This document shows, piece after piece, positions 1 through 64,000 of a stretch of DNA of 64,000 nt. Location of the stretch: the NCBI GenBank assembly GCA_021738625.1, contig JAIPBS010000002.1:124001-188000 (forward strand), in the 5' to 3' direction. Origin of the DNA: Bacteroidales bacterium. GTDB lineage: Bacteria > Bacteroidota > Bacteroidia > Bacteroidales > JAIOZK01. Made by a program: the position numbers and the translations under genes. Under the pieces are notes generated by a model. That model worked only from the letters and a program-made list of their open reading frames with translations, was not told where the DNA came from and made no database searches. Numbering within the stretch: position 1 is the first letter of the stretch; each line of letters opens with the position of its first letter.

Positions 1-347
1 TCCTTTCTGATTTCGCAAGAGGAGATCAACTCATTGATCAGGGATTCGATTTTCGGTACCTCGTATTCAAGATAAAACTCATGTGTTTTCTCCAGGTAGG
101 TCAGAATCAGTTCCATATCGAATTCCTGAAGATGATCTTTCGGAAAATAATTCGGGTCATGGAAAATATTCAGGATTTCCAGGAAGAAGTCAATGTTTAC
201 GTTTTTTTCTCTGCAGATTTCTTCCACATCTTTGTCTCCAAAACCCAATTGAATCCCAAAACGGTTGATAATCGGCAACAGGCTGTGATCAAGGTGGATC
301 ACATCCGCCATTTTCATGCTACCGGTGATCATGCTTATTTTTGACAT
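1..347 (-). CDS. Hemerythrin/ScdA-like di-iron protein (5' part only)
   Basis: The gene runs off the left edge, so only about 115 N-terminal residues are visible. The start is the ATG read from the CAT at 345-347. Early in the protein the motif MADVIHLDHSLLPIINRFG followed by LGFGDKDVEEIC resembles the DUF542/ScdA N-terminal module. Further on, THEFYLEYEVPKIESLI looks like the beginning of a hemerythrin four-helix domain, where the His would be an iron ligand. Proteins of this family (ScdA/YtfE/RIC) are di-iron proteins linked to repair of iron-sulfur centres after nitrosative or oxidative stress. In Bacteroidota similar N-termini also occur in hemerythrin-containing regulators. The missing C-terminus would decide between these, so only the family assignment is firm. 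Confidence 0.65.
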   Translation of the reverse strand, partial: MSKISMITGSMKMADVIHLDHSLLPIINRFGIQLGFGDKDVEEICREKNVNIDFFLEILNIFHDPNYFPKDHLQEFDMELILTYLEKTHEFYLEYEVPKIESLINELISSCEIRK

Positions 348-427
348 AATTCATGTATTCAGGTACTGCAAATTAAACTATTTTCTATGAGATTTCAAAT
401 TGAACATTTTTGCGCAGCTTATTGTTT

Positions 428-1528
428 TCAGCTTTGTTTTTCGATCAAGAGTTGGAAACTATCAAGGGCTGTCTCCAGTCCGGCTGTATCATAGTGCAAT
501 CGAAACCCTTGATAGCTAAGCGCTTTGGAAAGATCATCTTTCAAATTCAACCCCGATTGTTTAGCCACATAAAATCTCTTTTGGGCAGCATGAAAATTTG
601 CCAGGTATTCCTGTTCTGTTTGTCCCGGTGTTGGCACAAGTAAGGCTTTTTTCCCAAAAGCTGCCAGGTCCATTAAGGTGGAGTAGCCCGGTCGGCAAAC
701 AACGATTTCAGCTTGATTGATTGCCTGCGCCAGATCAGTAGTAGGGAGGTTGGAGCAAATCCTGATGTTTTTCTGTATTTGTCTGTCGGTGTTTTCTTCA
801 GGTTTGCCCGAAAGGATCAAAGCTTTCAAAGGCAACGAGTTCAACTGTTCGATCAATATGTTTTCAAATATGCTACGCTGTGGCTCCGGCCCGCTGACAA
901 TGGCCAGTAATTCATGGCTGAACGTTGATTTAGCGGGCCGAAGGTTCTCGTTGAAGCGCGAAAGAGGCCCGATGAAAAAGTGATTAATTTTTGGCGTTTT
1001 CAAATGGGAAAGTCCGCCCGATAAATTGGGGGTGTTTTTATAATCGGGTATCCAGCATTGATCATATTTATTAATGAATCGGGAATGAAGCCGAAACAAA
1101 AATCCTTCAAGAAAGCGAAAACCGGCCGGTGCTTTTACTGATATCTGATGACTGATATAAATTGAAGGAACCTGCTTTGACCAGCAGCCAAAGCGGTTGT
1201 CGGAGATCACTGCTGAAATTTTATAGGCTTTGATGATTTTTTGTAAATCCAGGTTTTCCTCATAAATATTGTTCAGGATGCGCGGGGCGGATACCATCAT
1301 TTTCAGCATCATATTGCCTTTTTGGGGATATTTCACCGAATATCCCCGAAATTGAATATATTTGATATCGGGAAATTCATTTTCCAGGTAAGCCAGTGTC
1401 CGGCCGCCTGCTGCAACCAAAACTTCAAAATTTCTCGCACGAAGTTTATTGATAAGAGGTACACAACGGGTGGCGTGACCGATCCCCCAATCCAGGGGGC
1501 AGATGAGTATTTTCTTTTTTGATTGCAA
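428..1528 (-). CDS. MurG-like glycosyltransferase (GT28-type fold)
   Basis: This is a predicted cytoplasmic or membrane-associated glycosyltransferase of about 366 residues. The N-terminus reads KKKILICPLDWGIGHATRCVPL, the glycine-rich first loop typical of GT-B enzymes. The C-terminal half has the donor-site pattern VVCRPGYSTLMDLAAFGKKALLVPTPGQTEQEYLA, as in MurG and related UDP-sugar transferases. The substrate cannot be told from sequence. The ORF track opens the frame at 1576, but a TAAATTTG -7 box lies at 1547-1554 on this strand, inside that extension. I therefore prefer the TTG at 1526-1528, which starts directly at MQSKKKILICP. The gene is divergent from dprA and overlaps nothing once shortened. 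Confidence 0.75.
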   Translation of the reverse strand: MQSKKKILICPLDWGIGHATRCVPLINKLRARNFEVLVAAGGRTLAYLENEFPDIKYIQFRGYSVKYPQKGNMMLKMMVSAPRILNNIYEENLDLQKIIKAYKISAVISDNRFGCWSKQVPSIYISHQISVKAPAGFRFLEGFLFRLHSRFINKYDQCWIPDYKNTPNLSGGLSHLKTPKINHFFIGPLSRFNENLRPAKSTFSHELLAIVSGPEPQRSIFENILIEQLNSLPLKALILSGKPEENTDRQIQKNIRICSNLPTTDLAQAINQAEIVVCRPGYSTLMDLAAFGKKALLVPTPGQTEQEYLANFHAAQKRFYVAKQSGLNLKDDLSKALSYQGFRLHYDTAGLETALDSFQLLIEKQS

Positions 1529-1546
1529 TACAATTGCCTTAAAAAG

Positions 1547-1554
1547 CAAATTTA
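1547..1554 (-). promoter_or_regulatory. Bacteroidetes -7 box for the glycosyltransferase gene
   Basis: TAAATTTG on the minus strand matches the Bacteroidetes sigma-ABfr -7 consensus TAnnTTTG. It lies about 18 bases upstream of the TTG start proposed for the glycosyltransferase and decides that start. Confidence 0.5.
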
Positions 1555-1574
1555 TGGAATTCGTAGAAAAAAGC

Positions 1575-2675
1575 ATGCAAGATGAGCAAATGATTTACCG
1601 AATTGCCATCACCTTGCTGCCCTCGGTGGGCGATATCACCGCGAAAAAGCTGATTTCTTATTGCGGGGGGATTGAAGCGGTTTTCAAAGAGAAAAGGCAA
1701 AACCTGTTAAAGATTCCCGGTATCGGCAAGGGGATCGTCAACCAGATCAAACTACCAGAGATCATGCAACGGGCGGAACAGGAAATAAAATTCATAGAAA
1801 AATTTGCCATCAAGGTTTTATTTTATACGGATAAATCTTATCCCGAGCGCCTCAAGCAATGTATCGACAGCCCTGTGCTTTTGTACCAAAAAGGCCATTG
1901 CGATCTGAATGCAAAGCGGATCGTCAGCATTGTGGGAACCCGCAATGCCACGGATTATGGCAAAGAATCAACGGAAAAATTGCTGGCAAATCTGAAAGCA
2001 CTTGATGTGCTGGTTGTGAGCGGCCTGGCTTACGGTATTGATACCTGCGCTCATGAAACAGCGGTTGAGCATGGGATGTACACAGCGGCTGTGCTGGGTC
2101 ATGGCCTCGACAGAATTTATCCCGCCCTTAATAAGAAGCTGGCAGGCCGGATCGTTCAAAAAGGATGCCTGTTGAGCGACTTTCCCGGGAAAACCAATCC
2201 CGATCGTGAAAACTTCCCCAAAAGGAACCGTATCGTTGCGGGTTTATCCGATGCGGTTATTGTTGTAGAATCGGCAAGCAGAGGAGGAGCGCTCATTACT
2301 GCCGATATAGCCAACTCTTATAACCGGGATGTGTTTGCATTTCCCGGAAGGGCTGGGGATAAATATTCGGAAGGTTGCAATTTTCTGGTGAAAACCAACC
2401 GCGCTGCATTGATCGAATCCGCTGCCGATTTTTTGTATATGATGGGATGGCAGAAAAAGGAAGTTATGCCGGCCAGGCAGAAAAAGTTGTTTATCAAATT
2501 GGCAGATGATGAACAAAAACTGGTAGGATTGCTTGAACGGGAAGGCGAAATGGGTATCGACAAACTTTGCATTAGATCCGGCTTAAGTGCTACAAGAACC
2601 GCTTCAGCGCTTTTGAACCTGGAGTTTGAAGGCATTGTGAGATGCCTGCCCGGAAAAGTATATAAACTGTATTAA
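1575..2675 (+). CDS. dprA: DNA-processing protein DprA
   Basis: DprA binds incoming single-stranded DNA and loads RecA during natural transformation. It acts in the cytoplasm. The 366-residue protein has an N-terminal helix-hairpin-helix region (IPGIGKGIVNQI), a Rossmann-like core beginning VSIVGTRNATDYG with VVSGLAYGIDTCAHETA and VVESASRGGALITADIA, the conserved FAFPG segment, and a C-terminal winged-helix domain. The ATG at 1575 was chosen because MQDEQMIYRIAITLLPSVGD aligns with the usual beginning of the family. The track's earlier start at 1503 would lie inside the divergent gene's promoter and coding region. It is convergent with the PrsW-like gene, with only three bases between the stop codons. 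Confidence 0.93.
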   Translation: MQDEQMIYRIAITLLPSVGDITAKKLISYCGGIEAVFKEKRQNLLKIPGIGKGIVNQIKLPEIMQRAEQEIKFIEKFAIKVLFYTDKSYPERLKQCIDSPVLLYQKGHCDLNAKRIVSIVGTRNATDYGKESTEKLLANLKALDVLVVSGLAYGIDTCAHETAVEHGMYTAAVLGHGLDRIYPALNKKLAGRIVQKGCLLSDFPGKTNPDRENFPKRNRIVAGLSDAVIVVESASRGGALITADIANSYNRDVFAFPGRAGDKYSEGCNFLVKTNRAALIESAADFLYMMGWQKKEVMPARQKKLFIKLADDEQKLVGLLEREGEMGIDKLCIRSGLSATRTASALLNLEFEGIVRCLPGKVYKLY

Positions 2676-2678
2676 CGC

Positions 2679-3362
2679 TTAAGGTGTTTGGTTAAGTTTG
2701 TCCTCTGCTTTGATATTAAGCGCTTTGGCGATAAGCAGAAAAACAATGATGATGCTGCCGATCGCAAAAATGATGAGCAACCTGAAATCGGTGGTCAGGA
2801 ATGAAAAAATGTATAAGCCATGGAACACCGTAGCTGCAAACAGGCCGGTCAGGGAATCGATTGCTTTGTTTTTTCGGGTTTTGCCCAACCCAACGAAAAA
2901 TCCCATGATGATGGCAAAGATCACATTGGCGATGGGGTAGGTATAAAGATATAACAAATCAACCCGCGCCCCGATAATGCCCAGATCCAATAACAGGGTA
3001 GCCGCAGTGGCGAACCCGAGCCCGATCAGAATGGCGTAAATGATCCCGTCAATAGGGCCTGAAAATTCTTTCATCGGTAAAAAGTAATATCTCAGAAAAA
3101 TGAATTTACCCAGTTCTCCGGTAAAGGCCATTAGCACAATGCCGTAGAATGCAGTTCGCTTGAGGTTTCTTAAATGATCGAGTTCGGTGACTTCGGCAAG
3201 CATTTGTCCGCCAAAAATGATTGCAGTGCTGAGCAAGCCAAATAACAATGCGTAAAACAGGTAAAGGTTGGTTTGAACCTTAAACCTGTAATTCATGTAA
3301 AGGATCAGGAGAAATGCCAACAATGGCGCTACTAAAACAGAGTAAATTCCATGTTCTATCAT
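2679..3362 (-). CDS. PrsW-family membrane protein, catalytic residues degenerate
   Basis: This is a 227-residue polytopic inner-membrane protein with about seven to eight hydrophobic segments. Its order of motifs matches the PrsW/CPBP-related intramembrane protease fold: GELGKF in place of EExxK, then SGPIDGIIYAILIGLGFATAA in place of the DGIVYGxxxGLGFAxxEN block, then ATVFHGLYIF in place of HxxxD. Two of the expected catalytic positions, the Glu after GFA and the Asp after His, are not present. The protein is therefore more likely a non-catalytic relative, or it uses different residues. It is a single-gene transcription unit with its own promoter at 3386-3415, divergent from rsgA and convergent with dprA. 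Confidence 0.6.
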   Translation of the reverse strand: MIEHGIYSVLVAPLLAFLLILYMNYRFKVQTNLYLFYALLFGLLSTAIIFGGQMLAEVTELDHLRNLKRTAFYGIVLMAFTGELGKFIFLRYYFLPMKEFSGPIDGIIYAILIGLGFATAATLLLDLGIIGARVDLLYLYTYPIANVIFAIIMGFFVGLGKTRKNKAIDSLTGLFAATVFHGLYIFSFLTTDFRLLIIFAIGSIIIVFLLIAKALNIKAEDKLNQTP

Positions 3363-3385
3363 CTTAAGGGGTAATGATTAAAGGC

Positions 3386-3415
3386 CAAATATAATAAATG
3401 TTTGTAATTTTACAA
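3386..3415 (-). promoter_or_regulatory. Promoter of the PrsW-like gene
   Basis: On the minus strand TTG (3413-3415) and TATATTTG (3386-3393) are separated by about 19 bases. This is a good match to the Bacteroidetes -33 TTG / -7 TAnnTTTG promoter. The start codon is 24 bases downstream of the -7 box. Confidence 0.6.
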
Positions 3416-3510
3416 CTTATTGCCTGAGAAGTTTTCAATAAATTTTTGAATATGGAAAAGGCTAAAAAAATATGTAAGCAAGGGTGATAATTTTGAATAG
3501 GAATGATAAG

Positions 3511-4452
3511 ATGCTTGAAGGAACGGTAATTAAATCCACCGGCAGTTGGTATAAAGTGATGACGGAGAACGGGAAGATATGGGATTGCCGGATCAGGGGC
3601 AGTTTCCGTATCAAGGGGATCAAAACCACAAACCCGCTTGCTGTGGGCGATCATGTGGCTTTTGAGCCGGATGAAGATCAAAATGTGGGGCTTGTCAAGA
3701 AAATATTTCCGCGAAAAAACTACATTCTCAGGAAATCCACCAAATTATCCAAGCTCTCTCATATCATTGCAGCCAATATCGATCAGGCCGTGCTGATCAT
3801 TACCCTGGTTAAACCCAGGACCTCTACAGGCTTCATCGATCGCTATCTGGTTACTACCGAAGCTTACCATATCCCGGCCATATTGGTTTTCAACAAAACC
3901 GACCTGTATGGTAAAAAGGAACTGAAGCAACTGGATGAATTGATTGAAGTATATGAAAATGCCGGATATACCTGTATCAGAACTTCTGCAACCGAAGGAG
4001 AAAACCTGGAAGCTTTTATAGGCCTTTTGAAAGATAAAAACAGTTTGCTTTCAGGGCATTCCGGTGTGGGCAAATCCACGCTCATCAATGCCATTCAGCC
4101 CGGTTTGAAATTAAAGGTGGGCGATATTTCAAATGTTCATCAAAAAGGAAAACACATTACCACATTTGCCGAGATGCACCCCCTGTCTTTTGGAGGGAGC
4201 ATCATCGATACACCCGGTATCAAAGAGTTTGGTTTGCACGATTTTGAGCGGCATGAGATCGGGGAACGTTTTCCCGAATTTCGTGCCCTGATGTCTGATT
4301 GCCGTTTTAGCAATTGCACCCATGTGCACGAGCCGGGTTGCGTTGTGAAAAAAGCTGTGGATGAAGGTAAAATAAGCGAAACCAGATACAATAACTATCT
4401 TCGCATACTGAAAGATGATTATCTCGATAAAAAACAATGGGAACTAAAATAG
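3511..4452 (+). CDS. rsgA: Ribosome small subunit-dependent GTPase A
   Basis: RsgA is a circularly permuted GTPase that assists late maturation of the 30S ribosomal subunit. The 313-residue protein begins with an OB-fold domain (GTVIKSTGSWYKV, LAVGDHVAFE). The G motifs follow in permuted order: G4 VFNKTDL, G5 RTSATEG, G1 GHSGVGKSTL, G2 around KGKHITTF and G3 DTPG. The C-terminal zinc module is CRFSNCTHVHEPGCVV. The ORF track begins at a GTG (3484), but the ATG at 3511 gives MLEGTVIKSTGSWY, the expected N-terminus. It is the first gene of a long plus-strand envelope/housekeeping run. Confidence 0.95.
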   Translation: MLEGTVIKSTGSWYKVMTENGKIWDCRIRGSFRIKGIKTTNPLAVGDHVAFEPDEDQNVGLVKKIFPRKNYILRKSTKLSKLSHIIAANIDQAVLIITLVKPRTSTGFIDRYLVTTEAYHIPAILVFNKTDLYGKKELKQLDELIEVYENAGYTCIRTSATEGENLEAFIGLLKDKNSLLSGHSGVGKSTLINAIQPGLKLKVGDISNVHQKGKHITTFAEMHPLSFGGSIIDTPGIKEFGLHDFERHEIGERFPEFRALMSDCRFSNCTHVHEPGCVVKKAVDEGKISETRYNNYLRILKDDYLDKKQWELK

Positions 4453-4462
4453 CCAAATCACT

Positions 4463-5125
4463 ATGATAGCAAAGCAACTGATAACCGGAACCGTCGTGCC
4501 CCTGAAACCGGCTGACAGCTGGGCCACTGCTCTTAGCCTAATGGATGATTACAGGTTGTCGCAACTACCCCTTGTTGACGAAAAGCAATATCACGGACTG
4601 ATCTCTGAAAAAGACATATTTGATAGAAATGATTTTGACGCCCCGATCGGAAGCCAACACACCTCACTCGCCAAACCGTATACCGAAGATTACAAACATG
4701 TGTTTGATGTGATCAGGTTGTTTACAGAGAACAAGCTCAACGTTTTGCCTGTGCTTGACAGGCATAAAAAGTACATGGGTTGTATTACCCTGGCCGAACT
4801 CATTGATTTCTTTTCGAAATCAGCCTCGATAGCCAATCCCGGAGGCATCATTGTTCTGGAGATGAGCTATAAAGATTATTCGCTTTCCGAGATCGCACAG
4901 ATCGTCGAGTCAAACGACGCCAAAGTCCTAAGTTTTTTTGTGAGCACACATAATGATTCCACCCGCCTTGAAGTGAGCCTGAAGCTGAACAAAATTGAAA
5001 TCGGTTCCATCATTCAAACCTTTAACCGTTACGATTATGTGATTAAGGCCTCCTATACTGAAAAGGAAGATATGGAAGACTTGCAGGACCGGTATGAATC
5101 CTTTATGAAGTACCTCAACATTTAA
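4463..5125 (+). CDS. CBS-domain-pair protein
   Basis: A 220-residue cytoplasmic protein with two CBS domains, roughly residues 5-55 (YRLSQLPLVDEKQYHGLISEKDI) and 70-120 (NKLNVLPVLDRHKKYMGCITLAEL). An ACT-like C-terminal region of about 90 residues follows. CBS pairs usually sense adenine nucleotides. The effector here is not evident. It lies 10 bases after rsgA and 3 bases before the outer-membrane barrel gene, so it is presumably co-transcribed with them. Confidence 0.8.
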   Translation: MIAKQLITGTVVPLKPADSWATALSLMDDYRLSQLPLVDEKQYHGLISEKDIFDRNDFDAPIGSQHTSLAKPYTEDYKHVFDVIRLFTENKLNVLPVLDRHKKYMGCITLAELIDFFSKSASIANPGGIIVLEMSYKDYSLSEIAQIVESNDAKVLSFFVSTHNDSTRLEVSLKLNKIEIGSIIQTFNRYDYVIKASYTEKEDMEDLQDRYESFMKYLNI

Positions 5126-5128
5126 GCC

Positions 5129-6571
5129 ATGCCCAGATTTCTTTTGGTTTTAAGTATTGTCGGCTGGGGGCTTATTTCCGGGCTTAAGGCACAAAAACAA
5201 ACCGATGAATTGCTATCAAACGCGCAGCAAGAGACGAATATGGTGGTTATGGACATTATCCTGAGCGGCAATAAAGTCACAAAGGATTTTATTATGATGC
5301 GCGAGCTGGAGTTCAACGAAGGCGATACCATAGCAGCAGGTCGTTTTAAATTAAAACTCATCGAATCGAAAGAAAACCTGCTGAATACATCACTCTTTAA
5401 TTTTGTGACCATAACCGGCGATACATTAGGAAGGGAAGAAGATTATATTTTGTTGAATGTGCGGATCGATGTGATTGAGCGCTGGTACATCTGGCCTTTT
5501 CCCATTTTTGAATTTGCAGATCGGAATTTCAATGCCTGGTGGAAAGACAAGGATTTCTCAAAAGTGAATTATGGGGGTTTTCTGGAATGGGATAATTTCC
5601 GCGGTCGCAAAGAGGTTTTGAAATTGTTGCTTCGTTTTGGTTATGACGAAAAATATCAGTTGTACTATGAAATTCCTTACATAAACCGGAAGAAAACCAT
5701 CGGCCTTGGTGTTGGGCTGGACTGGTCACAAAGCCACGAAATATCTTACCGGACCATGAGCGACACCCTGCAATTCTTCAAAGCCAAAGACAGTTATCCC
5801 AGGCAGGAGCTCAAACTGAAATCACAGCTGATCTATAGGCCTGACATTCATAACACCCATTATGCCGAACTTTCATATAGCAAGATCAGCTTGATGGATA
5901 CGGTGTTGATGCTTAATCCGCAATACTCGGCAGCCGGAGAAACCGACATCAGGTATTTTGCTATTTACTACAAATACAAAAGCGATTTCCGGGATTACGC
6001 ACCTTACCCGCTCGAAGGATATTATTTTGACGTAATTCTGAATAAGTTCGGGCTGGGACTGATCCGGGATAACGATCTGAATGTTTTTACCTTGCAGAGC
6101 ACTTTCAGGAAATACTGGAAGCTGGCGCCCAGATGGTATTTTGCTTCACTTTTCACCTCGCAGTTCTCATCAAAAAATGAAATCCCCTATATGATACAAA
6201 GCGGCCTGGGCTATCACAGGGTATTTGTGAGGGGATACGAACTTTATGTGATTGATGGGCAAAAATACGGCTTGTTCCGTTCCAACATCAAATTTGCCCT
6301 GGTCCCGACCCGTGTTTTCAATATCAATTTTATTAAAACACAACGATTCAGTAAAATTCATTATGCATTTTATCTTAACCTGTTTTTTGATGCAGGCTAC
6401 GCACAGGATGATCAATTCAGCGAAATGAACAGATTTTCCAATCAATTTTTATACGGAACCGGCATCGGACTGGATTTTGTTACCTATTATGATATGGTCT
6501 TCCGTTTGGAGTGGTCGATGAACAAGCAACATGAAACCGGCATTTTTATTCATTTTATGGCTCCGATTTAG
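5129..6571 (+). CDS. BamA/TamA-family outer-membrane protein with a single POTRA
   Basis: A 480-residue secreted protein with signal peptide MPRFLLVLSIVGWGLISGLKAQ. Residues of about 38-118 form one POTRA-like domain (VVMDIILSGNKVTKDFIMMREL and TSLFNFVTI). The rest is a beta-barrel with alternating aromatic residues, ending in IFIHFMAPI. This is the Omp85 superfamily plan with a short periplasmic part, different from the full BamA encoded 2.5 kb downstream. The substrate is unknown, and a role in outer-membrane protein or lipid handling is only inferred from the family. It sits 3 bases after the CBS gene. Confidence 0.72.
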   Translation: MPRFLLVLSIVGWGLISGLKAQKQTDELLSNAQQETNMVVMDIILSGNKVTKDFIMMRELEFNEGDTIAAGRFKLKLIESKENLLNTSLFNFVTITGDTLGREEDYILLNVRIDVIERWYIWPFPIFEFADRNFNAWWKDKDFSKVNYGGFLEWDNFRGRKEVLKLLLRFGYDEKYQLYYEIPYINRKKTIGLGVGLDWSQSHEISYRTMSDTLQFFKAKDSYPRQELKLKSQLIYRPDIHNTHYAELSYSKISLMDTVLMLNPQYSAAGETDIRYFAIYYKYKSDFRDYAPYPLEGYYFDVILNKFGLGLIRDNDLNVFTLQSTFRKYWKLAPRWYFASLFTSQFSSKNEIPYMIQSGLGYHRVFVRGYELYVIDGQKYGLFRSNIKFALVPTRVFNINFIKTQRFSKIHYAFYLNLFFDAGYAQDDQFSEMNRFSNQFLYGTGIGLDFVTYYDMVFRLEWSMNKQHETGIFIHFMAPI

Positions 6572-6678
6572 TTAGAAATGGCTTCGTGAATATTAATTAT
6601 TGTTAAATAAATGAAGCTTTCTGTAATTATTTTTGTAATCTTGCAATTGATTTAAAATAAACCTATTTACCTGACTGA

Positions 6679-7557
6679 ATGAGGATTGCATTATTCGGAA
6701 AAACGATTACGGAAAAGGATCAACCTTATGTGCAGCGATTGATTAGCAAGTTGGAGGCCATCGATGCGGAAATCGTTGTCTATGAACCCTTTTTCAAGCA
6801 AATCGCCCCGCATGTTGAATTCAATAAGGAAGGCCGGATTTTCAATACCCATCAGGACATTAGCAACGGGGTTGATTTTTTGTTTTCAATTGGTGGGGAC
6901 GGGACTTTTCTTGAAACCCTTAACCTGGTGAGGGATTCGGGTATTCCACTGATCGGAATCAACATCGGGAGGCTTGGGTTTTTGTCGAGTATTTCGAAGG
7001 ATGAGATCGGATATTCAATCGATTGCCTGAAAAACAAACAATACAGTATTGAGGAACGCACACTGCTGAAACTCGAAAAACCTGCGGGCCTATTCGGTGA
7101 GCTGGACTACGGGCTGAATGAGTTCACCATCAACAGAAAGGAATCCACCTCTCTCATCGTAATCCATGTTTTTGTTGATGACAAATTTCTGAATTCATAC
7201 TGGGCCGACGGATTGATCATTGCCACCCCAACCGGCTCAACTGCATATTCGCTTAGTACAGGCGGTCCCATTATTACACCCGGCTCAGAGAATTTCGTAA
7301 TCACACCAATTGCTACGCACAATTTAACTGTAAGGCCTATCGTTATACGTGACGATAGCGTTGTGAGGATCAAAGCAGAGGGCCGCGACAAAAGCTTTTT
7401 CGTCAGCCTCGACTCCAGGTTCGACTCCATAAAAGCCTCAACCGAACTGATCGTTAAAAAGGCGGATTTTAAAATCAACCTGGTGCAATTACACAAAAAA
7501 GATTTTTTCACAACCATCAGGGACAAGCTCAATTGGGGGCTGGATAAAAGAAACTAA
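6679..7557 (+). CDS. nadK: NAD kinase
   Basis: NAD kinase phosphorylates NAD+ to NADP+ in the cytoplasm. The 292-residue protein has the nucleotide-binding signature SIGGDGTFLETLNLV, the conserved NEFTI segment, and the substrate loop DGLIIATPTGSTAYSLSTGGP. Its length is normal for the bacterial family. It follows a 107-base AT-rich gap after the barrel gene, so it may have its own promoter, although I see only weak candidates (TAATCTTG near 6637). It leads directly into porG. Confidence 0.95.
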   Translation: MRIALFGKTITEKDQPYVQRLISKLEAIDAEIVVYEPFFKQIAPHVEFNKEGRIFNTHQDISNGVDFLFSIGGDGTFLETLNLVRDSGIPLIGINIGRLGFLSSISKDEIGYSIDCLKNKQYSIEERTLLKLEKPAGLFGELDYGLNEFTINRKESTSLIVIHVFVDDKFLNSYWADGLIIATPTGSTAYSLSTGGPIITPGSENFVITPIATHNLTVRPIVIRDDSVVRIKAEGRDKSFFVSLDSRFDSIKASTELIVKKADFKINLVQLHKKDFFTTIRDKLNWGLDKRN

Positions 7558-7573
7558 AAAGAAGCTATTGGGA

Positions 7574-8368
7574 ATGGGAAAGAAGATATTTTTATTGTTT
7601 GCGTTTTTTTCGATCCTGGGCATGGGCCGGGCACAAGAAATTGAACTCGGTGTGTTTGGCGGCGTATCTTATTATTTGGGTGACATCAATCCCGGAAAAC
7701 ATTTTAGCCAGGTGAAACCGGCATATGGCCTGTCTGCCAGGCACAATTTCAATAGAAGGGTCGCAGTGCGCCTGAGTGCGTTTCGCGGTCAGTTGTTTGC
7801 CAGCGATCAGGTGATACAGTTTGAAACCGACCGGATGCTTAAGTTCCGGTCTAACATTACCGACATCAGCGTTCAGATGGAATTCAACTTTTTGCCTTAT
7901 TTCACAGGAAGCCTGAAAGAATATTTAACCCCTTACATTTTTGGTGGGTTTTCAGCCTTCTTCTTCAATCCCAAATCCGATGGCGTAGAGTTGAGGGAAA
8001 TTGGTACCGAAGGACAACTGGTAGGTTTCCAGGGACGCGATAAGTATCCTAACTACAGCTTCGGCGTGCCATTTGGGCTGGGCATAAAATACAGCCTGAC
8101 TGACCGCATTGGGCTGACCGTGGAATGGGGGGCGCGAAAAATCTTTACGGATTATCTGGATGATGTAAGCACAACATATTATCTGGACGGTCCTAACATC
8201 AATCCGAACGACATCGAACAACTGCTTTCCGATCCGACCAGAAGCAAATTGCCGGAGATGCAACGTGGGGATCCCAAGAACAATGACTGGTATTTCTTCT
8301 CGGGTATAACGATCTCCTATATGTTCGATCTGAGCGGCGGACCCAAATGTTTGAATGAGCAAATGTAA
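7574..8368 (+). CDS. porG: PorG-like type IX secretion outer-membrane protein
   Basis: A 264-residue outer-membrane beta-barrel of the DUF6089/PorG type, with signal peptide MGKKIFLLFAFFSILGMGRAQ and a first strand pattern GVFGGVSYYLGDINP that recurs in PorG homologues. In Porphyromonas gingivalis PorG is a type IX secretion component encoded immediately before uppS, bamA and two ompH genes. The same order is present here, which strongly supports the assignment. The track starts at TTG 7568; the ATG at 7574 precedes the signal peptide and is preferred. At least three predicted T9SS substrates are encoded elsewhere in the window. Confidence 0.8.
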   Translation: MGKKIFLLFAFFSILGMGRAQEIELGVFGGVSYYLGDINPGKHFSQVKPAYGLSARHNFNRRVAVRLSAFRGQLFASDQVIQFETDRMLKFRSNITDISVQMEFNFLPYFTGSLKEYLTPYIFGGFSAFFFNPKSDGVELREIGTEGQLVGFQGRDKYPNYSFGVPFGLGIKYSLTDRIGLTVEWGARKIFTDYLDDVSTTYYLDGPNINPNDIEQLLSDPTRSKLPEMQRGDPKNNDWYFFSGITISYMFDLSGGPKCLNEQM

Positions 8369-8384
8369 AAAGCGATATATTTAA

Positions 8385-9131
8385 GTGAGTTTAGCTGAAA
8401 AGATAGATAAATCAAAACTACCCCTGCACATCGCCGTCATTATGGATGGCAACGGGCGCTGGGCGTTAAAGCAAGGTAAAGACCGCACTTTCGGGCATCA
8501 GAACGGGGTTGAAGCCGTACGCGAATCCTCCGAAGCAGCTGCTGAACTGGGCGTGAAGTACCTCACCCTATACGCTTTTTCAACTGAAAACTGGAAACGC
8601 CCGAAATACGAGATCGACGCACTGATGAAACTGCTTGTGCAAACCATCGATCAGGAAATCCCTACCCTAAACAAAAATAAGATCAGATTGAATGCCATTG
8701 GAGATTTAAAGAGCCTGCCACCCGATAGCTCCAAACGGCTTGAAGAGGCCATTGAAGAAACTTCTGGCAACGACCGGATGACCCTGACGCTGGCCCTGAG
8801 CTACAGCTCACGCTGGGAAATTGAAAACGCGATAAAACAAATTGCTCATGAAGTGCAAACGGGTAAACTGCAGCCCCGGGATATTGATTGCAATCTCATC
8901 AGCAGAAACCTGACCACAAAAGACATCCCCGATCCCGAGCTGCTGATCCGCACCAGTGGAGAATATCGCATCAGTAATTTTCTGCTATGGCAGATCGCAT
9001 ATTCCGAATTATATTTTACGAACGTTTTATGGCCTGATTTCAGAAAAGAAGATCTGTATAAAGCCATTATGGATTACCAGTGCCGCGAAAGAAGATTTGG
9101 CAAAATTAGTGAACAATTAAAAAAGGCATAA
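8385..9131 (+). CDS. uppS: Isoprenyl transferase (undecaprenyl diphosphate synthase)
   Basis: UppS condenses isopentenyl diphosphate onto farnesyl diphosphate to make the C55 carrier for peptidoglycan and O-antigen synthesis. The 248-residue protein has the catalytic motif IAVIMDGNGRWA, then FGHQNGVEAVR, YAFSTENWKRP and the C-terminal RTSGEYRISNFLLWQIAYSELYF. Only a GTG (8385) is available at the usual position; it gives MSLAEKIDKSKLPLHIAVI. It is 16 bases after porG and 6 bases before bamA. Confidence 0.95.
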   Translation: MSLAEKIDKSKLPLHIAVIMDGNGRWALKQGKDRTFGHQNGVEAVRESSEAAAELGVKYLTLYAFSTENWKRPKYEIDALMKLLVQTIDQEIPTLNKNKIRLNAIGDLKSLPPDSSKRLEEAIEETSGNDRMTLTLALSYSSRWEIENAIKQIAHEVQTGKLQPRDIDCNLISRNLTTKDIPDPELLIRTSGEYRISNFLLWQIAYSELYFTNVLWPDFRKEDLYKAIMDYQCRERRFGKISEQLKKA

Positions 9132-9137
9132 TTCCGA

Positions 9138-11804
9138 ATGAGATTGAAGAGGAAAGATTATAAAGGCACATCAGCTAAGGTTTTATTTGTATTCACCTTT
9201 TTGCTGGCATCGATACTGTATGTTCTTCCCGGCCACGCTCAGGTGCAGCTTGGCGACGAACTGATCGAGCTCGACTATTCCAACCCCGGAGAATATGAAA
9301 TCGGTGGCATTACGGTGTCAGGAGTGAAATACCTCGACCAAAGTGTGCTGGTGATGCTATCCGGTTTGAGCATAGGCGATAAAATTCAGGTGCCGGGCGA
9401 TGATATTTCAGATGCAATTCGCAGCCTCTGGAAACAAGGCTTGTTTGAAAGCATTAAAATATCCGTGATCGGAAGACAGGAAAATGTGATCTTTTTAAAT
9501 ATTGATCTGCAAGAACGACCCAGGCTTTCAAAGTTTTCTTTTAAAGGGATCAGAAAAGCAGAAGCCGAGAGCATCAAGGATGACATCCGCCTGACTTCCG
9601 GTGATGTGGTTACCGACAACCTGATCATCAATACCCGAAACATCATTAAAAAACATTACAAAAACAAAGGCTTTCTGGATGCTGAAGTTAAGATCATACA
9701 GGTACCCGATACCAGCATGCCCAATGCTGTGCGGCTGGTGATTGATGTGGATAAAAACAAGAAGGTAAAAATATACCAGATCAATGTTTATGGCAATGAG
9801 CAAATCAGCGACGCCAAGATAAAAAGCGCGTTTAAAAATACAAAGGAGAAATCACTTTTCAGGCCCCTTTCTGATATTGAAACACTGGTATGGGATATGA
9901 GCCTTGCAGCTGTTCAGATACAATTTACCGATGTTTTCAAGATCATGGGTCAATATGCCTCAGATCATTTGCGCCTGCGAATTTTTAAGAGTTCAAAATA
10001 TATTGAGGATGATTTTGAAGAAGACAAAGCCACTTTGATCGATCGGTATAATAAACTTGGCTATAGAGACGCCCAGGTTGTGAAGGACTCCATATACAGA
10101 AATACAGATAATACGATCAACCTTGATGTTTATATAGATGAGGGTGATAAATATTACTTCAGGAACATCACCTGGGTGGGCAATACCAAATACACGGATG
10201 AACAATTGGGCAGAATTCTCAAAATAGAAAAGGGCGATATTTACAACAGGGAGTTGCTGCAAACCAATCTGAGTTTCAATCCAAATGGAACGGATGTGAG
10301 TTCGCTTTATCTGGATGACGGATACCTGTTTTTTACCGCAACGCCCGTGGAAGTGCAAGTGGAAAACGACAGCATCGATATTGAGATCAGGATAAGGGAG
10401 GGCAAGCAGGCCCGTATTAACCGGGTGACCGTGAGCGGCAACACCCGTACCAACGATCATGTGATCATGCGTGAGGTGAGAACAAGGCCTGGTCAGCTTT
10501 TCAGCAGGACCGACCTGATTAGGACACAGCGTGAGCTGGCCCAGTTGAGGTACTTCGATCCCGAATCCATCAATCCGGGCGTAAATCCCGACCCTGAATC
10601 CAGTACCGTTGATATCGAATACCAGGTGGAGGAAACCTCCTCCGATCAGATCGAACTTTCCGGTGGCTGGGGCTACGGCAGGGTGATCGGTACGCTGGGT
10701 CTTTCTTTTAATAACTTCTCTTTGAAAAATATTTTTAATAAGAAAGCCTGGAGGCCGGTTCCGGTGGGCGATGGTCAGAAACTTACCCTCAGGATGCAAA
10801 CATACGGGATAGGTTATTTTAGTTATAGCTTCTCCTTTACCGAACCCTGGCTGGGCGGAAGAAAACCCAATAATTTCAGTGTGTCTTACTACCATTCGCT
10901 ATTTTCGAACGGCAGGCCAAGGGGCGATACCAACCGTTCGGAGTTCAAGATCGACGGATTATCGTTCGGATTGGGAAAACGCCTCGAGTGGCCTGATGAC
11001 TTTTTTCTGCTTCAGCAAGGTATAAGCCTGCAGATGTACCGTCTTAAAAATTACGGCCAGATATTTTCATTCGGATCGGGAACGGGCACATTTAATAATT
11101 TTAACTACAAGGTCACTCTTGGAAGAAATTCATTAAGCCAGTACATTTATCCCAGGTACGGATCGGAAGTTTCTGTTTCCCTTGAGCTAACACCGCCTTA
11201 TTCATTGTTCAGCGATAAGGATTACAGCAAGATGTCGGAAACTGAAAAATACAAATGGATCGAATATCACAAATGGAAATTCAAAGCCAACTGGTATACC
11301 GAGATCGCACCCAAGTTGGTACTTAGCGCCAGAACACAGTTCGGCTTTTTGGGTTTATATAATCGGGAAATCGGCATTACGCCCTTTGAGCGTTTTTATC
11401 TGGGAGGTGACGGACTGAGTGGATACAACAACCTGGATGGCCGTGAGATTATCGGTATGCGGGGGTACGCAAATGAAAGCATTACACCAAATTATTACCT
11501 GAATCAGAATCTGGGTGGAACGATCTATGGAAAATATACGCTCGAATTGCGCTATCCTTTTTCACTCAATCCGAATGCGACTATTTATGCGACTACATTT
11601 CTGGAAGCCGGAAATGCCTGGATCGATTTCGATCAGTTCGATCCTTTTGATGTGCGACGAACAGCCGGCTTTGGCTTGCGCGTGTTCCTACCCATGTTTG
11701 GCTTGCTTGGCATCGACTATGGATACGGTTTTGATGAGATTCCAGGCCTGCCCGATGCAAATGGCGGACAATGGCACTTCTCTATAAATCAATCCATTGA
11801 ATAA
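9138..11804 (+). CDS. bamA: Outer-membrane protein assembly factor BamA
   Basis: BamA inserts beta-barrel proteins into the outer membrane. The 888-residue protein begins with a long signal region ending GHAQ, followed by five POTRA domains over residues of about 45-480 (for example EIGGITVSGVKYLDQ and ITWVGNTKYTDEQL). The barrel starts near IELSGGWGYGRVIGTLG and ends FHFSINQSIE-like. The conserved loop-6 motif (V/I)RGF/Y appears as GMRGY. The neighbours porG, uppS and the two ompH genes are the conserved Bacteroidetes arrangement. The 300-residue antisense ORF over this gene is a shadow. Confidence 0.95.
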   Translation: MRLKRKDYKGTSAKVLFVFTFLLASILYVLPGHAQVQLGDELIELDYSNPGEYEIGGITVSGVKYLDQSVLVMLSGLSIGDKIQVPGDDISDAIRSLWKQGLFESIKISVIGRQENVIFLNIDLQERPRLSKFSFKGIRKAEAESIKDDIRLTSGDVVTDNLIINTRNIIKKHYKNKGFLDAEVKIIQVPDTSMPNAVRLVIDVDKNKKVKIYQINVYGNEQISDAKIKSAFKNTKEKSLFRPLSDIETLVWDMSLAAVQIQFTDVFKIMGQYASDHLRLRIFKSSKYIEDDFEEDKATLIDRYNKLGYRDAQVVKDSIYRNTDNTINLDVYIDEGDKYYFRNITWVGNTKYTDEQLGRILKIEKGDIYNRELLQTNLSFNPNGTDVSSLYLDDGYLFFTATPVEVQVENDSIDIEIRIREGKQARINRVTVSGNTRTNDHVIMREVRTRPGQLFSRTDLIRTQRELAQLRYFDPESINPGVNPDPESSTVDIEYQVEETSSDQIELSGGWGYGRVIGTLGLSFNNFSLKNIFNKKAWRPVPVGDGQKLTLRMQTYGIGYFSYSFSFTEPWLGGRKPNNFSVSYYHSLFSNGRPRGDTNRSEFKIDGLSFGLGKRLEWPDDFFLLQQGISLQMYRLKNYGQIFSFGSGTGTFNNFNYKVTLGRNSLSQYIYPRYGSEVSVSLELTPPYSLFSDKDYSKMSETEKYKWIEYHKWKFKANWYTEIAPKLVLSARTQFGFLGLYNREIGITPFERFYLGGDGLSGYNNLDGREIIGMRGYANESITPNYYLNQNLGGTIYGKYTLELRYPFSLNPNATIYATTFLEAGNAWIDFDQFDPFDVRRTAGFGLRVFLPMFGLLGIDYGYGFDEIPGLPDANGGQWHFSINQSIE

Positions 11805-11890
11805 TAGTGTATTGTAAGAGGGCGCATTTTGTGGCAGGTTTTTTGTTTAAAAAGCGAAATGAAATAAATATCCAATAGGAGGAACGAAAA

Positions 11891-12433
11891 ATGAAAAAAT
11901 TTGTATTGATAATGATCGCGCTGTTTTCGATGAGCGCATTCACTTATGCACAGAAGTATGCATACGTTGATACCGAGTATATTCTGAATAACATCCCCGA
12001 ATATAAGGATGCACAGACCATTCTGGACGACCTGTCTGTAAAATGGCAGAAAGAGATTGAGGACAAACTGGCCAAGATCGAGCGACTTTACAAGGAATAT
12101 CAGTCCGAGGCCGTGTTGCTGCCCGAAGATGTGAAAAGAAAACGTGAAGATGAGATTATCGCCAGGGAAAAGGAAGTGAAAGAGCTTCAAAAGAAATATT
12201 TCGGACAGGAAGGCATGTTGTTCCAAAAGCGTCAGGAACTTGTACAACCTATACAAGAGAAGGTTTTCAACGCCATTGAAAAGATCTCGGTAACCAAAAA
12301 CTATGATTTCGTTTTTGACAAAGCCGGCAGCCTTTCCATATTGTTTGCCGATCCAGGCCTCGACATCAGCGATGATGTGCTGGATGAGGTCGGAACGGTA
12401 ATGCAAACCGTTAAGCGCGGCGACAGGCAATAA
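11891..12433 (+). CDS. OmpH/Skp-family periplasmic chaperone (first copy)
   Basis: A 180-residue periplasmic chaperone with signal peptide MKKFVLIMIALFSMSAFTYAQ. The body opening KYAYVDTEYILNNIPEYKDAQ is the OmpH/Skp signature. It is followed by a lysine/glutamate-rich coiled-coil arm and the C-terminal strand YDFVFDKAGSLSILFADPGLD. Skp-type trimers hold unfolded outer-membrane proteins on their way to BamA. Unusually for this window, a strong ribosome binding site AGGAGG lies 10 bases before the ATG. It follows bamA by 86 bases. Confidence 0.9.
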   Translation: MKKFVLIMIALFSMSAFTYAQKYAYVDTEYILNNIPEYKDAQTILDDLSVKWQKEIEDKLAKIERLYKEYQSEAVLLPEDVKRKREDEIIAREKEVKELQKKYFGQEGMLFQKRQELVQPIQEKVFNAIEKISVTKNYDFVFDKAGSLSILFADPGLDISDDVLDEVGTVMQTVKRGDRQ

Positions 12434-12502
12434 ATCCTGTAACATCCGGCTGATTTAATATATTTTAACAAACAAGCATGGACGTTATTCTAATTTATTT
12501 AA

Positions 12503-12510
12503 TATCTTTG
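12503..12510 (+). promoter_or_regulatory. -7 box upstream of the second ompH
   Basis: TATCTTTG matches TAnnTTTG and lies 35 bases before the ATG of the second ompH. No clear TTG -33 element is seen. It suggests this chaperone can be transcribed separately from the bamA operon. Confidence 0.4.
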
Positions 12511-12545
12511 ACGCGCATTATCTAACAAATATTAATCGCTTGAAT

Positions 12546-13058
12546 ATGAAAAAATTAATCAGTTTATTCGCAATCGGCCTTATTTTAATGGGGCTGTCTG
12601 CAGCAAATGCCCAAACCAATGCCAAGCTCGGTTATATCGATTCTCAGGAGCTAATCAGCATGATGCCCGGTAAGGATTCCGTGGATACCAAGCTGATGGC
12701 TTACCAAAAGGAACTGGAAAGCACCATCCAGCAAATGCTGACAGAGTATCAAAACAAAATTGCCGACTATCAGGCCAATGTGGCTACCATGTCGGAGATC
12801 ATTAAGAAAACAAAAGAAAAAGAGATTACCGATCTGGAAACAAGAATTCAGGATTTTCAGCAAAATGCCGACACGGATTTTCAAACCATGCAGCAACAGC
12901 TATACAAGCCTTTGCTCGACAAGGCCAAGAAAGCCATTGATGATGTGGCAGATGCAAACGGATATACCTATATTTTTGATGCCAGCCTGGGCGTTTTGCT
13001 CTATTTTGAAAAAGGAGATAACATCATGCCGCTTGTAAAGAAAGAACTCGGACTCTAA
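12546..13058 (+). CDS. OmpH/Skp-family periplasmic chaperone (second copy)
   Basis: A 170-residue second OmpH/Skp chaperone with signal peptide MKKLISLFAIGLILMGLSAANAQ and body KLGYIDSQELISMMPGKDSVD. It has a glutamine-rich coiled-coil arm and the C-terminal strand YTYIFDASLGVLLYFEKGDNI. Two tandem ompH genes after bamA are usual in this phylum. The track start is a TTG (12540); the ATG at 12546 directly precedes the signal peptide. The pair differ in arm composition, so they may hold different clients. Confidence 0.9.
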   Translation: MKKLISLFAIGLILMGLSAANAQTNAKLGYIDSQELISMMPGKDSVDTKLMAYQKELESTIQQMLTEYQNKIADYQANVATMSEIIKKTKEKEITDLETRIQDFQQNADTDFQTMQQQLYKPLLDKAKKAIDDVADANGYTYIFDASLGVLLYFEKGDNIMPLVKKELGL

Positions 13059-13082
13059 AAAAATTCAGAAACACCAATTAGG

Positions 13083-13117
13083 AAAGCGCTGTTCCCCAAG
13101 GGATGGCGTTTTTTTAT
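13083..13117 (+). terminator. Rho-independent terminator after ompH
   Basis: A hairpin (CGC..TTCCC / GGGA..GCG with a CAA loop) is followed by a run of seven T residues. It closes the plus-strand envelope run and touches the stop codon of the convergent carbonic anhydrase gene. Confidence 0.7.
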
Positions 13118-13626
13118 TTGTACCAGCTTGCATACATATTGTAGCTATTGGCTATTCGTTCAATTTCACCTTCCATCAATGCCCGGTCAACTTTCTTGAT
13201 CTTTTTGGCAGGAACACCCGCCCATACCGTTCCCGACTCAACGCGCGTGCCTTTTGGGATAAGCGCACCGGCTGCAATAATGGAATTGCTTTCCACTACA
13301 ACATCGTCCATCAGTATGGATCCCATCCCGATCAGAACATTGTCGTGAATGGTACAACCATGTACAATGGCGTTGTGAGCGATAGAAACATTGTTTCCAA
13401 TGCTTACGGGCGCCACCTTGTAAGTGCAATGAACCATCACGCCATCCTGTATGTTCACATTATTGCCGATACGTATGCTATGCACATCTCCTCTTACAAC
13501 AGCGTTAAACCAGAGGCTGCAGTTGTCGCCCATCAATACATCACCGATCAGGGTGGCATTGTCAGCTAAAAAGCAGTTTTTCCCAATTTTGGGATATATT
13601 CCATGTATTTCTTTGATCAAAGCCAT
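13114..13626 (-). CDS. Gamma-carbonic anhydrase family protein
   Basis: A 170-residue left-handed beta-helix protein with hexapeptide repeats (IGNNVNIQDGVMVHC, VSIGNNVSIAHNAIVHGCTI, IGMGSILMDDVVV). The zinc-ligand histidines expected in gamma-class enzymes are visible at VMVHC and SIAHNAIVHG. Members form trimers with metal sites between subunits. Some hydrate CO2 and others (YrdA, PaaY) have unclear activity. The Arg/Asp/Gln set at VVRGDVHSIRIGNNVNIQDG is conserved. It lies 12 bases after nadB on the same strand and is probably co-transcribed. Confidence 0.85.
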   Translation of the reverse strand: MALIKEIHGIYPKIGKNCFLADNATLIGDVLMGDNCSLWFNAVVRGDVHSIRIGNNVNIQDGVMVHCTYKVAPVSIGNNVSIAHNAIVHGCTIHDNVLIGMGSILMDDVVVESNSIIAAGALIPKGTRVESGTVWAGVPAKKIKKVDRALMEGEIERIANSYNMYASWYK

Positions 13627-13638
13627 AATGTATTCGGT

Positions 13639-15243
13639 TTAAAATTCATAGTCGTTCCCGGGGTACCCGTTCTTCCTTTCAACGGTCCGTGGATAGTCGA
13701 TGGAGTAATGCAGGCCGCGGCTTTCTTTTCGGTTCAGGGCCATTTTTATGATCAGGTATCCTACATTGATCAGGTTACGCAATTCACATATGCTTTGCGT
13801 TACCCTGGATTGTTTGTAAAGATCTTCGGTTTCCTTATAAATGATCTCCAACCTCTTAAGAGCTCTTTTCAAACGCAGGTTGCTTCTTACGATCCCCACG
13901 TAATTCGTCATGATGGATTGCACCTCTTTAAGCGACTGGGTGATAAGGATCATTTCTTCATTTAATACGGTACCTGAAGCATCCCAATCAGGAATCTCCT
14001 CGCAGTGTTTAACATCATGAACACGAGCAATTGAATCCATAGCGGACCGATGAGAAAAAACGGCCGATTCGAGCAGGGAGTTAGATGCCAGCCGGTTTGC
14101 GCCGTGCAAGCCGGTAGAGGCCACTTCTCCGCTGGCATATAGTTTATTGATGGAACTCCGCCCATATTCATCTACCTTAATGCCCCCGCACATATAATGG
14201 GCGGCAGGCACTACCGGGATCATTTCGTTGGTGATGTCGATCCCGATGCTGAGGCATTTTGCATAAATGGTAGGGAATTTTTTAATCAGGTCGTCTTTGC
14301 TTAGGTGTGTGCAATCCAGGTGAACAAAATCCTCGCCGCTGAGTTTCATCTCGGTGTCGATGGCACGTGCCACAATATCACGGGGAGCAAGAGAGGCCCT
14401 TTCATCATATTTTTCCATGAATTCCTCACCGGATGTGGTTTTTAAAACTGCGCCGAATCCTCTCAGGGCTTCCGTTATCAGGAAAGAAGGATTTTCTGTC
14501 GGATTGAATAAAGAGGTCGGGTGGAACTGAAAAAACTCCATGTTCTCAGCAGCGCCTTTTGCCCTGTAAACCATGGCAAGCCCGTCACCTGTGGCAATCT
14601 TCGGGTTGGTGGTAGTGGAATACACATTGCCGGCCCCGCCCGTGGCGATCAGTGTGATCTTCGACAGGATCGTATCGATCCCGTTTGTTTCGGGATTTAA
14701 TACATAAGCCCCATAACAATTGGTATCTTTTGTCTTTTTGTTGACTTCCCTGCCAAGATGATGCTGGGTGAGAATATCAATGGTGAAGTGGTTTTCAAGA
14801 ATGTCGATGTTGGGGTGGTTTTTGATTTTTTTGGTTAAGGTACATTCAATCTCGAAGCCCGTTTTATCTTTATAATGAAACACCCTGTTTTCAGAGTGGC
14901 CGCCTTCACGCGACAGATCGTATTTCCCTGATTTTTCCTTATCGAACTGGGCGCCCCATTCGATTAGCTCACGAACCCTTTCGGTTGATTCGGTGATGGT
15001 TAGTTTTACGATTTCTTTGTCATTCAAACCGTCGCCTGCTTTAAGAGTATCCCGTATGTGTTTTTCATAGGTGTCGGGTGTGTACATGACCGCGGCTATG
15101 CCGCCCTGGGCATATTTTGTTGCTGTTTCATCCAGTTTGTCTTTGGTAACGATCAGAACTTTACCATGATCCGCCACTTTGAGTGCATAAACCAATCCAG
15201 CAATGCCGGAACCAATTACAAGAAAATCTACCTTCTTTCTCAT
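13639..15243 (-). CDS. nadB: L-aspartate oxidase
   Basis: NadB oxidises L-aspartate to iminoaspartate, the first step of bacterial NAD synthesis, using FAD with fumarate or oxygen as acceptor. The 534-residue protein starts with the FAD-binding motif FLVIGSGIAGLVYAL and has the succinate dehydrogenase/fumarate reductase-type signatures TKYAQGGIAAVM, REGGHSENRVFHYKDKTG, ATGGAGNVYSTTTNP and the HGANRLASNSLLE segment. nadA and nadC are not next to it. A TAACTTTG promoter box lies just upstream. Within this window it shares NAD(P) metabolism with nadK. Confidence 0.95.
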   Translation of the reverse strand: MRKKVDFLVIGSGIAGLVYALKVADHGKVLIVTKDKLDETATKYAQGGIAAVMYTPDTYEKHIRDTLKAGDGLNDKEIVKLTITESTERVRELIEWGAQFDKEKSGKYDLSREGGHSENRVFHYKDKTGFEIECTLTKKIKNHPNIDILENHFTIDILTQHHLGREVNKKTKDTNCYGAYVLNPETNGIDTILSKITLIATGGAGNVYSTTTNPKIATGDGLAMVYRAKGAAENMEFFQFHPTSLFNPTENPSFLITEALRGFGAVLKTTSGEEFMEKYDERASLAPRDIVARAIDTEMKLSGEDFVHLDCTHLSKDDLIKKFPTIYAKCLSIGIDITNEMIPVVPAAHYMCGGIKVDEYGRSSINKLYASGEVASTGLHGANRLASNSLLESAVFSHRSAMDSIARVHDVKHCEEIPDWDASGTVLNEEMILITQSLKEVQSIMTNYVGIVRSNLRLKRALKRLEIIYKETEDLYKQSRVTQSICELRNLINVGYLIIKMALNRKESRGLHYSIDYPRTVERKNGYPGNDYEF

Positions 15244-15263
15244 ACCTGCTGTGTTTAGTGCCT

Positions 15264-15271
15264 CAAAGTTA
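15264..15271 (-). promoter_or_regulatory. -7 box for nadB
   Basis: TAACTTTG on the minus strand, 20 bases upstream of the nadB ATG, matches TAnnTTTG. I see no transcription factor site next to it. Confidence 0.5.
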
Positions 15272-15372
15272 GTGATTTATTCATTAATGGCATTTCTCTT
15301 CTGTTAAGGGTTGGAAGAGGGTTTGGTGGTTATTCGGTGTTACTCAACTGGCAGTAAATCAGATGCATTTTT

Positions 15373-15738
15373 CTAAAATGAAATGAAATATGGGCCTTCC
15401 GATTTTTCAGACTCTGTCGGAAAATCGATGCGGATACTGGGACAGTGGAGCAAGTCAGGGAATTCTGATTTGCACAATTGTTCTGCTTCTCCAATACTTT
15501 CAACTGGTATCCATTTGTAGTACGTGGAATCGTTTCCATCTATCCGGTCAACAATTTCGCAGAATTCATAAAGATAAAGCTGCCTGCATTCATTACATTG
15601 CATTAGTTTTCGTGTGAGATGCGGGCTGTCTTCAAAAACTTTCAACATGATCAGGCTGTTGTTCAGCATTTGCATTTTCAGATTACGGTCGCCCCACAGA
15701 TGACAATGCAGTGGCAAGGAGGTATTATTTTTTTGCAT
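15373..15738 (-). CDS. Small conserved-looking protein with CxxC, function unknown
   Basis: I do not recognise a characterised family. The product is about 121 residues and soluble, with no signal peptide. It has a possible metal-binding CNEC pair near the middle (LMQCNECRQLYLYEFCEIVD), additional Cys/His at HCHLWGDRN, and a C-terminal acidic/aromatic tail. Codon use looks like the neighbours. The track's first Met lies inside a TACTTTTG promoter box, so the second Met (MQKNN) at 15738 must be the start, and the mRNA would be leaderless or nearly so. It stands alone between nadB and sucB. Confidence 0.6.
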   Translation of the reverse strand: MQKNNTSLPLHCHLWGDRNLKMQMLNNSLIMLKVFEDSPHLTRKLMQCNECRQLYLYEFCEIVDRIDGNDSTYYKWIPVESIGEAEQLCKSEFPDLLHCPSIRIDFPTESEKSEGPYFISF

Positions 15739-15744
15739 TGTGTT

Positions 15745-15752
15745 CAAAAGTA
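15745..15752 (-). promoter_or_regulatory. -7 box abutting the start of the small CxxC gene
   Basis: TACTTTTG on the minus strand lies six bases from the MQKNN start codon. A transcript starting about seven bases downstream would begin at or next to the ATG. Confidence 0.45.
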
Positions 15753-15864
15753 CAAAATGTGGTCGTATAAATCAAGAAAAATTTTGTTTTCAGCCAAACA
15801 GGGCATCCGGGTCTTTTAAAATCAGTCTATTTTATATAACACATTCGCAGCGATTTGCGAATAA

Positions 15865-17154
15865 TTACAATCCCAACATATATTTGGCTGTATCTTCGCC
15901 CCCGGTGATCAGGCGCCCGGGATGTTCCAGCATTTCCTTCACCTTTACCAGGAAACTCACGGAATCTTTTCCATCGATGATTCTGTGATCATAAGAGAGG
16001 GCCACATACATGACCGGATGTATTTCAACCTTTCCTTTTAATGCAACGGGCCGTTCAACAATGTTGTGCATACCCAGTATGGCGCTTTGAGGCGGATTGA
16101 TGATGGGGGTGGACAGCATGGAACCGAACACCCCTCCATTTGTAATGGTAAAGGTGCCGCCTTCCATTTCTTCCAGCGAGAGCTTGTTGTTTCTTGCCTT
16201 GTCAGCCAGCTCCCTGATGTTTTGTTCAATTTCGTTGAAAGACATGGATTCGGCATTTCTTAGGATGGGAACCATCAGCCCTTTGGGAGCGCTCACAGCA
16301 ATCCCGATGTCGCAATAATTATGGTAAACGATCTCATTGCCGTCCTTCTGTGCATTCACCATTGGAAACTGCTGCAGGGCTTCTGCTATCGCTTTTGTAA
16401 AAAAGGACATAAACCCAAGGCCAATGCCGTATTTTTCCTTAAAAGCATCTTTATATTTTTTCCTGATCTCCATGATGGCGGTCATGTTCACCTCGTTGAA
16501 GGTTGTCAGCATGGCCGTCTGGTTTTTTACATTCACCAGTCGTTCGGAAAGTTTGATACGCAATGCGGACATCTTTTTCCGCTGACTATCCCTGCTTTTT
16601 TCCTTTTGGGACTTGACCGGGGCTGCCTGGCTGTCTTTATTTTCAAGGAAAAATGAAACATCCTTTTTGGAAATTCTGTAACGTTTGAAAAATTCAACCA
16701 GCTCTTCTTGTTTCAAATCCTCTTTTTCCATGAGTTTTTTAGCAAGCGGAGACATGTGAAGCTCATAAGAGGATGATTCTTCTTTTTTTTCATCTGCCTT
16801 TTTTGATTCGGGCTTCTTTTCCTTTTCCTTTTCAACAGAGGGTTTGGCTTCTTTTTTTTCCGTTTCTTCCGGTTTTTGTTCCTGGTCTTTTTTAGGGGCT
16901 TTCTTTTTCGTCCCTTTCTTATCTGTGTCTATTTTGGCAATGACGGAATCCACTTCCATATTATCACCCTCCTCTGCAAGCAATTCAATTTCGCCTTCTT
17001 CTGCAGCACTTATGCTAAGGGTAGCCTTGTCGGAATCGATTTCTGCGATTTCCTGATCTTTCTCAACGTGTTCTCCGTTTTCAACAAGCCAGTTGGCCAG
17101 TTGTACTTCTGTGATGGATTCTCCCGGGCTGGGAACTTTTACTTCAATTACCAT
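15865..17154 (-). CDS. sucB: 2-oxoglutarate dehydrogenase E2 (dihydrolipoyl succinyltransferase)
   Basis: E2 of the 2-oxoglutarate dehydrogenase complex transfers the succinyl group to CoA in the TCA cycle. The 429-residue protein has an N-terminal lipoyl domain (lipoyl lysine in DSDKATLS), a Lys/Glu-rich linker, and a peripheral-subunit-binding domain ([13 protein letters not shown]). The C-terminal acyltransferase core carries the catalytic [11 protein letters not shown]. Catalytic residues are intact. It ends 11 bases after sucA in the same direction. E3 (lipoamide dehydrogenase) is not encoded nearby. Confidence 0.95.
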
Positions 17155-17165
17155 TGTTTAAGCCT

Positions 17166-20012
17166 TTACTTTAATTGTTTTTCTGCTGATAACGCCGTGC
17201 TTTTGATCTCTCCCTCTTGGTTCTCAATTTCTTTTTCAAAAGATTTCCAACGGTTGCCGATGCAGATCATTTCACATTCTTTGCCAACCAGTGGACATTC
17301 GCAGCGTTCAAATGCTTTATCAATCAATTTGCGCTGTCTGATTTTGTGGAACTGGCTGGAGCCGGTTGCCGGGCTTCCGCTTGGCGGCCTGCCGATCACC
17401 TTCAAGTCGATTTCTTTAAGGTATGTGTGCATAAAGGTCCAGGCGCCCATGTTAACCGGTTCTTCCTGAACCCAGAGATGGGTAACCGCTTTTTTATATT
17501 TTCTCACGATTTTCAAGATTTGCTCGAAAGGTATGGGATAGAGTTGCTCCAGGCGCACGATTGCAATGGTATAATCCTTTCTCTTTTCCCGCTCTTCGAT
17601 CAATTCATAATAAATCTTGCCTGTGCAAAACACCACTTTGGTAACTTCTTCGGGCTTGGATTCCGTATCATCCAGCACTTCCCTGAATCCCCCTTTGGTG
17701 AATTCCTCAATTTTTGAAACGCAACGTGGATGACGCAGCAGGCTTTTGGGTGTGAGTACGATCAGGGGTTTTCTGAAATCCCTGTAAAGTTGCCTGCGCA
17801 AAACATGAAAGAAATTGGCAGGTGAGGTGGGGTTCACAACCTGCATATTGTTTTCGGCGCAGAGGATCAAAAATCTTTCCAGGCGGGCGCTCGAATGCTC
17901 CGGGCCCTGTCCTTCGTAACCGTGAGGAAGCAAAAGGACCAGGTCGTTCATTACATTCCATTTTTCTTCTGCACTGCTTAAGAACTGGTCAATGATGATC
18001 TGTCCGCCATTGTTGAAATCCCCGAATTGAGCTTCCCAGATGGTTAAGGCATCGGGTGACACCAAAGAATAGCCGTATTCAAATCCAAGCACTCCGTATT
18101 CATTCAGAGGTGAATTGAAGACCTCGAAACGAGCTTGTTTCTTACTGATGTTGTTCAGTGGAACATATTCTTTTTCCGCATCTTCCAACCTGAGTACGGC
18201 ATGTCGGTGCGAAAAAGTACCTCGTGCAGTATCCTGCCCTGATAGCCTGACAGGTATTTTTTCTTCAAGCAGGCTGCCGTATGCAAGCAATTCGCCCATG
18301 GCCCAGTCGAGTTTGCCGGGTTCCTTCAGCATCTTACGCCGTTGCTTTTGCATGTTTACGGTTTTTCTGAAAAACTTGTCTTCTTCGGGCAGGTCTGTGA
18401 TCTTTTTCGCGATCCTTAACAAAGTCTTTTTGTTAACCTTGGTATCGGGAGAATGCCCAAAATCCTCATCCCTTGCGCGATCAATATCTTCCCATGAATC
18501 CATAAAGGACTCGATGTGGGTCTTGCTGATCTCCCTGGCTTTGGTCAGGTTTTCTTCAAATACTTTATTGATCTCTTTTTCAAGTTCTTCAATTCTGTTT
18601 TCCGTCAGCAATTTTTTATCCAGAAGTTTTTCCCTGTAAATCTCCATCGGATTGGGATGTTGTGCTATGGTTTTGTAAAGCAAGGGCTGTGTAAAGCGTG
18701 GTTCATCTCCTTCGTTATGTCCGTATTTTCTGTAACATAAGAGGTCGATAAAAACATCTTTATTAAATTTTGCCCTGAATTGCAATGCAAGCTGGATGGT
18801 ATGGATCACGGCTTCAACATCATCGCCATTTACATGAAAGACAGGTGATTGGGTTACCTTGGCCACATCCGTACAATAGGTGCTGGTTCGGGCGTCGAGG
18901 TAGTTTGTGGTGAAACCGATCTGGTTGTTGATCACCAAATGCACGGTGCCTCCTGTTTTGTATCCTTCCAGTCCCGACATTTGAAGCACTTCATAAACCA
19001 CACCCTGCCCCGCTATGGAAGCATCCCCATGTATGAGGATGGGCGTGATCTTATTGAAATCCTTTTGGTATTCATGATCGAGCTTGGCCCTGACAATACC
19101 TTCCACCACGGGATCCACTGCCTCAAGGTGCGAAGGGTTTGGGCTGAGAGTGAGGTTTATTTTTTTTCCGTTGACGGTTTCTCTTTCGGAGTTATAGCCC
19201 AAATGGTATTTTACATCCCCAAGCAAATATTCATCATCATACTCCTTCCCTTCAAACTCGCTGAATATTTGATAATAAGGTTTTTTCAGGATGTTGGCGA
19301 GCACATTCAGCCGGCCCCGGTGCGCCATTCCGATCACGAACTCTTCATTTCCCAGCTCAGCACCTTTTTCAAGTATGGCATCCAGGGCGGGGATGAGGCT
19401 TTCGGCTCCTTCAAGTGAAAAACGTTTTTGTCCTGGAAATTTTTTATGGATGAACTTTTCGAACAATACGGCGCGGCTCAGGCTCCGGATGATGTATTCC
19501 CGGTCTTTATTGGTGAAGGGATAAGTATTGCGGCTGCTTTCCATTTTGGTTCTCAGCCACTTATTCTCTTCCGGTTTTCTGATGTAGAAAAATTCGGCGC
19601 CGACTGATTTACAGTAAGTCTCATGCAGGTGATCGATAATGTCCTGTAAACTTGCCTCTCCGATGCCGATTTCATTGCCGGCTTTAAATTTTTTCTGCAG
19701 ATCGGATTTCCCCAGGCCGTAATTTTCAATATTGAGTGAAGGCGAGTATTTGCGCCTGGTTCTCACGGGGTTGGTCTCGGTGAAAAGGTGGCCTCTCCTC
19801 CTGTAATCATTGATCAGATCAATGACCTTGAATTCACTGGGGTAGAGCAGTCCATTGTCTCTTTTGGGAGACCAGGAGGCGCGGGCAAATTCAAAACCTT
19901 TGAAAAAATCTTTCCAGCTTTCATCAACACTTTCGGGGTCTTTTTTATATTGCTCAAATAATTGCTCAATGGCGGCAGGATCGGATGTATTTATGAATGA
20001 AAATTTATCCAT
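17166..20012 (-). CDS. sucA: 2-oxoglutarate dehydrogenase E1
   Basis: E1 decarboxylates 2-oxoglutarate with thiamine diphosphate and passes the succinyl group to the lipoyl arm of E2. The 948-residue protein has the usual N-terminal helix (INTSDPAAIEQLFEQYKKDP), HRGRLNVLANIL, the TPP region GDASIAGQGVVYEVLQMS and the C-terminal LLPHGYEGQGPEHSSARLERFL. Length and motifs are complete. It is the first gene of the sucAB pair with a TAACTTTG promoter box upstream. It lies back-to-back with a ferredoxin gene and the ferredoxin-dependent enzyme for the same substrate (korAB). Confidence 0.96.
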   Translation of the reverse strand: MDKFSFINTSDPAAIEQLFEQYKKDPESVDESWKDFFKGFEFARASWSPKRDNGLLYPSEFKVIDLINDYRRRGHLFTETNPVRTRRKYSPSLNIENYGLGKSDLQKKFKAGNEIGIGEASLQDIIDHLHETYCKSVGAEFFYIRKPEENKWLRTKMESSRNTYPFTNKDREYIIRSLSRAVLFEKFIHKKFPGQKRFSLEGAESLIPALDAILEKGAELGNEEFVIGMAHRGRLNVLANILKKPYYQIFSEFEGKEYDDEYLLGDVKYHLGYNSERETVNGKKINLTLSPNPSHLEAVDPVVEGIVRAKLDHEYQKDFNKITPILIHGDASIAGQGVVYEVLQMSGLEGYKTGGTVHLVINNQIGFTTNYLDARTSTYCTDVAKVTQSPVFHVNGDDVEAVIHTIQLALQFRAKFNKDVFIDLLCYRKYGHNEGDEPRFTQPLLYKTIAQHPNPMEIYREKLLDKKLLTENRIEELEKEINKVFEENLTKAREISKTHIESFMDSWEDIDRARDEDFGHSPDTKVNKKTLLRIAKKITDLPEEDKFFRKTVNMQKQRRKMLKEPGKLDWAMGELLAYGSLLEEKIPVRLSGQDTARGTFSHRHAVLRLEDAEKEYVPLNNISKKQARFEVFNSPLNEYGVLGFEYGYSLVSPDALTIWEAQFGDFNNGGQIIIDQFLSSAEEKWNVMNDLVLLLPHGYEGQGPEHSSARLERFLILCAENNMQVVNPTSPANFFHVLRRQLYRDFRKPLIVLTPKSLLRHPRCVSKIEEFTKGGFREVLDDTESKPEEVTKVVFCTGKIYYELIEEREKRKDYTIAIVRLEQLYPIPFEQILKIVRKYKKAVTHLWVQEEPVNMGAWTFMHTYLKEIDLKVIGRPPSGSPATGSSQFHKIRQRKLIDKAFERCECPLVGKECEMICIGNRWKSFEKEIENQEGEIKSTALSAEKQLK

Positions 20013-20037
20013 AGCTCGTTATAAAACTTTTCAAATG

Positions 20038-20045
20038 CAAAGTTA
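20038..20045 (-). promoter_or_regulatory. -7 box for sucAB
   Basis: TAACTTTG on the minus strand lies 25 bases before the sucA ATG and matches the Bacteroidetes consensus. An AT-rich stretch with TTTT occupies the -33 position. Confidence 0.5.
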
Positions 20046-20112
20046 AGGATTTCTATCTTATTTAAAACGAATTTAATTTAGGCGGGTGAATGTTAAGGAC
20101 GGGAACAAACAC

Positions 20113-20144
20113 AAAAAGCCCATATGCTGATGCAAATGGGCTTT
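20113..20144 (-). terminator. Terminator after the ferredoxin gene
   Basis: A perfect nine-base stem AAAGCCCAT/ATGGGCTTT, with a T-run on the minus strand, lies 28 bases beyond the ferredoxin stop. It separates the ferredoxin transcript from sucAB. Confidence 0.8.
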
Positions 20145-20171
20145 GGTATTACGGTTTTATATTATGTTTCT

Positions 20172-20339
20172 TTATTCCGGGATTATAGCTTCAACCGGAC
20201 AAACATCTGCACATGAACCACAGTCGGTGCAAATATCGGGATCAATCACATAGATATCACCTTCCGAAATTGCATCAACCGGGCATTCGTCGATGCAGGT
20301 TCCACAAGCTGTGCAATCATCTGTTATTTTGTATGCCAT
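20172..20339 (-). CDS. 2[4Fe-4S] ferredoxin
   Basis: This 55-residue gene is too short for the ORF track. The minus-strand translation begins MAYKITDDCTACGTCIDECP and continues with ICTDCGSCADVCP, that is, two complete CxxCxxCxxxCP clusters of a clostridial-type ferredoxin. It carries low-potential electrons in the cytoplasm. The divergent neighbour korAB encodes a ferredoxin-reducing 2-oxoacid oxidoreductase, so this is a likely electron acceptor, although that is inferred from position only. It has its own promoter box (20384-20391) and its own terminator. Confidence 0.93.
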   Translation of the reverse strand: MAYKITDDCTACGTCIDECPVDAISEGDIYVIDPDICTDCGSCADVCPVEAIIPE

Positions 20340-20383
20340 AATGAATAAAAATTTAATAGTTTATAAATGGGAAAAACGACTTG

Positions 20384-20391
20384 CAAATATA
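20384..20391 (-). promoter_or_regulatory. -7 box for the ferredoxin gene
   Basis: TATATTTG on the minus strand, 44 bases before the ferredoxin ATG. The remaining part of the 339-base divergent gap to korA (20340-20678) holds this promoter and the korA promoter; I see nothing else in it. Confidence 0.5.
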
Positions 20392-20620
20392 AAGAGTTTC
20401 AAAAAACAAAACCCTAAATCCTTAATTTATAGATATTCTAAATTAAAATTTGCCATGCTGAAACTTTTTGTGAAATAATTCACAGTTAACCTTTATCATG
20501 TAAAACGATATTTAGGTAATATATTGCTTGAATTGTTTGTTTATTTTCATTATATCCTGATAATGAGTGATTAAAATGTCTGTTTTTTCTGGAAACACAG
20601 GTTAAAAATTTGTTAAGAAT

Positions 20621-20654
20621 CTTGAAGCTATCCGAAATAATACTTGTAACTTTG
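20621..20654 (+). promoter_or_regulatory. Promoter of korAB
   Basis: CTTGAAG (-33 region) and TAACTTTG (20647-20654) are separated by a spacer of about 22 bases, 24 bases before the korA ATG. This is a good match to the Bacteroidetes promoter. Confidence 0.6.
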
Positions 20655-20678
20655 TAGCGTCAATCAAATAACTGACAA

Positions 20679-22529
20679 ATGGGTACAAAAAGAAATAAGC
20701 CTGTTCAGGAAAAGGATGATGTAGTGATCAGATTTGCAGGCGATTCAGGGGACGGCATGCAGTTAACCGGTTCACTTTTTTCAGATTCAACTGCATTTGC
20801 GGGGAATGATTTTGCCACCTTCCCGGATTATCCGGCTGAGATCCGGGCTCCACAGGGAACGATCGCCGGGGTTTCGGGTTTTCAGGTACATTTCGGGCAC
20901 ACCAATATTCACACCTCGGGTGATTTGGCTGATGTACTGGTGGCCATGAACCCGGCTTCGCTCAAAGCCAACCTGAAGTGGCTGAAAGACAATGCCACCG
21001 TTATTGTCGATACGGATGCTTTTGTTGAGAAAGCCTTCGATAAAGCCGGATACGACGGCAATCCACTTGAAGATGAAACCCTGGAAGGTTACCGGGTGAT
21101 CCATGCCCCCATCAGTGAAATGACGCGTGATGCGGTGCACGACCTTGGTCTGGAGAACAAGGTCGCTTTAAAAAGCAAAAACATGTTTGCGCTTGGCATT
21201 GTGCTGTATCTTTTTAACAGAAAACTGGATAAGATATATAAGGCTTTTGAAGAAAAGTTTAAGAGTAACCCGCTGGTAGTGGAAGCCAACAAACGGGTGT
21301 TGAGATCGGGTTACAACTTCGCAGATACGGTAGAAGCAATTAGTCCTACCTTTAACGTGGAGCCTGCCGAACTTAAGAAAGGACTGTATAGAAATATTAC
21401 AGGAAATACTGCAACCGCCTGGGGATTTATTGCTGCTTCCGAGCGATCGGGTAGGGAACTGTTTTTGGGGTCTTATCCGATCACACCGGCATCGGAAATA
21501 CTGCAAGAGCTTACAAAACATAAAGAGCTTACGGTAAAGGCATTTCAGGCTGAAGATGAGATCGCAGGTATTTGTTCAGCCATCGGAGCAAGCTATACAG
21601 GTTCGCTTGCCATAACCACAACTTCCGGCCCCGGGCTTTCATTGAAAAGCGAGGCCATCGGACTGGCTGTTATGACCGAGTTGCCTATTGTTATTGTTGA
21701 TGTTCAAAGGGGAGGGCCTTCAACCGGTTTGCCCACCAAATCCGAACAAAGCGATCTGATGCAGGCCCTCTTTGGCAGGAACGGGGAATGTCCCACCATC
21801 GTGATGGCGGCCAGCAGCCCTACTGATTGTTTCTATTCGGCTTATCATGCAGCCAAGATAAGCATGGAACATATGACCCCTGTCATCTTGTTGACGGATG
21901 GTTCGCTGGCTAACGGTTCTGAAATTTTCAGGATTCCCAGGGTGGCTGATCTGATGGAGATCAATCCGCCGCTGGTTCCACCGAATGATGAAGATTATAA
22001 ACCTTATAAGCGGGATGAGAAAAAACTCAACCGCCGATGGGCCGTTCCGGGTACGGAAGGACTACGCCACCGGATTGGCGGCCTGGAGAAGGAAAACATA
22101 GAAGGCAATGTTTCGCATGATCCTGAAAATCACCAATTAATGACCCAGCTCAGAGAGGAAAAGGTGAACAGGGTTGCCGATTTTATTCCTGAACAGGAAC
22201 TGATAGGCGACAGTAAAGGCGATCTGTTGATTGTTAGCTGGGGCGGAACCAAAGGCGTTATGCTCACGGCAGTTGAAGAAATGCATAAGGAAAACCAAAA
22301 CGTCAGTCTTGCACATTTCAATCACATCAATCCCTTGCCGAAAAACACTGAAGAAATCTTTTCAAAATTCAAAAAGATCGTTGTTTGCGAATTGAACAAC
22401 GGTCAATTTGTGAACTACCTCAAAATGAAATTCCCGGAATTCACTTATCAGCAGTATAATAAAATTCAGGGACTGCCATTCATGGTATCGGAATTAAAAA
22501 GAGAGTTTTACGCATTGTTAAGCAAATAG
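20679..22529 (+). CDS. korA: 2-oxoglutarate:ferredoxin oxidoreductase, alpha (fused gamma-alpha) subunit
   Basis: This is the pyrimidine/pyrophosphate-binding subunit of 2-oxoglutarate:ferredoxin oxidoreductase, which makes succinyl-CoA and reduced ferredoxin. The 616-residue protein is a fusion. Residues of about 1-195 are the gamma domain (VIRFAGDSGDGMQLTGSLF, PAEIRAPQGTIAGVSGFQVHFG) and residues of about 220-616 the alpha domain (FLGSYPITPASEILQ, FQAEDEIAGICSAIGASYTG, TTTSGPGLSLKSEAIGLA, QRGGPSTGLPTKSEQSDL). It is followed by korB after two bases. Other 2-oxoacid substrates cannot be excluded from sequence, but the family placement is good. Confidence 0.9.
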   Translation: MGTKRNKPVQEKDDVVIRFAGDSGDGMQLTGSLFSDSTAFAGNDFATFPDYPAEIRAPQGTIAGVSGFQVHFGHTNIHTSGDLADVLVAMNPASLKANLKWLKDNATVIVDTDAFVEKAFDKAGYDGNPLEDETLEGYRVIHAPISEMTRDAVHDLGLENKVALKSKNMFALGIVLYLFNRKLDKIYKAFEEKFKSNPLVVEANKRVLRSGYNFADTVEAISPTFNVEPAELKKGLYRNITGNTATAWGFIAASERSGRELFLGSYPITPASEILQELTKHKELTVKAFQAEDEIAGICSAIGASYTGSLAITTTSGPGLSLKSEAIGLAVMTELPIVIVDVQRGGPSTGLPTKSEQSDLMQALFGRNGECPTIVMAASSPTDCFYSAYHAAKISMEHMTPVILLTDGSLANGSEIFRIPRVADLMEINPPLVPPNDEDYKPYKRDEKKLNRRWAVPGTEGLRHRIGGLEKENIEGNVSHDPENHQLMTQLREEKVNRVADFIPEQELIGDSKGDLLIVSWGGTKGVMLTAVEEMHKENQNVSLAHFNHINPLPKNTEEIFSKFKKIVVCELNNGQFVNYLKMKFPEFTYQQYNKIQGLPFMVSELKREFYALLSK

Positions 22530-22531
22530 GT

Positions 22532-23569
22532 ATGGATCAGGATATTATTAAGCATAAAGACGAAATACCCCAACCTACAAAAGAAGATTTTGTAAGCGAT
22601 CAAATGGTGAAATGGTGTCCGGGTTGCGGCGATCATGCTATTCTTTCATCGGTTGAGAAAGTTTTCCCAAAACTAGGTGTGAGAAAAGAAGATTTTGTTG
22701 TGGTTTCGGGGATCGGTTGTTCATCAAGGTTTCCTTATTATATGAACACCTATGGTATTCATGGGATTCATGGAAGGGCAGCGGCGATTGCCACCGGCGT
22801 AAAACTTGCCAATCCGAAACTGAGTGTCTGGATGATCACCGGCGACGGGGATTGTATGGCGATAGGAGGAAACCACTTTATTCACGCCGTGAGAAGGAAC
22901 ATCGACATTAACATTCTTCTTTTCAACAACAAAATTTATGGCCTGACCAAAGGACAGTTCTCACCTACCACCCCAAAGGGATTTAAAACAAAGTCATCAC
23001 CTCAGGGTACCTTTGAGCAACCCTTCAATGCAGGTGAGCTGGTGATCGGCGCCCAGGGTAACTTTTTCGCCAGGGCCATCGACAACAACCCAAAAATGAT
23101 GGTTGAGGTTCTTTTTGAAGCAGCCAGGCATACCGGAACTACTGTTGTTGAAATCCTTCAGAATTGTGTTATTTTCAACAATAACATCCATGAATTGATT
23201 TCAAGCAGGGATACCAGGGATGACAACCAGATATTCCTGAAACACGGAGAACCTATGTTATTTGGCAAGGGCAAGAAAAAGGGCATCCTTTTGCGAGGCA
23301 CCCAGCTTGAAGTTGTTGAACTTGGGAAAAATGGCATCACCGAAAAAGACATCCTGGTACACAATATTTACAATCCCGATCCCGGTGTTCACATCATGCT
23401 TTCAAGAATGACGCCACCGGCTTTCCCTGCCGCTTTGGGTGTGATCCGTTCGGTTACTGAAAGCTCCTTCGATCAGAACATGGAAGAGGTGATCGAGCAA
23501 TCCAAACGGGATTCAAAGATCAAAAATGTTGACGATCTGCTTAGAAGCGGGAATACCTGGAAGATTTGA
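22532..23569 (+). CDS. korB: 2-oxoglutarate:ferredoxin oxidoreductase, beta subunit
   Basis: The TPP-binding subunit of the KorAB enzyme, 345 residues. It has the iron-sulfur/TPP entry motif KWCPGCGDHAILS, the VVSGIGCSSRFPYYMNTYG segment, and the TPP-binding GDGDCMAIGGNHFIHAVRRN..NNKIYGLTKGQFSPTTP. The reaction is reversible, so the pair can run the TCA cycle oxidatively with ferredoxin or fix CO2 reductively. Which applies here cannot be told. It is co-transcribed with korA. Confidence 0.92.
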   Translation: MDQDIIKHKDEIPQPTKEDFVSDQMVKWCPGCGDHAILSSVEKVFPKLGVRKEDFVVVSGIGCSSRFPYYMNTYGIHGIHGRAAAIATGVKLANPKLSVWMITGDGDCMAIGGNHFIHAVRRNIDINILLFNNKIYGLTKGQFSPTTPKGFKTKSSPQGTFEQPFNAGELVIGAQGNFFARAIDNNPKMMVEVLFEAARHTGTTVVEILQNCVIFNNNIHELISSRDTRDDNQIFLKHGEPMLFGKGKKKGILLRGTQLEVVELGKNGITEKDILVHNIYNPDPGVHIMLSRMTPPAFPAALGVIRSVTESSFDQNMEEVIEQSKRDSKIKNVDDLLRSGNTWKI

Positions 23570-23580
23570 GGTGGTTTATT

Positions 23581-23722
23581 GTTTAAGGTTCAAAGTTTAA
23601 AGTTCAAGGTTGGTTCAAATTAAAATTTCTTGAATCTAGATCCCAACCCATATCAAAGGAAACTGGTATTGCCTTTTAGCAACCCAGTACTTAACTTTGA
23701 ACTTTGAACATGTAACATTGAA
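23581..23722. repeat. Intergenic palindrome of repeated words (TTCAAAGTT type)
   Basis: The left arm GTTTAAGGTTCAAAGTTTAA and neighbouring direct repeats of TTCAAAGTT-like words are mirrored 90 bases later by a right arm containing AACTTTGAACTTTGAACATG. The transcript could fold into a long AT-rich hairpin between korB and tilS. No coding potential is seen. It is one of five loci with the same architecture but different words. Confidence 0.7.
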
Positions 23723-23733
23723 CACTGCACAAT

Positions 23734-25074
23734 ATGCTTGACAAATTCAAATCATTTATCCAAGAGGAAAACCAGTTCCGGCCGGATCAGCCAATTTTGC
23801 TTGCCGTTAGTTCCGGTATCGATAGCGTGGTTATGGCCCATCTTTTCCGCCGTGCCCGCTTCAGGTTCGGGATTGCTCACTGCAACTTCAGGCTGCGCGG
23901 TCGCGCCTCCGATCTGGATGAACTCTTTGCCGAAAACCTGGCTGTGAAACATGATGTACCTTTTCATAAGATCCATTTCAATACGCAATCCTATGCCGAA
24001 AGGCACCGTTTATCCATACAAATGGCTGCCAGGGAATTGCGCTACAACTGGCTGGAAAAGATTATTCAGGAGAAAGGCTACTATGCCTTTGCCACTGCCC
24101 ATCACCTGGACGACCAGATCGAAACCTTCTTCATTAACTTTTTACGCGGAACCGGTATCAGTGGCTTACGAGGTATTCCCTCCATCAGTGGCAATTGCGT
24201 GCGGCCCATCTTATTTGCTTCACGGAATGATATTGTTACCTATCAGAAACGTTATGGCTTATCTTACAGAGAAGACCAGTCAAATCTTTCAGAAAGATAT
24301 CAGCGGAATAAGATAAGGCTCAGGTTACTGCCGGTGCTTGAAGAAATCCAGCAGGATTATCGGGAAGCATTTTTCAGAAATTTTGAAAACCTGAAGGAAG
24401 TTGAAAGAATATTCAAACGAGAAGTACAACTGAAATGCGACAGGCTCACCATTAAAGAAACAGATGGCAGCATCCGGTTTCCGATTGATGCATTGATCAA
24501 TCTCCATCCTATCAGAGCGTATCTGCATGAACTATTGCTTCCTTATCATTTCACCAATTCCGACATTCAGGATATTATTGCTTGCCTGGATAATGAATCG
24601 GGCAGGCAGTTCTTATCATCAACGCATCGCCTGCTAAAAGACCGGGATTATCTCATACTCACCAGGCTGGAAAACAATACAGCGGAGCAGGAAATTGAAA
24701 TCCTTGAAAGTTATGATTTTATCAGCGGACCGGTGAATATGAAGTTTGAAAAGATCAACATGGCGGATGACCACAAAATTGAACCCGATCAAGATGTAGC
24801 CGAACTGGACCTGGATCAGCTCACTTTTCCACTTAAGATCAGAAAGTGGAAAAAGGGTGACAGCTTTTGTCCCCTTGGCATGAAAAAGAGCAAGAAGTTA
24901 AGCGATTTTTTTGTGGATGAAAAACTGTCATTGTTTGAAAAGGAGAATACATGGGTAGTGCTTAGTGATGAAGAGATATGCTGGATCGTTGGCCACAGGA
25001 TCGCTCATCCTTTCCGCATAACCGATAATACCCGCCGTGTGTACCGGATGCAATTTATACATCCTTCTAAATAA
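23734..25074 (+). CDS. tilS: tRNA(Ile)-lysidine synthetase
   Basis: TilS adds lysine to C34 of the CAU-anticodon tRNA-Ile so that it reads AUA. The 446-residue protein has the N-terminal ATP-pyrophosphatase P-loop as AVSSGIDSVVMAHLF (usual SGGxDS), then HCNFRLRGRASDLDE and ATAHHLDDQIETFFINFLRGTG. The C-terminal domain includes FPLKIRKWKKGDSFCPLGMKKSKKLSDFFVD. Motifs are complete for the long form of the enzyme. It begins 11 bases after the palindromic repeat and probably continues the korAB transcript if the hairpin does not terminate it. Confidence 0.94.
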   Translation: MLDKFKSFIQEENQFRPDQPILLAVSSGIDSVVMAHLFRRARFRFGIAHCNFRLRGRASDLDELFAENLAVKHDVPFHKIHFNTQSYAERHRLSIQMAARELRYNWLEKIIQEKGYYAFATAHHLDDQIETFFINFLRGTGISGLRGIPSISGNCVRPILFASRNDIVTYQKRYGLSYREDQSNLSERYQRNKIRLRLLPVLEEIQQDYREAFFRNFENLKEVERIFKREVQLKCDRLTIKETDGSIRFPIDALINLHPIRAYLHELLLPYHFTNSDIQDIIACLDNESGRQFLSSTHRLLKDRDYLILTRLENNTAEQEIEILESYDFISGPVNMKFEKINMADDHKIEPDQDVAELDLDQLTFPLKIRKWKKGDSFCPLGMKKSKKLSDFFVDEKLSLFEKENTWVVLSDEEICWIVGHRIAHPFRITDNTRRVYRMQFIHPSK

Positions 25075-25193
25075 TGGTGGAGATAAACCCCAGGCAACCC
25101 TTTTAAAGGACAGGTTGTCATATCTTTTCAGTTTGGTACTTTTTTGGAAAGAGCATAACAATTATAAAACAATTATCTATTTACATATTTCGT

Positions 25194-25201
25194 TAGGTTT
25201 G
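25194..25201 (+). promoter_or_regulatory. -7 box for the DsbD-like gene
   Basis: TAGGTTTG matches TAnnTTTG and lies 19 bases before the ATG. The -33 region is AT-rich without a clear TTG. Confidence 0.4.
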
Positions 25202-25220
25202 CAGTCTATTTTTAATCATT

Positions 25221-27278
25221 ATGAATAATATTAATATACTCCTCAGAAAAAGCCGGCTACGAATGTTGCTCACAGCACTGATGCTTAGTGCGGCACTACA
25301 GTCCTTTTCACAGATCATCGAACCCGTTAAATGGGAATTTAAAGCCGAGAAAACCGGCAATCAGGAATATGATCTTGTTTTTAAAGCCGTAATCGAAAAC
25401 AGGTGGCACCTCTATTCGCAGGATATTCCAATGAGTCCGCCGGCCACTGTTTATTCATTTGAGGAAAATGAAAACTATGAGTTGGTAGGCGGTGTGAAGG
25501 AGGTATCCGAAGTTATTGAAGAGTACGATCCCAACTTTGAAATGGTTCTGAAGTATTATTCGACTGAGGCCGTTTTTATTCAAAAGATTAAGACTGCAGG
25601 CGAAGCTTCCGCCGTGATCCGCGGATATGTTGAATACATGTGTTGTGACGACACCCGCTGCTTGCCCCCGACGGAGGAAGATTTTGAATTTGTAATCTCA
25701 GCAGACCAGATCACAGCCAGCACAGAAGTAAGTGAAAAGCCCTCGACGGAAGAAAGCACGGATGGATTTGAACTGGCGAAAGACGTCCAGCCGATTGGCA
25801 CGGTTACGGAGGAAGAACCCATAAACGTAGACACCTGGCAACCCGTGATTGACCAGGTTAAAGATTATGAAGATAAAAAAGGCGACGGCAAAGACACCAA
25901 AACATGGTGGTTCATTTTCTTTGCGGGATTTTTAGGAGGTCTTATCGCATTGCTTACACCATGTGTTTGGCCAATGATCCCCATGACGGTTACCTTCTTT
26001 CTGAAACGCTCGAACCACGACAGGAGCAAAGGAATACGCGATGCGGTTTTGTATGGCATTGCCATCATTATTATCTATGTGACGCTGGGTTTGGGTATCA
26101 CACTTATCTTTGGCGCCGACGCCCTGAACGCACTGTCGACGAGCGCATTTTTCAACTTGTTGTTTTTCCTGTTGCTCATTCTTTTTGGAGCGGCTTTCCT
26201 GGGTGCTTTTGAGCTTACCCTGCCTGCCAAATGGACCAATGCTATGGACAGCCGGGCAGATAAAACCAGCGGTTTGTTGAGCATCTTTTTTATGGCTTTT
26301 ACCCTTGCGCTTGTTTCATTCTCCTGTACCGGTCCCATCATCGGTACCCTGCTGGTGGAAGCTGCTGTGACGGGTGAACGCATGGGGCCTTTTATGGGTA
26401 TGTTGGGTTTTTCCCTGGCCCTGGCCGTTCCGTTTACCATATTTGCCATTTTCCCATCCTGGCTGCAATCCATGCCGAAATCGGGTGGATGGCTCAATTC
26501 CGTTAAGGTTGTATTGGGTTTCCTGGAAATCGCACTCGCGCTGAAGTTCCTTTCTGTTGCCGACCTGGCTTATCATTGGGGCATACTCGACAGGGAGGTT
26601 TTCCTGGTGCTTTGGATTGTTTTGTTCACTTTGCTGGGATTCTATCTGCTGGGCAAGCTCAAGTTTGCACACGACAGTGATCTGCCCTTCATCTCGGTGC
26701 CGCGAATGTTCCTGGCAACCATTTCGCTTGCCTTTGCCATGTATATGGTCCCGGGTTTGTGGGGTGCGCCTTTGAAGGCCATCAGCGCTTTTGCCCCGCC
26801 ACTTACAACCCAGGATTTCAATCTTTATGAAGATGAAGTGCATGCCGAATTTGATGATTATGACGACGGCATGGCTTATGCCCGACAGGTGAATAAACCC
26901 GTGATCGTCGATTTTACGGGTTGGGGTTGCGTGAATTGCCGGAAGATGGAGAACTCGGTATGGATCGATCCGAGGGTTAAGGATTACCTCGAAAATGAAT
27001 ATGTGTTGATTTCACTGTATGTTGATGATAAAACCGATCTGCAGCCATCCGAGGAGATGAAGGTGGTTGAAAGGGGAGATGAGAAGGAACTGACCACGGT
27101 GGGTAAAAAGTGGAGCTACCTGCAACGTTACAAATTCGGAAAGAATAGCCAGCCGTTTTATGTGATCCTCGATCATGAAGGTAATCTGCTGAATACACCA
27201 CGCGCATTTAATACCAATGTGGAAGCTTATGTAAGATGGTTGAGGAATGGGCTGGAGGCCTTTAGAAATAAACAATAA
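25221..27278 (+). CDS. dsbD: DsbD-family protein-disulfide reductase with C-terminal thioredoxin
   Basis: This is an inner-membrane protein that carries electrons from cytoplasmic thioredoxin to periplasmic thiols. The 685-residue protein has a signal sequence and an N-terminal DsbD-alpha-like domain (residues of about 30-165, with EYMCCDDTRCLPPTEEDF). A CcdA-like membrane domain of about eight helices carries the redox cysteines in ALLTPCVWPMIPM and LVSFSCTGPIIGTLL. A C-terminal thioredoxin domain has FTGWGCVNCRKME (Cys pair at about 570 and 573). All three redox pairs are present. The charged linker after residue 170 is long. It lies upstream of a secreted-protein gene, but no direct partner is evident. 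Confidence 0.92.
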   Translation: MNNINILLRKSRLRMLLTALMLSAALQSFSQIIEPVKWEFKAEKTGNQEYDLVFKAVIENRWHLYSQDIPMSPPATVYSFEENENYELVGGVKEVSEVIEEYDPNFEMVLKYYSTEAVFIQKIKTAGEASAVIRGYVEYMCCDDTRCLPPTEEDFEFVISADQITASTEVSEKPSTEESTDGFELAKDVQPIGTVTEEEPINVDTWQPVIDQVKDYEDKKGDGKDTKTWWFIFFAGFLGGLIALLTPCVWPMIPMTVTFFLKRSNHDRSKGIRDAVLYGIAIIIIYVTLGLGITLIFGADALNALSTSAFFNLLFFLLLILFGAAFLGAFELTLPAKWTNAMDSRADKTSGLLSIFFMAFTLALVSFSCTGPIIGTLLVEAAVTGERMGPFMGMLGFSLALAVPFTIFAIFPSWLQSMPKSGGWLNSVKVVLGFLEIALALKFLSVADLAYHWGILDREVFLVLWIVLFTLLGFYLLGKLKFAHDSDLPFISVPRMFLATISLAFAMYMVPGLWGAPLKAISAFAPPLTTQDFNLYEDEVHAEFDDYDDGMAYARQVNKPVIVDFTGWGCVNCRKMENSVWIDPRVKDYLENEYVLISLYVDDKTDLQPSEEMKVVERGDEKELTTVGKKWSYLQRYKFGKNSQPFYVILDHEGNLLNTPRAFNTNVEAYVRWLRNGLEAFRNKQ

Positions 27279-27388
27279 ATGAGTTTTATTCAATCCGGCT
27301 TGATGATATGCTGAATTTTCGGTATGCTGTTTTTTCATATGGATATATGTAGAAATATTTATATATTAGCCCCCAAAAAATTGGAATT

Positions 27389-29119
27389 ATGAAACACTTA
27401 TACATATCCTTGTTCGCAGTCTTGTTTGCCTTTATAACAACCAAAGCGGGGGCACAGTCTTTCTCGGTCATCAATACTTCCCTCGAAAATGTGGCATACA
27501 GCGAAGCCAGCTGGGGAGATATTGACGGTGATTGCGATCTGGATGTGGTGCTCACCGGTGTGAATACCAATGATGAGATCGTTACAAAAATCTTTGAGAA
27601 TATTGACGGAAGCTTTGCGGAGATTCCGCTTGAATTGCCGGCCGTGGAAAACGGTTCCGCCAAATTCGGTGATTACGATCAGGATGGAGACCAGGATATT
27701 TTGATCACCGGTCTTGGGCAGCAAGGGCCAGCCGCATACATTCTTGAAAACCTGGGAAACAACAACTTTGTTGATGCTGAAGCCGGCCTTCCGGGCGTTG
27801 AGAATGGGAAATCCGCATGGGGCGATTATGATAACGATGGCGACCTGGATGTGTTGTTAACCGGAAACTGGGACACATTTATCTATCGAAATGATGATGG
27901 TATATTTGTTGACATAGGCGAAGACTTCGGTTATTTTAACAGCAGTTGCGCTGCCTGGGGCGATTGCGACAATGATGGCGACCTCGACCTTCTGCTCAGC
28001 GGCGACAGCGGAGCCGGACCGGTTAGCAAATTATTCAGGAACGATGAGGGAGACTTCTTCGAAACCGATATTCCACTTTACGGCACCATGGCCGGTGTTT
28101 CGGGATTCGTAGATTTTGACAACGACACGGATATGGATATCTATGTCAGTGGTTTCAACTCTGCACTGGAACCTGTTTTGCGTTTGTTTATCAATGATGG
28201 TGAAGGCGGTTTTACACAGGATACCTATTATCTGAGCGGCGCTTCTTTAACCGGCCTCGACTGGGGAGACTTTGACAACGATGGCGATCAGGACATGGTG
28301 ATCGTTGGGAAAGGCGCCGGATGCGGTTTGTATATCGGAAGAATTTACAGAAATGATGGTGATTTCTTTACGGATATCGGAGCCGGTATCAACTCATTTA
28401 CCCGTGGCTCGGCAAACTGGGGCGATTATGATAACGACGGCGACCTCGACCTGCTGCTGACCGGCTACGAAAACGATGCCTCACCACGAACAAAGCTATA
28501 CCAGAACAGCCTGGGCAGCAATACTTATTCATTGAATACACCGCCCACTGTGCCATCGGGTCTTACCGCCCTTCAGGATGGGGACGATGTGGAACTGAGC
28601 TGGGATCCCTCCGAAGACGAGCAAACTTTTGCTTTTGGGTTATCATATAATCTTATGATCGGGACCGAGCCTGATATGATGGACATTCAAACCGCTATGG
28701 CGGACCCCGAAACAGGCGTCAGACAGATTGCAGAAACCGGCAATGCCGGACAAAACAACTCCTGGCTGGTGAAAAACCTGGTGCCCGGCACCTATTACTG
28801 GAAAGTGCAGGCGATCGACCATTCCTATTGCGGTTCCGATTTTTCGGAAAGCGGCGAGTTCACCCTGGTGGCTACTGGCATTGATGAATTTGGCAATACC
28901 TTCCCCGAACTTGTTTTTGTGAATGATGAAAACAAGTTGATCGTAAACGTGCAGACTTCTGCTGAAAAATTCATCCGCATTATCGACATTAACGGAAGGG
29001 AAGTGAAACGAATTGAAAGCGACGGCATGCATTACCTGAGCGACCTTCAGAAAGGTGTTTATGTTGTTGTGTATGGTTCTGAGGATAGCCAGCTTGCTGA
29101 GAAAATTATCGTTGAGTAA
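27389..29119 (+). CDS. Secreted FG-GAP/VCBS-repeat protein with T9SS type A sorting domain
   Basis: A 576-residue secreted protein of unknown target. After signal peptide MKHLYISLFAVLFAFITTKAGAQ come seven FG-GAP/VCBS-type blades with calcium-binding loops such as WGDYDNDGDLDVLLTG, WGDCDNDGDLDLLLSG and WGDFDNDGDQDMVIVG, likely a beta-propeller. Next is a fibronectin-III-like domain (PSGLTALQDGDDVELSWDPS). The last 75 residues, with VQTSAEKFIRIIDINGREVKRI and LQKGVYVVVYG, are a Por-type (type A) T9SS sorting domain. Two blades are nearly identical at DNA level, suggesting recent duplication within the gene. Confidence 0.88.
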   Translation: MKHLYISLFAVLFAFITTKAGAQSFSVINTSLENVAYSEASWGDIDGDCDLDVVLTGVNTNDEIVTKIFENIDGSFAEIPLELPAVENGSAKFGDYDQDGDQDILITGLGQQGPAAYILENLGNNNFVDAEAGLPGVENGKSAWGDYDNDGDLDVLLTGNWDTFIYRNDDGIFVDIGEDFGYFNSSCAAWGDCDNDGDLDLLLSGDSGAGPVSKLFRNDEGDFFETDIPLYGTMAGVSGFVDFDNDTDMDIYVSGFNSALEPVLRLFINDGEGGFTQDTYYLSGASLTGLDWGDFDNDGDQDMVIVGKGAGCGLYIGRIYRNDGDFFTDIGAGINSFTRGSANWGDYDNDGDLDLLLTGYENDASPRTKLYQNSLGSNTYSLNTPPTVPSGLTALQDGDDVELSWDPSEDEQTFAFGLSYNLMIGTEPDMMDIQTAMADPETGVRQIAETGNAGQNNSWLVKNLVPGTYYWKVQAIDHSYCGSDFSESGEFTLVATGIDEFGNTFPELVFVNDENKLIVNVQTSAEKFIRIIDINGREVKRIESDGMHYLSDLQKGVYVVVYGSEDSQLAEKIIVE

Positions 29120-29147
29120 TCCCGGTAAGGATTAAATGTGAATAGCG

Positions 29148-29202
29148 CCGCATGCAATGCGGTGTAAATGAGGCAACACAAGCTGTAACCCCGGAAGGGG
29201 TT
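29148..29202. repeat. Two short GC-rich palindromes (REP-like remnants)
   Basis: CCGCATGCAATGCGG (29148-29162) and AACCCCGGAAGGGGTT (29187-29202) are perfect small inverted repeats in an otherwise ordinary gap between two secreted-protein genes. They look like REP-type intergenic repeats, but no complete element or transposase is visible. Confidence 0.5.
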
Positions 29203-29212
29203 GAATCCCCTA

Positions 29213-29237
29213 GCAAACCCTGTTCCAAACCGGTATA
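29213..29237 (+). repeat. Decayed 3' fragment of the R103 repeat
   Basis: GCAAACCCTGTTCCAAACCGGTATA matches the last 24 bases of R103 (GCAAACCTGTTCCGAATCGGTATA) with one inserted C and two substitutions. The rest of the element is missing or unrecognisable. Confidence 0.55.
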
Positions 29238-29274
29238 ATAAATAAATTCTTACCTTTATCCCAAAACCAAAACC

Positions 29275-30198
29275 ATGAAAAAAATAAACCTCCTCATTGC
29301 CGCGATGCTTCTTACCGGCATCGCCTGTTCACAGGATTATTTGCCCATGGCCGTTGATCAGGCCCACTGGATGGTGGCGCTTAAAGATAAAGAAAGCCCC
29401 ATGCCCTACGAATATCTGTGGCATTATTACAGCCGGGGAGATACCACAGTAGATGGAAATGTATATATAAAGGTGTACAAACAAATGGCCGATACTTTTT
29501 CAACAAATAATCCGCCCTATACTCCATTTGGACCGGTCAGCCTGCTGGGATTGCTACGGGATGATGAAAGCAACAAGCTGGTTTATGGTATTTGTTATGA
29601 GGAAAACTTCTCGCAGGAATGTCCGGTCAATGAGGAGTTTCTGTTATACGATTTTTCACTACAGGTAGGGGATTCGATGAACTTTTGCCTGGCGGAACCC
29701 TATTATGCAGGCGATACGATTGCCTCCATTACCCAGGGGCAATTTTATGGCGTTGGTACCAGAATATTTGCGATGGCAGTTAGAATGAATAATTATTATG
29801 AAGGAATAGGCTCCGATTTCGGCTTGTTCGAAGATATGTTCGATCCTTTAAAAGATCGTGAGCTGTACCATTATTATTTGTATGGATACTGCCGCGATGA
29901 CAATTGTGACCTGATCGTTGATGTGAATGAAAATGATCTGCCTGAGTATTGTATGAAGGTGTCGTCTAACCCGGTTGAAGGTGAGTTTAGTATAAGGATC
30001 AATCACAAAGACCAGAATACCAAAGAATTTAAAATTGAGATTTGCGACCTTCTGGGTAAAAGCATTGTGGAAATGTATCATTCTGGCCAGCAGAATATTG
30101 TTTATGTAGATGCTTCATCCTGGCCCGGCGGTTTGTATATACTGCGGCTTCTTTCTGAAGGCAGGGTGTTGAAGAGCGAAAAGTTGGTGGTTCGGTAA
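29275..30198 (+). CDS. Secreted protein with T9SS type A sorting domain
   Basis: A 307-residue protein with signal sequence MKKINLLIAAMLLTGIACSQ; TGIAC could also serve as a lipobox. The central 200 residues (ending near ENDLPEYC) are rich in Tyr, Asp and Cys and match no domain I recognise. The C-terminal 75 residues, VSSNPVEGEFSIRIN through LPGGLYILRL-like sequence SSWPGGLYILRLLSEGR, form a type A T9SS sorting domain. It is probably exported across the outer membrane and anchored or released. Function unknown. Confidence 0.82.
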   Translation: MKKINLLIAAMLLTGIACSQDYLPMAVDQAHWMVALKDKESPMPYEYLWHYYSRGDTTVDGNVYIKVYKQMADTFSTNNPPYTPFGPVSLLGLLRDDESNKLVYGICYEENFSQECPVNEEFLLYDFSLQVGDSMNFCLAEPYYAGDTIASITQGQFYGVGTRIFAMAVRMNNYYEGIGSDFGLFEDMFDPLKDRELYHYYLYGYCRDDNCDLIVDVNENDLPEYCMKVSSNPVEGEFSIRINHKDQNTKEFKIEICDLLGKSIVEMYHSGQQNIVYVDASSWPGGLYILRLLSEGRVLKSEKLVVR

Positions 30199-30318
30199 GG
30201 ATTGCTGAGACGACCCGTGGGGGCGAGGCTGCGGATGAATTCATGGCCCCAATGGATCACGCCCATCCGGATAAGATCTAATTAATATTCGGATAAACTT
30301 TTTACAGGTTTTCTATAT

Positions 30319-30354
30319 GAAAAAAAACCCTGTATGCCGTTGGCACGCAGGGTT
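30319..30354 (-). terminator. Terminator after ahpC
   Basis: The stem AACCCTG/CAGGGTT has an inner TGCC/GGCA stem and a GTT loop. On the minus strand it is followed by eight T residues. It lies 26 bases beyond the ahpC stop. Confidence 0.85.
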
Positions 30355-30379
30355 AATCTTTCGAAATAGTATGTAATGT

Positions 30380-31018
30380 TTACTCTTTGCGCTTGCCAAG
30401 ATAATCGGAAATGCTTTCTGCATTTTCTTTCAGGCCTTCTTCTCCGGCATGCCAGTCGGCGGGGCAAACTTCGCCATGTTCTTCGTAGAAGCTGAGGGCG
30501 TCGACCATACGCAGGGTTTCGTCGACGCTGCGACCCAGCGGCATGTCGTTGACCACCTGGTGGCGTACCACGCCTTGCTTGTCGATCAAAAACAGCCCGC
30601 GATAGGAAGCCGGTTCTCCGTCGAATTCCATTTCGCCTTCTTCGTTGTAATCGTATTCGCCTGCCAGCACATCATAGTTTTCGCTAATGGTTTTGGAAAG
30701 GTCGGCAACAATGGGGTAGGTCACACCCTGTATGCCGCCTTTTTCCTGAGGGGTGTTCAGCCAGGCCCAGTGCGAAAACTTGCTGTCGACCGAGCAACCC
30801 ACAACGGCCACATTTCTTTTTTCAAATTCTTCCAGCTTTTTTTGGAAGGCGATCAATTCGGTCGGGCAAACAAAAGTGAAATCGGCCGGGTAGAAAAAGA
30901 ATACCACGTATTTTTTGCCGATATACTGCTGCAATGAAAATTTTTCCTGGAATTCTCCGCCCTTGATCACGGCGTCTGCTTCAAATGTAGGAGCTTTTTT
31001 TCCAACTAATACTGCCAT
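30380..31018 (-). CDS. ahpC: Typical 2-Cys peroxiredoxin (AhpC/Prx1 type)
   Basis: A cytoplasmic peroxidase that reduces hydrogen peroxide and organic hydroperoxides. The 212-residue protein has the peroxidatic cysteine in YPADFTFVCPTEL and the resolving cysteine in HGEVCPADW. Both are present, giving a typical 2-Cys enzyme. GGIQGVTYPIVAD is the GGLG-like sensitivity motif region, and the C-terminus is longer than in robust forms. No ahpF neighbour is seen, so the reductant is probably thioredoxin. It is a single-gene transcription unit with its own promoter and terminator. Confidence 0.93.
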   Translation of the reverse strand: MAVLVGKKAPTFEADAVIKGGEFQEKFSLQQYIGKKYVVFFFYPADFTFVCPTELIAFQKKLEEFEKRNVAVVGCSVDSKFSHWAWLNTPQEKGGIQGVTYPIVADLSKTISENYDVLAGEYDYNEEGEMEFDGEPASYRGLFLIDKQGVVRHQVVNDMPLGRSVDETLRMVDALSFYEEHGEVCPADWHAGEEGLKENAESISDYLGKRKE

Positions 31019-31063
31019 AATGTATTTTGTTTTTTTGATTAATGATTCAGTTTAATTCTTTCA

Positions 31064-31071
31064 CAAAGATA
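31064..31071 (-). promoter_or_regulatory. -7 box for ahpC
   Basis: TATCTTTG on the minus strand, 45 bases before the ahpC ATG. The rest of the 308-base gap to the tolC stop holds repeat R103 copy A and no convincing gene. Confidence 0.5.
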
Positions 31072-31160
31072 TAAAAATCCATTTATTTAGAAATGGTTTA
31101 AATTATTAACAAATTGTTAATCTGATTGTTTAACACGATATGGAGTTTATATTTTGGATT

Positions 31161-31263
31161 TATACTGATTCGGAACAGGTTTGCAATGATTGCCCTCCTG
31201 CTTCAATCGGTATAACTGAATCTAACAGAAAAATGTTTTGCATTTTTAATAAGATTCAGTATA
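31161..31263 (-). repeat. R103 dispersed repeat, copy A (inverted orientation)
   Basis: This 103-base copy reads on the minus strand as TATACTGAATCTTATTAAAA...TCAGTATA. It differs from copy C at roughly eight positions. The first hairpin (ACTGAATCT/AGATTCAGT) is intact. The second hairpin has a mismatch in its outer stem, and its inner left arm is altered. The spurious 77-residue ORF at 31140-31373 is mostly this repeat. Confidence 0.9.
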
Positions 31264-31326
31264 AATGGGTGCTTCAATATTTTGACAGCGCCCCCGAACT
31301 GTGGGAAGAGTATTTGGGGAAGCTGC

Positions 31327-32805
31327 CTACAGAATCTTATTCTCATCAAATTCAATACGCTGATCTTCCATGAAATCGTAGAGGGTAAGTTTACGTAACT
31401 GGAAGAAACTGTTCCAGTATGTTTTTAATGCACTGTAATATCCTTTTCTGGCATTGTCGTTATCGATCTGGGCGTTGTTAAGTTCCAACACATCGTTCAC
31501 CTTGCCGATCATATAGCGTCGTTGGGTAACGTCGAAACGTTTCTGGGCCACGGTATCGGCCTTGGCGGCAATATAAAGCTGTTTTTCCTGCATGTTGAAT
31601 TGCATCACCTGCAGGAAGATATTCTGATCAAAGTCGATGCGTTCCTGTTCAACAGAAGTTCTGACCAGCTCCTGGTTGGATTCGGCCATACGGATGCGTC
31701 CTTTGGCCTGCCCCCAGTCGAGTATGGGGATGGTCAGCCCAACAACTACCTGTTGCTGGTCGAGCGGGTCCTGGTACACATTATCGAATTCCTGAGCTGT
31801 TTGGGTTAAGCCAAAAACCGCATACAGCTCGGCGTCGAAACGGCCGTTCATTCTGGCCTGGTTTACCTGGCTTTCTGCTTCCAGCAAGCGACGCTGAAAG
31901 GCCAGTCCGTCTGAGGTGTTGTTTCTGGCTTCCACAACGGCAAGTGTCACATCCACGTCAAAATGATAGGTTTCGGTAGGAGGGATCAATTCGATCCGGA
32001 CTTCCTCCGTGATCCTTAAAAAGGACTTCAACCTGAACAAGTTGTTTTCGTATTCGAGCTGTGCGTTATCCACGGCTGCTTCTGCCCGCAAAAGATTCAA
32101 TTCCAGTTGCAGAAGATCGTTCTCCGCGATTTTTCCAAGATTATATCTTCCCTGTGCAATATGGAAAAGGGTATCGTAATTGGCCAGGTTTTTGGCGGCG
32201 ATTTCTTTTTCGATCTGTGAAAGCAACAAATTGAAGAAATACTCCGTGGCTTTGATCGAAATATCTTCCTTGTCTTCCAGGTAACCCCTTTTGGCTTCCT
32301 CGTATTTAAGCGGTTCGATTTTCTTGTCCCATCGGTAAGGGTTGTATTGAAAGATGGGCTGGCTATAGCCAATGTTGACGGGGGTTGACAGAAATGAGGT
32401 ATCCTTGTTGCCGCTTACGATGTTCACATTTCTTTCCAGGCCCGAACGCAGAAAAACCTGTCCGCCGGTAAATCCGATGCGCTGATTGAGCGAGAGTGAA
32501 CCTGAATACTCGGTAAACCTTCTTTCTTTGTATTCGGTATTTCCGTCAGGCTGGATCACTGCATCGATGGAACGGTTGAAATTGGGTACGGTACCGTCGA
32601 ACTGCAGAGAGGGCAGGTAAGTGGCACGGTATGATTTATATTCCCAGTAGCTTCTTCTGAAACGGTGTTTGGCGATCAAGGCATCGGGCGACTGTTGATG
32701 CGCGATGTAGATCACATCGTTTAGGCTAAGCCGGTTGATCTCTTCCTGGGCGCCTGCCTGAAAAAACATGCCTGAAATAAGGATCAATACTAGAAATTTT
32801 TTCAT
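31327..32805 (-). CDS. TolC-family outer-membrane efflux protein
   Basis: An outer-membrane channel of 492 residues with signal peptide MKKFLVLILISGMFFQAGAQ and a first helix LSLNDVIYIAHQQSPDALIAK typical of the TolC/OEP family. Two repeats of long alpha-helical hairpins follow, with the mid-protein IPILDWGQAKGRI signature. It is the last gene of the moxR-adaptor-permease-tolC run, 21 bases after the permease. Together these would form a tripartite pump or secretion apparatus exporting an unknown substrate. Confidence 0.9.
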   Translation of the reverse strand: MKKFLVLILISGMFFQAGAQEEINRLSLNDVIYIAHQQSPDALIAKHRFRRSYWEYKSYRATYLPSLQFDGTVPNFNRSIDAVIQPDGNTEYKERRFTEYSGSLSLNQRIGFTGGQVFLRSGLERNVNIVSGNKDTSFLSTPVNIGYSQPIFQYNPYRWDKKIEPLKYEEAKRGYLEDKEDISIKATEYFFNLLLSQIEKEIAAKNLANYDTLFHIAQGRYNLGKIAENDLLQLELNLLRAEAAVDNAQLEYENNLFRLKSFLRITEEVRIELIPPTETYHFDVDVTLAVVEARNNTSDGLAFQRRLLEAESQVNQARMNGRFDAELYAVFGLTQTAQEFDNVYQDPLDQQQVVVGLTIPILDWGQAKGRIRMAESNQELVRTSVEQERIDFDQNIFLQVMQFNMQEKQLYIAAKADTVAQKRFDVTQRRYMIGKVNDVLELNNAQIDNDNARKGYYSALKTYWNSFFQLRKLTLYDFMEDQRIEFDENKIL

Positions 32806-32826
32806 AAAGCCAAATCTTTAAACAAA

Positions 32827-34191
32827 TTAGTCATGTCTGAGCGATTCCACCGGGTCCTGGTTAGCGGCACGTTTGGCGGGCATGTAACCGAAAAGGATAC
32901 CGATGAATGCCGCCACACCGAACGATATAATAATAGACCAGGGTGATATGATGGTCATGATATTGAATGCTTTCATGATGATCTTTGACAACAGGATGCC
33001 GAGCAGGATTCCGAGAAAACCGCCGCTGATGCTGATCAGGGTGGCTTCGGAAAGAAACTGGAAAATGATATCTTTTTTCCTGGCCCCTGTGGCCATCCTT
33101 ACGCCGATCTCGCGTATACGTTCCATCACCGAGGCCAACATGATGTTCATGATGCCGATTCCGCCCACGATAAGCGAGATGCTGGCAATGGCGCCCAGCA
33201 CGATATTCAGCAGGTCTTTGCTTTGTTGTTCCTGACGCAGAAGAATTTCAGGTACCTTTACTTCATAATCTTTCACTTCCTGGTGCCTCCTTTTCAACAT
33301 TTTTTCAATCGCTTCAGATGTAGTGCTTAACTGCTCGCTGTTTATAACCTGAACCACGATCTTGTCCAACTGGTTCATGTTGTCTTCTGCTTCGCTTCCA
33401 CCCGTGGAGCTAAAAGAAACAACGCCTCCGCCATAGAAAACCACCTCGCTGCCTCCTCCCAGCAGCGATTGTTGCGTAATTAACGAGCGGTCTTTAAACC
33501 TGAGCAACACCGTTTTCAAAGGGGCATATATATTTTTGTCATAATTGCTGATGCCGTAGCCTTCCGATTCTTCCGTGCTGAAGCCGCGGTCTTCCAGTAT
33601 GCCGATCACTTTCAGCCAGATTTGACCGCACTTCAGTGTTTTACCGATGGGGTCTTCATGAGGAAAGAGTTTGGCAGCCGCCACCGGACTGATAATGCAG
33701 ACGGGCTTTCCGCTTATCAGATGTGTTTTGTCAAAAAACTCACCTTTTTGTAATTCCAGATTGTAAACTTCAAAAAATTTATTGGTAACCCCTTGCAGGG
33801 AGGCCGCAGTTCTTTTTCCGTCTTTAACGATGGAAGTTTGATAGGTGACCTGCGGGCTGACCCGCTCCACAGTGGGAATGACTTCCATTATACTTTCGGC
33901 ATCCTCCAGGGTGAGGCCGGGGCTGTATTTCTTTTTAAGGGTTTGCCCCTCTTCATCATCATCTTCCCCGTTTCCGCCATCGCTTTCCAGTATGGGCTGG
34001 ATCACGATATTGTTAACTCCCAGCAGCTTGATCTGGTTGAGGATCTCCTGCCGGGTGCCCGAAACGATGGCCATCATGGCGATTACGGCGGCCACGCCGA
34101 AGATGATACCGAGGGCAGTGAGCATGGTCCTGAACTTATTGGCCAGAACCGCTTCGAGTGCAACATTGATGATTTGAAGATATCTTTCCAC
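32827..34191 (-). CDS. ABC transporter permease (MacB-like, without ATPase domain)
   Basis: A 454-residue inner-membrane permease of the MacB/FtsX family. It has one N-terminal membrane helix (FRTMLTALGIIFGVAAVIAMM), a large periplasmic domain, and three C-terminal helices with the FtsX signature MERIREIGVRMATGARKKDII. E. coli MacB carries an N-terminal ATPase; here it is absent, and no ATP-binding gene is present in the run, so the ATPase must be encoded elsewhere. The periplasmic domain holds an acidic low-complexity insert (GNGEDDDEEG) and a Gly/Ser insert. It is placed between the adaptor and tolC genes. Confidence 0.88.
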   Translation of the reverse strand: MERYLQIINVALEAVLANKFRTMLTALGIIFGVAAVIAMMAIVSGTRQEILNQIKLLGVNNIVIQPILESDGGNGEDDDEEGQTLKKKYSPGLTLEDAESIMEVIPTVERVSPQVTYQTSIVKDGKRTAASLQGVTNKFFEVYNLELQKGEFFDKTHLISGKPVCIISPVAAAKLFPHEDPIGKTLKCGQIWLKVIGILEDRGFSTEESEGYGISNYDKNIYAPLKTVLLRFKDRSLITQQSLLGGGSEVVFYGGGVVSFSSTGGSEAEDNMNQLDKIVVQVINSEQLSTTSEAIEKMLKRRHQEVKDYEVKVPEILLRQEQQSKDLLNIVLGAIASISLIVGGIGIMNIMLASVMERIREIGVRMATGARKKDIIFQFLSEATLISISGGFLGILLGILLSKIIMKAFNIMTIISPWSIIISFGVAAFIGILFGYMPAKRAANQDPVESLRHD

Positions 34192-34200
34192 TACGCGTTA

Positions 34201-35580
34201 TTATCTTTTTGGTCGTCCCTGTTTACTCCCTTTACGGCCGCCCTGCCGTTCAATGTCTTTCCTGTCCTCCTTAAAGCTGATGGGAGGCGTATCCTTTTCG
34301 GGCGTCGCTTTGGGTTGTTTTTTTTCGTATTTTTTCACCAGCTCCGGATCGAGCAGTGAATAGCCCATGTCTTCGGCATCTTCAGGGGCAATCAGGTAAA
34401 TCTCATCTTTTTTATCAAGACCTTCCAGCACCACGATCCGGTTTTCGTTGCTTTTGCCTGTAATCACCTGTTGCTTATGCCGTGAGGTATATACATAAGA
34501 AAGGCTGTCGTTATTCTGAACGCATTCGATGGGGATGTAAAGCACGCTGTCGAGCACTGTAGTGATGATCCTGTTTTTGGTGGTCATAGCAGGGCGCAGG
34601 ATAGAATCGTATTCATTTACATCGATCAGCACTTCAAACACCTTTGCATTGGAGTTTCGCATTTGTTGTCCGATGTTGGCTACTTCCATAACTTCCCCGG
34701 TGTATTCCCTGTCGGGAAAGGCGTCAACACCAATTTCGACAGCTTGCCCAGCCTGTACCTTACTGATGTCGATCTCGTTCACATAGGTTTTGGAGATCAT
34801 TTTTTCGAGGTTTGGAAGTTCAGCCACTACCGGGTCCCAGGCGCTGATCTGGTCTCCGGCCCCGATCTTTTTACCGTCCCAGTTTCTTTGATACACGACC
34901 ATGCCCGGTTTGGGAGCGCGAACAATAAACTCGTCCAATACGGCTTCCATTTCATTGATTCTTTTTTCAACTTTCTTAATGGAAGTGAGTACTTCCTGCA
35001 TATTGGCTTCGGCTTGCTGCAATTTGATCTGGTAATTTTCGAGCGCCTGTTTATAATTTCTTTCTGCTTTATCCAGGTCGATGCGGGCCTGCCTTTGGGT
35101 GGCCGGCGGCTCATAGATGGACTGGTCAACGACAATCTGCCTTTCTTCCAGGTTGTATTTCAGATTGATCAGCTCGTCGCGCGCTGTTCGCAATTGCATG
35201 GTGGTATCCAGCCGGGTTTGCAGTAGCTGGGTTTCAAGTTTTTCAAGTTCCAGCTTTTCATCCTGTATGTTGTTGGCCAGTTCGGTTTTATCCAGGCTCG
35301 CCACATAATCCCCTGAATCCACGATGGTACCATCAGGAATGATGTCTTCGATGGTTACCCGGTAAATTCTGACATTTCTCAGGTTTACCGGTCCCATGAT
35401 CTTTTCCGATTCTTTGGCTTCCAGCTCGCCTGTGGTGGTAACATCGATCACCAGGTCGCCCTGTTCAACCTGAACCACAATGGTTTCGTTTCCGGCCGGC
35501 GAACTGTCGATGCTCAGCCAGATGATCAATCCGATGACAACCAACAGAGCCGCTAACAGGAATATTCTGTTTTTTTTCAT
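34201..35580 (-). CDS. Periplasmic adaptor (MacA/HlyD-like) subunit
   Basis: A 459-residue membrane-fusion protein anchored by one N-terminal helix (IFLLAALLVVIGLIIWLSI). It has a barrel-sandwich/lipoyl half motif (VTTTGELEAKESEKIMGP and FIVRAPKPGMVVYQRNWDG), a long coiled-coil hairpin over residues of about 105-215, and beta-barrel domains. The C-terminus is an unusual basic tail (RQGGRKGSKQGRPKR). Adaptors link the permease to TolC. It starts 7 bases after moxR. Confidence 0.88.
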   Translation of the reverse strand: MKKNRIFLLAALLVVIGLIIWLSIDSSPAGNETIVVQVEQGDLVIDVTTTGELEAKESEKIMGPVNLRNVRIYRVTIEDIIPDGTIVDSGDYVASLDKTELANNIQDEKLELEKLETQLLQTRLDTTMQLRTARDELINLKYNLEERQIVVDQSIYEPPATQRQARIDLDKAERNYKQALENYQIKLQQAEANMQEVLTSIKKVEKRINEMEAVLDEFIVRAPKPGMVVYQRNWDGKKIGAGDQISAWDPVVAELPNLEKMISKTYVNEIDISKVQAGQAVEIGVDAFPDREYTGEVMEVANIGQQMRNSNAKVFEVLIDVNEYDSILRPAMTTKNRIITTVLDSVLYIPIECVQNNDSLSYVYTSRHKQQVITGKSNENRIVVLEGLDKKDEIYLIAPEDAEDMGYSLLDPELVKKYEKKQPKATPEKDTPPISFKEDRKDIERQGGRKGSKQGRPKR

Positions 35581-35587
35581 TTTTGAA

Positions 35588-36553
35588 TTACTTTAAAAAT
35601 GCATTGATGATGTCTTCCACGCTGATGCCCTCAGCTTCAGCCTTGTAATTTCTTACGATACGATGTCGCAGTATGGCGGTTGCCACGGCTTCCACATCTT
35701 CAATATCCGGTGAATACTTTCCGTGAAGGGCAGCATGGCATTTGGCTCCGATCACCAGGTATTGTGAGGCCCGCGGTCCGGCACCCCAGGTCAGGTACTT
35801 GTTGGCCCATTCATGGGCTTTGTCTGTCGCGGGACGGGTTTTGCCCGAAAGATTAACCGCGTATTGGAATACGTTATCGGGAACTGGGATTCTTCTAATC
35901 AGCGACTGGAAATACATGATCTCTTCAGAGCTGAGCACTATATCCGGATTGCCGAGTTCTTCAACGGTGGTGTTTTTTACAATGTTGATCTCTTCTTCAA
36001 ATGCCGGGTAATCCAGCCAGATATTGAACATGAAACGATCGAGTTGGGCTTCCGGCAGGGGATAGGTACCTTCCTGCTCGATTGGGTTTTGTGTTGCCAG
36101 TACGAAAAAGGGTTCATTCAAAATGTACCTTTTACCGGCGACTGTAATGCCTTTTTCCTGCATGGCTTCCAGCAGGGCGGATTGGGTTTTTGGGGGGGTC
36201 CGGTTGATTTCATCCGCCAGAATAATATTCGCGAAAACCGGCCCTTTGATGAATTTGAATTCCCTGCTCTGGTCGAGTATCTCCGTTCCGATGATGTCGG
36301 ATGGCATCAAATCGGGAGTGAATTGTATGCGTGAGTAGCTCAGTCCCAATACCTTTGCGATGGTATTCACCATCAGTGTTTTGGCCAGACCGGGCACACC
36401 TACCAGCAAAACATGTCCTTTGCTGAAAATGGAAATCAGGGTGTTCTTGATTACCTCTTCCTGACCCACGATCACTTTGGCGATCTCTTTCCGCAGCAAT
36501 TCATATTTTTCAACGAGGGCATCAACCGCTTCAACATCTGATTTATATTGCAT
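35588..36553 (-). CDS. MoxR-family AAA+ ATPase
   Basis: A 321-residue cytoplasmic AAA+ ATPase. It has Walker A GVPGLAKTLMVNTIA, Walker B ANIILADEINRTPPKTQSALLEAMQE, sensor 1 FFVLATQNPIEQEGTYPLPEAQLDRFM and a C-terminal lid. MoxR proteins act as chaperone-like ATPases with von Willebrand-domain partners, but no BatA/DUF58 partner follows here. The gene sits between surA and the efflux genes in one minus-strand run, so its client may be an envelope protein; this is inference. Confidence 0.9.
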   Translation of the reverse strand: MQYKSDVEAVDALVEKYELLRKEIAKVIVGQEEVIKNTLISIFSKGHVLLVGVPGLAKTLMVNTIAKVLGLSYSRIQFTPDLMPSDIIGTEILDQSREFKFIKGPVFANIILADEINRTPPKTQSALLEAMQEKGITVAGKRYILNEPFFVLATQNPIEQEGTYPLPEAQLDRFMFNIWLDYPAFEEEINIVKNTTVEELGNPDIVLSSEEIMYFQSLIRRIPVPDNVFQYAVNLSGKTRPATDKAHEWANKYLTWGAGPRASQYLVIGAKCHAALHGKYSPDIEDVEAVATAILRHRIVRNYKAEAEGISVEDIINAFLK

Positions 36554-36568
36554 TTGACTTATTTCTTT

Positions 36569-37936
36569 TTAGAGTTCTTCATTTGCCCACTTGTAATAGT
36601 AATTACAACTTTGGAATTCATCAATAATCTTAATATAGGCATCGTCTATTTTTTCCTTTACCCATTTGTCGACCACTTCCGATTTTTTCTTGCTTAAAGC
36701 CCACTCCTGTATTACATTGTAATCATCTTTTAAATTGGCAATATGCGGTTCGGTCCTGTTTTTCAAATACAGGATACGATAGCCCTGTTTGCCTTCTTCA
36801 TTTTCGAAAAGGACGGGTTCGGATAATTCGCCGACTTCAAGCTTGTCGATCACAAAAAACAGTTGCGGGTCGATTTGATCGGTCTGGAATTTCGTTGTTC
36901 CTGTCATGGGGTTCACGATCAAACCCCCATTGTTTTTTGAAGGATCGTCGGAGAACTTCATGGCCGCTTCTTCAAAGTTAAGGCTGTCTTGTTGAATGAT
37001 ATCCGCAATGCTGTCGAGATAAGCCTGGGCTTCCATCAATTCGTAGGGAGAGGGTTTGATGCGCAAAAGAATGTGTCGTACGTTCACATAATCTCCTTTC
37101 CTGTCGATCAGTTGGATGATGTGAAAGCCGGCTTTTGTTTCAACGATATCCGATATTTCTCCTTCATCCAGTTTAAAAGCCACGGCTTCAAATTCGGGGT
37201 ATAACTCGCCTCTTCCGGCCAGTCCGATCTCACCGCCTTTTTTTGCTGAGCCGGGATCTTCGGAATACAGAATGGCCATGGTTTTAAAACTTTCGCCTTC
37301 CAGGACGCGGTTTCTTATGTTCTCCATTTTTGTCCTGATCTCCGATTTTACCTCAATCCCGACTTTGGGCATCTTCACGATTTGCCCGATTTCCACCTCG
37401 GAATTGATCCGGGGGATGCTGTCTTTGGGCATGTTTTTGTAAAACTGTTTTACCTCGGAAGGGGTGATGGTTACATTTCCTGTAATTTCTTGCTGCGCCC
37501 TTTCCACCATCATTTGTTCACGAATGGGTTCCCGCATTTCTTCCTTGATCTCCAGAATGCTTTTATTATAATATTCTTCCAGCTTTTCGGCAGAGCCGAT
37601 CTGGCCGATAAAATATCGCAGTCGCTGGTCCATACTTTGTTCCACTTCGTTGTCGGTGATTTCGATACTATCGACCTGTGCCTGATTGAGCAGTAGCTTT
37701 TGGTAAAGTACATCTTCAAGTATCTGGCATTTTACCGTTTCTTCGCTTCCCTGTATGCCTTGTTGCATACGGTATTGAAGATACTGAGCTTCAATTTCCG
37801 ATTCCAGTATGATGTTTTTACCCACGATGGCAACGATCTGATCTATAACTTTTACCTGTGCCTTCGTTTGCCGGGTTTGCAAGCCAAGCAACAACAGGAT
37901 AACGATTGGGAATGCTGTTAATTTATTTATTTTCAT
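36569..37936 (-). CDS. surA: SurA-type periplasmic peptidyl-prolyl isomerase
   Basis: A 455-residue periplasmic chaperone with signal sequence MKINKLTAFPIVILLLLGLQTRQTKAQ. A SurA N-terminal helical domain (IVGKNIILESEIEAQYLQYR) is followed by two parvulin/rotamase domains, around residues 175-280 (YSEDPGSAKKGGEIGLAGRGE) and 285-390 (VRHILLRIKPSPYE, FSDDPSKNNGG). SurA escorts outer-membrane proteins to BamA, also encoded in this window. It belongs to a guaB-PPI-lipoprotein-surA run. Confidence 0.9.
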   Translation of the reverse strand: MKINKLTAFPIVILLLLGLQTRQTKAQVKVIDQIVAIVGKNIILESEIEAQYLQYRMQQGIQGSEETVKCQILEDVLYQKLLLNQAQVDSIEITDNEVEQSMDQRLRYFIGQIGSAEKLEEYYNKSILEIKEEMREPIREQMMVERAQQEITGNVTITPSEVKQFYKNMPKDSIPRINSEVEIGQIVKMPKVGIEVKSEIRTKMENIRNRVLEGESFKTMAILYSEDPGSAKKGGEIGLAGRGELYPEFEAVAFKLDEGEISDIVETKAGFHIIQLIDRKGDYVNVRHILLRIKPSPYELMEAQAYLDSIADIIQQDSLNFEEAAMKFSDDPSKNNGGLIVNPMTGTTKFQTDQIDPQLFFVIDKLEVGELSEPVLFENEEGKQGYRILYLKNRTEPHIANLKDDYNVIQEWALSKKKSEVVDKWVKEKIDDAYIKIIDEFQSCNYYYKWANEEL

Positions 37937-38029
37937 ATGTAAGCCGTCAATATTAGTTGAATAACTTGAATCAAAATCATTTATTGTAAAATCAAGGTAC
38001 TTTACACCCTAAAAGATTCCCGCTTCCTT

Positions 38030-38878
38030 CTAAAAGATTTCCACTTCATTGTTTTCCAAAGCCCGGTTGAAGAGCTCATCTTCCATATTTTTGATGAATG
38101 CCGTTTTACGTTTGTTCAGGATGATCCTGCTGATGTTGTTTTCCTCGTAGGCCATGGGCGATTGTTCACCCTTGAGTTTGTATTCGATAAACCTTAGCAG
38201 GTAAATATAGGGCTCTGCTTCCAGTTCGACTATGGTGTGGTTGCGCAGGTAGTTTTCCTGTTCGAGGGTTTGAATGGGTATTTTAACGATCAATTCATTA
38301 AATCTTATCCAATAATTGCTGTTCAGAAAACAATCGGCTGCATGCACTTCGCAGAGGGAATCAAGTCGTGCCTTGTCGTTTGGCTCATCTGACCGGATCA
38401 ACTCCCTGAAAGGCCCAACATCGAGGGTATCATCATTTAATTTCACATAATTCACCCTTAGGATGTTTTCACGCAGGATCATACTTTCTTTATGTTCTTC
38501 GTAGTATTTTCTGATCTCTTCTTCTGTGACTACCGTGTCGATTTTTTGCTTGATCAGCAGGGATTGATACCTGTAAACAATTAAGGAGTTGCGGTATGCT
38601 TCCAGTTGTTTGTTGAAATTTTTCTGTTCATCGCTTAGATTCCTTTCCGCCTGGTTCACCAGCAAATTCTGCCTGACCCAGTTGTTGATGTAGTTTTTGG
38701 CCAGGGTAAGGCTGTCTTTTGGGGGTGTTCCTTTCGGGATCACATCCCGGAGCTCGCCGGCATACAGGTAGTCATCCTCAACCACTGCCAGCACTTCACC
38801 CTCTTCATCTGTCCCGGCATTTTTGCATGAAACGGCTATGAACAGGATACATATGGCAGTTAAAAAGTTCCTCATCAT
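38030..38878 (-). CDS. Lipoprotein, probable SurA-related folding factor
   Basis: A 282-residue lipoprotein; MMRNFLTAICILFIAVSCKN gives a lipobox ending in Cys. The remainder is mostly helical, with YINNWVRQNLLVNQAERNL and VTEEEIRKYYEEHKESMILRE resembling the N-terminal and linker helices of SurA/PrsA-type chaperones. No complete parvulin domain is evident. Its start overlaps the stop of the preceding isomerase gene by one base (TAATG), which argues for translational coupling. It is probably a chaperone component without isomerase activity; the exact function is unknown. Confidence 0.72.
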   Translation of the reverse strand: MMRNFLTAICILFIAVSCKNAGTDEEGEVLAVVEDDYLYAGELRDVIPKGTPPKDSLTLAKNYINNWVRQNLLVNQAERNLSDEQKNFNKQLEAYRNSLIVYRYQSLLIKQKIDTVVTEEEIRKYYEEHKESMILRENILRVNYVKLNDDTLDVGPFRELIRSDEPNDKARLDSLCEVHAADCFLNSNYWIRFNELIVKIPIQTLEQENYLRNHTIVELEAEPYIYLLRFIEYKLKGEQSPMAYEENNISRIILNKRKTAFIKNMEDELFNRALENNEVEIF

Positions 38879-40881
38879 TACTTCTTTAATGATGAAAGAA
38901 CTTTTTCATTGACCTCAACCGGATATTTTTCTTTCAGGGATTTGATCCATTGTTTTTCAAGATGGTTCTGATAATCGGCAATTACCAGTCCCCTGGCTTC
39001 ATTCAGCTTTTTGTGCTGAGGAGGAAGAATTTCCTGCACGTGAATGATCACAGGATGGCCGTCTTTATCAACATCTTTGTAAATGCCCCTTTCTTCCCAG
39101 CTAACATTGTCGATGAGGTTGTTTTCGCCTTCTTCAAACAGATCCTGCCTGAAACTGAGAACGGTAACCGAGTCGTTGTTGAAATGACCGGCCAGGTCTT
39201 CTTCAATTTTGCCTGCCTCAATGGCTTCATAAACCGCATCCAGTGAGTCAGGTGCAAGGATTGTATAGATGGTGGCATCCAGTCTTTCATCCCACATGTA
39301 GCTGTCTTTGTTTTCCGCATAAAAGTTTTCGAGGCCGGTGGTATCTTCAATGGCTTTCGACCATACTTTCTGATCGGTAAGTTCAAAGAGAAGTATGCCA
39401 TCCCTGTATTCTTTCATCAGCAATCCGAAATCAGGATAAATTGTTTCCAGCCGCTTATCCAGGTAATGGATGCAGCTATTGTCGACGAATTCTTTATAGC
39501 TGGTTTCGAGGTACATCCTGATGTTGTTGGGTTTGATCGCTTTTTGTTTTTCTTCGAGGAAAACCGCAAAATCATGCTGGGTATATTTTTCCTTACCTAA
39601 TTTAAAAAGCTTTTTGTCCATATCCCCTACGCTGTCGGCCGACCATTCCTGTTTGAGCAGGGAAGAATCGACGGCTGCAAAAAACTTTTCTTTGTTTTTG
39701 TTGTATTCTTTAAATCTGTAATCCTCTTTAATCTTTTTGATCACCGCCTGTTTGCTTTTATGCGAACGAATATCTTTGGCCAAACGCTCCCTGATCTGAT
39801 CTTCTTCTTCCTCAAATGTCCCCGGGCGGTTTCTTTCAAGCAATCTAATGATGTGCCAGCCATACTGAGTGAGGAAAGGCTTCGAATACATGGTATCTTC
39901 CAGGAGGGAAACCCGGTAAATGAATTCGGGAACCATTTTATTGGAGTTGAAAATGGGTAGTTGTCCGCCTTTCAGCCTTGAGGCTTTATCATCAGAATAC
40001 TTTTCAACCACTTCCACGAAATCGGTTCCCGATTCCAGTTCTTCATATGCTTTGTTTATTCTTTCTTTCAGTGTAGCTGAATCTTCAGCTGAGGGCTGCT
40101 GCGGAAATTTGGCATAAATATGCGCGACCCTGGCTTTGCCCATGGCCGGCTTCCTGTCGGTTACCTTAATGAGATGATAACCGTACCGGGTTCTGATGGG
40201 TTCGGATATTTTTCCTTCAGCTGTTGAATAAGCACCTGTTTCGAAAGGGTAGACCATATCGAAAACGCTGAAATAACCCAGGTCGCCTTCATTTCCTTTG
40301 CGGACCACATTGCCTTTGTTGTCTTTGACGTCTCTTGCGCTGGGGTCGTCGGAGAATTCAACAGCCAGCAAATTGAAATCTTCACCAGCCCTGGCTTTCT
40401 CAAGGATCTCAATGGCCTTGTTGTGGGCAGCAGCAGTGTCTTCAGCAGATGCATTTTGAGCCACCCGGATAAGGATGTGGCTGGCGCGAATATCGTATTG
40501 CTTTCGTTCGTATGCCTCATGTATCAGCTCTTCGTTCACCTCCTCGTCAATAAAGTAAGGCTTGGTAAGTTGTTTGCGATAGCCACTCAATTCATTCACA
40601 AAAGAGCTAACAGTGTCCAGTCCGAGATCTTCGGCTTGTTTTACTTTTAGTTTGAAATTGATGTAAAGGTCAAGATATTCATCCACGGATTTTTTATCCA
40701 TTACTTCACTCTGGAGGTTGTTTTTCTGGTAGACCCGCATGAACTCGGCAACACTGACTTTATCGTCGCCAATTTCGAGCAGGGTCCTGTTATCGTTCAG
40801 ATAATCCTGAGCAACTGACTGGCTTGTCCAGGCGAGAACAAGCGTGAATACCATACCTAAAACAAAATTAAATTTTTTCAT
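38878..40881 (-). CDS. Large periplasmic peptidyl-prolyl isomerase (two parvulin domains)
   Basis: A 667-residue periplasmic protein with signal peptide MKKFNFVLGMVFTLVLAWTSQSVAQ. It carries two parvulin domains: residues of about 135-245 (ASHILIRVAQNASAE, FSDDPSARD, GDLGYFSVFDM) and 250-350 (RVAHIYAKFPQ, YSDDKASRLKGGQLP). A long C-terminal region lacks clear similarity. The track begins at TTG 40893; the ATG at 40881 gives a perfect signal peptide. It follows guaB by 27 bases and is probably co-transcribed with the lipoprotein and surA genes. Confidence 0.88.
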   Translation of the reverse strand: MKKFNFVLGMVFTLVLAWTSQSVAQDYLNDNRTLLEIGDDKVSVAEFMRVYQKNNLQSEVMDKKSVDEYLDLYINFKLKVKQAEDLGLDTVSSFVNELSGYRKQLTKPYFIDEEVNEELIHEAYERKQYDIRASHILIRVAQNASAEDTAAAHNKAIEILEKARAGEDFNLLAVEFSDDPSARDVKDNKGNVVRKGNEGDLGYFSVFDMVYPFETGAYSTAEGKISEPIRTRYGYHLIKVTDRKPAMGKARVAHIYAKFPQQPSAEDSATLKERINKAYEELESGTDFVEVVEKYSDDKASRLKGGQLPIFNSNKMVPEFIYRVSLLEDTMYSKPFLTQYGWHIIRLLERNRPGTFEEEEDQIRERLAKDIRSHKSKQAVIKKIKEDYRFKEYNKNKEKFFAAVDSSLLKQEWSADSVGDMDKKLFKLGKEKYTQHDFAVFLEEKQKAIKPNNIRMYLETSYKEFVDNSCIHYLDKRLETIYPDFGLLMKEYRDGILLFELTDQKVWSKAIEDTTGLENFYAENKDSYMWDERLDATIYTILAPDSLDAVYEAIEAGKIEEDLAGHFNNDSVTVLSFRQDLFEEGENNLIDNVSWEERGIYKDVDKDGHPVIIHVQEILPPQHKKLNEARGLVIADYQNHLEKQWIKSLKEKYPVEVNEKVLSSLKK

Positions 40882-40908
40882 AATTTCCTTCAATTGTTAT
40901 TTAGTACT

Positions 40909-42435
<1,527 letters not shown>

Positions 42436-42486
42436 TTAAAAAATGTTAATGAAAAGTCAATAAAAACAGGCGGTATGCGGGGTTTC

Positions 42487-44523
42487 TTAATAAATGACCG
42501 TAACGGTTCCCTGCCTCTGCAAAACCTGGTCTTCCCTGTTGCGAAAGTTGATCAGGTAAATATATACGCCCATTGGTACATAGCTGCCGTTGGATTTTCC
42601 ATCCCATCCTTCTCCGGGATCATGGGTTTCGAATATCATTTTTCCCCAGCGATCATAAATTCTGAGCGAGAATCCATCGGGTTCAATGAATTTTACAAGG
42701 GGCTTAAATTTGTTGTTAAGTCCTTTGGGTGCAAAAGCATTTGGTGCGATCACATCGGCTTCCTGCCTGGCAACGGCCATATTCGAACGTACGCTGTCGG
42801 CGAAGGGGTAAGTTGAACCTGTTGCTTCAATCGCTTCAACAAAATAAGTTTGGATCATGGTCAGCTCATCTCCTGAAATATTATCCTGATAAGTCGTTGT
42901 CCCTGAACCTACACTTCCGATTAACATGGGTCCGGCAAGCATTTCATTCAACCTGTAAACATCATAATGACCGACGGTTCCATCCCATCCTTCATAGGCA
43001 TTCCAGTTGAGACGGTTGGTGTTTTCATCAGGGCTTGTTACATTAAGCAGGATTGTTCTTGACATATTGGAACTCAGACTGGGTTTTCCACAACTGTCGA
43101 GTACATTTATCCTGTAATAATAACTTACATTGCCGGTTTGGGCGGAAAGGTCGATCCATTTGATATTAGCATTGTCGGATGGCTGAACGGTATCGATCAG
43201 GTCATAAGGACCGCCAGGACTATCCGAGCGAAATACCAGGAAACCGGCAACCGGTGCCAGGCTGTCGGTGTAAAAAGAAAGCAATACTTCCTGGCTGGTT
43301 GTTACGCTGGCTTTCCTGAGGTAGATGAAATCGGGCAGATTGGGATAATATGTTTCAATTGATTGAATGCAGGAAGAAGAACTCATATCCGCATTGTAAG
43401 CTCTGATGAAATAGCTGTAATTAGCCGGTGACTCCAGGTTTTGATGCAAATAGGCAGATTGGTCTGGTGGAATGGTTTCGAGCAATTCAAAGCTGCTTCC
43501 ATTTTTACTCATGTATATCTTGTATCCGCTCAATGCCGGTATCATATTGATATATGGGGTCCATGAGATCAGGCTGCTCGAATCACAGGGATTGAATTCA
43601 ACGGGATGAAGCAGGATCGTGCGCAATGAGTCGTTCAGGTTTTCCGGACCGATCCCTCTTCCGCTTACGTTGCCGCAGCTGTCGAAGGCGGCGATGCTGT
43701 ATGATTGGTTCTCCAGGCAGCCGTTTGCCGTACTGTCCTTGTAGCTGGTGTTCTCCAGGCCGAACACCGTATCGAATGCAGGCCAGATATTTGTTTTTCT
43801 GTAGATAATGTATCCTACAGTGCCCGAATCTTTGCTCATATCCCAGCCGAGAAGTGCGTTTCCGTTGTTGACGAGGCTTACCGAATCGAGTATCGGTTCG
43901 GAGGGCGGGGTCAGATCCTGCAACCAGGTGCCTGAAATATTGGAAACGGAAAAACAACCCAGGTTGTTCTCAATTTCAATTTTATAATTGATTGAGTCCG
44001 GGCAAACCTGTATGGTGTCGATGTAAACGGTATTCTTGCCTTCATAGAGCAGCACCCAGTTTTTATAAGAATATTTCCTGTAAAGTTTGTGCTGCCCTAT
44101 ACTGGAAGGAAGGGTGGGATCGTGTTGCAGGTTCCAGTCCAGTCGTGCGATGCTGTTGTTGAATTGCGGCTGTAACCTTAATTTGATTGCGGCTAAGGTA
44201 TCGGAAAAAACTTCCACACCAGAAGTATTATTGGCTTTGATGAAGTAATAGTTGTTTTCGACTGCCGGGTTTGAATTTTGATGTACATATTCTCCCATAT
44301 TTGCCTGATCGATATGAGCGATCAGGCTGAACCCGTTTGTTGGCGAATTGGAGTGATACACATCATATCCCGTGAACTCTCCGGCCCCGGTCGGCAACAC
44401 CCAGGTGAGGCGTATGCTGTCGTTGTTTTCAACGCTTACACAACGCAGATAATGATCGGTTTGGGCGGAGGCAGCAAAAACCGTCAGCATGATCAGAATT
44501 GCAATATGTATGTTCTTCTTCAA
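42487..44523 (-). CDS. Secreted Fn3-like protein with T9SS type B (gliding-motility-associated) C-terminal domain
   Basis: A 678-residue exported protein with signal peptide MKKNIHIAILIMLTVFAASAQ. About five to six fibronectin-III-like modules follow (for example LTWVLPTGAGEFTGYDVYHS, LISWTPYINMIPALSGYKIYMS, LNWNAYEGWDGTVGHYDVYR). The last 85 residues, APNAFAPKGLNNKFKPL ... YDRWGKMIFETHDPGEGWDG, are the CTD used by type B T9SS cargo. Each module has a Cys that may pair. It starts 7 bases after the inactive M16 peptidase gene, so it may share their transcript. Ligand unknown. Confidence 0.88.
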   Translation of the reverse strand: MKKNIHIAILIMLTVFAASAQTDHYLRCVSVENNDSIRLTWVLPTGAGEFTGYDVYHSNSPTNGFSLIAHIDQANMGEYVHQNSNPAVENNYYFIKANNTSGVEVFSDTLAAIKLRLQPQFNNSIARLDWNLQHDPTLPSSIGQHKLYRKYSYKNWVLLYEGKNTVYIDTIQVCPDSINYKIEIENNLGCFSVSNISGTWLQDLTPPSEPILDSVSLVNNGNALLGWDMSKDSGTVGYIIYRKTNIWPAFDTVFGLENTSYKDSTANGCLENQSYSIAAFDSCGNVSGRGIGPENLNDSLRTILLHPVEFNPCDSSSLISWTPYINMIPALSGYKIYMSKNGSSFELLETIPPDQSAYLHQNLESPANYSYFIRAYNADMSSSSCIQSIETYYPNLPDFIYLRKASVTTSQEVLLSFYTDSLAPVAGFLVFRSDSPGGPYDLIDTVQPSDNANIKWIDLSAQTGNVSYYYRINVLDSCGKPSLSSNMSRTILLNVTSPDENTNRLNWNAYEGWDGTVGHYDVYRLNEMLAGPMLIGSVGSGTTTYQDNISGDELTMIQTYFVEAIEATGSTYPFADSVRSNMAVARQEADVIAPNAFAPKGLNNKFKPLVKFIEPDGFSLRIYDRWGKMIFETHDPGEGWDGKSNGSYVPMGVYIYLINFRNREDQVLQRQGTVTVIY

Positions 44524-44530
44524 CTTTTTA

Positions 44531-45808
44531 TCATTGACCGGCCACCAGTTCCGACAGGCTGTCGGGCTGCATATATTTCCCGGCCAGCTCTTTTAATTCG
44601 ACTGCCGTGGTGGTGTTAATGGTGTCGATCAAATTATTTATATATTCAAAATTATATCCATAGGTGATCAGGCTTTTAAAATTCTCAGCCAGTCCGACCG
44701 GGCCGTCCAGGCTGTGAATGATGTTTCCGATCAGGAAATTCTTAACTTTAAACAGCTCTTCTTCAGAAATGTTTTCATTGCAAAGTTTTTCAACTTCCCG
44801 ATATATTTCATCCAGTGCATTATTCCGCACATTCGAGCCAACCTCGGTGGCAATGAAAAAGTAACCTGCCTGTTGTAAAGATATTAAACCTGCGCCAATT
44901 CCATAGGTATAACCCTTATCTTCCCGTATGTTGTTCATCAACCTGGATCCGAAATAACCGCCCAGGGCTGTGGTTAATATCTTCATTTTGATATAATCGG
45001 GATGCTTTTTATTGAACAAGGGTTTACCGATCCTAATAGCCGATTGCAACGCATTTTCCTGTTCGATGAACTTTTTGTTAGCTTGATATGTAAAATGATC
45101 TATCCTGGTAACCGGTTCGTTTAAATTGTTTTCTTTATTGATGCCGATATGCTTATCAATCAACTCAGGGATGTGATCTTCAATTTTTCCGCTGATGATA
45201 AGCACAGCATTCGCCGGATTATAGAATGTTTCATAAAAGGTTTTTAAATCATTCAGAATGATGCTGTCATAATTTTCTTCCCTTGTCAGGCTTCCATACG
45301 GATGGCCGTTAAAGATCAGGGGGAAGAAATGCCTGCGGGCAAGGTGTTTTACCTTACGGTTGTTGATCAGAAAGTTTTGCTTGTGTTTTCTTTTCAGAAT
45401 ATTCCACTCGGATTCGGGAAAAACAGGCCTGAAAATGATTTCAGAAAAAACCGGAAGTACTTTTTCCAGATGTTTATTTAAACTAAGCAGGGTTAAGCCG
45501 GCTTTATCTTTTTCGCAATTGGCCAGAAACTGCGCGCCGTAGAAATCGAATTTTTCAGCAATCCGGTATGCATCGTAGCCGGCAGTTCCTTCCGACAGCA
45601 TTTTACTGGTGAGCAGGGCTTGTAGTGGCCTGGACTGGAAGTATGTTCCGGCATTGAATAAAAGGTCAATTTTAACGATATCCTGCTTGCCTGCATTTAT
45701 GAACCAGGCGGGTATGCCATTTTTGAGCTTAATAAAATCCGGGTTTTCCAGTTTTAGCTTTTCAACCTGTTTGATCTGTGGCGCTTTCGTTCTGTCTGTT
45801 GCGTTCAT
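44531..45808 (-). CDS. M16-family peptidase-like protein, zinc motif absent
   Basis: A 425-residue M16 (insulinase/mitochondrial processing peptidase) fold protein. Where active members have HxxEH, this one reads QALLTSKMLSEGT, so the zinc site is lost. The C-terminal half retains the R...GYTYG substrate-binding pattern (GSRLMNNIREDKGYTYGIG). This matches the non-catalytic partner of heterodimeric M16B enzymes. Its ATG overlaps the stop of the active subunit gene by one base (TAATG), consistent with equimolar expression. Confidence 0.88.
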   Translation of the reverse strand: MNATDRTKAPQIKQVEKLKLENPDFIKLKNGIPAWFINAGKQDIVKIDLLFNAGTYFQSRPLQALLTSKMLSEGTAGYDAYRIAEKFDFYGAQFLANCEKDKAGLTLLSLNKHLEKVLPVFSEIIFRPVFPESEWNILKRKHKQNFLINNRKVKHLARRHFFPLIFNGHPYGSLTREENYDSIILNDLKTFYETFYNPANAVLIISGKIEDHIPELIDKHIGINKENNLNEPVTRIDHFTYQANKKFIEQENALQSAIRIGKPLFNKKHPDYIKMKILTTALGGYFGSRLMNNIREDKGYTYGIGAGLISLQQAGYFFIATEVGSNVRNNALDEIYREVEKLCNENISEEELFKVKNFLIGNIIHSLDGPVGLAENFKSLITYGYNFEYINNLIDTINTTTAVELKELAGKYMQPDSLSELVAGQ

Positions 45809-47058
45809 TATGAATTCTGGATTTTGGCTTGGTAATTCAATATCGAGCAGTTGGCCGGGCGGAAAAGTTCTGAAGCAACCTTTTGGATTTGTTCTTTGGT
45901 GACCTTTCTGTATTGTTCCGCTTGCTTGTTGATCTGGCCGGCATCGCCAAGGACTTCAAAAAATGCCAGATTCACAGCGCGGCTCAACACGTCCATTTCC
46001 GCATATTCCAGTGCAGCTTCAACCTTGTTTTTAACTTTTTGCAGCTCAGTTGGGTCGACCGGTGTTTCGCTGATTTCTTTCAGTTGCCTGAAAACAGCTG
46101 CTTTGGCTTTTTCCGGATCGGTATCAACCGATATTTTTCCGGTTACAATAAACAACCCTTCATCCATTTCACCTGTGATATAAGCATCTATATTGCTGAA
46201 GAGTTGTTGTTCTTTCACGAGTTTTTGATACAGGCGGGATGAATTCCCGTTGGAAAGGATATCCGAAATCAGGTCGGTGGTATAATAATCAGGACTATGC
46301 CTGTCGCACATATGAAATGCCAGATAAAGGGCATTGGCCGGTACATCGCGTTGCACAGTTTTTTCTCTTTGCCGGGTTTGCACAGGTTCTTTTGGCAGTT
46401 TTCTCACAATGGCTTCGTTTTGATTTTGTATGCTGCCAAACCATTTTTCTGCCAGTTGCATCACCTCACCCGGGTTGATGTTTCCGGCCACCACCACAAC
46501 AGCATTATTAGGGTTGTAGTATTTTCTATAGAATGTTTTTACATCTTCCATGCTGGCTTCCTGTACATGTTTTATTTCCTTACCTATGGTTGGCCATCGG
46601 TAGGGATGTGTTATATAGGCCAGGGGCCTTAGCAGAAGCCAGGCGTCACCATAAGGCTGGTTTAGGTATACTTGTCTGAACTCCTCGCTTACAACATTTC
46701 GCTGAACCTCCAGGCTTTTGGGATTAAAGGCCAGTTGATTCATCCGGTCCGATTCGATCCAAAAGGCCGTTTCAAGATTCTGGTGTGGGAGGCTGCAATA
46801 ATAGTTGGTGACGTCGCTGTTGGTGAAAGCGTTGTTCTCTCCGCCAACCCGCTCAAGAGGCTCATCATATTTGGCCACATTTTCAGATCCGCCAAACATG
46901 AGGTGTTCGAAAAGATGGGCAAATCCTGTTCGCTCAGGATACTCGTCTCGCGAGCCAACATCATACATTACATTCAAAACGGTTAGCGGGGTTGTTTTAT
47001 CCTGATGGATAAGAACCCGCAGGCCATTGTCGAGAACAGCTCTTTCAAAATTAATCAT
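45808..47058 (-). CDS. M16-family zinc peptidase, catalytic subunit
   Basis: A 416-residue M16 peptidase with the inverted zinc motif HLFEH at residues 48-52 (GFAHLFEHLMFGG) and the downstream Glu ligand region NAFTNSDVTNYYCSLP. No clear signal peptide is present, so it is probably cytoplasmic, unless exported by another route. It pairs with the inactive subunit encoded next. Substrate unknown; homologues degrade peptides. A TAATTTTG box upstream overlaps the divergent glyA promoter zone. Confidence 0.9.
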   Translation of the reverse strand: MINFERAVLDNGLRVLIHQDKTTPLTVLNVMYDVGSRDEYPERTGFAHLFEHLMFGGSENVAKYDEPLERVGGENNAFTNSDVTNYYCSLPHQNLETAFWIESDRMNQLAFNPKSLEVQRNVVSEEFRQVYLNQPYGDAWLLLRPLAYITHPYRWPTIGKEIKHVQEASMEDVKTFYRKYYNPNNAVVVVAGNINPGEVMQLAEKWFGSIQNQNEAIVRKLPKEPVQTRQREKTVQRDVPANALYLAFHMCDRHSPDYYTTDLISDILSNGNSSRLYQKLVKEQQLFSNIDAYITGEMDEGLFIVTGKISVDTDPEKAKAAVFRQLKEISETPVDPTELQKVKNKVEAALEYAEMDVLSRAVNLAFFEVLGDAGQINKQAEQYRKVTKEQIQKVASELFRPANCSILNYQAKIQNS

Positions 47059-47121
47059 ATCCTTTTGACTGTTTGGTGTTAAAACTGATAAGAGACGGTT
47101 TTATTTTACCCAATGAAAATG

Positions 47122-47129
47122 CAAAATTA
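47122..47129 (-). promoter_or_regulatory. -7 box for the M16 pair
   Basis: TAATTTTG on the minus strand, 63 bases from the M16 ATG. Only four bases separate it from the glyA -7 box on the other strand. Confidence 0.4.
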
Positions 47130-47133
47130 ATCG

Positions 47134-47141
47134 TAAATTTG
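47134..47141 (+). promoter_or_regulatory. -7 box for glyA
   Basis: TAAATTTG matches TAnnTTTG, 60 bases before the glyA ATG, which leaves a leader of about 53 bases. I see no riboswitch-like fold in it. Confidence 0.5.
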
Positions 47142-47201
47142 CAAAACATGCTGTTAGCGAACAAAAGCACCTGCAAGTAATTCATAAAAACTTTATAGAA
47201 T

Positions 47202-48482
47202 ATGGAACGCGATAAACTGGTTTTTGAAATTATTGAAAAGGAAAAACAACGTCAACTGGATGGCCTGGAATTAATTGCCTCAGAGAATTTTGTTAGCCAA
47301 CAGGTTCTTGAATCCATGGGCTCGGTTATGACAAACAAATATGCGGAAGGTTATCCGGGCAAGCGATATTACGGCGGTTGTCAGTTTGTGGATGAAACCG
47401 AGCAACTGGCCATCGACCGGGCCAAAGAGCTATTCAACGCAGTTTGGGCGAATGTTCAGCCGCATTCGGGAGCTCAGGCCAACATGGCTGTTTTTCTTGC
47501 CTGCCTTAAACCAGGTGATATTTTTATGGGAATGGACCTTTCTCATGGCGGCCATCTTTCGCATGGTTCCCCGGTGAACTCCTCAGGTATACTTTATAAT
47601 CAGGTTGCTTATAAAGTTAAAAAGGACACCGGCGAGATCGATTATGAAGATATGGAAGAAACCGCCTTGCGCGAAAAGCCCAAACTAATTATTGCCGGTG
47701 CTTCGGCTTACTCAAGAGACTGGGATTACAAACGCATGCGTCAGATCGCTGATAAAATAGATGCCATACTGATGGCCGATATTGCCCACCCGGCCGGTTT
47801 GATCGCCAAAGGATTGCTTAACGATCCCCTGCCGCATTGCCATGTAGTGACTACCACCACGCATAAAACCCTTCGCGGCCCAAGAGGTGGTATGATCCTG
47901 GTCGGAGAGGATTTTGACAACCCCTGGGGCAAGAAAACCCTGAAAGGAAAAGTGAAAAGTTTCACCCAGGTGCTCGACTCGGCCTTGTTTCCGGGTACAC
48001 AGGGAGGACCACTGGAACATGTGATCGCATCCAAGGCGGTTGCTTTTGGTGAGGCACTTACGCATGGTTACAAAGACTATGTGAAACAGGTGAAGAAAAA
48101 CGCAGAGGTTATGGCCAAGGCATTTGTTGATAAGGGATACCATGTGATCTCGGGAGGTACCGACAACCACTTGATGCTGATTGACCTCAGGAGCAAATTC
48201 CCGGAGATCAGCGGAAGAAAAGTTGAAAACAAACTGGTACTTGCCGACATTACCGCAAACAAAAATATGGTTCCTTTTGACGACCGTTCGCCATTTGCCA
48301 CCTCAGGTCTTCGTATAGGAACACCTGCGGTCACAACCCGCGGCATGAAAGAAGAACATATGCCATTGATCGTTGATATGATAGATGAAGTGATCAATAA
48401 CATTGAAAATGAAGACCTCATCGCCAAGGTTAAAATAAGGGTGAATGAACTGATGAAGGAGTTCCCGATGTTTGCATGGTAA
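47202..48482 (+). CDS. glyA: Serine hydroxymethyltransferase
   Basis: GlyA interconverts serine and glycine with tetrahydrofolate, supplying one-carbon units. The 426-residue PLP enzyme has the N-terminal [17 protein letters not shown], the [16 protein letters not shown] segment, and the PLP lysine in [16 protein letters not shown]. Length and motifs are normal. It is monocistronic, with an AT-rich perfect hairpin terminator directly after the stop codon. Confidence 0.97.
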
Positions 48483-48527
48483 TATTTTTTTTCAATTATT
48501 TTACAAAAAAAATAATTGAAAAAAATA
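48483..48527. terminator. Bidirectional AT-rich hairpin terminator between glyA and the ERCC4 gene
   Basis: TATTTTTTTTCAATTATTTT is mirrored by AAAATAATTGAAAAAAATA across a short ACAAAA loop, a stem of about 19 base pairs. Both flanks provide T-runs for the converging transcripts. The hairpin begins at the base after the glyA stop. Confidence 0.8.
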
Positions 48528-48529
48528 TG

Positions 48530-49177
48530 TTAGGGTTCGAATGGTTGATGGAGGAAGTCATGGATTTTTTGGGCTTTGGTTTTGCCGATCCCTCTTATTT
48601 TTTGGAGGGATTTGCAATCTGCAAAAAGCACTTTCTCTATCGTTCTAAATTCTTTTAATAAATCATAGGAAAGTTTTTTACTGATGCCGGGAAGTCCCTG
48701 AACGAAAAACAATTGATGGCTATGTAAACGTTTTGGTTTGGTGCCTTTTGTGAGTAACCTGTTATGGATTCTTTCCTCATGTTGAACTATTTTAACAATC
48801 GTATTTGCCGTTTCGCATGCAGTTGCTGTATAGTAAACGGGAATTTGCCAGCAAGAGGTGATTGAAAGCAAAGCGCCTTTCACTGCGGTTTTGCTTATCA
48901 TAGAAGTGGTTCGCAAAGGATTGCCTTCAATGATCATCAATACCGGCAATGACTGATTTTTAAGCTTTTTGCATTGTCCGAATAGCACTTGGGTTTTAAG
49001 TGATTGGATCAAATCAACAGCTGTTTTTCTTTCCACCAATACTTTATGGGGAATAAGGTAATCTCCCGCATTAAGATTTTTAAAACCAATGTTCGATAAT
49101 TTATCTTTCAGAATTTCAGGTATGCCTGATGCCCTTTCGCGGTAATCAATGATCATTTCCGGCGTAGGAGGTTTCAT
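48530..49177 (-). CDS. ERCC4/XPF-type nuclease with helix-hairpin-helix
   Basis: A 215-residue protein. Residues of about 8-130 are an XPF/ERCC4 nuclease domain with the catalytic motif VLVERKTAVDLIQSL (ERKxxxD) and upstream MIIDYRE. Residues of about 155-210 are a tandem helix-hairpin-helix region (VQGLPGISKKLSYDLL and IRGIGKTKAQKI). The order matches the nuclease half of archaeal Hef/XPF, without a helicase. Such enzymes cut branched or flap DNA. The bacterial versions are little studied, so the role in repair is inferred. It stands alone on the minus strand. Confidence 0.85.
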   Translation of the reverse strand: MKPPTPEMIIDYRERASGIPEILKDKLSNIGFKNLNAGDYLIPHKVLVERKTAVDLIQSLKTQVLFGQCKKLKNQSLPVLMIIEGNPLRTTSMISKTAVKGALLSITSCWQIPVYYTATACETANTIVKIVQHEERIHNRLLTKGTKPKRLHSHQLFFVQGLPGISKKLSYDLLKEFRTIEKVLFADCKSLQKIRGIGKTKAQKIHDFLHQPFEP

Positions 49178-49231
49178 TTGATAAGATTTTGATTGGTTTA
49201 AATTTATGAAAAATAATACAACTATCCCGAT

Positions 49232-49249
49232 CTGTTAGACTCAGTATAA
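49232..49249 (+). repeat. Possible short fragment of R103
   Basis: TCTGTTAGACTCAGTATA resembles the TCTGTTAGATTCAGTTATA junction of R103 with one substitution and one deletion. It lies 220 bases from copy B. It may be a relic or chance. The rest of the 425-base gap (49178-49602) shows only copy B and no gene. Confidence 0.35.
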
Positions 49250-49469
49250 AGAGCTTCTTGATCATTCGTACATTATTGCTTTTTCGTCTCAAAATGAAAT
49301 AAACTGTTGATATGATAATTTTTTTCCGGATAGATTAATATACAAACCCATTGGGGTTTTTTAAGGAAGTCACTCTACTTAACACAAACTTAACCAACAT
49401 TTAACATTCATATAAGCCGCAAATTCCCCTATGCTGTATTTTCGTTGATTGAATTGTATGCTGTTGTTT

Positions 49470-49571
49470 TATACTGAATCTTATAAAAATGCAAAACATT
49501 TTTCTATTAGATTCAGTTATACCGATTGGAGTATGAGGTCAATCATTGCAAACCTGTTCCGAATCGGTATA
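49470..49571 (+). repeat. R103 dispersed repeat, copy B
   Basis: A 102-base copy (one T deleted) beginning TATACTGAATCTTATAAAAA and ending ATCGGTATA. Hairpin 1 is intact. The outer stem of hairpin 2 is perfect (TATACCGATT/AATCGGTATA), but its inner left arm has drifted to GGAGTATG. It ends 31 bases before the sixA ATG. Confidence 0.9.
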
Positions 49572-49602
49572 TAATTTATAACTATCTTTATAAAAAGCTG
49601 CT

Positions 49603-50112
49603 ATGAAAACTTTGTATATCGTACGCCACGCCAAATCCTCCTGGGATTATCCCGACCTGACGGACCATGACAGGCCCTTGCTTGAAAAAGGCAAGAAGCG
49701 AACAAAGAAGATCATCGATTTTATCCTCGACAAAAGTATACAAGTGGATTATATCATATCTTCCTCGGCAGTGCGTGCTCTCGAAACAGCGAAGTTTCTT
49801 GCGCGCGCAATGAGATATCCGGTTGAAGATATCAAAGTTGATCCGCAGGTTTATCATGCTGATGCGGAAAAACTGAAAGACCAATTTTTTGATTTAAGCG
49901 ATAAGTACAATTCGGTAATGTTGTTCGGGCATAATCCTGCCTTTACGAATTTTGCAAATTTTTTCCTGGAAGAAAAAATCGATTGGTTGCCAACATCCGG
50001 TATTGTCTGCATTGATTTTGAAACGGAAAAATGGGATCAGATTTTTATTGCCGTTTCGCATACGAAGTTCATTATCACCCCCAAAATGCTTAAGGCGTCC
50101 GAGAACGTATAA
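49603..50112 (+). CDS. sixA: SixA-like phosphohistidine phosphatase
   Basis: A 169-residue member of the histidine phosphatase superfamily. The catalytic RHG-type motif is YIVRHAKSSWDYPDL, and the second His is in VMLFGHNPAFTNFANFF. SixA proteins remove phosphate from histidine in signalling or PTS proteins. It precedes ppk1 by 41 bases. R103 copy B lies immediately upstream, where the promoter should be; TATCTTTA near 49582 is a weak -7 candidate. The target is unknown. Confidence 0.88.
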   Translation: MKTLYIVRHAKSSWDYPDLTDHDRPLLEKGKKRTKKIIDFILDKSIQVDYIISSSAVRALETAKFLARAMRYPVEDIKVDPQVYHADAEKLKDQFFDLSDKYNSVMLFGHNPAFTNFANFFLEEKIDWLPTSGIVCIDFETEKWDQIFIAVSHTKFIITPKMLKASENV

Positions 50113-50153
50113 ATTTTATATCTTGTGCATTAATATTTATAATCTTTTATCCT

Positions 50154-52229
50154 ATGGCAAAAGACACATCTGATTTTGTAAATCGGGAGATCAGCTGGTT
50201 ATATTTTAATGAAAGAGTTTTGCAGGAAGCCTATGATGATGGTAACCCCCTGATTGAACGGATCAAGTTTCTGGGTATTTATTCTAATAATCGGGATGAG
50301 TTTTTCAGGGTTCGTGTGGCCACCATGAAACGCATGTTGAAAATCCACAGAAAGCAAAACCTTTCAGGTCAAAAATATAATGATGTTTTGAGCCAGATAC
50401 ATGCCATTGTTTCGATGCAGGAAGAAAAGTTTAACCAGACTTACGAAGTGTTAAAGGAAGAACTTGCCAAAAACAATATATTCATTGTAAATGAAGAACA
50501 GCTTAATCAATCACAAGGTGAATTTGTCAATTCATATTATCACGATAAAATCAGACCTCACCTGTTTCCACTCATGCTCAACAGCATCAAAGATCTTTCT
50601 TCCATACAGGATGCTTCCATTTACCTGGCTGTAAGTATGGAAAGCAGCAAAGACACCGAAAAAGCGGATTATGCACTTATCCAGTTGCCTACCAATGCGG
50701 TTTCCCGTTTTTTACAGTTGCCTGATGAGGGAGAAAAGAAATTTATCATTTTGCTTGATGATGTGATCCGCTATTGTTTGCATGATATGTTCGGGGTATA
50801 TGGATTTGATAGACTAAACGCATATACAATTAAGTTCACCCGCGACTCAGAGCTTGACATCGACAATGATGTTTCAAAGAGCTTTGTGGAATTGATGAGC
50901 GAAAGTGTGAAACAACGAAAACGGGGAGAACCTGTCCGTTTTGTTTATGATGATGCGGTTCCCGAAAAATTGCTCAAAAAGCTTTTAAAGCGATTTAATA
51001 TCAGCAAGAATGATACCTTGAGAGCGGGGGGACGTTACCACAACTTTAAAGATTTTATGGGCTTTCCGAGAATCGGCTCAGGCAAGCTTGTTTACCCGCC
51101 TTCCCCTCCCTTACCACATCCCGAATTGAAAGGCGAAAGAAGCTATTTCGATATTCTGAAAGAAAAAGACATCATGTTGCATTATCCATACCAGTCTTTT
51201 CAGGATTTGATTGATTTTTTGCGTGAAGCTTCCATCGACCCGCAGGTGCGTTCCATCAAGATGACCTTTTACAGAGCCGCCCGGCATTCCCAGGCCATGA
51301 ACGCCCTGATCAATGCGGCCAGAAACGGTAAATATGTTACTGTGTTCATGGAAATTCAGGCCAGGTTCGATGAGGAAGCCAATATCTATTGGACCGAACG
51401 ACTGCAGGAAGAAGGCATCAAGGTTCTGCCCACCATTCCGGGTTATAAGGTTCATTCAAAAATGATTTTAATCAGAAGGAGGGAAGAAGGCATCAATCAT
51501 TTTTATGCCAATATTTCAACGGGCAATTTCAACGAGTCCACTGCCAAAGTATATGCAGATGACAGCTTGCTTACTTCACATCCCGAAATATGTGCCGATC
51601 TTTATAAAATATTTGATTTGATTGAGGCCAAGATCATTCAACCAAAATTCAATCAGCTGATCGTAGCCCCATATTATATCAGGGATTTCTTTATACAAAT
51701 GCTGGACAATGAAATTCAGGCAGCAGAACAAGGGAAAGAAGCATGGGTTATTCTGAAGATGAACAGCCTGGTGGATAAAAAAACAGCCCGGAAACTATAT
51801 GCCGCCAGTCAGGCAGGTGTAAAGATCAAATTGATTGTGCGCGGCATTTGCGTTATTTTTCCGGGTGTACCGGGCCTGAGCGAAAACATCGATGCCATAA
51901 GCATTGTGGACAAATTCCTCGAGCATTCCCGTGTATATATCTTTAACAACAATGGCGACAACAAATATTACATTGCTTCAGCCGACTGGATGCAACGCAA
52001 TTTTGATCACCGGGTGGAGATCCTTTGTCCTGTTCTGGATAAAAATATCAAACAGGAATTGATGGACATGATGCAGATCCAGCTGCGCGACAACTGCAAG
52101 GCCCGCCTGTTGGGTCCGGATAACTTGAATCAATACCGGAAAACCGATAACCCACAGAAGCACAGGTCTCAGTTTGAGATTTATGATTATTTTAAGGAGA
52201 AGCTGGGAAAAAATCAGCAGGTAGAATAA
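50154..52229 (+). CDS. ppk1: Polyphosphate kinase 1
   Basis: PPK1 makes polyphosphate from ATP reversibly through a phospho-histidine. The 691-residue protein has the N-terminal domain (FVNREISWLYFNERVLQEA), the head domain, and two phospholipase-D-like catalytic domains. Visible motifs are HYPYQSFQDLIDFLREA, the phosphorylated-His region KVHSKMILIRRREEG with NISTGNFNESTAKVYAD, and the second catalytic domain RGICVIFPGVPGLSENI. Length and residues are normal. sixA-ppk1 linkage is common in Bacteroidetes. It converges on the response-regulator gene, 6 bases away. Confidence 0.95.
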   Translation: MAKDTSDFVNREISWLYFNERVLQEAYDDGNPLIERIKFLGIYSNNRDEFFRVRVATMKRMLKIHRKQNLSGQKYNDVLSQIHAIVSMQEEKFNQTYEVLKEELAKNNIFIVNEEQLNQSQGEFVNSYYHDKIRPHLFPLMLNSIKDLSSIQDASIYLAVSMESSKDTEKADYALIQLPTNAVSRFLQLPDEGEKKFIILLDDVIRYCLHDMFGVYGFDRLNAYTIKFTRDSELDIDNDVSKSFVELMSESVKQRKRGEPVRFVYDDAVPEKLLKKLLKRFNISKNDTLRAGGRYHNFKDFMGFPRIGSGKLVYPPSPPLPHPELKGERSYFDILKEKDIMLHYPYQSFQDLIDFLREASIDPQVRSIKMTFYRAARHSQAMNALINAARNGKYVTVFMEIQARFDEEANIYWTERLQEEGIKVLPTIPGYKVHSKMILIRRREEGINHFYANISTGNFNESTAKVYADDSLLTSHPEICADLYKIFDLIEAKIIQPKFNQLIVAPYYIRDFFIQMLDNEIQAAEQGKEAWVILKMNSLVDKKTARKLYAASQAGVKIKLIVRGICVIFPGVPGLSENIDAISIVDKFLEHSRVYIFNNNGDNKYYIASADWMQRNFDHRVEILCPVLDKNIKQELMDMMQIQLRDNCKARLLGPDNLNQYRKTDNPQKHRSQFEIYDYFKEKLGKNQQVE

Positions 52230-52235
52230 AAGCTT

Positions 52236-52994
52236 TCAGTAGTTTTTTCGTCTGAGAAGAACATCCAGCAACTCATCTTTTCTTCTTCTGGAAACTTCAA
52301 CTGTTGAGCCGTCATCCAGGCTGAGTGATCCGCCGCCACCTTTCTGATACTTTACTACATGGTTGAGGTTGATCAGGTGTGATTTATGACTTCTGAAAAA
52401 CCCCTGTGCACAGAGCATTTCGTCATACTCCTTTAAAGACCTCGAAACAAGAATCTTCGATCCGTCCTTCATAATAAACCAGGTGTAATTGCTTTCCGAT
52501 TCGCAGCGCACAATGTCAAGCAGGTTAACAAAAGTAAAGCCTTCCAGGGTGGGGAGAGCGATCTTGTTAAATCCATGGAGATTGGCCATCATCAGTTCGA
52601 TGCGCCGGTGGAAGTTGGAGTAAAGATTACTGTCGTACAACCGGTTGACAGCCCGCATTAGTTTTTCGCTTTCTATTGGTTTCAGGAGATAGTCGATGGC
52701 GCTGAAACGAAAGGCATTAATAGCGTAACGGTCGAATGCAGATACAAAAATGATCTTGAAATCTAGCGAGGGGATTTGATCGAGCATATCGAATCCGGTT
52801 CCGTCGGGCAGTTTCACATCGAGGAAAACGAGCCCCGGTTTCTTTTCCATAATGGTTTCCTGTCCCATTTTTATATTGCCGGCTTCCCCGACAATTTCCA
52901 GGTTGTTGCAGTGATCGGTGATCAGTCCTTTCAGCGAGTTGCGGCAAGCGCTCTCGTCGTCCACAATTACTGTTTTGATTAATTCTTCATCCAT
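52236..52994 (-). CDS. LytTR-family response regulator
   Basis: A 252-residue response regulator. The receiver domain has its phospho-acceptor Asp in LVFLDVKLPDGTGFDML and the switch Lys in SAIDYLLKPIES. The C-terminal LytTR DNA-binding domain covers residues of about 150-252 (DIVRCESESNYTWFIMKDG, FFRSHKSHLINLNHVVKY). The ATG at 52994 gives MDEELIKTVIVDDE; the track's upstream start overlaps the kinase gene. The gene is 7 bases after the kinase gene, so this is a LytS/LytR-type pair. Target promoters are unknown. Confidence 0.92.
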   Translation of the reverse strand: MDEELIKTVIVDDESACRNSLKGLITDHCNNLEIVGEAGNIKMGQETIMEKKPGLVFLDVKLPDGTGFDMLDQIPSLDFKIIFVSAFDRYAINAFRFSAIDYLLKPIESEKLMRAVNRLYDSNLYSNFHRRIELMMANLHGFNKIALPTLEGFTFVNLLDIVRCESESNYTWFIMKDGSKILVSRSLKEYDEMLCAQGFFRSHKSHLINLNHVVKYQKGGGGSLSLDDGSTVEVSRRRKDELLDVLLRRKNY

Positions 52995-53001
52995 GGTTAA
53001 T

Positions 53002-55197
53002 TCAATCTGTTTCGTATGGCAATTCAATTTCGATTCGGGTGCCTTGTTTATCTTCACCGGATTTCCCCAAATCGGTGATATCTATGATCAGTTCGGTTCC
53101 ATATTGACTGGCAAGCAGGTTCAGTCGTTCGTTGGTTAGCTTCACCCCCATTGATGTATGGGCGGATTTTTGAGCATCTGTTGTTGTCCTGATTCCCGGA
53201 CCGTTGTCATCTATCAAACAGAGCAAATGGTCTTTTCTGTAGCTAAACCGAATTTCGATTTTGCCCCTGTTACCTGTAAGATTTGATATTCCATGCTTTA
53301 CAGCGTTTTCAACAAAAGGCTGAATCAACATTGGCGGAATCCACACCTCGTCTGCTTTGATACCGGCTGAATCAATATGATAATCAAACTTATCCTCAAA
53401 TCTTGCTTTTTCGAGGCCCAGGTAAATGTCCAACATCTCGATCTCATCTTCCAGCAGGATCATGGATTTTCTTGAACTTTCAAGGATCAGGCGCATCAGG
53501 CTGCTGAACCTGGCCAGGTATTCTTTTGCTACCTGGGTTTTGTTGTTGGTGATGAAAGAATGAACCGAATTCAGAGAATTGAAAATGAAATGTGGGTTCA
53601 TTTGCATCAGCAGAAGCTTTTTTTCGGTTTCGAGCTTTTGTTTCTTGAGTTGTTCCTGCTTGTTTTTCTGACGGAGTCTGTTGATATATACAATCAAAAG
53701 GATAATGAAAATCAGTGAAACGGCTGAAATTAAAATGAACCATATCCTGTTTCTTTGCTTGCTCAAACGAAGATCCTGAATCTTCTTTTCCTGGTTCAGG
53801 CTTGCGATCTTCCTGTCCTTTTCAGCTGTTTCATATTTCTCCTGCAATTCGGCTATTTGCAGGTGTTTTTCTTCATTAAGCAAAGAATCTTTCAAAAGCA
53901 TGTGGACCTTATAAAACTCATTTGCTTTTCTGTAATTAGCAGCTTTTTCGTACAATTCGGCCATGTGGTGATAAGCCTCCTTCAACATCTGGTTCAAACC
54001 TAATTCTCTGGCCAACTCAATGCACCGGGTATTGTATAACTTTGCTTCATCGAGACTGCCCAGATCGGCCAGGCTTATGGAGAGTTTGTTGCAGGCATTG
54101 GCAAGTTCCTGTTTATCTTCCATTTCGGTAAACACTTCAATGGCTTCCTTATGTTTTCTGGCAGCTTTGTCAAATTGACCCAGGGCATGGTATACATTTC
54201 CCATGTTGCTTGTCGTAATTGCTGTACCGCGCTGGTTTCCGGCTTCTTTGTATGTATTTAACGCTTGCTCAAAGTATAATAGCGAACTGTCGAATTTCCC
54301 CCATTCCTGGTAAACATTGCCAAGGTTTCCCAGCATGATGGCAGAGGGAACCACTTTTCCCATCTCACGGTTAATCTTAAGTGCTTTGTTATAATACTCA
54401 ATAGCTTTGGGATAATTGCTCATCATCTGGTAGATGCCTGCAATATTTCCCAGGTAAATGCCAACACTTCTTTTATCGCCCAGCTTTTGCTTGATTTCAA
54501 GGGCTTGCAGGAAATGCTTTATGGCCGCCTCATAATCGCCCTGATAAAACTCGACTACGCCCATGTTGTTGTATGTTTCCGCCTTGCCTTTATCGCTGTT
54601 TGCCTTTTCAAAGAGCGGAAGCGCTTTTTGATAGTAAATAACAGAGGAGTCGTAATTGCGGATATTTTGATAAATGATACCAATGTGGTTATAGCCATTG
54701 GCAATGCCTTCAATGTTATTGTTTTGCAAGCTGATCTCCAGAGATTTTCTGTAGTAGGCGAGTGCTTGTATAAAATCTTCGGCCGCCTCAGTAACATATC
54801 CCAGGTATCCGTACATCCATGCCTCGGCAGCATGATCACCGGCCAGTTGAGCAAAATGTAATCCTTTTTCATACATACTGAAGGCGCTGTCGTATGCGGC
54901 CTGGTTTTGCCAGCCAATCCCGAGTAATTTATATGCCTCTGATGTATTCAGGTATTGTTCGTGCCGCTGACTGATTTTTCTTGCTTCTTCAGCCAACTGA
55001 CGTGCTTTTTCAGGATCTTTTTTCAGGTAATGATAAGATAGCTTGATGATGATCTCTGATTTGTCGGGCTCCCTGCTGCTTGCCAGGGCTTTGTTGAGAC
55101 TGTCTTCGTAGGTGTCCTGGGCCGTCAGGGCCCCACTCAATACGGCAAGTATGATCAGGGCGCCTGTTTTTTTTATAATCGACTGATAAAATACCAC
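53002..55197 (-). CDS. TPR-sensor histidine kinase (LytS type)
   Basis: A 731-residue protein with a signal-like N-terminus. About nine tetratricopeptide repeats follow over residues of about 50-420 (for example GIANGYNHIGIIYQNIRNYDSSVIYY), then a coiled coil, one membrane helix (IWFILISAVSLIFIILLIVYI), and a His_kinase/HATPase region. The phosphorylated His is in MQMNPHFIFNSLNSVHSF; VENAVKHGISN and DDNGPGIRT are the ATP-site boxes. The TPR domain faces the periplasm. It is divergent from the S74 repeat protein, a possible target. Confidence 0.92.
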   Translation of the reverse strand: MVFYQSIIKKTGALIILAVLSGALTAQDTYEDSLNKALASSREPDKSEIIIKLSYHYLKKDPEKARQLAEEARKISQRHEQYLNTSEAYKLLGIGWQNQAAYDSAFSMYEKGLHFAQLAGDHAAEAWMYGYLGYVTEAAEDFIQALAYYRKSLEISLQNNNIEGIANGYNHIGIIYQNIRNYDSSVIYYQKALPLFEKANSDKGKAETYNNMGVVEFYQGDYEAAIKHFLQALEIKQKLGDKRSVGIYLGNIAGIYQMMSNYPKAIEYYNKALKINREMGKVVPSAIMLGNLGNVYQEWGKFDSSLLYFEQALNTYKEAGNQRGTAITTSNMGNVYHALGQFDKAARKHKEAIEVFTEMEDKQELANACNKLSISLADLGSLDEAKLYNTRCIELARELGLNQMLKEAYHHMAELYEKAANYRKANEFYKVHMLLKDSLLNEEKHLQIAELQEKYETAEKDRKIASLNQEKKIQDLRLSKQRNRIWFILISAVSLIFIILLIVYINRLRQKNKQEQLKKQKLETEKKLLLMQMNPHFIFNSLNSVHSFITNNKTQVAKEYLARFSSLMRLILESSRKSMILLEDEIEMLDIYLGLEKARFEDKFDYHIDSAGIKADEVWIPPMLIQPFVENAVKHGISNLTGNRGKIEIRFSYRKDHLLCLIDDNGPGIRTTTDAQKSAHTSMGVKLTNERLNLLASQYGTELIIDITDLGKSGEDKQGTRIEIELPYETD

Positions 55198-55558
55198 TTA
55201 GTGCTCCAAGTTTGGTTAGTTAATAAAAGCGGTTGTTTATCCCCAACAATCCGGTTTTTATCAACCGCCAAATTATGAAAAATAATGTTCAAAAAAACAT
55301 CTTTTTATATTTTGCAGTTCAATTATTTACCATATTTATTTATCCGCACAAGTAAATAGCTGTATTATAATTGTTAAAGGATGTGTGGAGGTTTGGTGTG
55401 GTCCTTTCATGATGTATTTGAAATTGAGCTACATCAAGAAAATAATTGCCTTTAAATAGGTGCGCTTACCATCTGGCTAAGTCTGGTATGCCTTTCCCTA
55501 ACTTCAACTTTTTTAAATCTTTCGGACTCAATATTTTTGGTCTGAATCAAATTTAGCT
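55198..55558. other. Divergent intergenic region, 361 bases
   Basis: This gap separates the histidine kinase gene from the S74 repeat-protein gene. It is AT-rich, contains the 55532 promoter box for the latter, and shows no ORF. I see no paired direct repeats that would mark a LytTR binding site with confidence. Confidence 0.4.
55532..55539 (+). promoter_or_regulatory. -7 box for the S74 repeat protein
   Basis: TATTTTTG matches TAnnTTTG, 19 bases before the ATG, with a TTTTTT run about 20 bases further upstream at the -33 position. Confidence 0.45.
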
Positions 55559-58500
55559 ATGATGAAAAAGAAATTGTTTTACCCGATCATCCTGATACTT
55601 TTTGCAGGATCAAGTCTGTTTTCGCAGAATAATGTGGCTGTTACAGATGATAACAGCTATTCGGCAGATCCTTCTGCCGTACTTGATGTGTATTCGACCG
55701 ATAAGGGTTTGTTGATCCCGCGCTTAACCACTGCCCAGCGAGTTGCCATATCAAGTCCGGCTGAAGGCTTGCTTGTATACGACAGTGACAATGAGTCCAT
55801 ATGGTTATACAAATCGGGCGACTGGTCGGAGCTTGGCAGCAGCGATCTTATTAATTCGGTTGCGACAAGCAATCTTTTTGTTGGGGAGCAAGCGGGCGCA
55901 CAGCATACCATCGGGAACTACAATACAGCAGTAGGCGATGGTTCCCTGTACTCGAACAAGGCCAATTATAGCAGCACTGCCCTGGGGTATCAGGCAATGT
56001 ATTATGCAGATGATCGAACGACGACCCAAACAACTTTTAACACTGCTATTGGTGCGCAGGCATTGCGTGGCAGTGCAGTTGCCGCAAACAATACCGGCAT
56101 GTACAATACTGCGGTGGGCATGCAGAGTTTGTTTACCAATTCGGTAGGTTTTGGCAATACTGCAATTGGTTCCAGGGTGCTTTACAACAATTCTGACGGT
56201 ACATACAATACCGCTGTTGGGAATGATGCTTTGTTTAATAGCACCCAGGGATTTCAAAATGTTGCCATTGGAGGCGCAGCTTTGTATCATAATGTAGCTA
56301 ATTTTGAAAGTGTTGCCATTGGTTATAGGTCAATGTACTATGCTGATGACAGAACCGATGGCAGGGCTACCTATAATACCGCTGTTGGCAGTGAATCGTT
56401 GCGAGGTGGATCAACCCCCTCTGAAAATACGGGAATATCCAATACCGCAATCGGATTTTATGCGCTCAGGTTAAATACCTCGGGTGCGGATAATGTGGCG
56501 CTTGGCAAAATTGCATTGTCAAGTAATTCAAGTGGTTCATTCAATATTGCCGTGGGGAATGAAGCACTTACTCAAAACACCTCAGGTAATTATTCAATTG
56601 CCATCGGGCATAAAGCCTTATATATGCAAACAGAAGGTAAAGGTGATGAGGAAATTGCCAATATAGCCATTGGATATTATGCATTGCATCTAACCGATCC
56701 GGTAAACGATACTTCCGGGCGTTATAATGTGGGAATAGGCCATGGAGCGATGTGGGCTAATACCAGCGGTAGCAGCAATGTCGGTATTGGTAAATGGTCA
56801 TTGCGGTATAATTCAAGCGGCCATTCAAATACAGCTGTAGGTACGGAAGCAATCCAATTTAACTCGGTTGGCGCATACAATGCGGCAATAGGAATGCAGG
56901 CGCTTAGGAAAAATTCCACGGGTAATAACAATACTGCTCATGGGTTTGCCTCTCTGGCCTCCAATGAAGGTGGCTCGGAGAATGTCGCAGTTGGGGCTTA
57001 CGCAATGCATACCAACAAAATGACTTCTGAAAGTACGGCCGTTGGCTTCAAAGCCATGCGCAATGCTTGTGACAGTTATACGGCTGTTCCAACTTACAAT
57101 ACGGCAGTTGGATATGAAGCCCTTTGCGGGAATGCAATAGCTTCATATAACAACGGAACCAGAAATACCGCCATTGGCCACCAGGCATTGGCATCCAATA
57201 CTTCAGGTGATAACAATACAGCGGCAGGTTCGGGTGCGTTGTTCACAAACAGTAGCGGACACAGTAATTCGGCCTTTGGCCTGAATGCCCTGTATGCAAA
57301 TACCACTGGCCGTTATAATGTTGCAATCGGAACAAATGCTCTTTATAGCAATACAACCGCATGGTACTCCATTGCAATAGGGTATGAGGCGCTTTATTCC
57401 CAAACCGATTATGCAGGTTTGTACGATGTTGGTAATATCGCTATTGGATATCAGGCCTTATACAATACCAATCCCACGCTTTCATCAAACGGGAGATATA
57501 ATATTGCAATGGGGCTCTATTCTTTAAAGGCAAACACTATAGGATACAACAACATAGCCCTGGGGAGATCTTCTCTTTCACAAAACACAACAGGTTACGC
57601 CAATGTTGCCATTGGAACCTATGCGCTGTTTTTCAATATTGAAAATACATCAAGTACTGCCATTGGATACAAAGCAATGCAATTTGCTGATAACCGCACA
57701 AGTGGAAGAGCAACCTATAATACGGCCATTGGCTATGAGGCTTTGAAAGGCAGCGCAAGCGCGGCCAATAATACAGGGCGATCCAATACCGCTATAGGTT
57801 ACCAGTCGTTAAGTTCAACTTCCAGTGGTGATCAAAATATCGCAGTTGGGGATATGAGTCTGTATCAACTTACTACAGCCAATATGAATACGGCTATTGG
57901 GTCGAAAGCGGGTTATAATACAATAACTCATCATTACAATACTTTTGTGGGATGCGAAGCCGGTTACAACAATACCGTGGATAGAAATACATTCGTAGGA
58001 TATCAATGCGGATATGGAAATGATGATGGCTGGAGGAATACCTACTTCGGTGCAGGGGCCGGTTACAACAATATATCCGGGCACAGGAATGTAATGATCG
58101 GCCTGGAAGCCGGTTACAACAGCACGGGCAACGACAATGTTTTTATCGGTTATAAGGCAGGATATTCTGTAACAGGTAGCGATAAACTCCATATAGCCAA
58201 TTATACATACAATAGTACACCCCTGATTTATGGGGACTTTGCCAGTCACAGGGTAGGCATTTACCGGGTGGCATCAACCAATGCTTTCGAAGTGAACGGA
58301 TCAGCATCGAAAACCACAGCAGGGGATTGGTTGGCCAATAGCGACCGGCGCATCAAAACGGACATACAGGATGTTGACAACGCGCTGGAAACATTGATGA
58401 AGCTCAGACCGGTGAAGTTCAGGTACACCAGTGAATGGATCTCTGAGAATCCGACAATCCAAAACAGGTATTACTACAACTTTATCGCCCAGGAATTCGA

Positions 58501-58720
58501 AGAAGTTTTCCCGGAATCGGTTCAGGGCTCGGGCGAATACCTGGAAGGCGATTCCGAAGAAATCCTTCAAATCGATACCTACAACGCCCAGATCGTGACC
58601 ATCAAGGCTGTGCAGGAACAGCAAAAACTTATCGAACAATTGATGAAAGAAAACAAAGATTTGAAACAGCGCCTCCTGGAGATTGAAAAATTTCTCTCTG
58701 AAGCGTCTTCCATTGATTAG
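55559..58720 (+). CDS. Large repeat protein with C-terminal S74 chaperone/autocleavage domain
   Basis: A 1053-residue secreted protein. Signal peptide MMKKKLFYPIILILFAGSSLFSQ is followed by a lead-in domain typical of Bacteroidetes fibre proteins (PSAVLDVYSTDKGLLIPRLT, EGLLVYDSDNESIWLY). Residues of about 105-905 contain about 42 copies of a NTAIGxxAL-type repeat resembling YadA-head/trimeric adhesin coils, spaced about 17-25 residues. Longer loops recur in fixed order, giving higher-order units. The end is an S74 domain beginning NSDRRIKTDIQDVDNALETL (predicted self-cleavage before Ser of about 928), then a C-terminal coiled coil. S74 domains of phage fibres drive trimerisation and release themselves. 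No T9SS tail is present. Biological role unknown. Confidence 0.85.
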   Translation: MMKKKLFYPIILILFAGSSLFSQNNVAVTDDNSYSADPSAVLDVYSTDKGLLIPRLTTAQRVAISSPAEGLLVYDSDNESIWLYKSGDWSELGSSDLINSVATSNLFVGEQAGAQHTIGNYNTAVGDGSLYSNKANYSSTALGYQAMYYADDRTTTQTTFNTAIGAQALRGSAVAANNTGMYNTAVGMQSLFTNSVGFGNTAIGSRVLYNNSDGTYNTAVGNDALFNSTQGFQNVAIGGAALYHNVANFESVAIGYRSMYYADDRTDGRATYNTAVGSESLRGGSTPSENTGISNTAIGFYALRLNTSGADNVALGKIALSSNSSGSFNIAVGNEALTQNTSGNYSIAIGHKALYMQTEGKGDEEIANIAIGYYALHLTDPVNDTSGRYNVGIGHGAMWANTSGSSNVGIGKWSLRYNSSGHSNTAVGTEAIQFNSVGAYNAAIGMQALRKNSTGNNNTAHGFASLASNEGGSENVAVGAYAMHTNKMTSESTAVGFKAMRNACDSYTAVPTYNTAVGYEALCGNAIASYNNGTRNTAIGHQALASNTSGDNNTAAGSGALFTNSSGHSNSAFGLNALYANTTGRYNVAIGTNALYSNTTAWYSIAIGYEALYSQTDYAGLYDVGNIAIGYQALYNTNPTLSSNGRYNIAMGLYSLKANTIGYNNIALGRSSLSQNTTGYANVAIGTYALFFNIENTSSTAIGYKAMQFADNRTSGRATYNTAIGYEALKGSASAANNTGRSNTAIGYQSLSSTSSGDQNIAVGDMSLYQLTTANMNTAIGSKAGYNTITHHYNTFVGCEAGYNNTVDRNTFVGYQCGYGNDDGWRNTYFGAGAGYNNISGHRNVMIGLEAGYNSTGNDNVFIGYKAGYSVTGSDKLHIANYTYNSTPLIYGDFASHRVGIYRVASTNAFEVNGSASKTTAGDWLANSDRRIKTDIQDVDNALETLMKLRPVKFRYTSEWISENPTIQNRYYYNFIAQEFEEVFPESVQGSGEYLEGDSEEILQIDTYNAQIVTIKAVQEQQKLIEQLMKENKDLKQRLLEIEKFLSEASSID

Positions 58721-58740
58721 TACACTTCATTACCCCCTTG

Positions 58741-58773
58741 CAGCCGGCCTGGTTATTCATACGGGGTCGGCTG
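58741..58773 (+). terminator. Probable terminator after the S74 protein
   Basis: CAGCCG and CGGCTG form a six-base stem with additional GCC/GGG pairing, followed by a short T-tract (CCGTTTT). The T-tract is weak. Confidence 0.45.
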
Positions 58774-58861
58774 TATCCGTTTTAAGGTGCTATCGAAGTA
58801 TTGCCTTTTTTAAGTGAAGGCATGGTTTCCCGTTTTTACAGGGGATTAATTCAATCCTTCG

Positions 58862-58869
58862 TACCTTTG
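58862..58869 (+). promoter_or_regulatory. -7 box for the Mo-cofactor operon
   Basis: TACCTTTG matches TAnnTTTG and lies 19 bases before the moeA ATG; TTTTT at the -33 position. I see no Moco riboswitch. Confidence 0.5.
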
Positions 58870-58888
58870 CATGATTAAATGAAGGATT

Positions 58889-60064
58889 ATGATTGGTTTT
58901 GAAGAGGCTCTGGATATTGTTTCGCGAAGTGCGAAAACTCTGGATGTTGAACAGATTGACTTTAATCTAAGCAATGCTCGCGTATTGGCAGAGGATGTGC
59001 AGTCGGATATCGATATGCCCCCTTTTGATAAGTCTGCCATGGATGGTTATGCCTGCCGTTTCGAGAATTTGAAAAATCCTTTGGAGGTGATAGAGGTAAT
59101 CCCTGCAGGAAAACCTCCAAAGAAAACCATTGGCAAAAATCAGTGTTCGAAGATCATGACGGGATCAAAAGTGCCTGAAGGAGCCGATTGCGTGATCATG
59201 GTTGAACAAACTGAAGAATTGCCCGGTGGCCGTATCAGGTTTACTGCGGAAAAAACCAAATCCAACTTTGTACCGAAAGGAGAAGATGTTAAGCGTGGTG
59301 ATGTAGTGCTGAAAAGAGGAACTCTGATCAAGGCTCAGCATATCGCCGTGATGGCAAGTGTTGGATGTATCCTGCCGATGGTTTATAGAAAAGCCCGGAT
59401 AGGTGTTTTATCAACGGGTGATGAGTTGGTTGAGCCTTCGGTGTTTCCGGGCGAGTCAAAAATAAGGAACAGCAATGCTTATCAGCTGCTGAATCAGGCT
59501 GCTGGAATGGGGTGCGAGGCCAATTATTATGGAATCGCTTTGGATAATGAAGAACACAGCAGGAAGTTGATCCAAAAAACCCTTAAGGAGAACGATATGG
59601 TTTTGCTGACGGGCGGGGTTTCCATGGGCGACTTTGATTTTATCCCCAAAGTGTTTCAGCGATTGAATATTGACATTCTGTTTGACAGCGTGGCGGTGCA
59701 ACCCGGCCGTCCAACCGTTTACGGAATAAGCGGGCACAAATACATATTTGGCTTGCCAGGCAATCCGGTGAGCTCGTTCAATATCTTTGAGTTGCTGGTA
59801 AAACCGCTACTATATAAGATTATGGGACATGATTTCGTTCCTGTGAGGTTGAGGTTACCCCTGGGAAAAGAATATAAACGAAAAAAGTCAACAAGGAAAT
59901 CTTACTTGCCTGTTCAGATAGATGAGCAGGGCCGGGTGATCCCGATCCAATACCATGGGTCTGCTCATGTTCATGCTTTGGTGTTTGCCGATGGCCTGAT
60001 CAGCATACCGGTAGGAAAAACAACATTGAACAAGGGAGAATTGGTGGATGTACGACAGATTTAA
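58889..60064 (+). CDS. moeA: Molybdopterin molybdotransferase
   Basis: MoeA inserts molybdate into adenylylated molybdopterin. The 391-residue protein has the N-terminal MPPFDKSAMDGYACRF, VPAGKPP-like IPAGKPPKKTIGKNQCSKIMTGSKVPEGADCVIMVEQ, and the MogA-like domain with STGDELVEP, LLTGGVSMGDFDFI and FGLPGNPVSSFNIFELLVKP. All motifs are intact. It overlaps moaA by 17 bases, so the genes are co-transcribed. Mo- or W-enzymes are not encoded in this window. Confidence 0.95.
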   Translation: MIGFEEALDIVSRSAKTLDVEQIDFNLSNARVLAEDVQSDIDMPPFDKSAMDGYACRFENLKNPLEVIEVIPAGKPPKKTIGKNQCSKIMTGSKVPEGADCVIMVEQTEELPGGRIRFTAEKTKSNFVPKGEDVKRGDVVLKRGTLIKAQHIAVMASVGCILPMVYRKARIGVLSTGDELVEPSVFPGESKIRNSNAYQLLNQAAGMGCEANYYGIALDNEEHSRKLIQKTLKENDMVLLTGGVSMGDFDFIPKVFQRLNIDILFDSVAVQPGRPTVYGISGHKYIFGLPGNPVSSFNIFELLVKPLLYKIMGHDFVPVRLRLPLGKEYKRKKSTRKSYLPVQIDEQGRVIPIQYHGSAHVHALVFADGLISIPVGKTTLNKGELVDVRQI

Positions 60065-60848
60065 CAGAAAAATCAATTATTTGCGGATTTCGGTCACCGA
60101 CCGCTGCAACCTGCGTTGCAAGTACTGTATGCCCGAAGAGGGCATCAATTTGTTGCCGCATGAAGCCATACTTTCTTATGATGAGATAAAAGAAGTGGTT
60201 GAAGTTGCCGTTGATATGGGCATCGACAAGGTTCGACTGACCGGGGGTGAACCACTTGTGAGAAAAGATGTAGTGACACTGGTTAAGATGCTTGCACGAA
60301 TTGAAGGCGTAAAAGACCTGGCGATGACCACCAACGGGATCCTGCTAAGTAAATATGCTAAGTCTTTGAAAGATGCAGGATTGAACCGGGTGAACGTCAG
60401 CCTCGACACCATGGACCCCGAGATATTCAAGCTCCAGACCAGGGGAGGTAATATCCGATATGTGCTGGAGGGTATAAGGGCGGCAAAGGAATTTGGCCTG
60501 GAACCCGTTAAGATCAATTGCGTGGTTTGGAATTCGTCGCAGGAAAAAGACGCCCGGGAGGTAGCGGAATTTTGCGAGCAGTTTGATTTGCAGATACGCT
60601 TTATCCACCAGATGGACCTGTCAAGCGGGGCATTTTCCATTGTTGAAGGCGGGGAAGGCGGCAATTGCGCCAGATGCAACCGCCTGCGCCTGACTTCCGA
60701 CGGCAAGATAAAGCCTTGCCTGTTCAGTGACCTGGCATACGACGTTAGAGAGCTGGGAGCAAAAGAGGCCATCAAAAGAGCTGTTGGTGAAAAGCCCAAA
60801 GCAGGGACATACAGCAAAAGCAGTAAGTTTTATAATATTGGAGGATAA
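60048..60848 (+). CDS. moaA: GTP 3',8-cyclase MoaA, compact form
   Basis: MoaA is a radical SAM enzyme that makes the first cyclic intermediate of molybdenum-cofactor synthesis with MoaC. The 266-residue protein has the SAM cluster CNLRCKYCMPE and the TGGEPLVRKD motif. The C-terminal second cluster is CARCNRLRLTSDGKIKPCLF, and the essential terminal double glycine is present (NIGG). The usual length is about 320-340. A stretch of roughly 60 residues between RFIHQMDLSSG and the second cluster is missing, in an intact frame. I see no frameshift, so this is a short variant rather than a broken gene. Confidence 0.88.
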   Translation: MYDRFNRKINYLRISVTDRCNLRCKYCMPEEGINLLPHEAILSYDEIKEVVEVAVDMGIDKVRLTGGEPLVRKDVVTLVKMLARIEGVKDLAMTTNGILLSKYAKSLKDAGLNRVNVSLDTMDPEIFKLQTRGGNIRYVLEGIRAAKEFGLEPVKINCVVWNSSQEKDAREVAEFCEQFDLQIRFIHQMDLSSGAFSIVEGGEGGNCARCNRLRLTSDGKIKPCLFSDLAYDVRELGAKEAIKRAVGEKPKAGTYSKSSKFYNIGG

Positions 60849-60857
60849 GGTTATGCA

Positions 60858-61003
60858 CCAAATCACAAAAAACAAAAAATAAATAATTCAAAAAAAATAC
60901 ATTGATCAAAAATCAAAACTTTGGTATTTGCCGACAAAGACAGGTTTTGGTAATTGAACTTTAAGAATTGGAATTTATTTGTGATTTGCAAATTGTAATT
61001 TAA
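60858..61003. repeat. Intergenic palindrome of repeated words (AAATCACAAA type)
   Basis: CCAAATCACAAAAAACAAAA on the left is partly mirrored by GAATTTATTTGTGATTTGCA on the right, with an exact 11-base inverted core (CAAATCACAAA/TTTGTGATTTG). It fills the 166-base gap between moaA and moaC. No ORF. Confidence 0.55.
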
Positions 61004-61014
61004 AAAATAAGCAT

Positions 61015-61473
61015 ATGCCAAAATTATCTCACACAGATCAAAACGGCAAGGCCAAAATGGTTGACGTAGGTCACAAGCCTGATCAGTTGCGGGTGGCCAA
61101 AGCCGTAGGGCAGATCAGCCTGCAGCTCGAAACCATCAAACTGATCCGGGAGAACCAGATCAAAAAGGGCGATGTGCTTACCATTGCCGAAATTGCCGGC
61201 ATACAGGGCGGTAAAAGGACCAGCGAACTGATCCCCCTTTGTCATCCGCTTCCCATCACCAAAATATCTGTGAAAGCCCATCTGGCAGATGATTGCGTGA
61301 TCGTTGAAAGCGAGGCCAGATGCACCGGCAAAACCGGCGTGGAAATGGAAGCCCTCACCGCCGTCAACATCGCCCTGCTGACGATTTACGATATGTGCAA
61401 GGCCGTGGATAAAGAAATGGAGATGTTTGGGGTGAGGTTGATAGAGAAAACAAAGGAAGAAATTAAACAATAA
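61015..61473 (+). CDS. moaC: Cyclic pyranopterin monophosphate synthase
   Basis: MoaC turns the MoaA product into cyclic pyranopterin monophosphate. The 152-residue protein has the standard GGKRTSELIPLCHPLPI segment and the catalytic Lys region TAVNIALLTIYDMCKAVDK. Length is normal and residues are intact. It follows moaA after a palindromic gap and is followed by a second palindrome, so it is probably in the same operon. Confidence 0.95.
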   Translation: MPKLSHTDQNGKAKMVDVGHKPDQLRVAKAVGQISLQLETIKLIRENQIKKGDVLTIAEIAGIQGGKRTSELIPLCHPLPITKISVKAHLADDCVIVESEARCTGKTGVEMEALTAVNIALLTIYDMCKAVDKEMEMFGVRLIEKTKEEIKQ

Positions 61474-61539
61474 TAACAATTGAACAATCGAACAATTGAA
61501 CAGTATTGCTCGATTGCTTCATTGTTCGATTGTTAATTA
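61474..61539. repeat. Intergenic palindrome of repeated words (GAACAATCGAACAATT type)
   Basis: TAACAATTGAACAATCGAAC on the left is mirrored by CATTGTTCGATTGTTAATTA on the right, starting at the base after the moaC stop. It would fold into a stem of about 20 base pairs with mismatches. It may act as a weak terminator or processing site inside the operon. Confidence 0.65.
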
Positions 61540-61549
61540 GCCTATTGAA

Positions 61550-62482
61550 ATGGATAGATTAAAGGTTTTATCAGTCAACATTTCCGAAAAGAAAGGCATC
61601 ATCAAAAAGCCTGTTGAAAGTATCCGGCTGAGCAGGAATGGTGTGGAAGACGATGCCCACGCCGGAAGCTGGCACCGGCAGGTGAGCCTGCTCGGAAACG
61701 AAAGCGTTAAAAAATTTGAAGAGCTGGCCGGACGCAAGATTGAGTTCGGTGAATTTGCCGAAAACATCACCACCGAAGGCATTAAACTATATGAAACCAA
61801 TCCTTTTGACAAATTATACAATGACAATGTAATCCTGGAAGTAACCCAGATCGGTAAAAAATGCCATGGCGATCGTTGCGCCATTTTTCGCGAGGTCGGC
61901 AATTGTGTAATGCCCAAAGAAGGTATTTTCGCCAGGGTTCTCAAAAGCGGCAACATGCAGGCCGGTGACGAGCTGGTTTATGAGCCCAAAATGTTCAGGG
62001 TGAAGATCGTTACCCTGAGCGATCGTGCCAGCAAAGGAGAATATAAAGACCGGAGCGGCCCCCGGATTGAGGAGTTGATCAGGGAGTATTTTGACCGGAT
62101 CAAATGGAGAGTAGAGGTCGAAAGTGTGGTAATACCCGACGATCGCGATCAGCTCAGCTCCATTTTGGTAAATGAAAAAGAAAGCTGCACGGACGTGGTT
62201 TTTACCACCGGAGGAACCGGTATTGGAGCAAGAGACTTTACCCCCGAGGTGGTATCCGGCTTTCTCGACAAAGACATTCCCGGCATCATGGAGATGATCC
62301 GGATGAAATACGGTATGGAAAAGCCCAATGCTTTGCTTAGCAGGGGAGTGGCGGGCGTGATGGGCAAAAGCCTGGTCTACACCCTGCCCGGCAGCGTAAA
62401 AGCCGTAAACGAATACATGACTGAAATAACCAAAACCCTGCAGCATCTGATTTATATGTTGCATGGGCTGGATGTACATTGA
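61550..62482 (+). CDS. MOSC-MogA fusion, molybdenum-cofactor synthesis protein
   Basis: A 310-residue two-domain protein. Residues of about 1-145 are a MOSC domain (LSRNGVEDDAHAGSWHRQVSLLG, KKCHGDRCAIFREVGNCVMPKEGIFARVL), with the Cys typical of sulfur-carrier MOSC proteins. Residues of about 150-310 are a MogA/MoaB-type molybdopterin adenylyltransferase domain (VTLSDRASKGEYKDRSGP, VVFTTGGTGIGARDFTPE, LSRGVAGVMGKSLVYTLPGS). MogA activates molybdopterin for MoeA, encoded in the same operon. The role of the MOSC half is unproven. Confidence 0.9.
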   Translation: MDRLKVLSVNISEKKGIIKKPVESIRLSRNGVEDDAHAGSWHRQVSLLGNESVKKFEELAGRKIEFGEFAENITTEGIKLYETNPFDKLYNDNVILEVTQIGKKCHGDRCAIFREVGNCVMPKEGIFARVLKSGNMQAGDELVYEPKMFRVKIVTLSDRASKGEYKDRSGPRIEELIREYFDRIKWRVEVESVVIPDDRDQLSSILVNEKESCTDVVFTTGGTGIGARDFTPEVVSGFLDKDIPGIMEMIRMKYGMEKPNALLSRGVAGVMGKSLVYTLPGSVKAVNEYMTEITKTLQHLIYMLHGLDVH

Positions 62483-62527
62483 TTTGAAAATTGCTTAATT
62501 TGAAAATTTGAAAATGTTGCTACTAAA

Positions 62528-62636
62528 TGCTAAATAAATGTTCGATTGTTCGATTGCTCCATTGTTGAAAAGCTAACTGCCTGTGACAATTAAACAATGA
62601 AACAATGTAGCAATGAAACAATCATTTAAATAAATT
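62528..62636. repeat. Intergenic palindrome of repeated words (GTTCGATTG type)
   Basis: ATGTTCGATTGTTCGATTGC on the left is mirrored by AGCAATGAAACAATCATTTA on the right, at about 70 percent complementarity over 35 bases. It lies between the MOSC-MogA gene and the HD-domain gene. Confidence 0.6.
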
Positions 62637-62641
62637 ATACC

Positions 62642-63196
62642 ATGAACAGAGAAGAAGCAATTGATTTATTAAAAAGCTACATCAAAAACCCCAACATGAT
62701 CAACCACTGTCTTGCTTCGGAGGCGGTGATGCGGGATCTGGCCAGGCATTTTGGCGAGGATGAAGAAAAATGGGCGTTGGCGGGCCTGCTTCATGACCTG
62801 GATGTTGAAGTGATTAATGCAGATCCCAAGGAGCATGGATTGAAGACGGCCGAGATTCTTGAAGAAAAAGGTCTTGATGGGGGCATTATCGACGCCATAA
62901 AACATCACAACGAAGAGGCAACCGGCAAGGAGCGCTCCGGCAGGTTTCAGCATGCCCTGGCGGCAGGGGAAACCATCACCGGGTTGATCGTGGCCACCAC
63001 ACTTGTTTATCCCGATAAAAAAGTTGCCTCGGTCAAACCCAAGTCGATTCGCAAGCGCATGAAAGAAAAATCATTTGCCGCCTCCGTTAAACGCGAAAAC
63101 ATCATGGAATGTGAAAAAGCCGGCATCCCGCTGGATGAGTTTATTGTGCTGAGTTTGGGAGCGATGAGCCGAATTGGAGATGATATTGGATTGTAA
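62642..63196 (+). CDS. HD-domain phosphohydrolase (HDIG type)
   Basis: A 184-residue cytoplasmic protein. Metal ligands of the HD domain are visible: His in NMINHCLASEAVM, HD in GLLHDLDVEVI, and His in AIKHHNEEATG. A later region (QHALAAGETITGLIVATTLV) contains the C-terminal Asp/Glu-like helix. HDIG proteins are phosphohydrolases with nucleotide or other phosphate substrates; the substrate is unknown here. It lies between two word palindromes and is probably transcribed separately from the Mo operon. Confidence 0.85.
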   Translation: MNREEAIDLLKSYIKNPNMINHCLASEAVMRDLARHFGEDEEKWALAGLLHDLDVEVINADPKEHGLKTAEILEEKGLDGGIIDAIKHHNEEATGKERSGRFQHALAAGETITGLIVATTLVYPDKKVASVKPKSIRKRMKEKSFAASVKRENIMECEKAGIPLDEFIVLSLGAMSRIGDDIGL

Positions 63197-63198
63197 GT

Positions 63199-63270
63199 TT
63201 GTTTCAGGTTGCAGGTTTCAAGTTGCAGGTTAACCAAACATGCAACCTTTAACATGTAACTTGCAACAGT
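63199..63270. repeat. Intergenic palindrome of repeated words (GGTTGCAGGTTTCAAGTT type)
   Basis: CAGGTTGCAGGTTTCAAGTT on the left is mirrored by AACATGTAACTTGCAAC and ATGCAACCTTT on the right. It begins two bases after the HD-gene stop. Confidence 0.65.
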
Positions 63271-63332
63271 TTATTAACACAATCATTTTAGTAAAAATCC
63301 CCGAATGGTTTTTTAAATGCTTCATGTTAAGC

Positions 63333-63340
63333 TATCTTTG
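63333..63340 (+). promoter_or_regulatory. -7 box for the FtsB-like gene
   Basis: TATCTTTG matches TAnnTTTG and ends five bases before the ATG. A TTTTTT run occupies the -33 position. Transcription would begin at or near the start codon. Confidence 0.5.
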
Positions 63341-63345
63341 CCTGT

Positions 63346-63639
63346 ATGAAAATCCCGAAACTACTTAAAAACAAATACTTTCTCACCGGCCTGGCCTTCG
63401 TGGTATGGATGTTGTTTTTCGACAGCAACAACATGATCAGGCAGGCGAAGCTTTCCTCCAACCTGAACCGCCTTGAAAAGCAAAAGGCTTATTACCTGAG
63501 CGAGATCAAAAAAGACAGCACCGCCCTTCACCAGCTGCAAACCGACCTGAACACCCTTGAAAAATTCGCCCGCGAACGCTACCTGATGAAAAGAGACAAT
63601 GAAGATATTTATTTGATTGTAAGGGAGAAGGGGGAGTAG
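63346..63639 (+). CDS. FtsB/DivIC-family septum formation protein
   Basis: A 97-residue bitopic membrane protein. A short basic N-terminus (MKIPKLLKNKY) precedes one membrane helix (FLTGLAFVVWMLFF). A coiled coil follows, with the family's closing motif KFARERYLMKRDNEDIYLI. FtsB/DivIC links the FtsQ and FtsL division proteins in the periplasm. Length and topology fit. No ftsL or ftsQ is nearby. R103 copy C begins 12 bases after its stop. Confidence 0.85.
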   Translation: MKIPKLLKNKYFLTGLAFVVWMLFFDSNNMIRQAKLSSNLNRLEKQKAYYLSEIKKDSTALHQLQTDLNTLEKFARERYLMKRDNEDIYLIVREKGE

Positions 63640-63650
63640 CGTCCTGCTTA

Positions 63651-63753
63651 TATACTGAATCTTATTAAAAATGCAAAGCATTTTTCTGTTAGATTCAGTT
63701 ATACCGATAGGAACAGGAGGTCAATCATTGCAAACCTGTTCCGGATCGGTATA
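63651..63753 (+). repeat. R103 dispersed repeat, copy C (best-folded copy)
   Basis: A 103-base element. Hairpin 1 has stems ACTGAATCT/AGATTCAGT and AAAAATGC/GCATTTTT with an AAA loop. Hairpin 2 begins at the next base, with stems TATACCGAT/ATCGGTATA and GGAACAGG/CCTGTTCC, and a 17-base loop (AGGTCAATCATTGCAAA). All four arms are perfect in this copy. The ends form an imperfect inverted repeat (TATACTGAATC/GGATCGGTATA). No ORF is inside. Confidence 0.92.
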
Positions 63754-63825
63754 CACAGATTCTAAGTTTTATGTTGTAGTTTTAGAATCACCCCAAATTA
63801 TTCCACTGATTTTATTAGCTTTGAC

Positions 63826-64000
63826 ATGTTTATGAGCATGCGAAGGAAGCTTTTCAATATAGCTTTAAGCCCCTATTTTCTGGCCTTGTTGGTCAGTGTG
63901 ATTGTCATTGCCCTTATACCATATCGGTTCAACAGCTATCAAGCTTCTTTGATAAAATCAAACTATTCGGCTGCCTCTGAAAACCAACTGATCTCTTATG
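63826..64000 (+). CDS. Membrane-anchored protein, 5' part only
   Basis: A gene running off the right edge; 58 residues are visible (MFMSMRRKLFNIALSPYFLA...). One membrane helix (YFLALLVSVIVIALIPY) is followed by a soluble stretch (RFNSYQASLIKSNYS). The start is either the ATG at 63826, 63832 or 63838. I cannot name the family. The N-terminus would fit a membrane-bound sensor or secreted-domain protein, but that is a guess. Confidence 0.5.
   Translation, partial: MFMSMRRKLFNIALSPYFLALLVSVIVIALIPYRFNSYQASLIKSNYSAASENQLISY

Follow-up and report, generated by a model that had tools for sequence, protein, structure and literature searches.

Self-cleaving fibres are usually seen as parts of phages. 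In the MAT superfamily of Bdellovibrio bacteriovorus (Caulton 2024), a signal peptide and a conserved N-terminal domain precede a long fibre, the genome holds many paralogues, and the tips consist of an S74 domain or of something else (PMC10769870). Surface display and S74 self-cleavage have been demonstrated for these proteins, in which the variant S782A blocks cleavage and the motif reads SDxxxK, and the authors consider that additional domains may serve this purpose in other bacteria, whether or not these are predators (PMC10769870). The same type of cleavage is abolished in MYRF by either of the exchanges S587A and K592A (PMC8326128).

Here we describe a gene from a bacterium of the Bacteroidales that lies within a stretch of 64,000 nucleotides, referred to as the window. 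From the sequence we infer that its product is a long exported fibre that acts as a three-stranded surface adhesin, and its last 126 residues probably aid folding and then cut themselves off. The fibre is a further example of a design already known, including in Bdellovibrio.

Architecture of the predicted fibre

The reading frame is open and complete, and it encodes, in this order, a signal peptide, an N-terminal domain of about 75 residues (the N-domain), 41 coils of a repeat, and a short stalk that leads into the S74 region at the C-terminus (Table 1). The N-terminus, MMKKKLFYPIILILFAGSSLFSQ, combines the residues KKK, a hydrophobic core and the ending ...SLFSQ, and thus has the look of a Bacteroidota signal peptide, as had been read from the sequence in a preliminary description of this DNA.

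Table 1. Features of the fibre gene and of its divergent neighbours, in window coordinates
Feature	Position	Strand	Extent	Basis
CDS, predicted secreted S74-terminated fibre protein	55559..58720	+	1053 aa	
Signal-peptide-like N-terminus, followed by Gln23, without lipobox Cys	55559..55624	+	aa 1-22	sequence; paralogues and relatives alike
Conserved N-domain, candidate basal or anchoring module	55625..55852	+	~aa 23-98	alignment
41 coils of a 17-residue repeat, predicted beta-solenoid	55922..58186	+	aa 122-876	repeat analysis, model
Coil pair 1 (22+22)	55973..56104	+	aa 139-182	repeat analysis
Coil pair 2 (22+22)	56309..56440	+	aa 251-294	repeat analysis
Coil pair 3 (22+22), SIAIG type	56594..56725	+	aa 346-389	repeat analysis
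Coil pair 4 (22+22)	57032..57163	+	aa 492-535	repeat analysis
Coil pair 5 (22+22), SIAIG type	57368..57499	+	aa 604-647	repeat analysis
Coil pair 6 (22+22)	57653..57784	+	aa 699-742	repeat analysis
Stalk segment, GSDKLHIANYTYNSTPLIYGDFASHRVGI..., running to the predicted cleavage site	58187..58339	+	aa 877-927	sequence, model; conserved in relative L058
S74 intramolecular chaperone/protease region	58340..58717	+	aa 928-1053	Pfam, alignment, model
Predicted cut before Ser928; Lys933 (SDRRIK)	58340-58342 (Ser928 codon); 58355-58357 (Lys933 codon)	+		S74 dyad
C-terminal 46-residue helix with heptad pattern, predicted coiled coil	58577..58714	+	aa 1007-1052	model
TPR and LytS-type histidine kinase, divergent neighbour, possible regulator	53002..55197	-	731 aa	domain matches
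Response regulator of the LytTR type, downstream of the kinase	52236..53057	-		domain matches

The 41 in-register coils, of the type NTAIGxxALxxNTTGxx, start at residues 122-860 and follow a period of 17 residues; a few of the final coils are 16 residues long. A regular expression for the repeat gave 42 matches in residues 96-905, in agreement with the approximately 42 NTAIGxxAL-type repeats counted previously; when this region was shuffled 500 times, the mean was 1.2 and the maximum 6. The higher-order pattern proposed in the preliminary description is real, and more regular than was stated there: the 17-residue period is broken six times by two successive coils of 22 residues, and these pairs are separated by runs of 4, 3, 6, 4 and 3 coils of 17 residues. 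The unit YxAM..AD.RT, reported in four copies, corresponds to the pairs starting at residues 139, 251, 492 and 699, with a degenerate copy at 492, and the two copies of the SIAIG unit are the pairs at 346 and 604. The top overall self-match of the protein occurs at a shift of 353 residues, with 31.6% identity. As Tandem Repeats Finder detected no DNA-level repeat array over the fibre gene, the repeats are old and diverged rather than prone to slippage. The same coil spacing is found in paralogues and relatives.

In the single-chain AlphaFold2 model that also covers the S74 region, the coils form short strands, about one per coil and spaced by one coil. The model of shaft and N-domain is weak, with a mean pLDDT of 63.5, and its best match among solved structures, the YadA-like head 3s6l, is not significant (E 0.2, probability 0.80). 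No solved structure was matched by a profile of 51 residues of the repeat, and matches of the solenoid to the left-handed beta-helices of gamma-carbonic anhydrase and LpxA were likewise not significant.

The S74 intramolecular chaperone domain that had been recognized behind the repeats matches PF13884 at residues 928-988, well over the curated cut-off (E=8.9e-16; 58.4 bits vs 22; profile positions 1-57 of 58). Its Ser-Lys dyad, S928/K933, is intact, and the lysine is located five residues past the serine, a spacing shared with MYRF (S587/K592), endoNF (S911/K916) and the SDxxxK motif of the Bdellovibrio MATs. These two residues form the only invariant columns when 35 C-termini of the same genome and of relatives are aligned, and the pattern S....K is present in 52 of the 53 S74 domains examined, the exception being a degenerate paralogue. 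A profile of the C-terminus retrieved phage tail-fibre chaperones and MYRF from the solved structures (6f45, E 4.5e-25; 8jov, 1.7e-18; 7dc3, 8.1e-17; 3gud, 1.1e-5), and its match to a solved MAT chain, 8ond, is weak (E=0.03). The single-chain AlphaFold2 model that covers this region (mean pLDDT 85, pTM 0.67) ends in a 46-residue helix with heptads, and its S74 part superimposes on MYRF 7dc3 with a TM score, normalised to the target, of 0.74 (E 2.7e-5). Domain and dyad together support the earlier proposal of a self-cleaving fibre, from which a product of 126 residues and 14.9 kDa is predicted to be released.

Paralogues, relatives and their tips

The N-domain, with the consensus xVAIxxDxSxxADxSAMLDVxSTxKGLLIPRxTTAQRxAIxxPAxGLLVYD...W, is common to about 20 proteins of the same genome, at least 17 of them besides the fibre. 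As in the MATs, the signal peptide is followed directly by a conserved domain that the paralogues share, here the N-domain, and a single type of base carries exchangeable tips, namely S74, FISUMP (PF09603) and other C-termini. The FISUMP tips were found on N-domain proteins of contigs C15 and C66, others end in unassigned domains, and PF13884 has six matches in the genome.

The close paralogue at L043:5070-6800 on contig C65 is 64% identical to the fibre in its C-terminal part. It is a single frame with three in-frame stops, a TAA in the signal peptide, a TGA before the stalk and a TAG in the C-terminal coil, and judged by this sequence it is a recently inactivated copy. A further S74 fibre of 1406 residues (L045:12805-17022) has LVIVD beta-propeller repeats inserted in its shaft, and a paralogue at L045:7399-9651 joins the N-domain to a degenerate S74 region from which the Ser-Lys dyad has been lost.

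Beyond this genome, S74 is present in 34 of 60 genomes of the same order and in 156 of 296 of the same class. Among the 40 complete S74 ORFs of relatives, drawn from 40 fetched loci, 39 look exported by a lax rule that 56% of other ORFs also pass; under a strict signal-peptide rule the count is 34 of 40, compared to 59 of the 252 ORFs next to them (P=8e-14), and a lipobox is found in none of the 40. The N-terminal domains of these relatives are of several types, for example FNYQAVxRN or VLTGNPVxPxIPNQNPFFDAST. When genome contigs were searched with the whole protein no relatives were obtained, and a search with the N-domain gave nine, all from Bacteroidota. The protein at L058:2106-4721, from Bacteroidetes bacterium GWA2_30_7, has the same N-domain, PF05658 YadA_head repeats and a C-terminus resembling an H-type lectin, the latter a weak match below the Pfam cut-off (PF09458, E 2e-4). 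Candidate C1q/TNF-like tips at L048 and L050 were rejected, as Pfam did not support either and a PDB sequence search did not support the one at L048.

As S74 occurs in over half of the genomes sampled from the class and is almost always exported in the loci examined, S74 fibres are probably a major class of adhesins in Bacteroidota that has largely escaped study. The preliminary description was correct in recognizing a phage-type architecture in a non-phage setting, and the oddity that it implied does not hold: S74 fibres with signal peptides are widespread in Bacteroidota, and the MATs have been published.

The tips also bear on the question whether the fibre binds anything. An exported structural fibre, be it for a matrix, a vesicle or a periplasmic scaffold, would need no specific target, and S74 would then act mainly as a folding chaperone. 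Pfam finds no known binding domain in the protein besides the solenoid, and removal of the S74 tip would leave no globular tip behind. However, the FISUMP tips of paralogues with the same base and the lectin-like tip of L058, for all its weakness, fit a binding role, and beta-helical shafts are thought to bind glycans in phage fibres and in the MAT Bd3182 (PMC10769870). We therefore consider a purely structural fibre unlikely, albeit a serious alternative to an adhesin.

Export and genomic setting

In line with the preliminary description, neither a T9SS tail, i.e. a C-terminal sorting domain of type A or B, nor a membrane anchor was matched on the fibre in Pfam or NCBIfam. The statement made there that its way to the surface and its retention at the surface are unexplained still stands, and it applies equally to the MATs. 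The genome does contain SprA and another protein with a T9SS tail. In a sample of the phylum, S74 was found in 25 of 90 genomes with SprA vs 0 of 27 without (Fisher P=0.0009), and within the class, with one genome per family, SprA is present in all 49 S74-bearing genomes vs 14 of 18 that are free of S74 (Fisher P=0.004). One more SprA-lacking genome, of the same order, is devoid of S74, so that across all samples S74 occurs only where sprA is present, and in 0 of 32 genomes that lack it. Note that this association is phylogenetically confounded, as the SprA-lacking genomes cluster in few families; with related genomes not being independent and SprA nearly universal in the class, it is a lead and not a result.

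The T9SS might carry the fibre over the outer membrane by means of a signal that differs from the C-terminal domains known so far, and the presence of SprA in this genome and in every S74-bearing genome checked would fit. Yet the fibre has no such domain, the known T9SS signals are C-terminal and would here be cut off with the S74 region, and the association itself is confounded, so that we regard this route as decidedly improbable. The MATs reach the surface of Bdellovibrio, an organism in which no T9SS is known, which also counts against it. In a broader and rather doubtful proposition, self-cleaving trimeric surface fibres would make up a large class in Bacteroidota, so far uncharacterised, and would cross the outer membrane either through the T9SS translocon without a known signal or through a dedicated exporter that recognizes the shared N-domain.

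The gene is surrounded by those for SHMT, polyphosphate kinase, a divergent TPR histidine kinase with its LytTR regulator, and moeA-moaA-moaC. Its flanks are housekeeping genes and, as was claimed before, free of phage genes, and a contractile tail sheath gene is absent from the genome. A genome of the same genus, G001, keeps the molybdopterin block, with a MoeA that is 68% identical, has no adjoining fibre and contains no S74; the fibre gene is therefore chromosomal and variable between species. The molybdopterin gene at window positions 61550-62482 has a MogA-like MoCF_biosynth domain in its C-terminal half and is a probable fusion that is also present in G001. Its N-terminal half presumably corresponds to a MOSC domain.

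In the genome studied here, three loci (window 52236-55197; L046:11490-14240; L047:2040-4841) have a LytS-type histidine kinase with a LytTR regulator next to an N-domain fibre gene or a FISUMP gene, and three of the 12 kinases of this genome adjoin N-domain loci (binomial P about 0.002). G001 has a single N-domain locus (L055:6783-9961), where a LytS-type kinase and LytTR are present as well, with TPRs being noted only in the genome studied here. As a kinase is found at none of the 40 loci of relatives with S74 genes, where a response-regulator-type match occurred only once, a general functional link between fibre and kinase/LytTR was dropped.

The fibre could also be a leftover chromosomal tail fibre, the remnant of a prophage, a tailocin or an extracellular contractile injection system. 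Tail-spike and tail-fibre families of PHROG match its repeats and C-terminus, similar repeats and/or S74 occur in 160 phage records, and S74 fibres of extracellular contractile injection systems have been published (PMC12923769, PMC8213781). In spite of this, tails that assemble in the cytoplasm do not use the signal peptide found here, phages almost entirely lack the N-domain, with four weak partial matches, and relatives possess many intact exported S74 genes. Together with the flanking genes, the fibre-free block in G001 and the lack of a tail sheath, this makes the prophage relic that was named earlier as a counter-explanation very improbable. It is hardly credible at all that the protein is a classical type Vc adhesin, a trimeric autotransporter with a YadA-like head. 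In favour of this, the NxAIGxxA/S repeats resemble YadA heads, BpaC, UspA1 and Hep_Hag give weak profile matches (E 0.002-0.04), the shaft model has its best fold match in such a head, and L058 carries YadA_head repeats. Against it, Pfam gives no YadA_head match in the fibre itself, and the C-terminus is made up of S74 and coiled coil, without a YadA_anchor match; the absence of a translocation barrel refutes type Vc export.

Proposed mechanism and comparison with known systems

We consider it likely that the gene encodes a Sec-exported, homotrimeric, self-cleaving fibre of the mosaic-adhesin type. The signal peptide would direct the chain to the periplasm via Sec, where, by homology to endosialidase NF and MYRF, the S74 region and the terminal coiled coil would gather three chains and S74 would template the folding of the stalk and of the 41-coil beta-solenoid shaft. 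In the folded trimer the strictly conserved dyad of Ser928 and Lys933 is predicted to cut before Ser928, which would free the 126-residue chaperone and leave about 95 kDa of each chain as the N-terminal fibre. The N-domain may then form the base, held by a component of the envelope, with the distal end exposed for binding. Within the family of the same genome, a common N-domain with varied tips might provide a repertoire for surface recognition. Homology supports the mechanism well up to the predicted self-cleavage, and we infer trimerisation, cleavage, surface location and adhesion.

Among known systems, YadA-like heads (PF05658) share the NxAIGxxA/S coil motif with the fibre, with weak profile and fold matches, but their coils have about 14 residues instead of 17, and the fibre lacks an autotransporter barrel. 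The auto-processing domain of MYRF and MrfA has the chaperone fold and the Ser(+5)Lys dyad in common with it, although these are eukaryotic membrane-bound transcription factors. S74, the Ser-Lys dyad and a stalk with coiled coil also characterize phage spikes and fibres (endosialidase NF, phi29-type neck appendage, T5, T4-like; PF13884), and some phages such as P-SSM2 even pair similar repeats with S74. Unlike these, the fibre is chromosomal, is predicted to be exported across the inner membrane, has an N-domain of its own and is not part of a virion.

The Bdellovibrio MATs differ in that the shaft of the present fibre is a solenoid of 17-residue NTAIG coils with 22+22 pairs, that its N-domain comprises about 75 rather than about 130 residues and is likened to theirs by plan and not by sequence, and that FISUMP tips occur; moreover, the host is a T9SS-bearing member of the Bacteroidota and not a predator. 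Common to both are a signal peptide directly followed by a conserved beta-rich domain, a fibre of about 1,000 residues, many paralogues per genome, tips of S74 (SDxxxK) or other types, and a chromosomal, non-phage setting. Given this shared plan, the best reading of the fibre is that it works like the MAT adhesins of Bdellovibrio.

Follow-up and report, generated by a model that had tools for sequence, protein, structure and literature searches.

R103, an apparently undescribed double-hairpin repeat of the order Bacteroidales that is probably a MITE-like element

Few parts of bacterial genomes are as poorly explained as their small non-coding repeats. The stretch of DNA analysed here (64,000 nucleotides, hereafter the window) contains one such repeat, R103, and raises the question of what kind of element it is and how it is dispersed. 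The initial annotation had placed three copies in the window. A covariance model built from copies in the source genome recovered exactly these three as full-length elements, and they align almost without gaps:

31161-31263, minus strand: R103 copy 1, full length, located by alignment and covariance model
49470-49571, plus strand: R103 copy 2, full length, 102 nt, located by alignment and covariance model
63651-63753, plus strand: R103 copy 3, full length, the copy singled out in the initial annotation, 130.5 bits

The model scores of the three were 130.5, 117.0, and 116.6 bits. All three are intergenic, as had been claimed. Copy 1 lies between ORFs at 31327-32805 (minus) and 30380-31018 (minus), and copy 2 between divergent ORFs at 48530-49177 (minus) and 49603-50112 (plus). 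In G001, a genome of the same genus, the intergenic region at the site of copy 2 is shorter and lacks the element, with flanks too diverged to define the junction.

Three copies in 64 kb had been taken to imply many more, and this prediction held. The source assembly (G000; 4.10 Mb in 82 contigs, 94.7% complete, with the window on contig C25) contains at least 120 covariance-model matches, or about one per 34 kb. BLAST gave at least 41 matches in this genome, with 40 of 154 candidates scored, and the 27-mer of the right end, allowing up to three mismatches, was found at 105 sites compared to none for the reversed pattern. Together, these three results exclude chance. Full copies are usually 102-103 nt and about 93% alike per column. 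Of 50 copies, 46 fall outside predicted ORFs. The orientation of the flanking genes is mixed (15/11/9/8). There is no strand bias among the copies, toward the lagging strand or otherwise. R103 is thus short (103 nt), non-coding, multi-copy, and dispersed, as MITEs are. Solo right ends on contigs C15, C37, and C80 proved to be truncated copies. Two copies on contig C49 (L070 at 99261 and L072 at 100772) have identical nearby flanks, GCAAAGACACAAAGCTTCACC...GTGATCCTTTGTG, which indicates that a repeat bearing R103 has itself been copied, the two copies lying about 1.5 kb from each other.

The two hairpins that had been reported to abut both fold as described (RNA z-scores from -5.2 to -7.9, DNA z-score -9.7). 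In copy 3 they are arranged as follows:

63654-63699, plus strand: hairpin 1, with a 9-bp outer stem ACTGAATCT/AGATTCAGT and an inner stem AAAAATGC-AAA-GCATTTTT
63700-63753, plus strand: hairpin 2, with a 9-bp outer stem TATACCGAT/ATCGGTATA, an inner stem GGAACAGG/CCTGTTCC, and a 17-nt loop

To measure covariation, 28 diverse elements were aligned by sequence alone. Paired positions had 97 double changes versus 48±4.6 after shuffling, with none of 500 shuffles reaching 97, and the covariation score was 0.278 versus 0.153±0.010. Kinship of the sequences inflates shuffle tests of this kind; the diversity of families sampled therefore matters, as does a slid-partner control, which lowered all five covariation measures. 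Across the 28 relatives, pairing in the outer stem of hairpin 1 is 94%, in types that include GAATC/GATTC, GCTTC/GAAGC, GGTTC/GAACC, and CATTC/GAATG, and the inner stems vary more freely than the outer ones. Among the copies of the source genome alone there is no covariation, as expected from a recent expansion. From the changes across the 28 elements we conclude that both hairpins are conserved as structure. This bears on an earlier reading in which hairpin 2 was weakening and some constraint might lie on sequence rather than on structure, a suggestion that does not hold across the family. Weakening does occur in individual ageing copies, but at the level of the family compensatory changes preserve both hairpins. 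Conservation also extends to the right-arm core GCAAACCTG, as had been noted, and this apparently reflects its part in an inverted-repeat end.

The loop of hairpin 1 is GCGAAGC in 11 of the 28 elements, a sequence that forms an unusually stable DNA mini-hairpin. The foot of both hairpins is TATA in nearly all copies rather than a GT[AG]G guide. One-hairpin remnants occur in the source genome, several with hairpin 2 alone and others as fusions such as TATACTGAATCTTATACCGAT. Deletion of the sequence between TATA/TTA words, which recur at the bases of the hairpins, could account for these forms.

An imperfect inverted repeat had been reported at the two ends of R103, and it was confirmed:

63651-63677, plus strand: left inverted-repeat end, 27 nt, which in relatives reads TATACTGRnnCTTnACAGGTTTGC
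63727-63753, minus strand: right inverted-repeat end, reverse complement TATACCGATCCGGAACAGGTTTGCAAT

In diverged members the right end, reversed, reads TATACCGAnnCGGAACAGGTTTGC, and both outer ends share the consensus TATACYGRnnCnnnACAGGTTTGC. Within one element, the left end matches the right end at 51.6% of positions 6-27, compared to 27% for shuffled ends. R103 thus has terminal inverted repeats that are homologous over about 24-27 nt, as is characteristic of MITEs. Because the ends are homologous, hairpin 1 is also homologous to hairpin 2 read in reverse, and the two form an inverted pair.

The family extends well beyond the source genome. G001, the only other genome of the same genus that was compared, has one copy consisting of hairpin 1 alone. 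With at least 120 copies in the source genome, this indicates that the amplification there is recent. Diverged relatives with the same layout occur in at least 27 of 393 genomes of the order, from many families, a lower bound given the stricter filters and the few candidates scored per genome. Their constant layout is TATAC, hairpin 1, TATA, hairpin 2, GTATA, mostly in 98-105 nt and in some cases with extra insertions. A pattern that covers both ends was found in 29 of the 393 genomes, with two matches in all for the reversed control. Several queries and patterns gave no convincing match in plasmids, phages, or viral contigs; weak plasmid matches (E of 0.4 or higher) in unrelated genera were dismissed as chance. 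Across the whole window no Rfam family scored above its gathering threshold, and relaxed settings gave only chance matches far below threshold. No earlier description was found in the openly accessible literature, and the family is apparently undescribed, as the initial annotation had supposed.

One pair of relatives records the insertion of something else. G275 (L139, 301-433) and G341 (L091) carry orthologous R103-like copies with the same flanks, and the copy in G275, unlike that in G341, has a clean 30-bp palindrome insert (CCTGCCCGCCGTAATACTTTGGCAGGCGGG). For this different, REP-like unit the two copies represent a filled and an empty site. In G264 (L199, L216, L217), hairpin-1 loops hold similar GCCTGCC...GGCAGGC inserts.

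Evidence on how R103 itself inserts comes from G095, which has at least 105 end-pattern sites and in which one element lies inside another twice (L190, about 3386-3590, and L271). When the insert in L271 is removed and one TA is kept, an intact CATACTAAACAGC is restored, as in four other copies; the left end of the L271 element reads TTAACTGG instead of TATACTGG. For L190, the best score against each of the six intact copies is obtained when one TA is retained. These two nested insertions are best explained by duplication of TA, although each needs some sequence change, and a cut without duplication at these sites is less likely but conceivable. In the source genome, the flanks show a weak palindromic preference, with T at -2 and A at +2. 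A BLAST search among the loci retrieved, which used a loose pattern and gave many false pairs, found no clean orthologous empty site, leaving the nested cases as the usable ones.

The initial annotation had described the layout as that of a MITE or a REP/BIME-type element. At the level of class this stands, since R103 is dispersed, multi-copy, non-coding, and not in Rfam. The MITE half is favored because of the inverted ends of about 24-27 bp, the TA sites, and the nested insertions; the half that invokes REP/BIME and RAYT is not upheld. Overall, we think that R103 probably belongs to a MITE-like family of non-autonomous miniature inverted-repeat transposons that has spread over the order Bacteroidales. 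A transposase supplied in trans would recognize both ends of about 24-27 bp and insert the element at TA, probably duplicating it, which would give copies that read TA-TAC...GTA-TA. Each end would also pair with its own inner arm, so that two hairpins abut and three TATA words mark their boundaries. The hairpins may help end recognition or excision when the DNA is single-stranded, for instance behind replication forks, or alternatively they may limit harm from transcription. Single-hairpin forms would then arise by deletion between the TATA repeats.

The search for the enzyme that moves R103 covered both a full-length parent and a RAYT gene, which had been raised together. No autonomous element with matching ends was present among the first end-pattern sites listed in G000 and 12 carriers, and two inward-facing pairs of ends, 1.5-1.6 kb apart, enclosed no transposase when opened. 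This negative result is tempered by the frequent loss of multi-copy transposons from MAG assemblies. Given the TA site, IS630-type transposases are natural candidates. On contig C4 of G095 (L190, 424-1190), two R103-like elements in inverted orientation lie on either side of about 560 bp of sequence, in which an IS1380-type transposase is represented by an N-terminal fragment (NF033539; score 37.6 bits, cut-off 180). This remnant is absent elsewhere among the loci retrieved, and an IS1380 parent was set aside as coincidence.

The strongest rival holds that R103 is a REP doublet (BIME/REPIN), in which each hairpin is one REP, the two are inverted, and the unit is moved as single-stranded DNA by a RAYT-type Y1 (HUH) transposase. 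Two homologous hairpins in inverted orientation, intergenic location, high copy number, hairpin integrity kept by compensatory change, and loops such as GCGAAGC that suit stable DNA hairpins all agree with this. In addition, RAYT subclass 2.6 of Bacteroidetes is reported to have atypical flanking structures without GTAG, which makes a non-canonical REP conceivable and keeps the RAYT route open at lower weight (PMC6006769). The surroundings of the Y1 genes argue against it. Across 15 carrier genomes, R103 does not flank any RAYT-type gene in the manner of a REPtron. In 14 carriers, about 50 Y1 genes, which include subclass 2.6-like YIH[QN]NP proteins, had no R103-like element in the flanks examined (mostly 1-1.5 kb), and carrier G103 has no Y1 match. 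The source genome has two stand-alone IS200/RAYT-like Y1 genes (L063, C76:20755-21093, and L064, C59:39573-39911), likewise with no R103-like element in the flanks examined. They were rejected as parents, since they carry their own unrelated palindromes: one lies amid palindromes of the GCCCCGTTGGGGC type and the other amid those of the CCCACGGTT...AACCGTGGG type. L063 and L064 are likely separate REP systems. Moreover, strand bias is lacking, and TA at the nested sites is not expected from a Y1 mechanism. We therefore regard a REP doublet as doubtful.

A third Y1-like domain in the source genome sits within a 1212-aa type IIG restriction-methylase (L248, 1186-4824, minus strand, corresponding to about 2185-5823 on C25). 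The protein has Eco57I, TaqI_C, and N6_Mtase domains, with the Y1 (HUH)-like domain at residues 597-655 or so, flanked on both sides by methylase motifs. G048, G209, G262, and G331 also have open frames, about 1000-1300 aa long, that match Y1_Tnp. The gene lies about 200 bp from one R103 copy in the source genome, but its counterparts in other carriers are not near copies, and it was rejected as the mobilizer.

A reading intermediate between MITEs with terminal inverted repeats and REP/BIME deserves about the same weight as the REP doublet. Covariation of each end with its own inner arm is not a prediction of plain DDE/TIR models, which speaks against the MITE-like interpretation. It is conceivable, if unlikely, that R103 stands for an order-wide class of TA-targeting elements whose mobility depends on the two adjacent folded hairpins and not on linear ends alone, with some enzyme reading the hairpins in single-stranded form.

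We consider it improbable that the hairpins are primarily a cis-regulatory or processed RNA element, such as an RNase III site, an mRNA stabilizer, or a terminator, that is retained for that role with mobility secondary. In its favor, the predicted RNA folds are strong and the structure is conserved and co-varies, and NEMIS and similar MITEs do affect adjacent mRNAs via RNase III (PMC2229807). By contrast, the mixed orientation of the flanking genes, the lack of an Rfam family, the insertion of elements into one another, and the presence of one copy in one genus-mate and at least 120 in the other do not fit. A terminator or promoter role was rejected since the one copy examined has no consensus match to either kind of site. 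More improbable still is that the compensation is quasi-palindrome correction (template switching at hairpins) in a plain TIR MITE with ends palindromic by chance: the source genome often shows hairpin deletions and one-hairpin remnants, and covariation is absent within it, but the two-hairpin layout, spacing, and loop motifs persist across many families of the order and the inner stems are freer than the outer, which is what a functional outer stem would produce.

The MITE-like interpretation thus concerns an element with an unusual combination of features for a MITE, namely at least 120 copies in one genome, relatives across an order, and a structure kept by compensatory change. This makes it testable whether transposition depends on the fold or on the end sequence alone, and TATACNGANNCNNNACAGGTTTGC provides a search handle for the enzyme that moves R103.

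As a comparison, the closest described elements are RUP, Correia/NEMIS, and CIR. RUP of pneumococcus is 107 bp long, has 108 intergenic copies at TA sites, and is a MITE of IS630-Spn1 (PMC2229807). R103 resembles it in having about 105 bp, more than 100 intergenic copies, inverted ends, TA sites, and no ORF. The two differ in that RUP has a known parent, IS630-Spn1, and 9-bp terminal inverted repeats, whereas R103 has ends of about 24-27 nt, two separate abutting hairpins, and no parent found. Correia/NEMIS elements of Neisseria are 105-107 bp, with 5'-TA-3' termini, terminal inverted repeats of about 24 bp, and target duplication (PMC2229807), and R103 is similar in size, TA ends, and inverted-repeat length. 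In Correia elements, however, the 5' end pairs with the 3' end in one stem-loop, whereas R103 has two adjacent arms; sequence and phylum differ too. CIR, the CcrM-associated intergenic repeat of Caulobacter, has two long inverted repeats that form two arms (PMC2229807). Like CIR, R103 is intergenic, has no ORF, and folds into two independent stem-loop arms, a likeness rather than membership. CIR, which has not been shown to be a typical MITE, includes a GANTC motif and a linker, whereas the arms of R103 touch and its outer ends are homologous inverted repeats. BIME/REPIN units with RAYT (TnpA-REP) are also intergenic, multi-copy pairs of inverted hairpins, but R103 lacks the GT[AG]G foot and an adjacent RAYT in the carriers examined, and has TA at its insertion points. 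BrickBuilt, an intergenic MITE of Porphyromonas gingivalis, also in Bacteroidales (PMC4596501, PMC10969869), contains a minisatellite, whereas R103 has no tandem-repeat core; the two were set apart by description, not by sequence. R103 combines the size and ends of RUP and Correia with the two-arm fold of CIR, and it spreads over an order.
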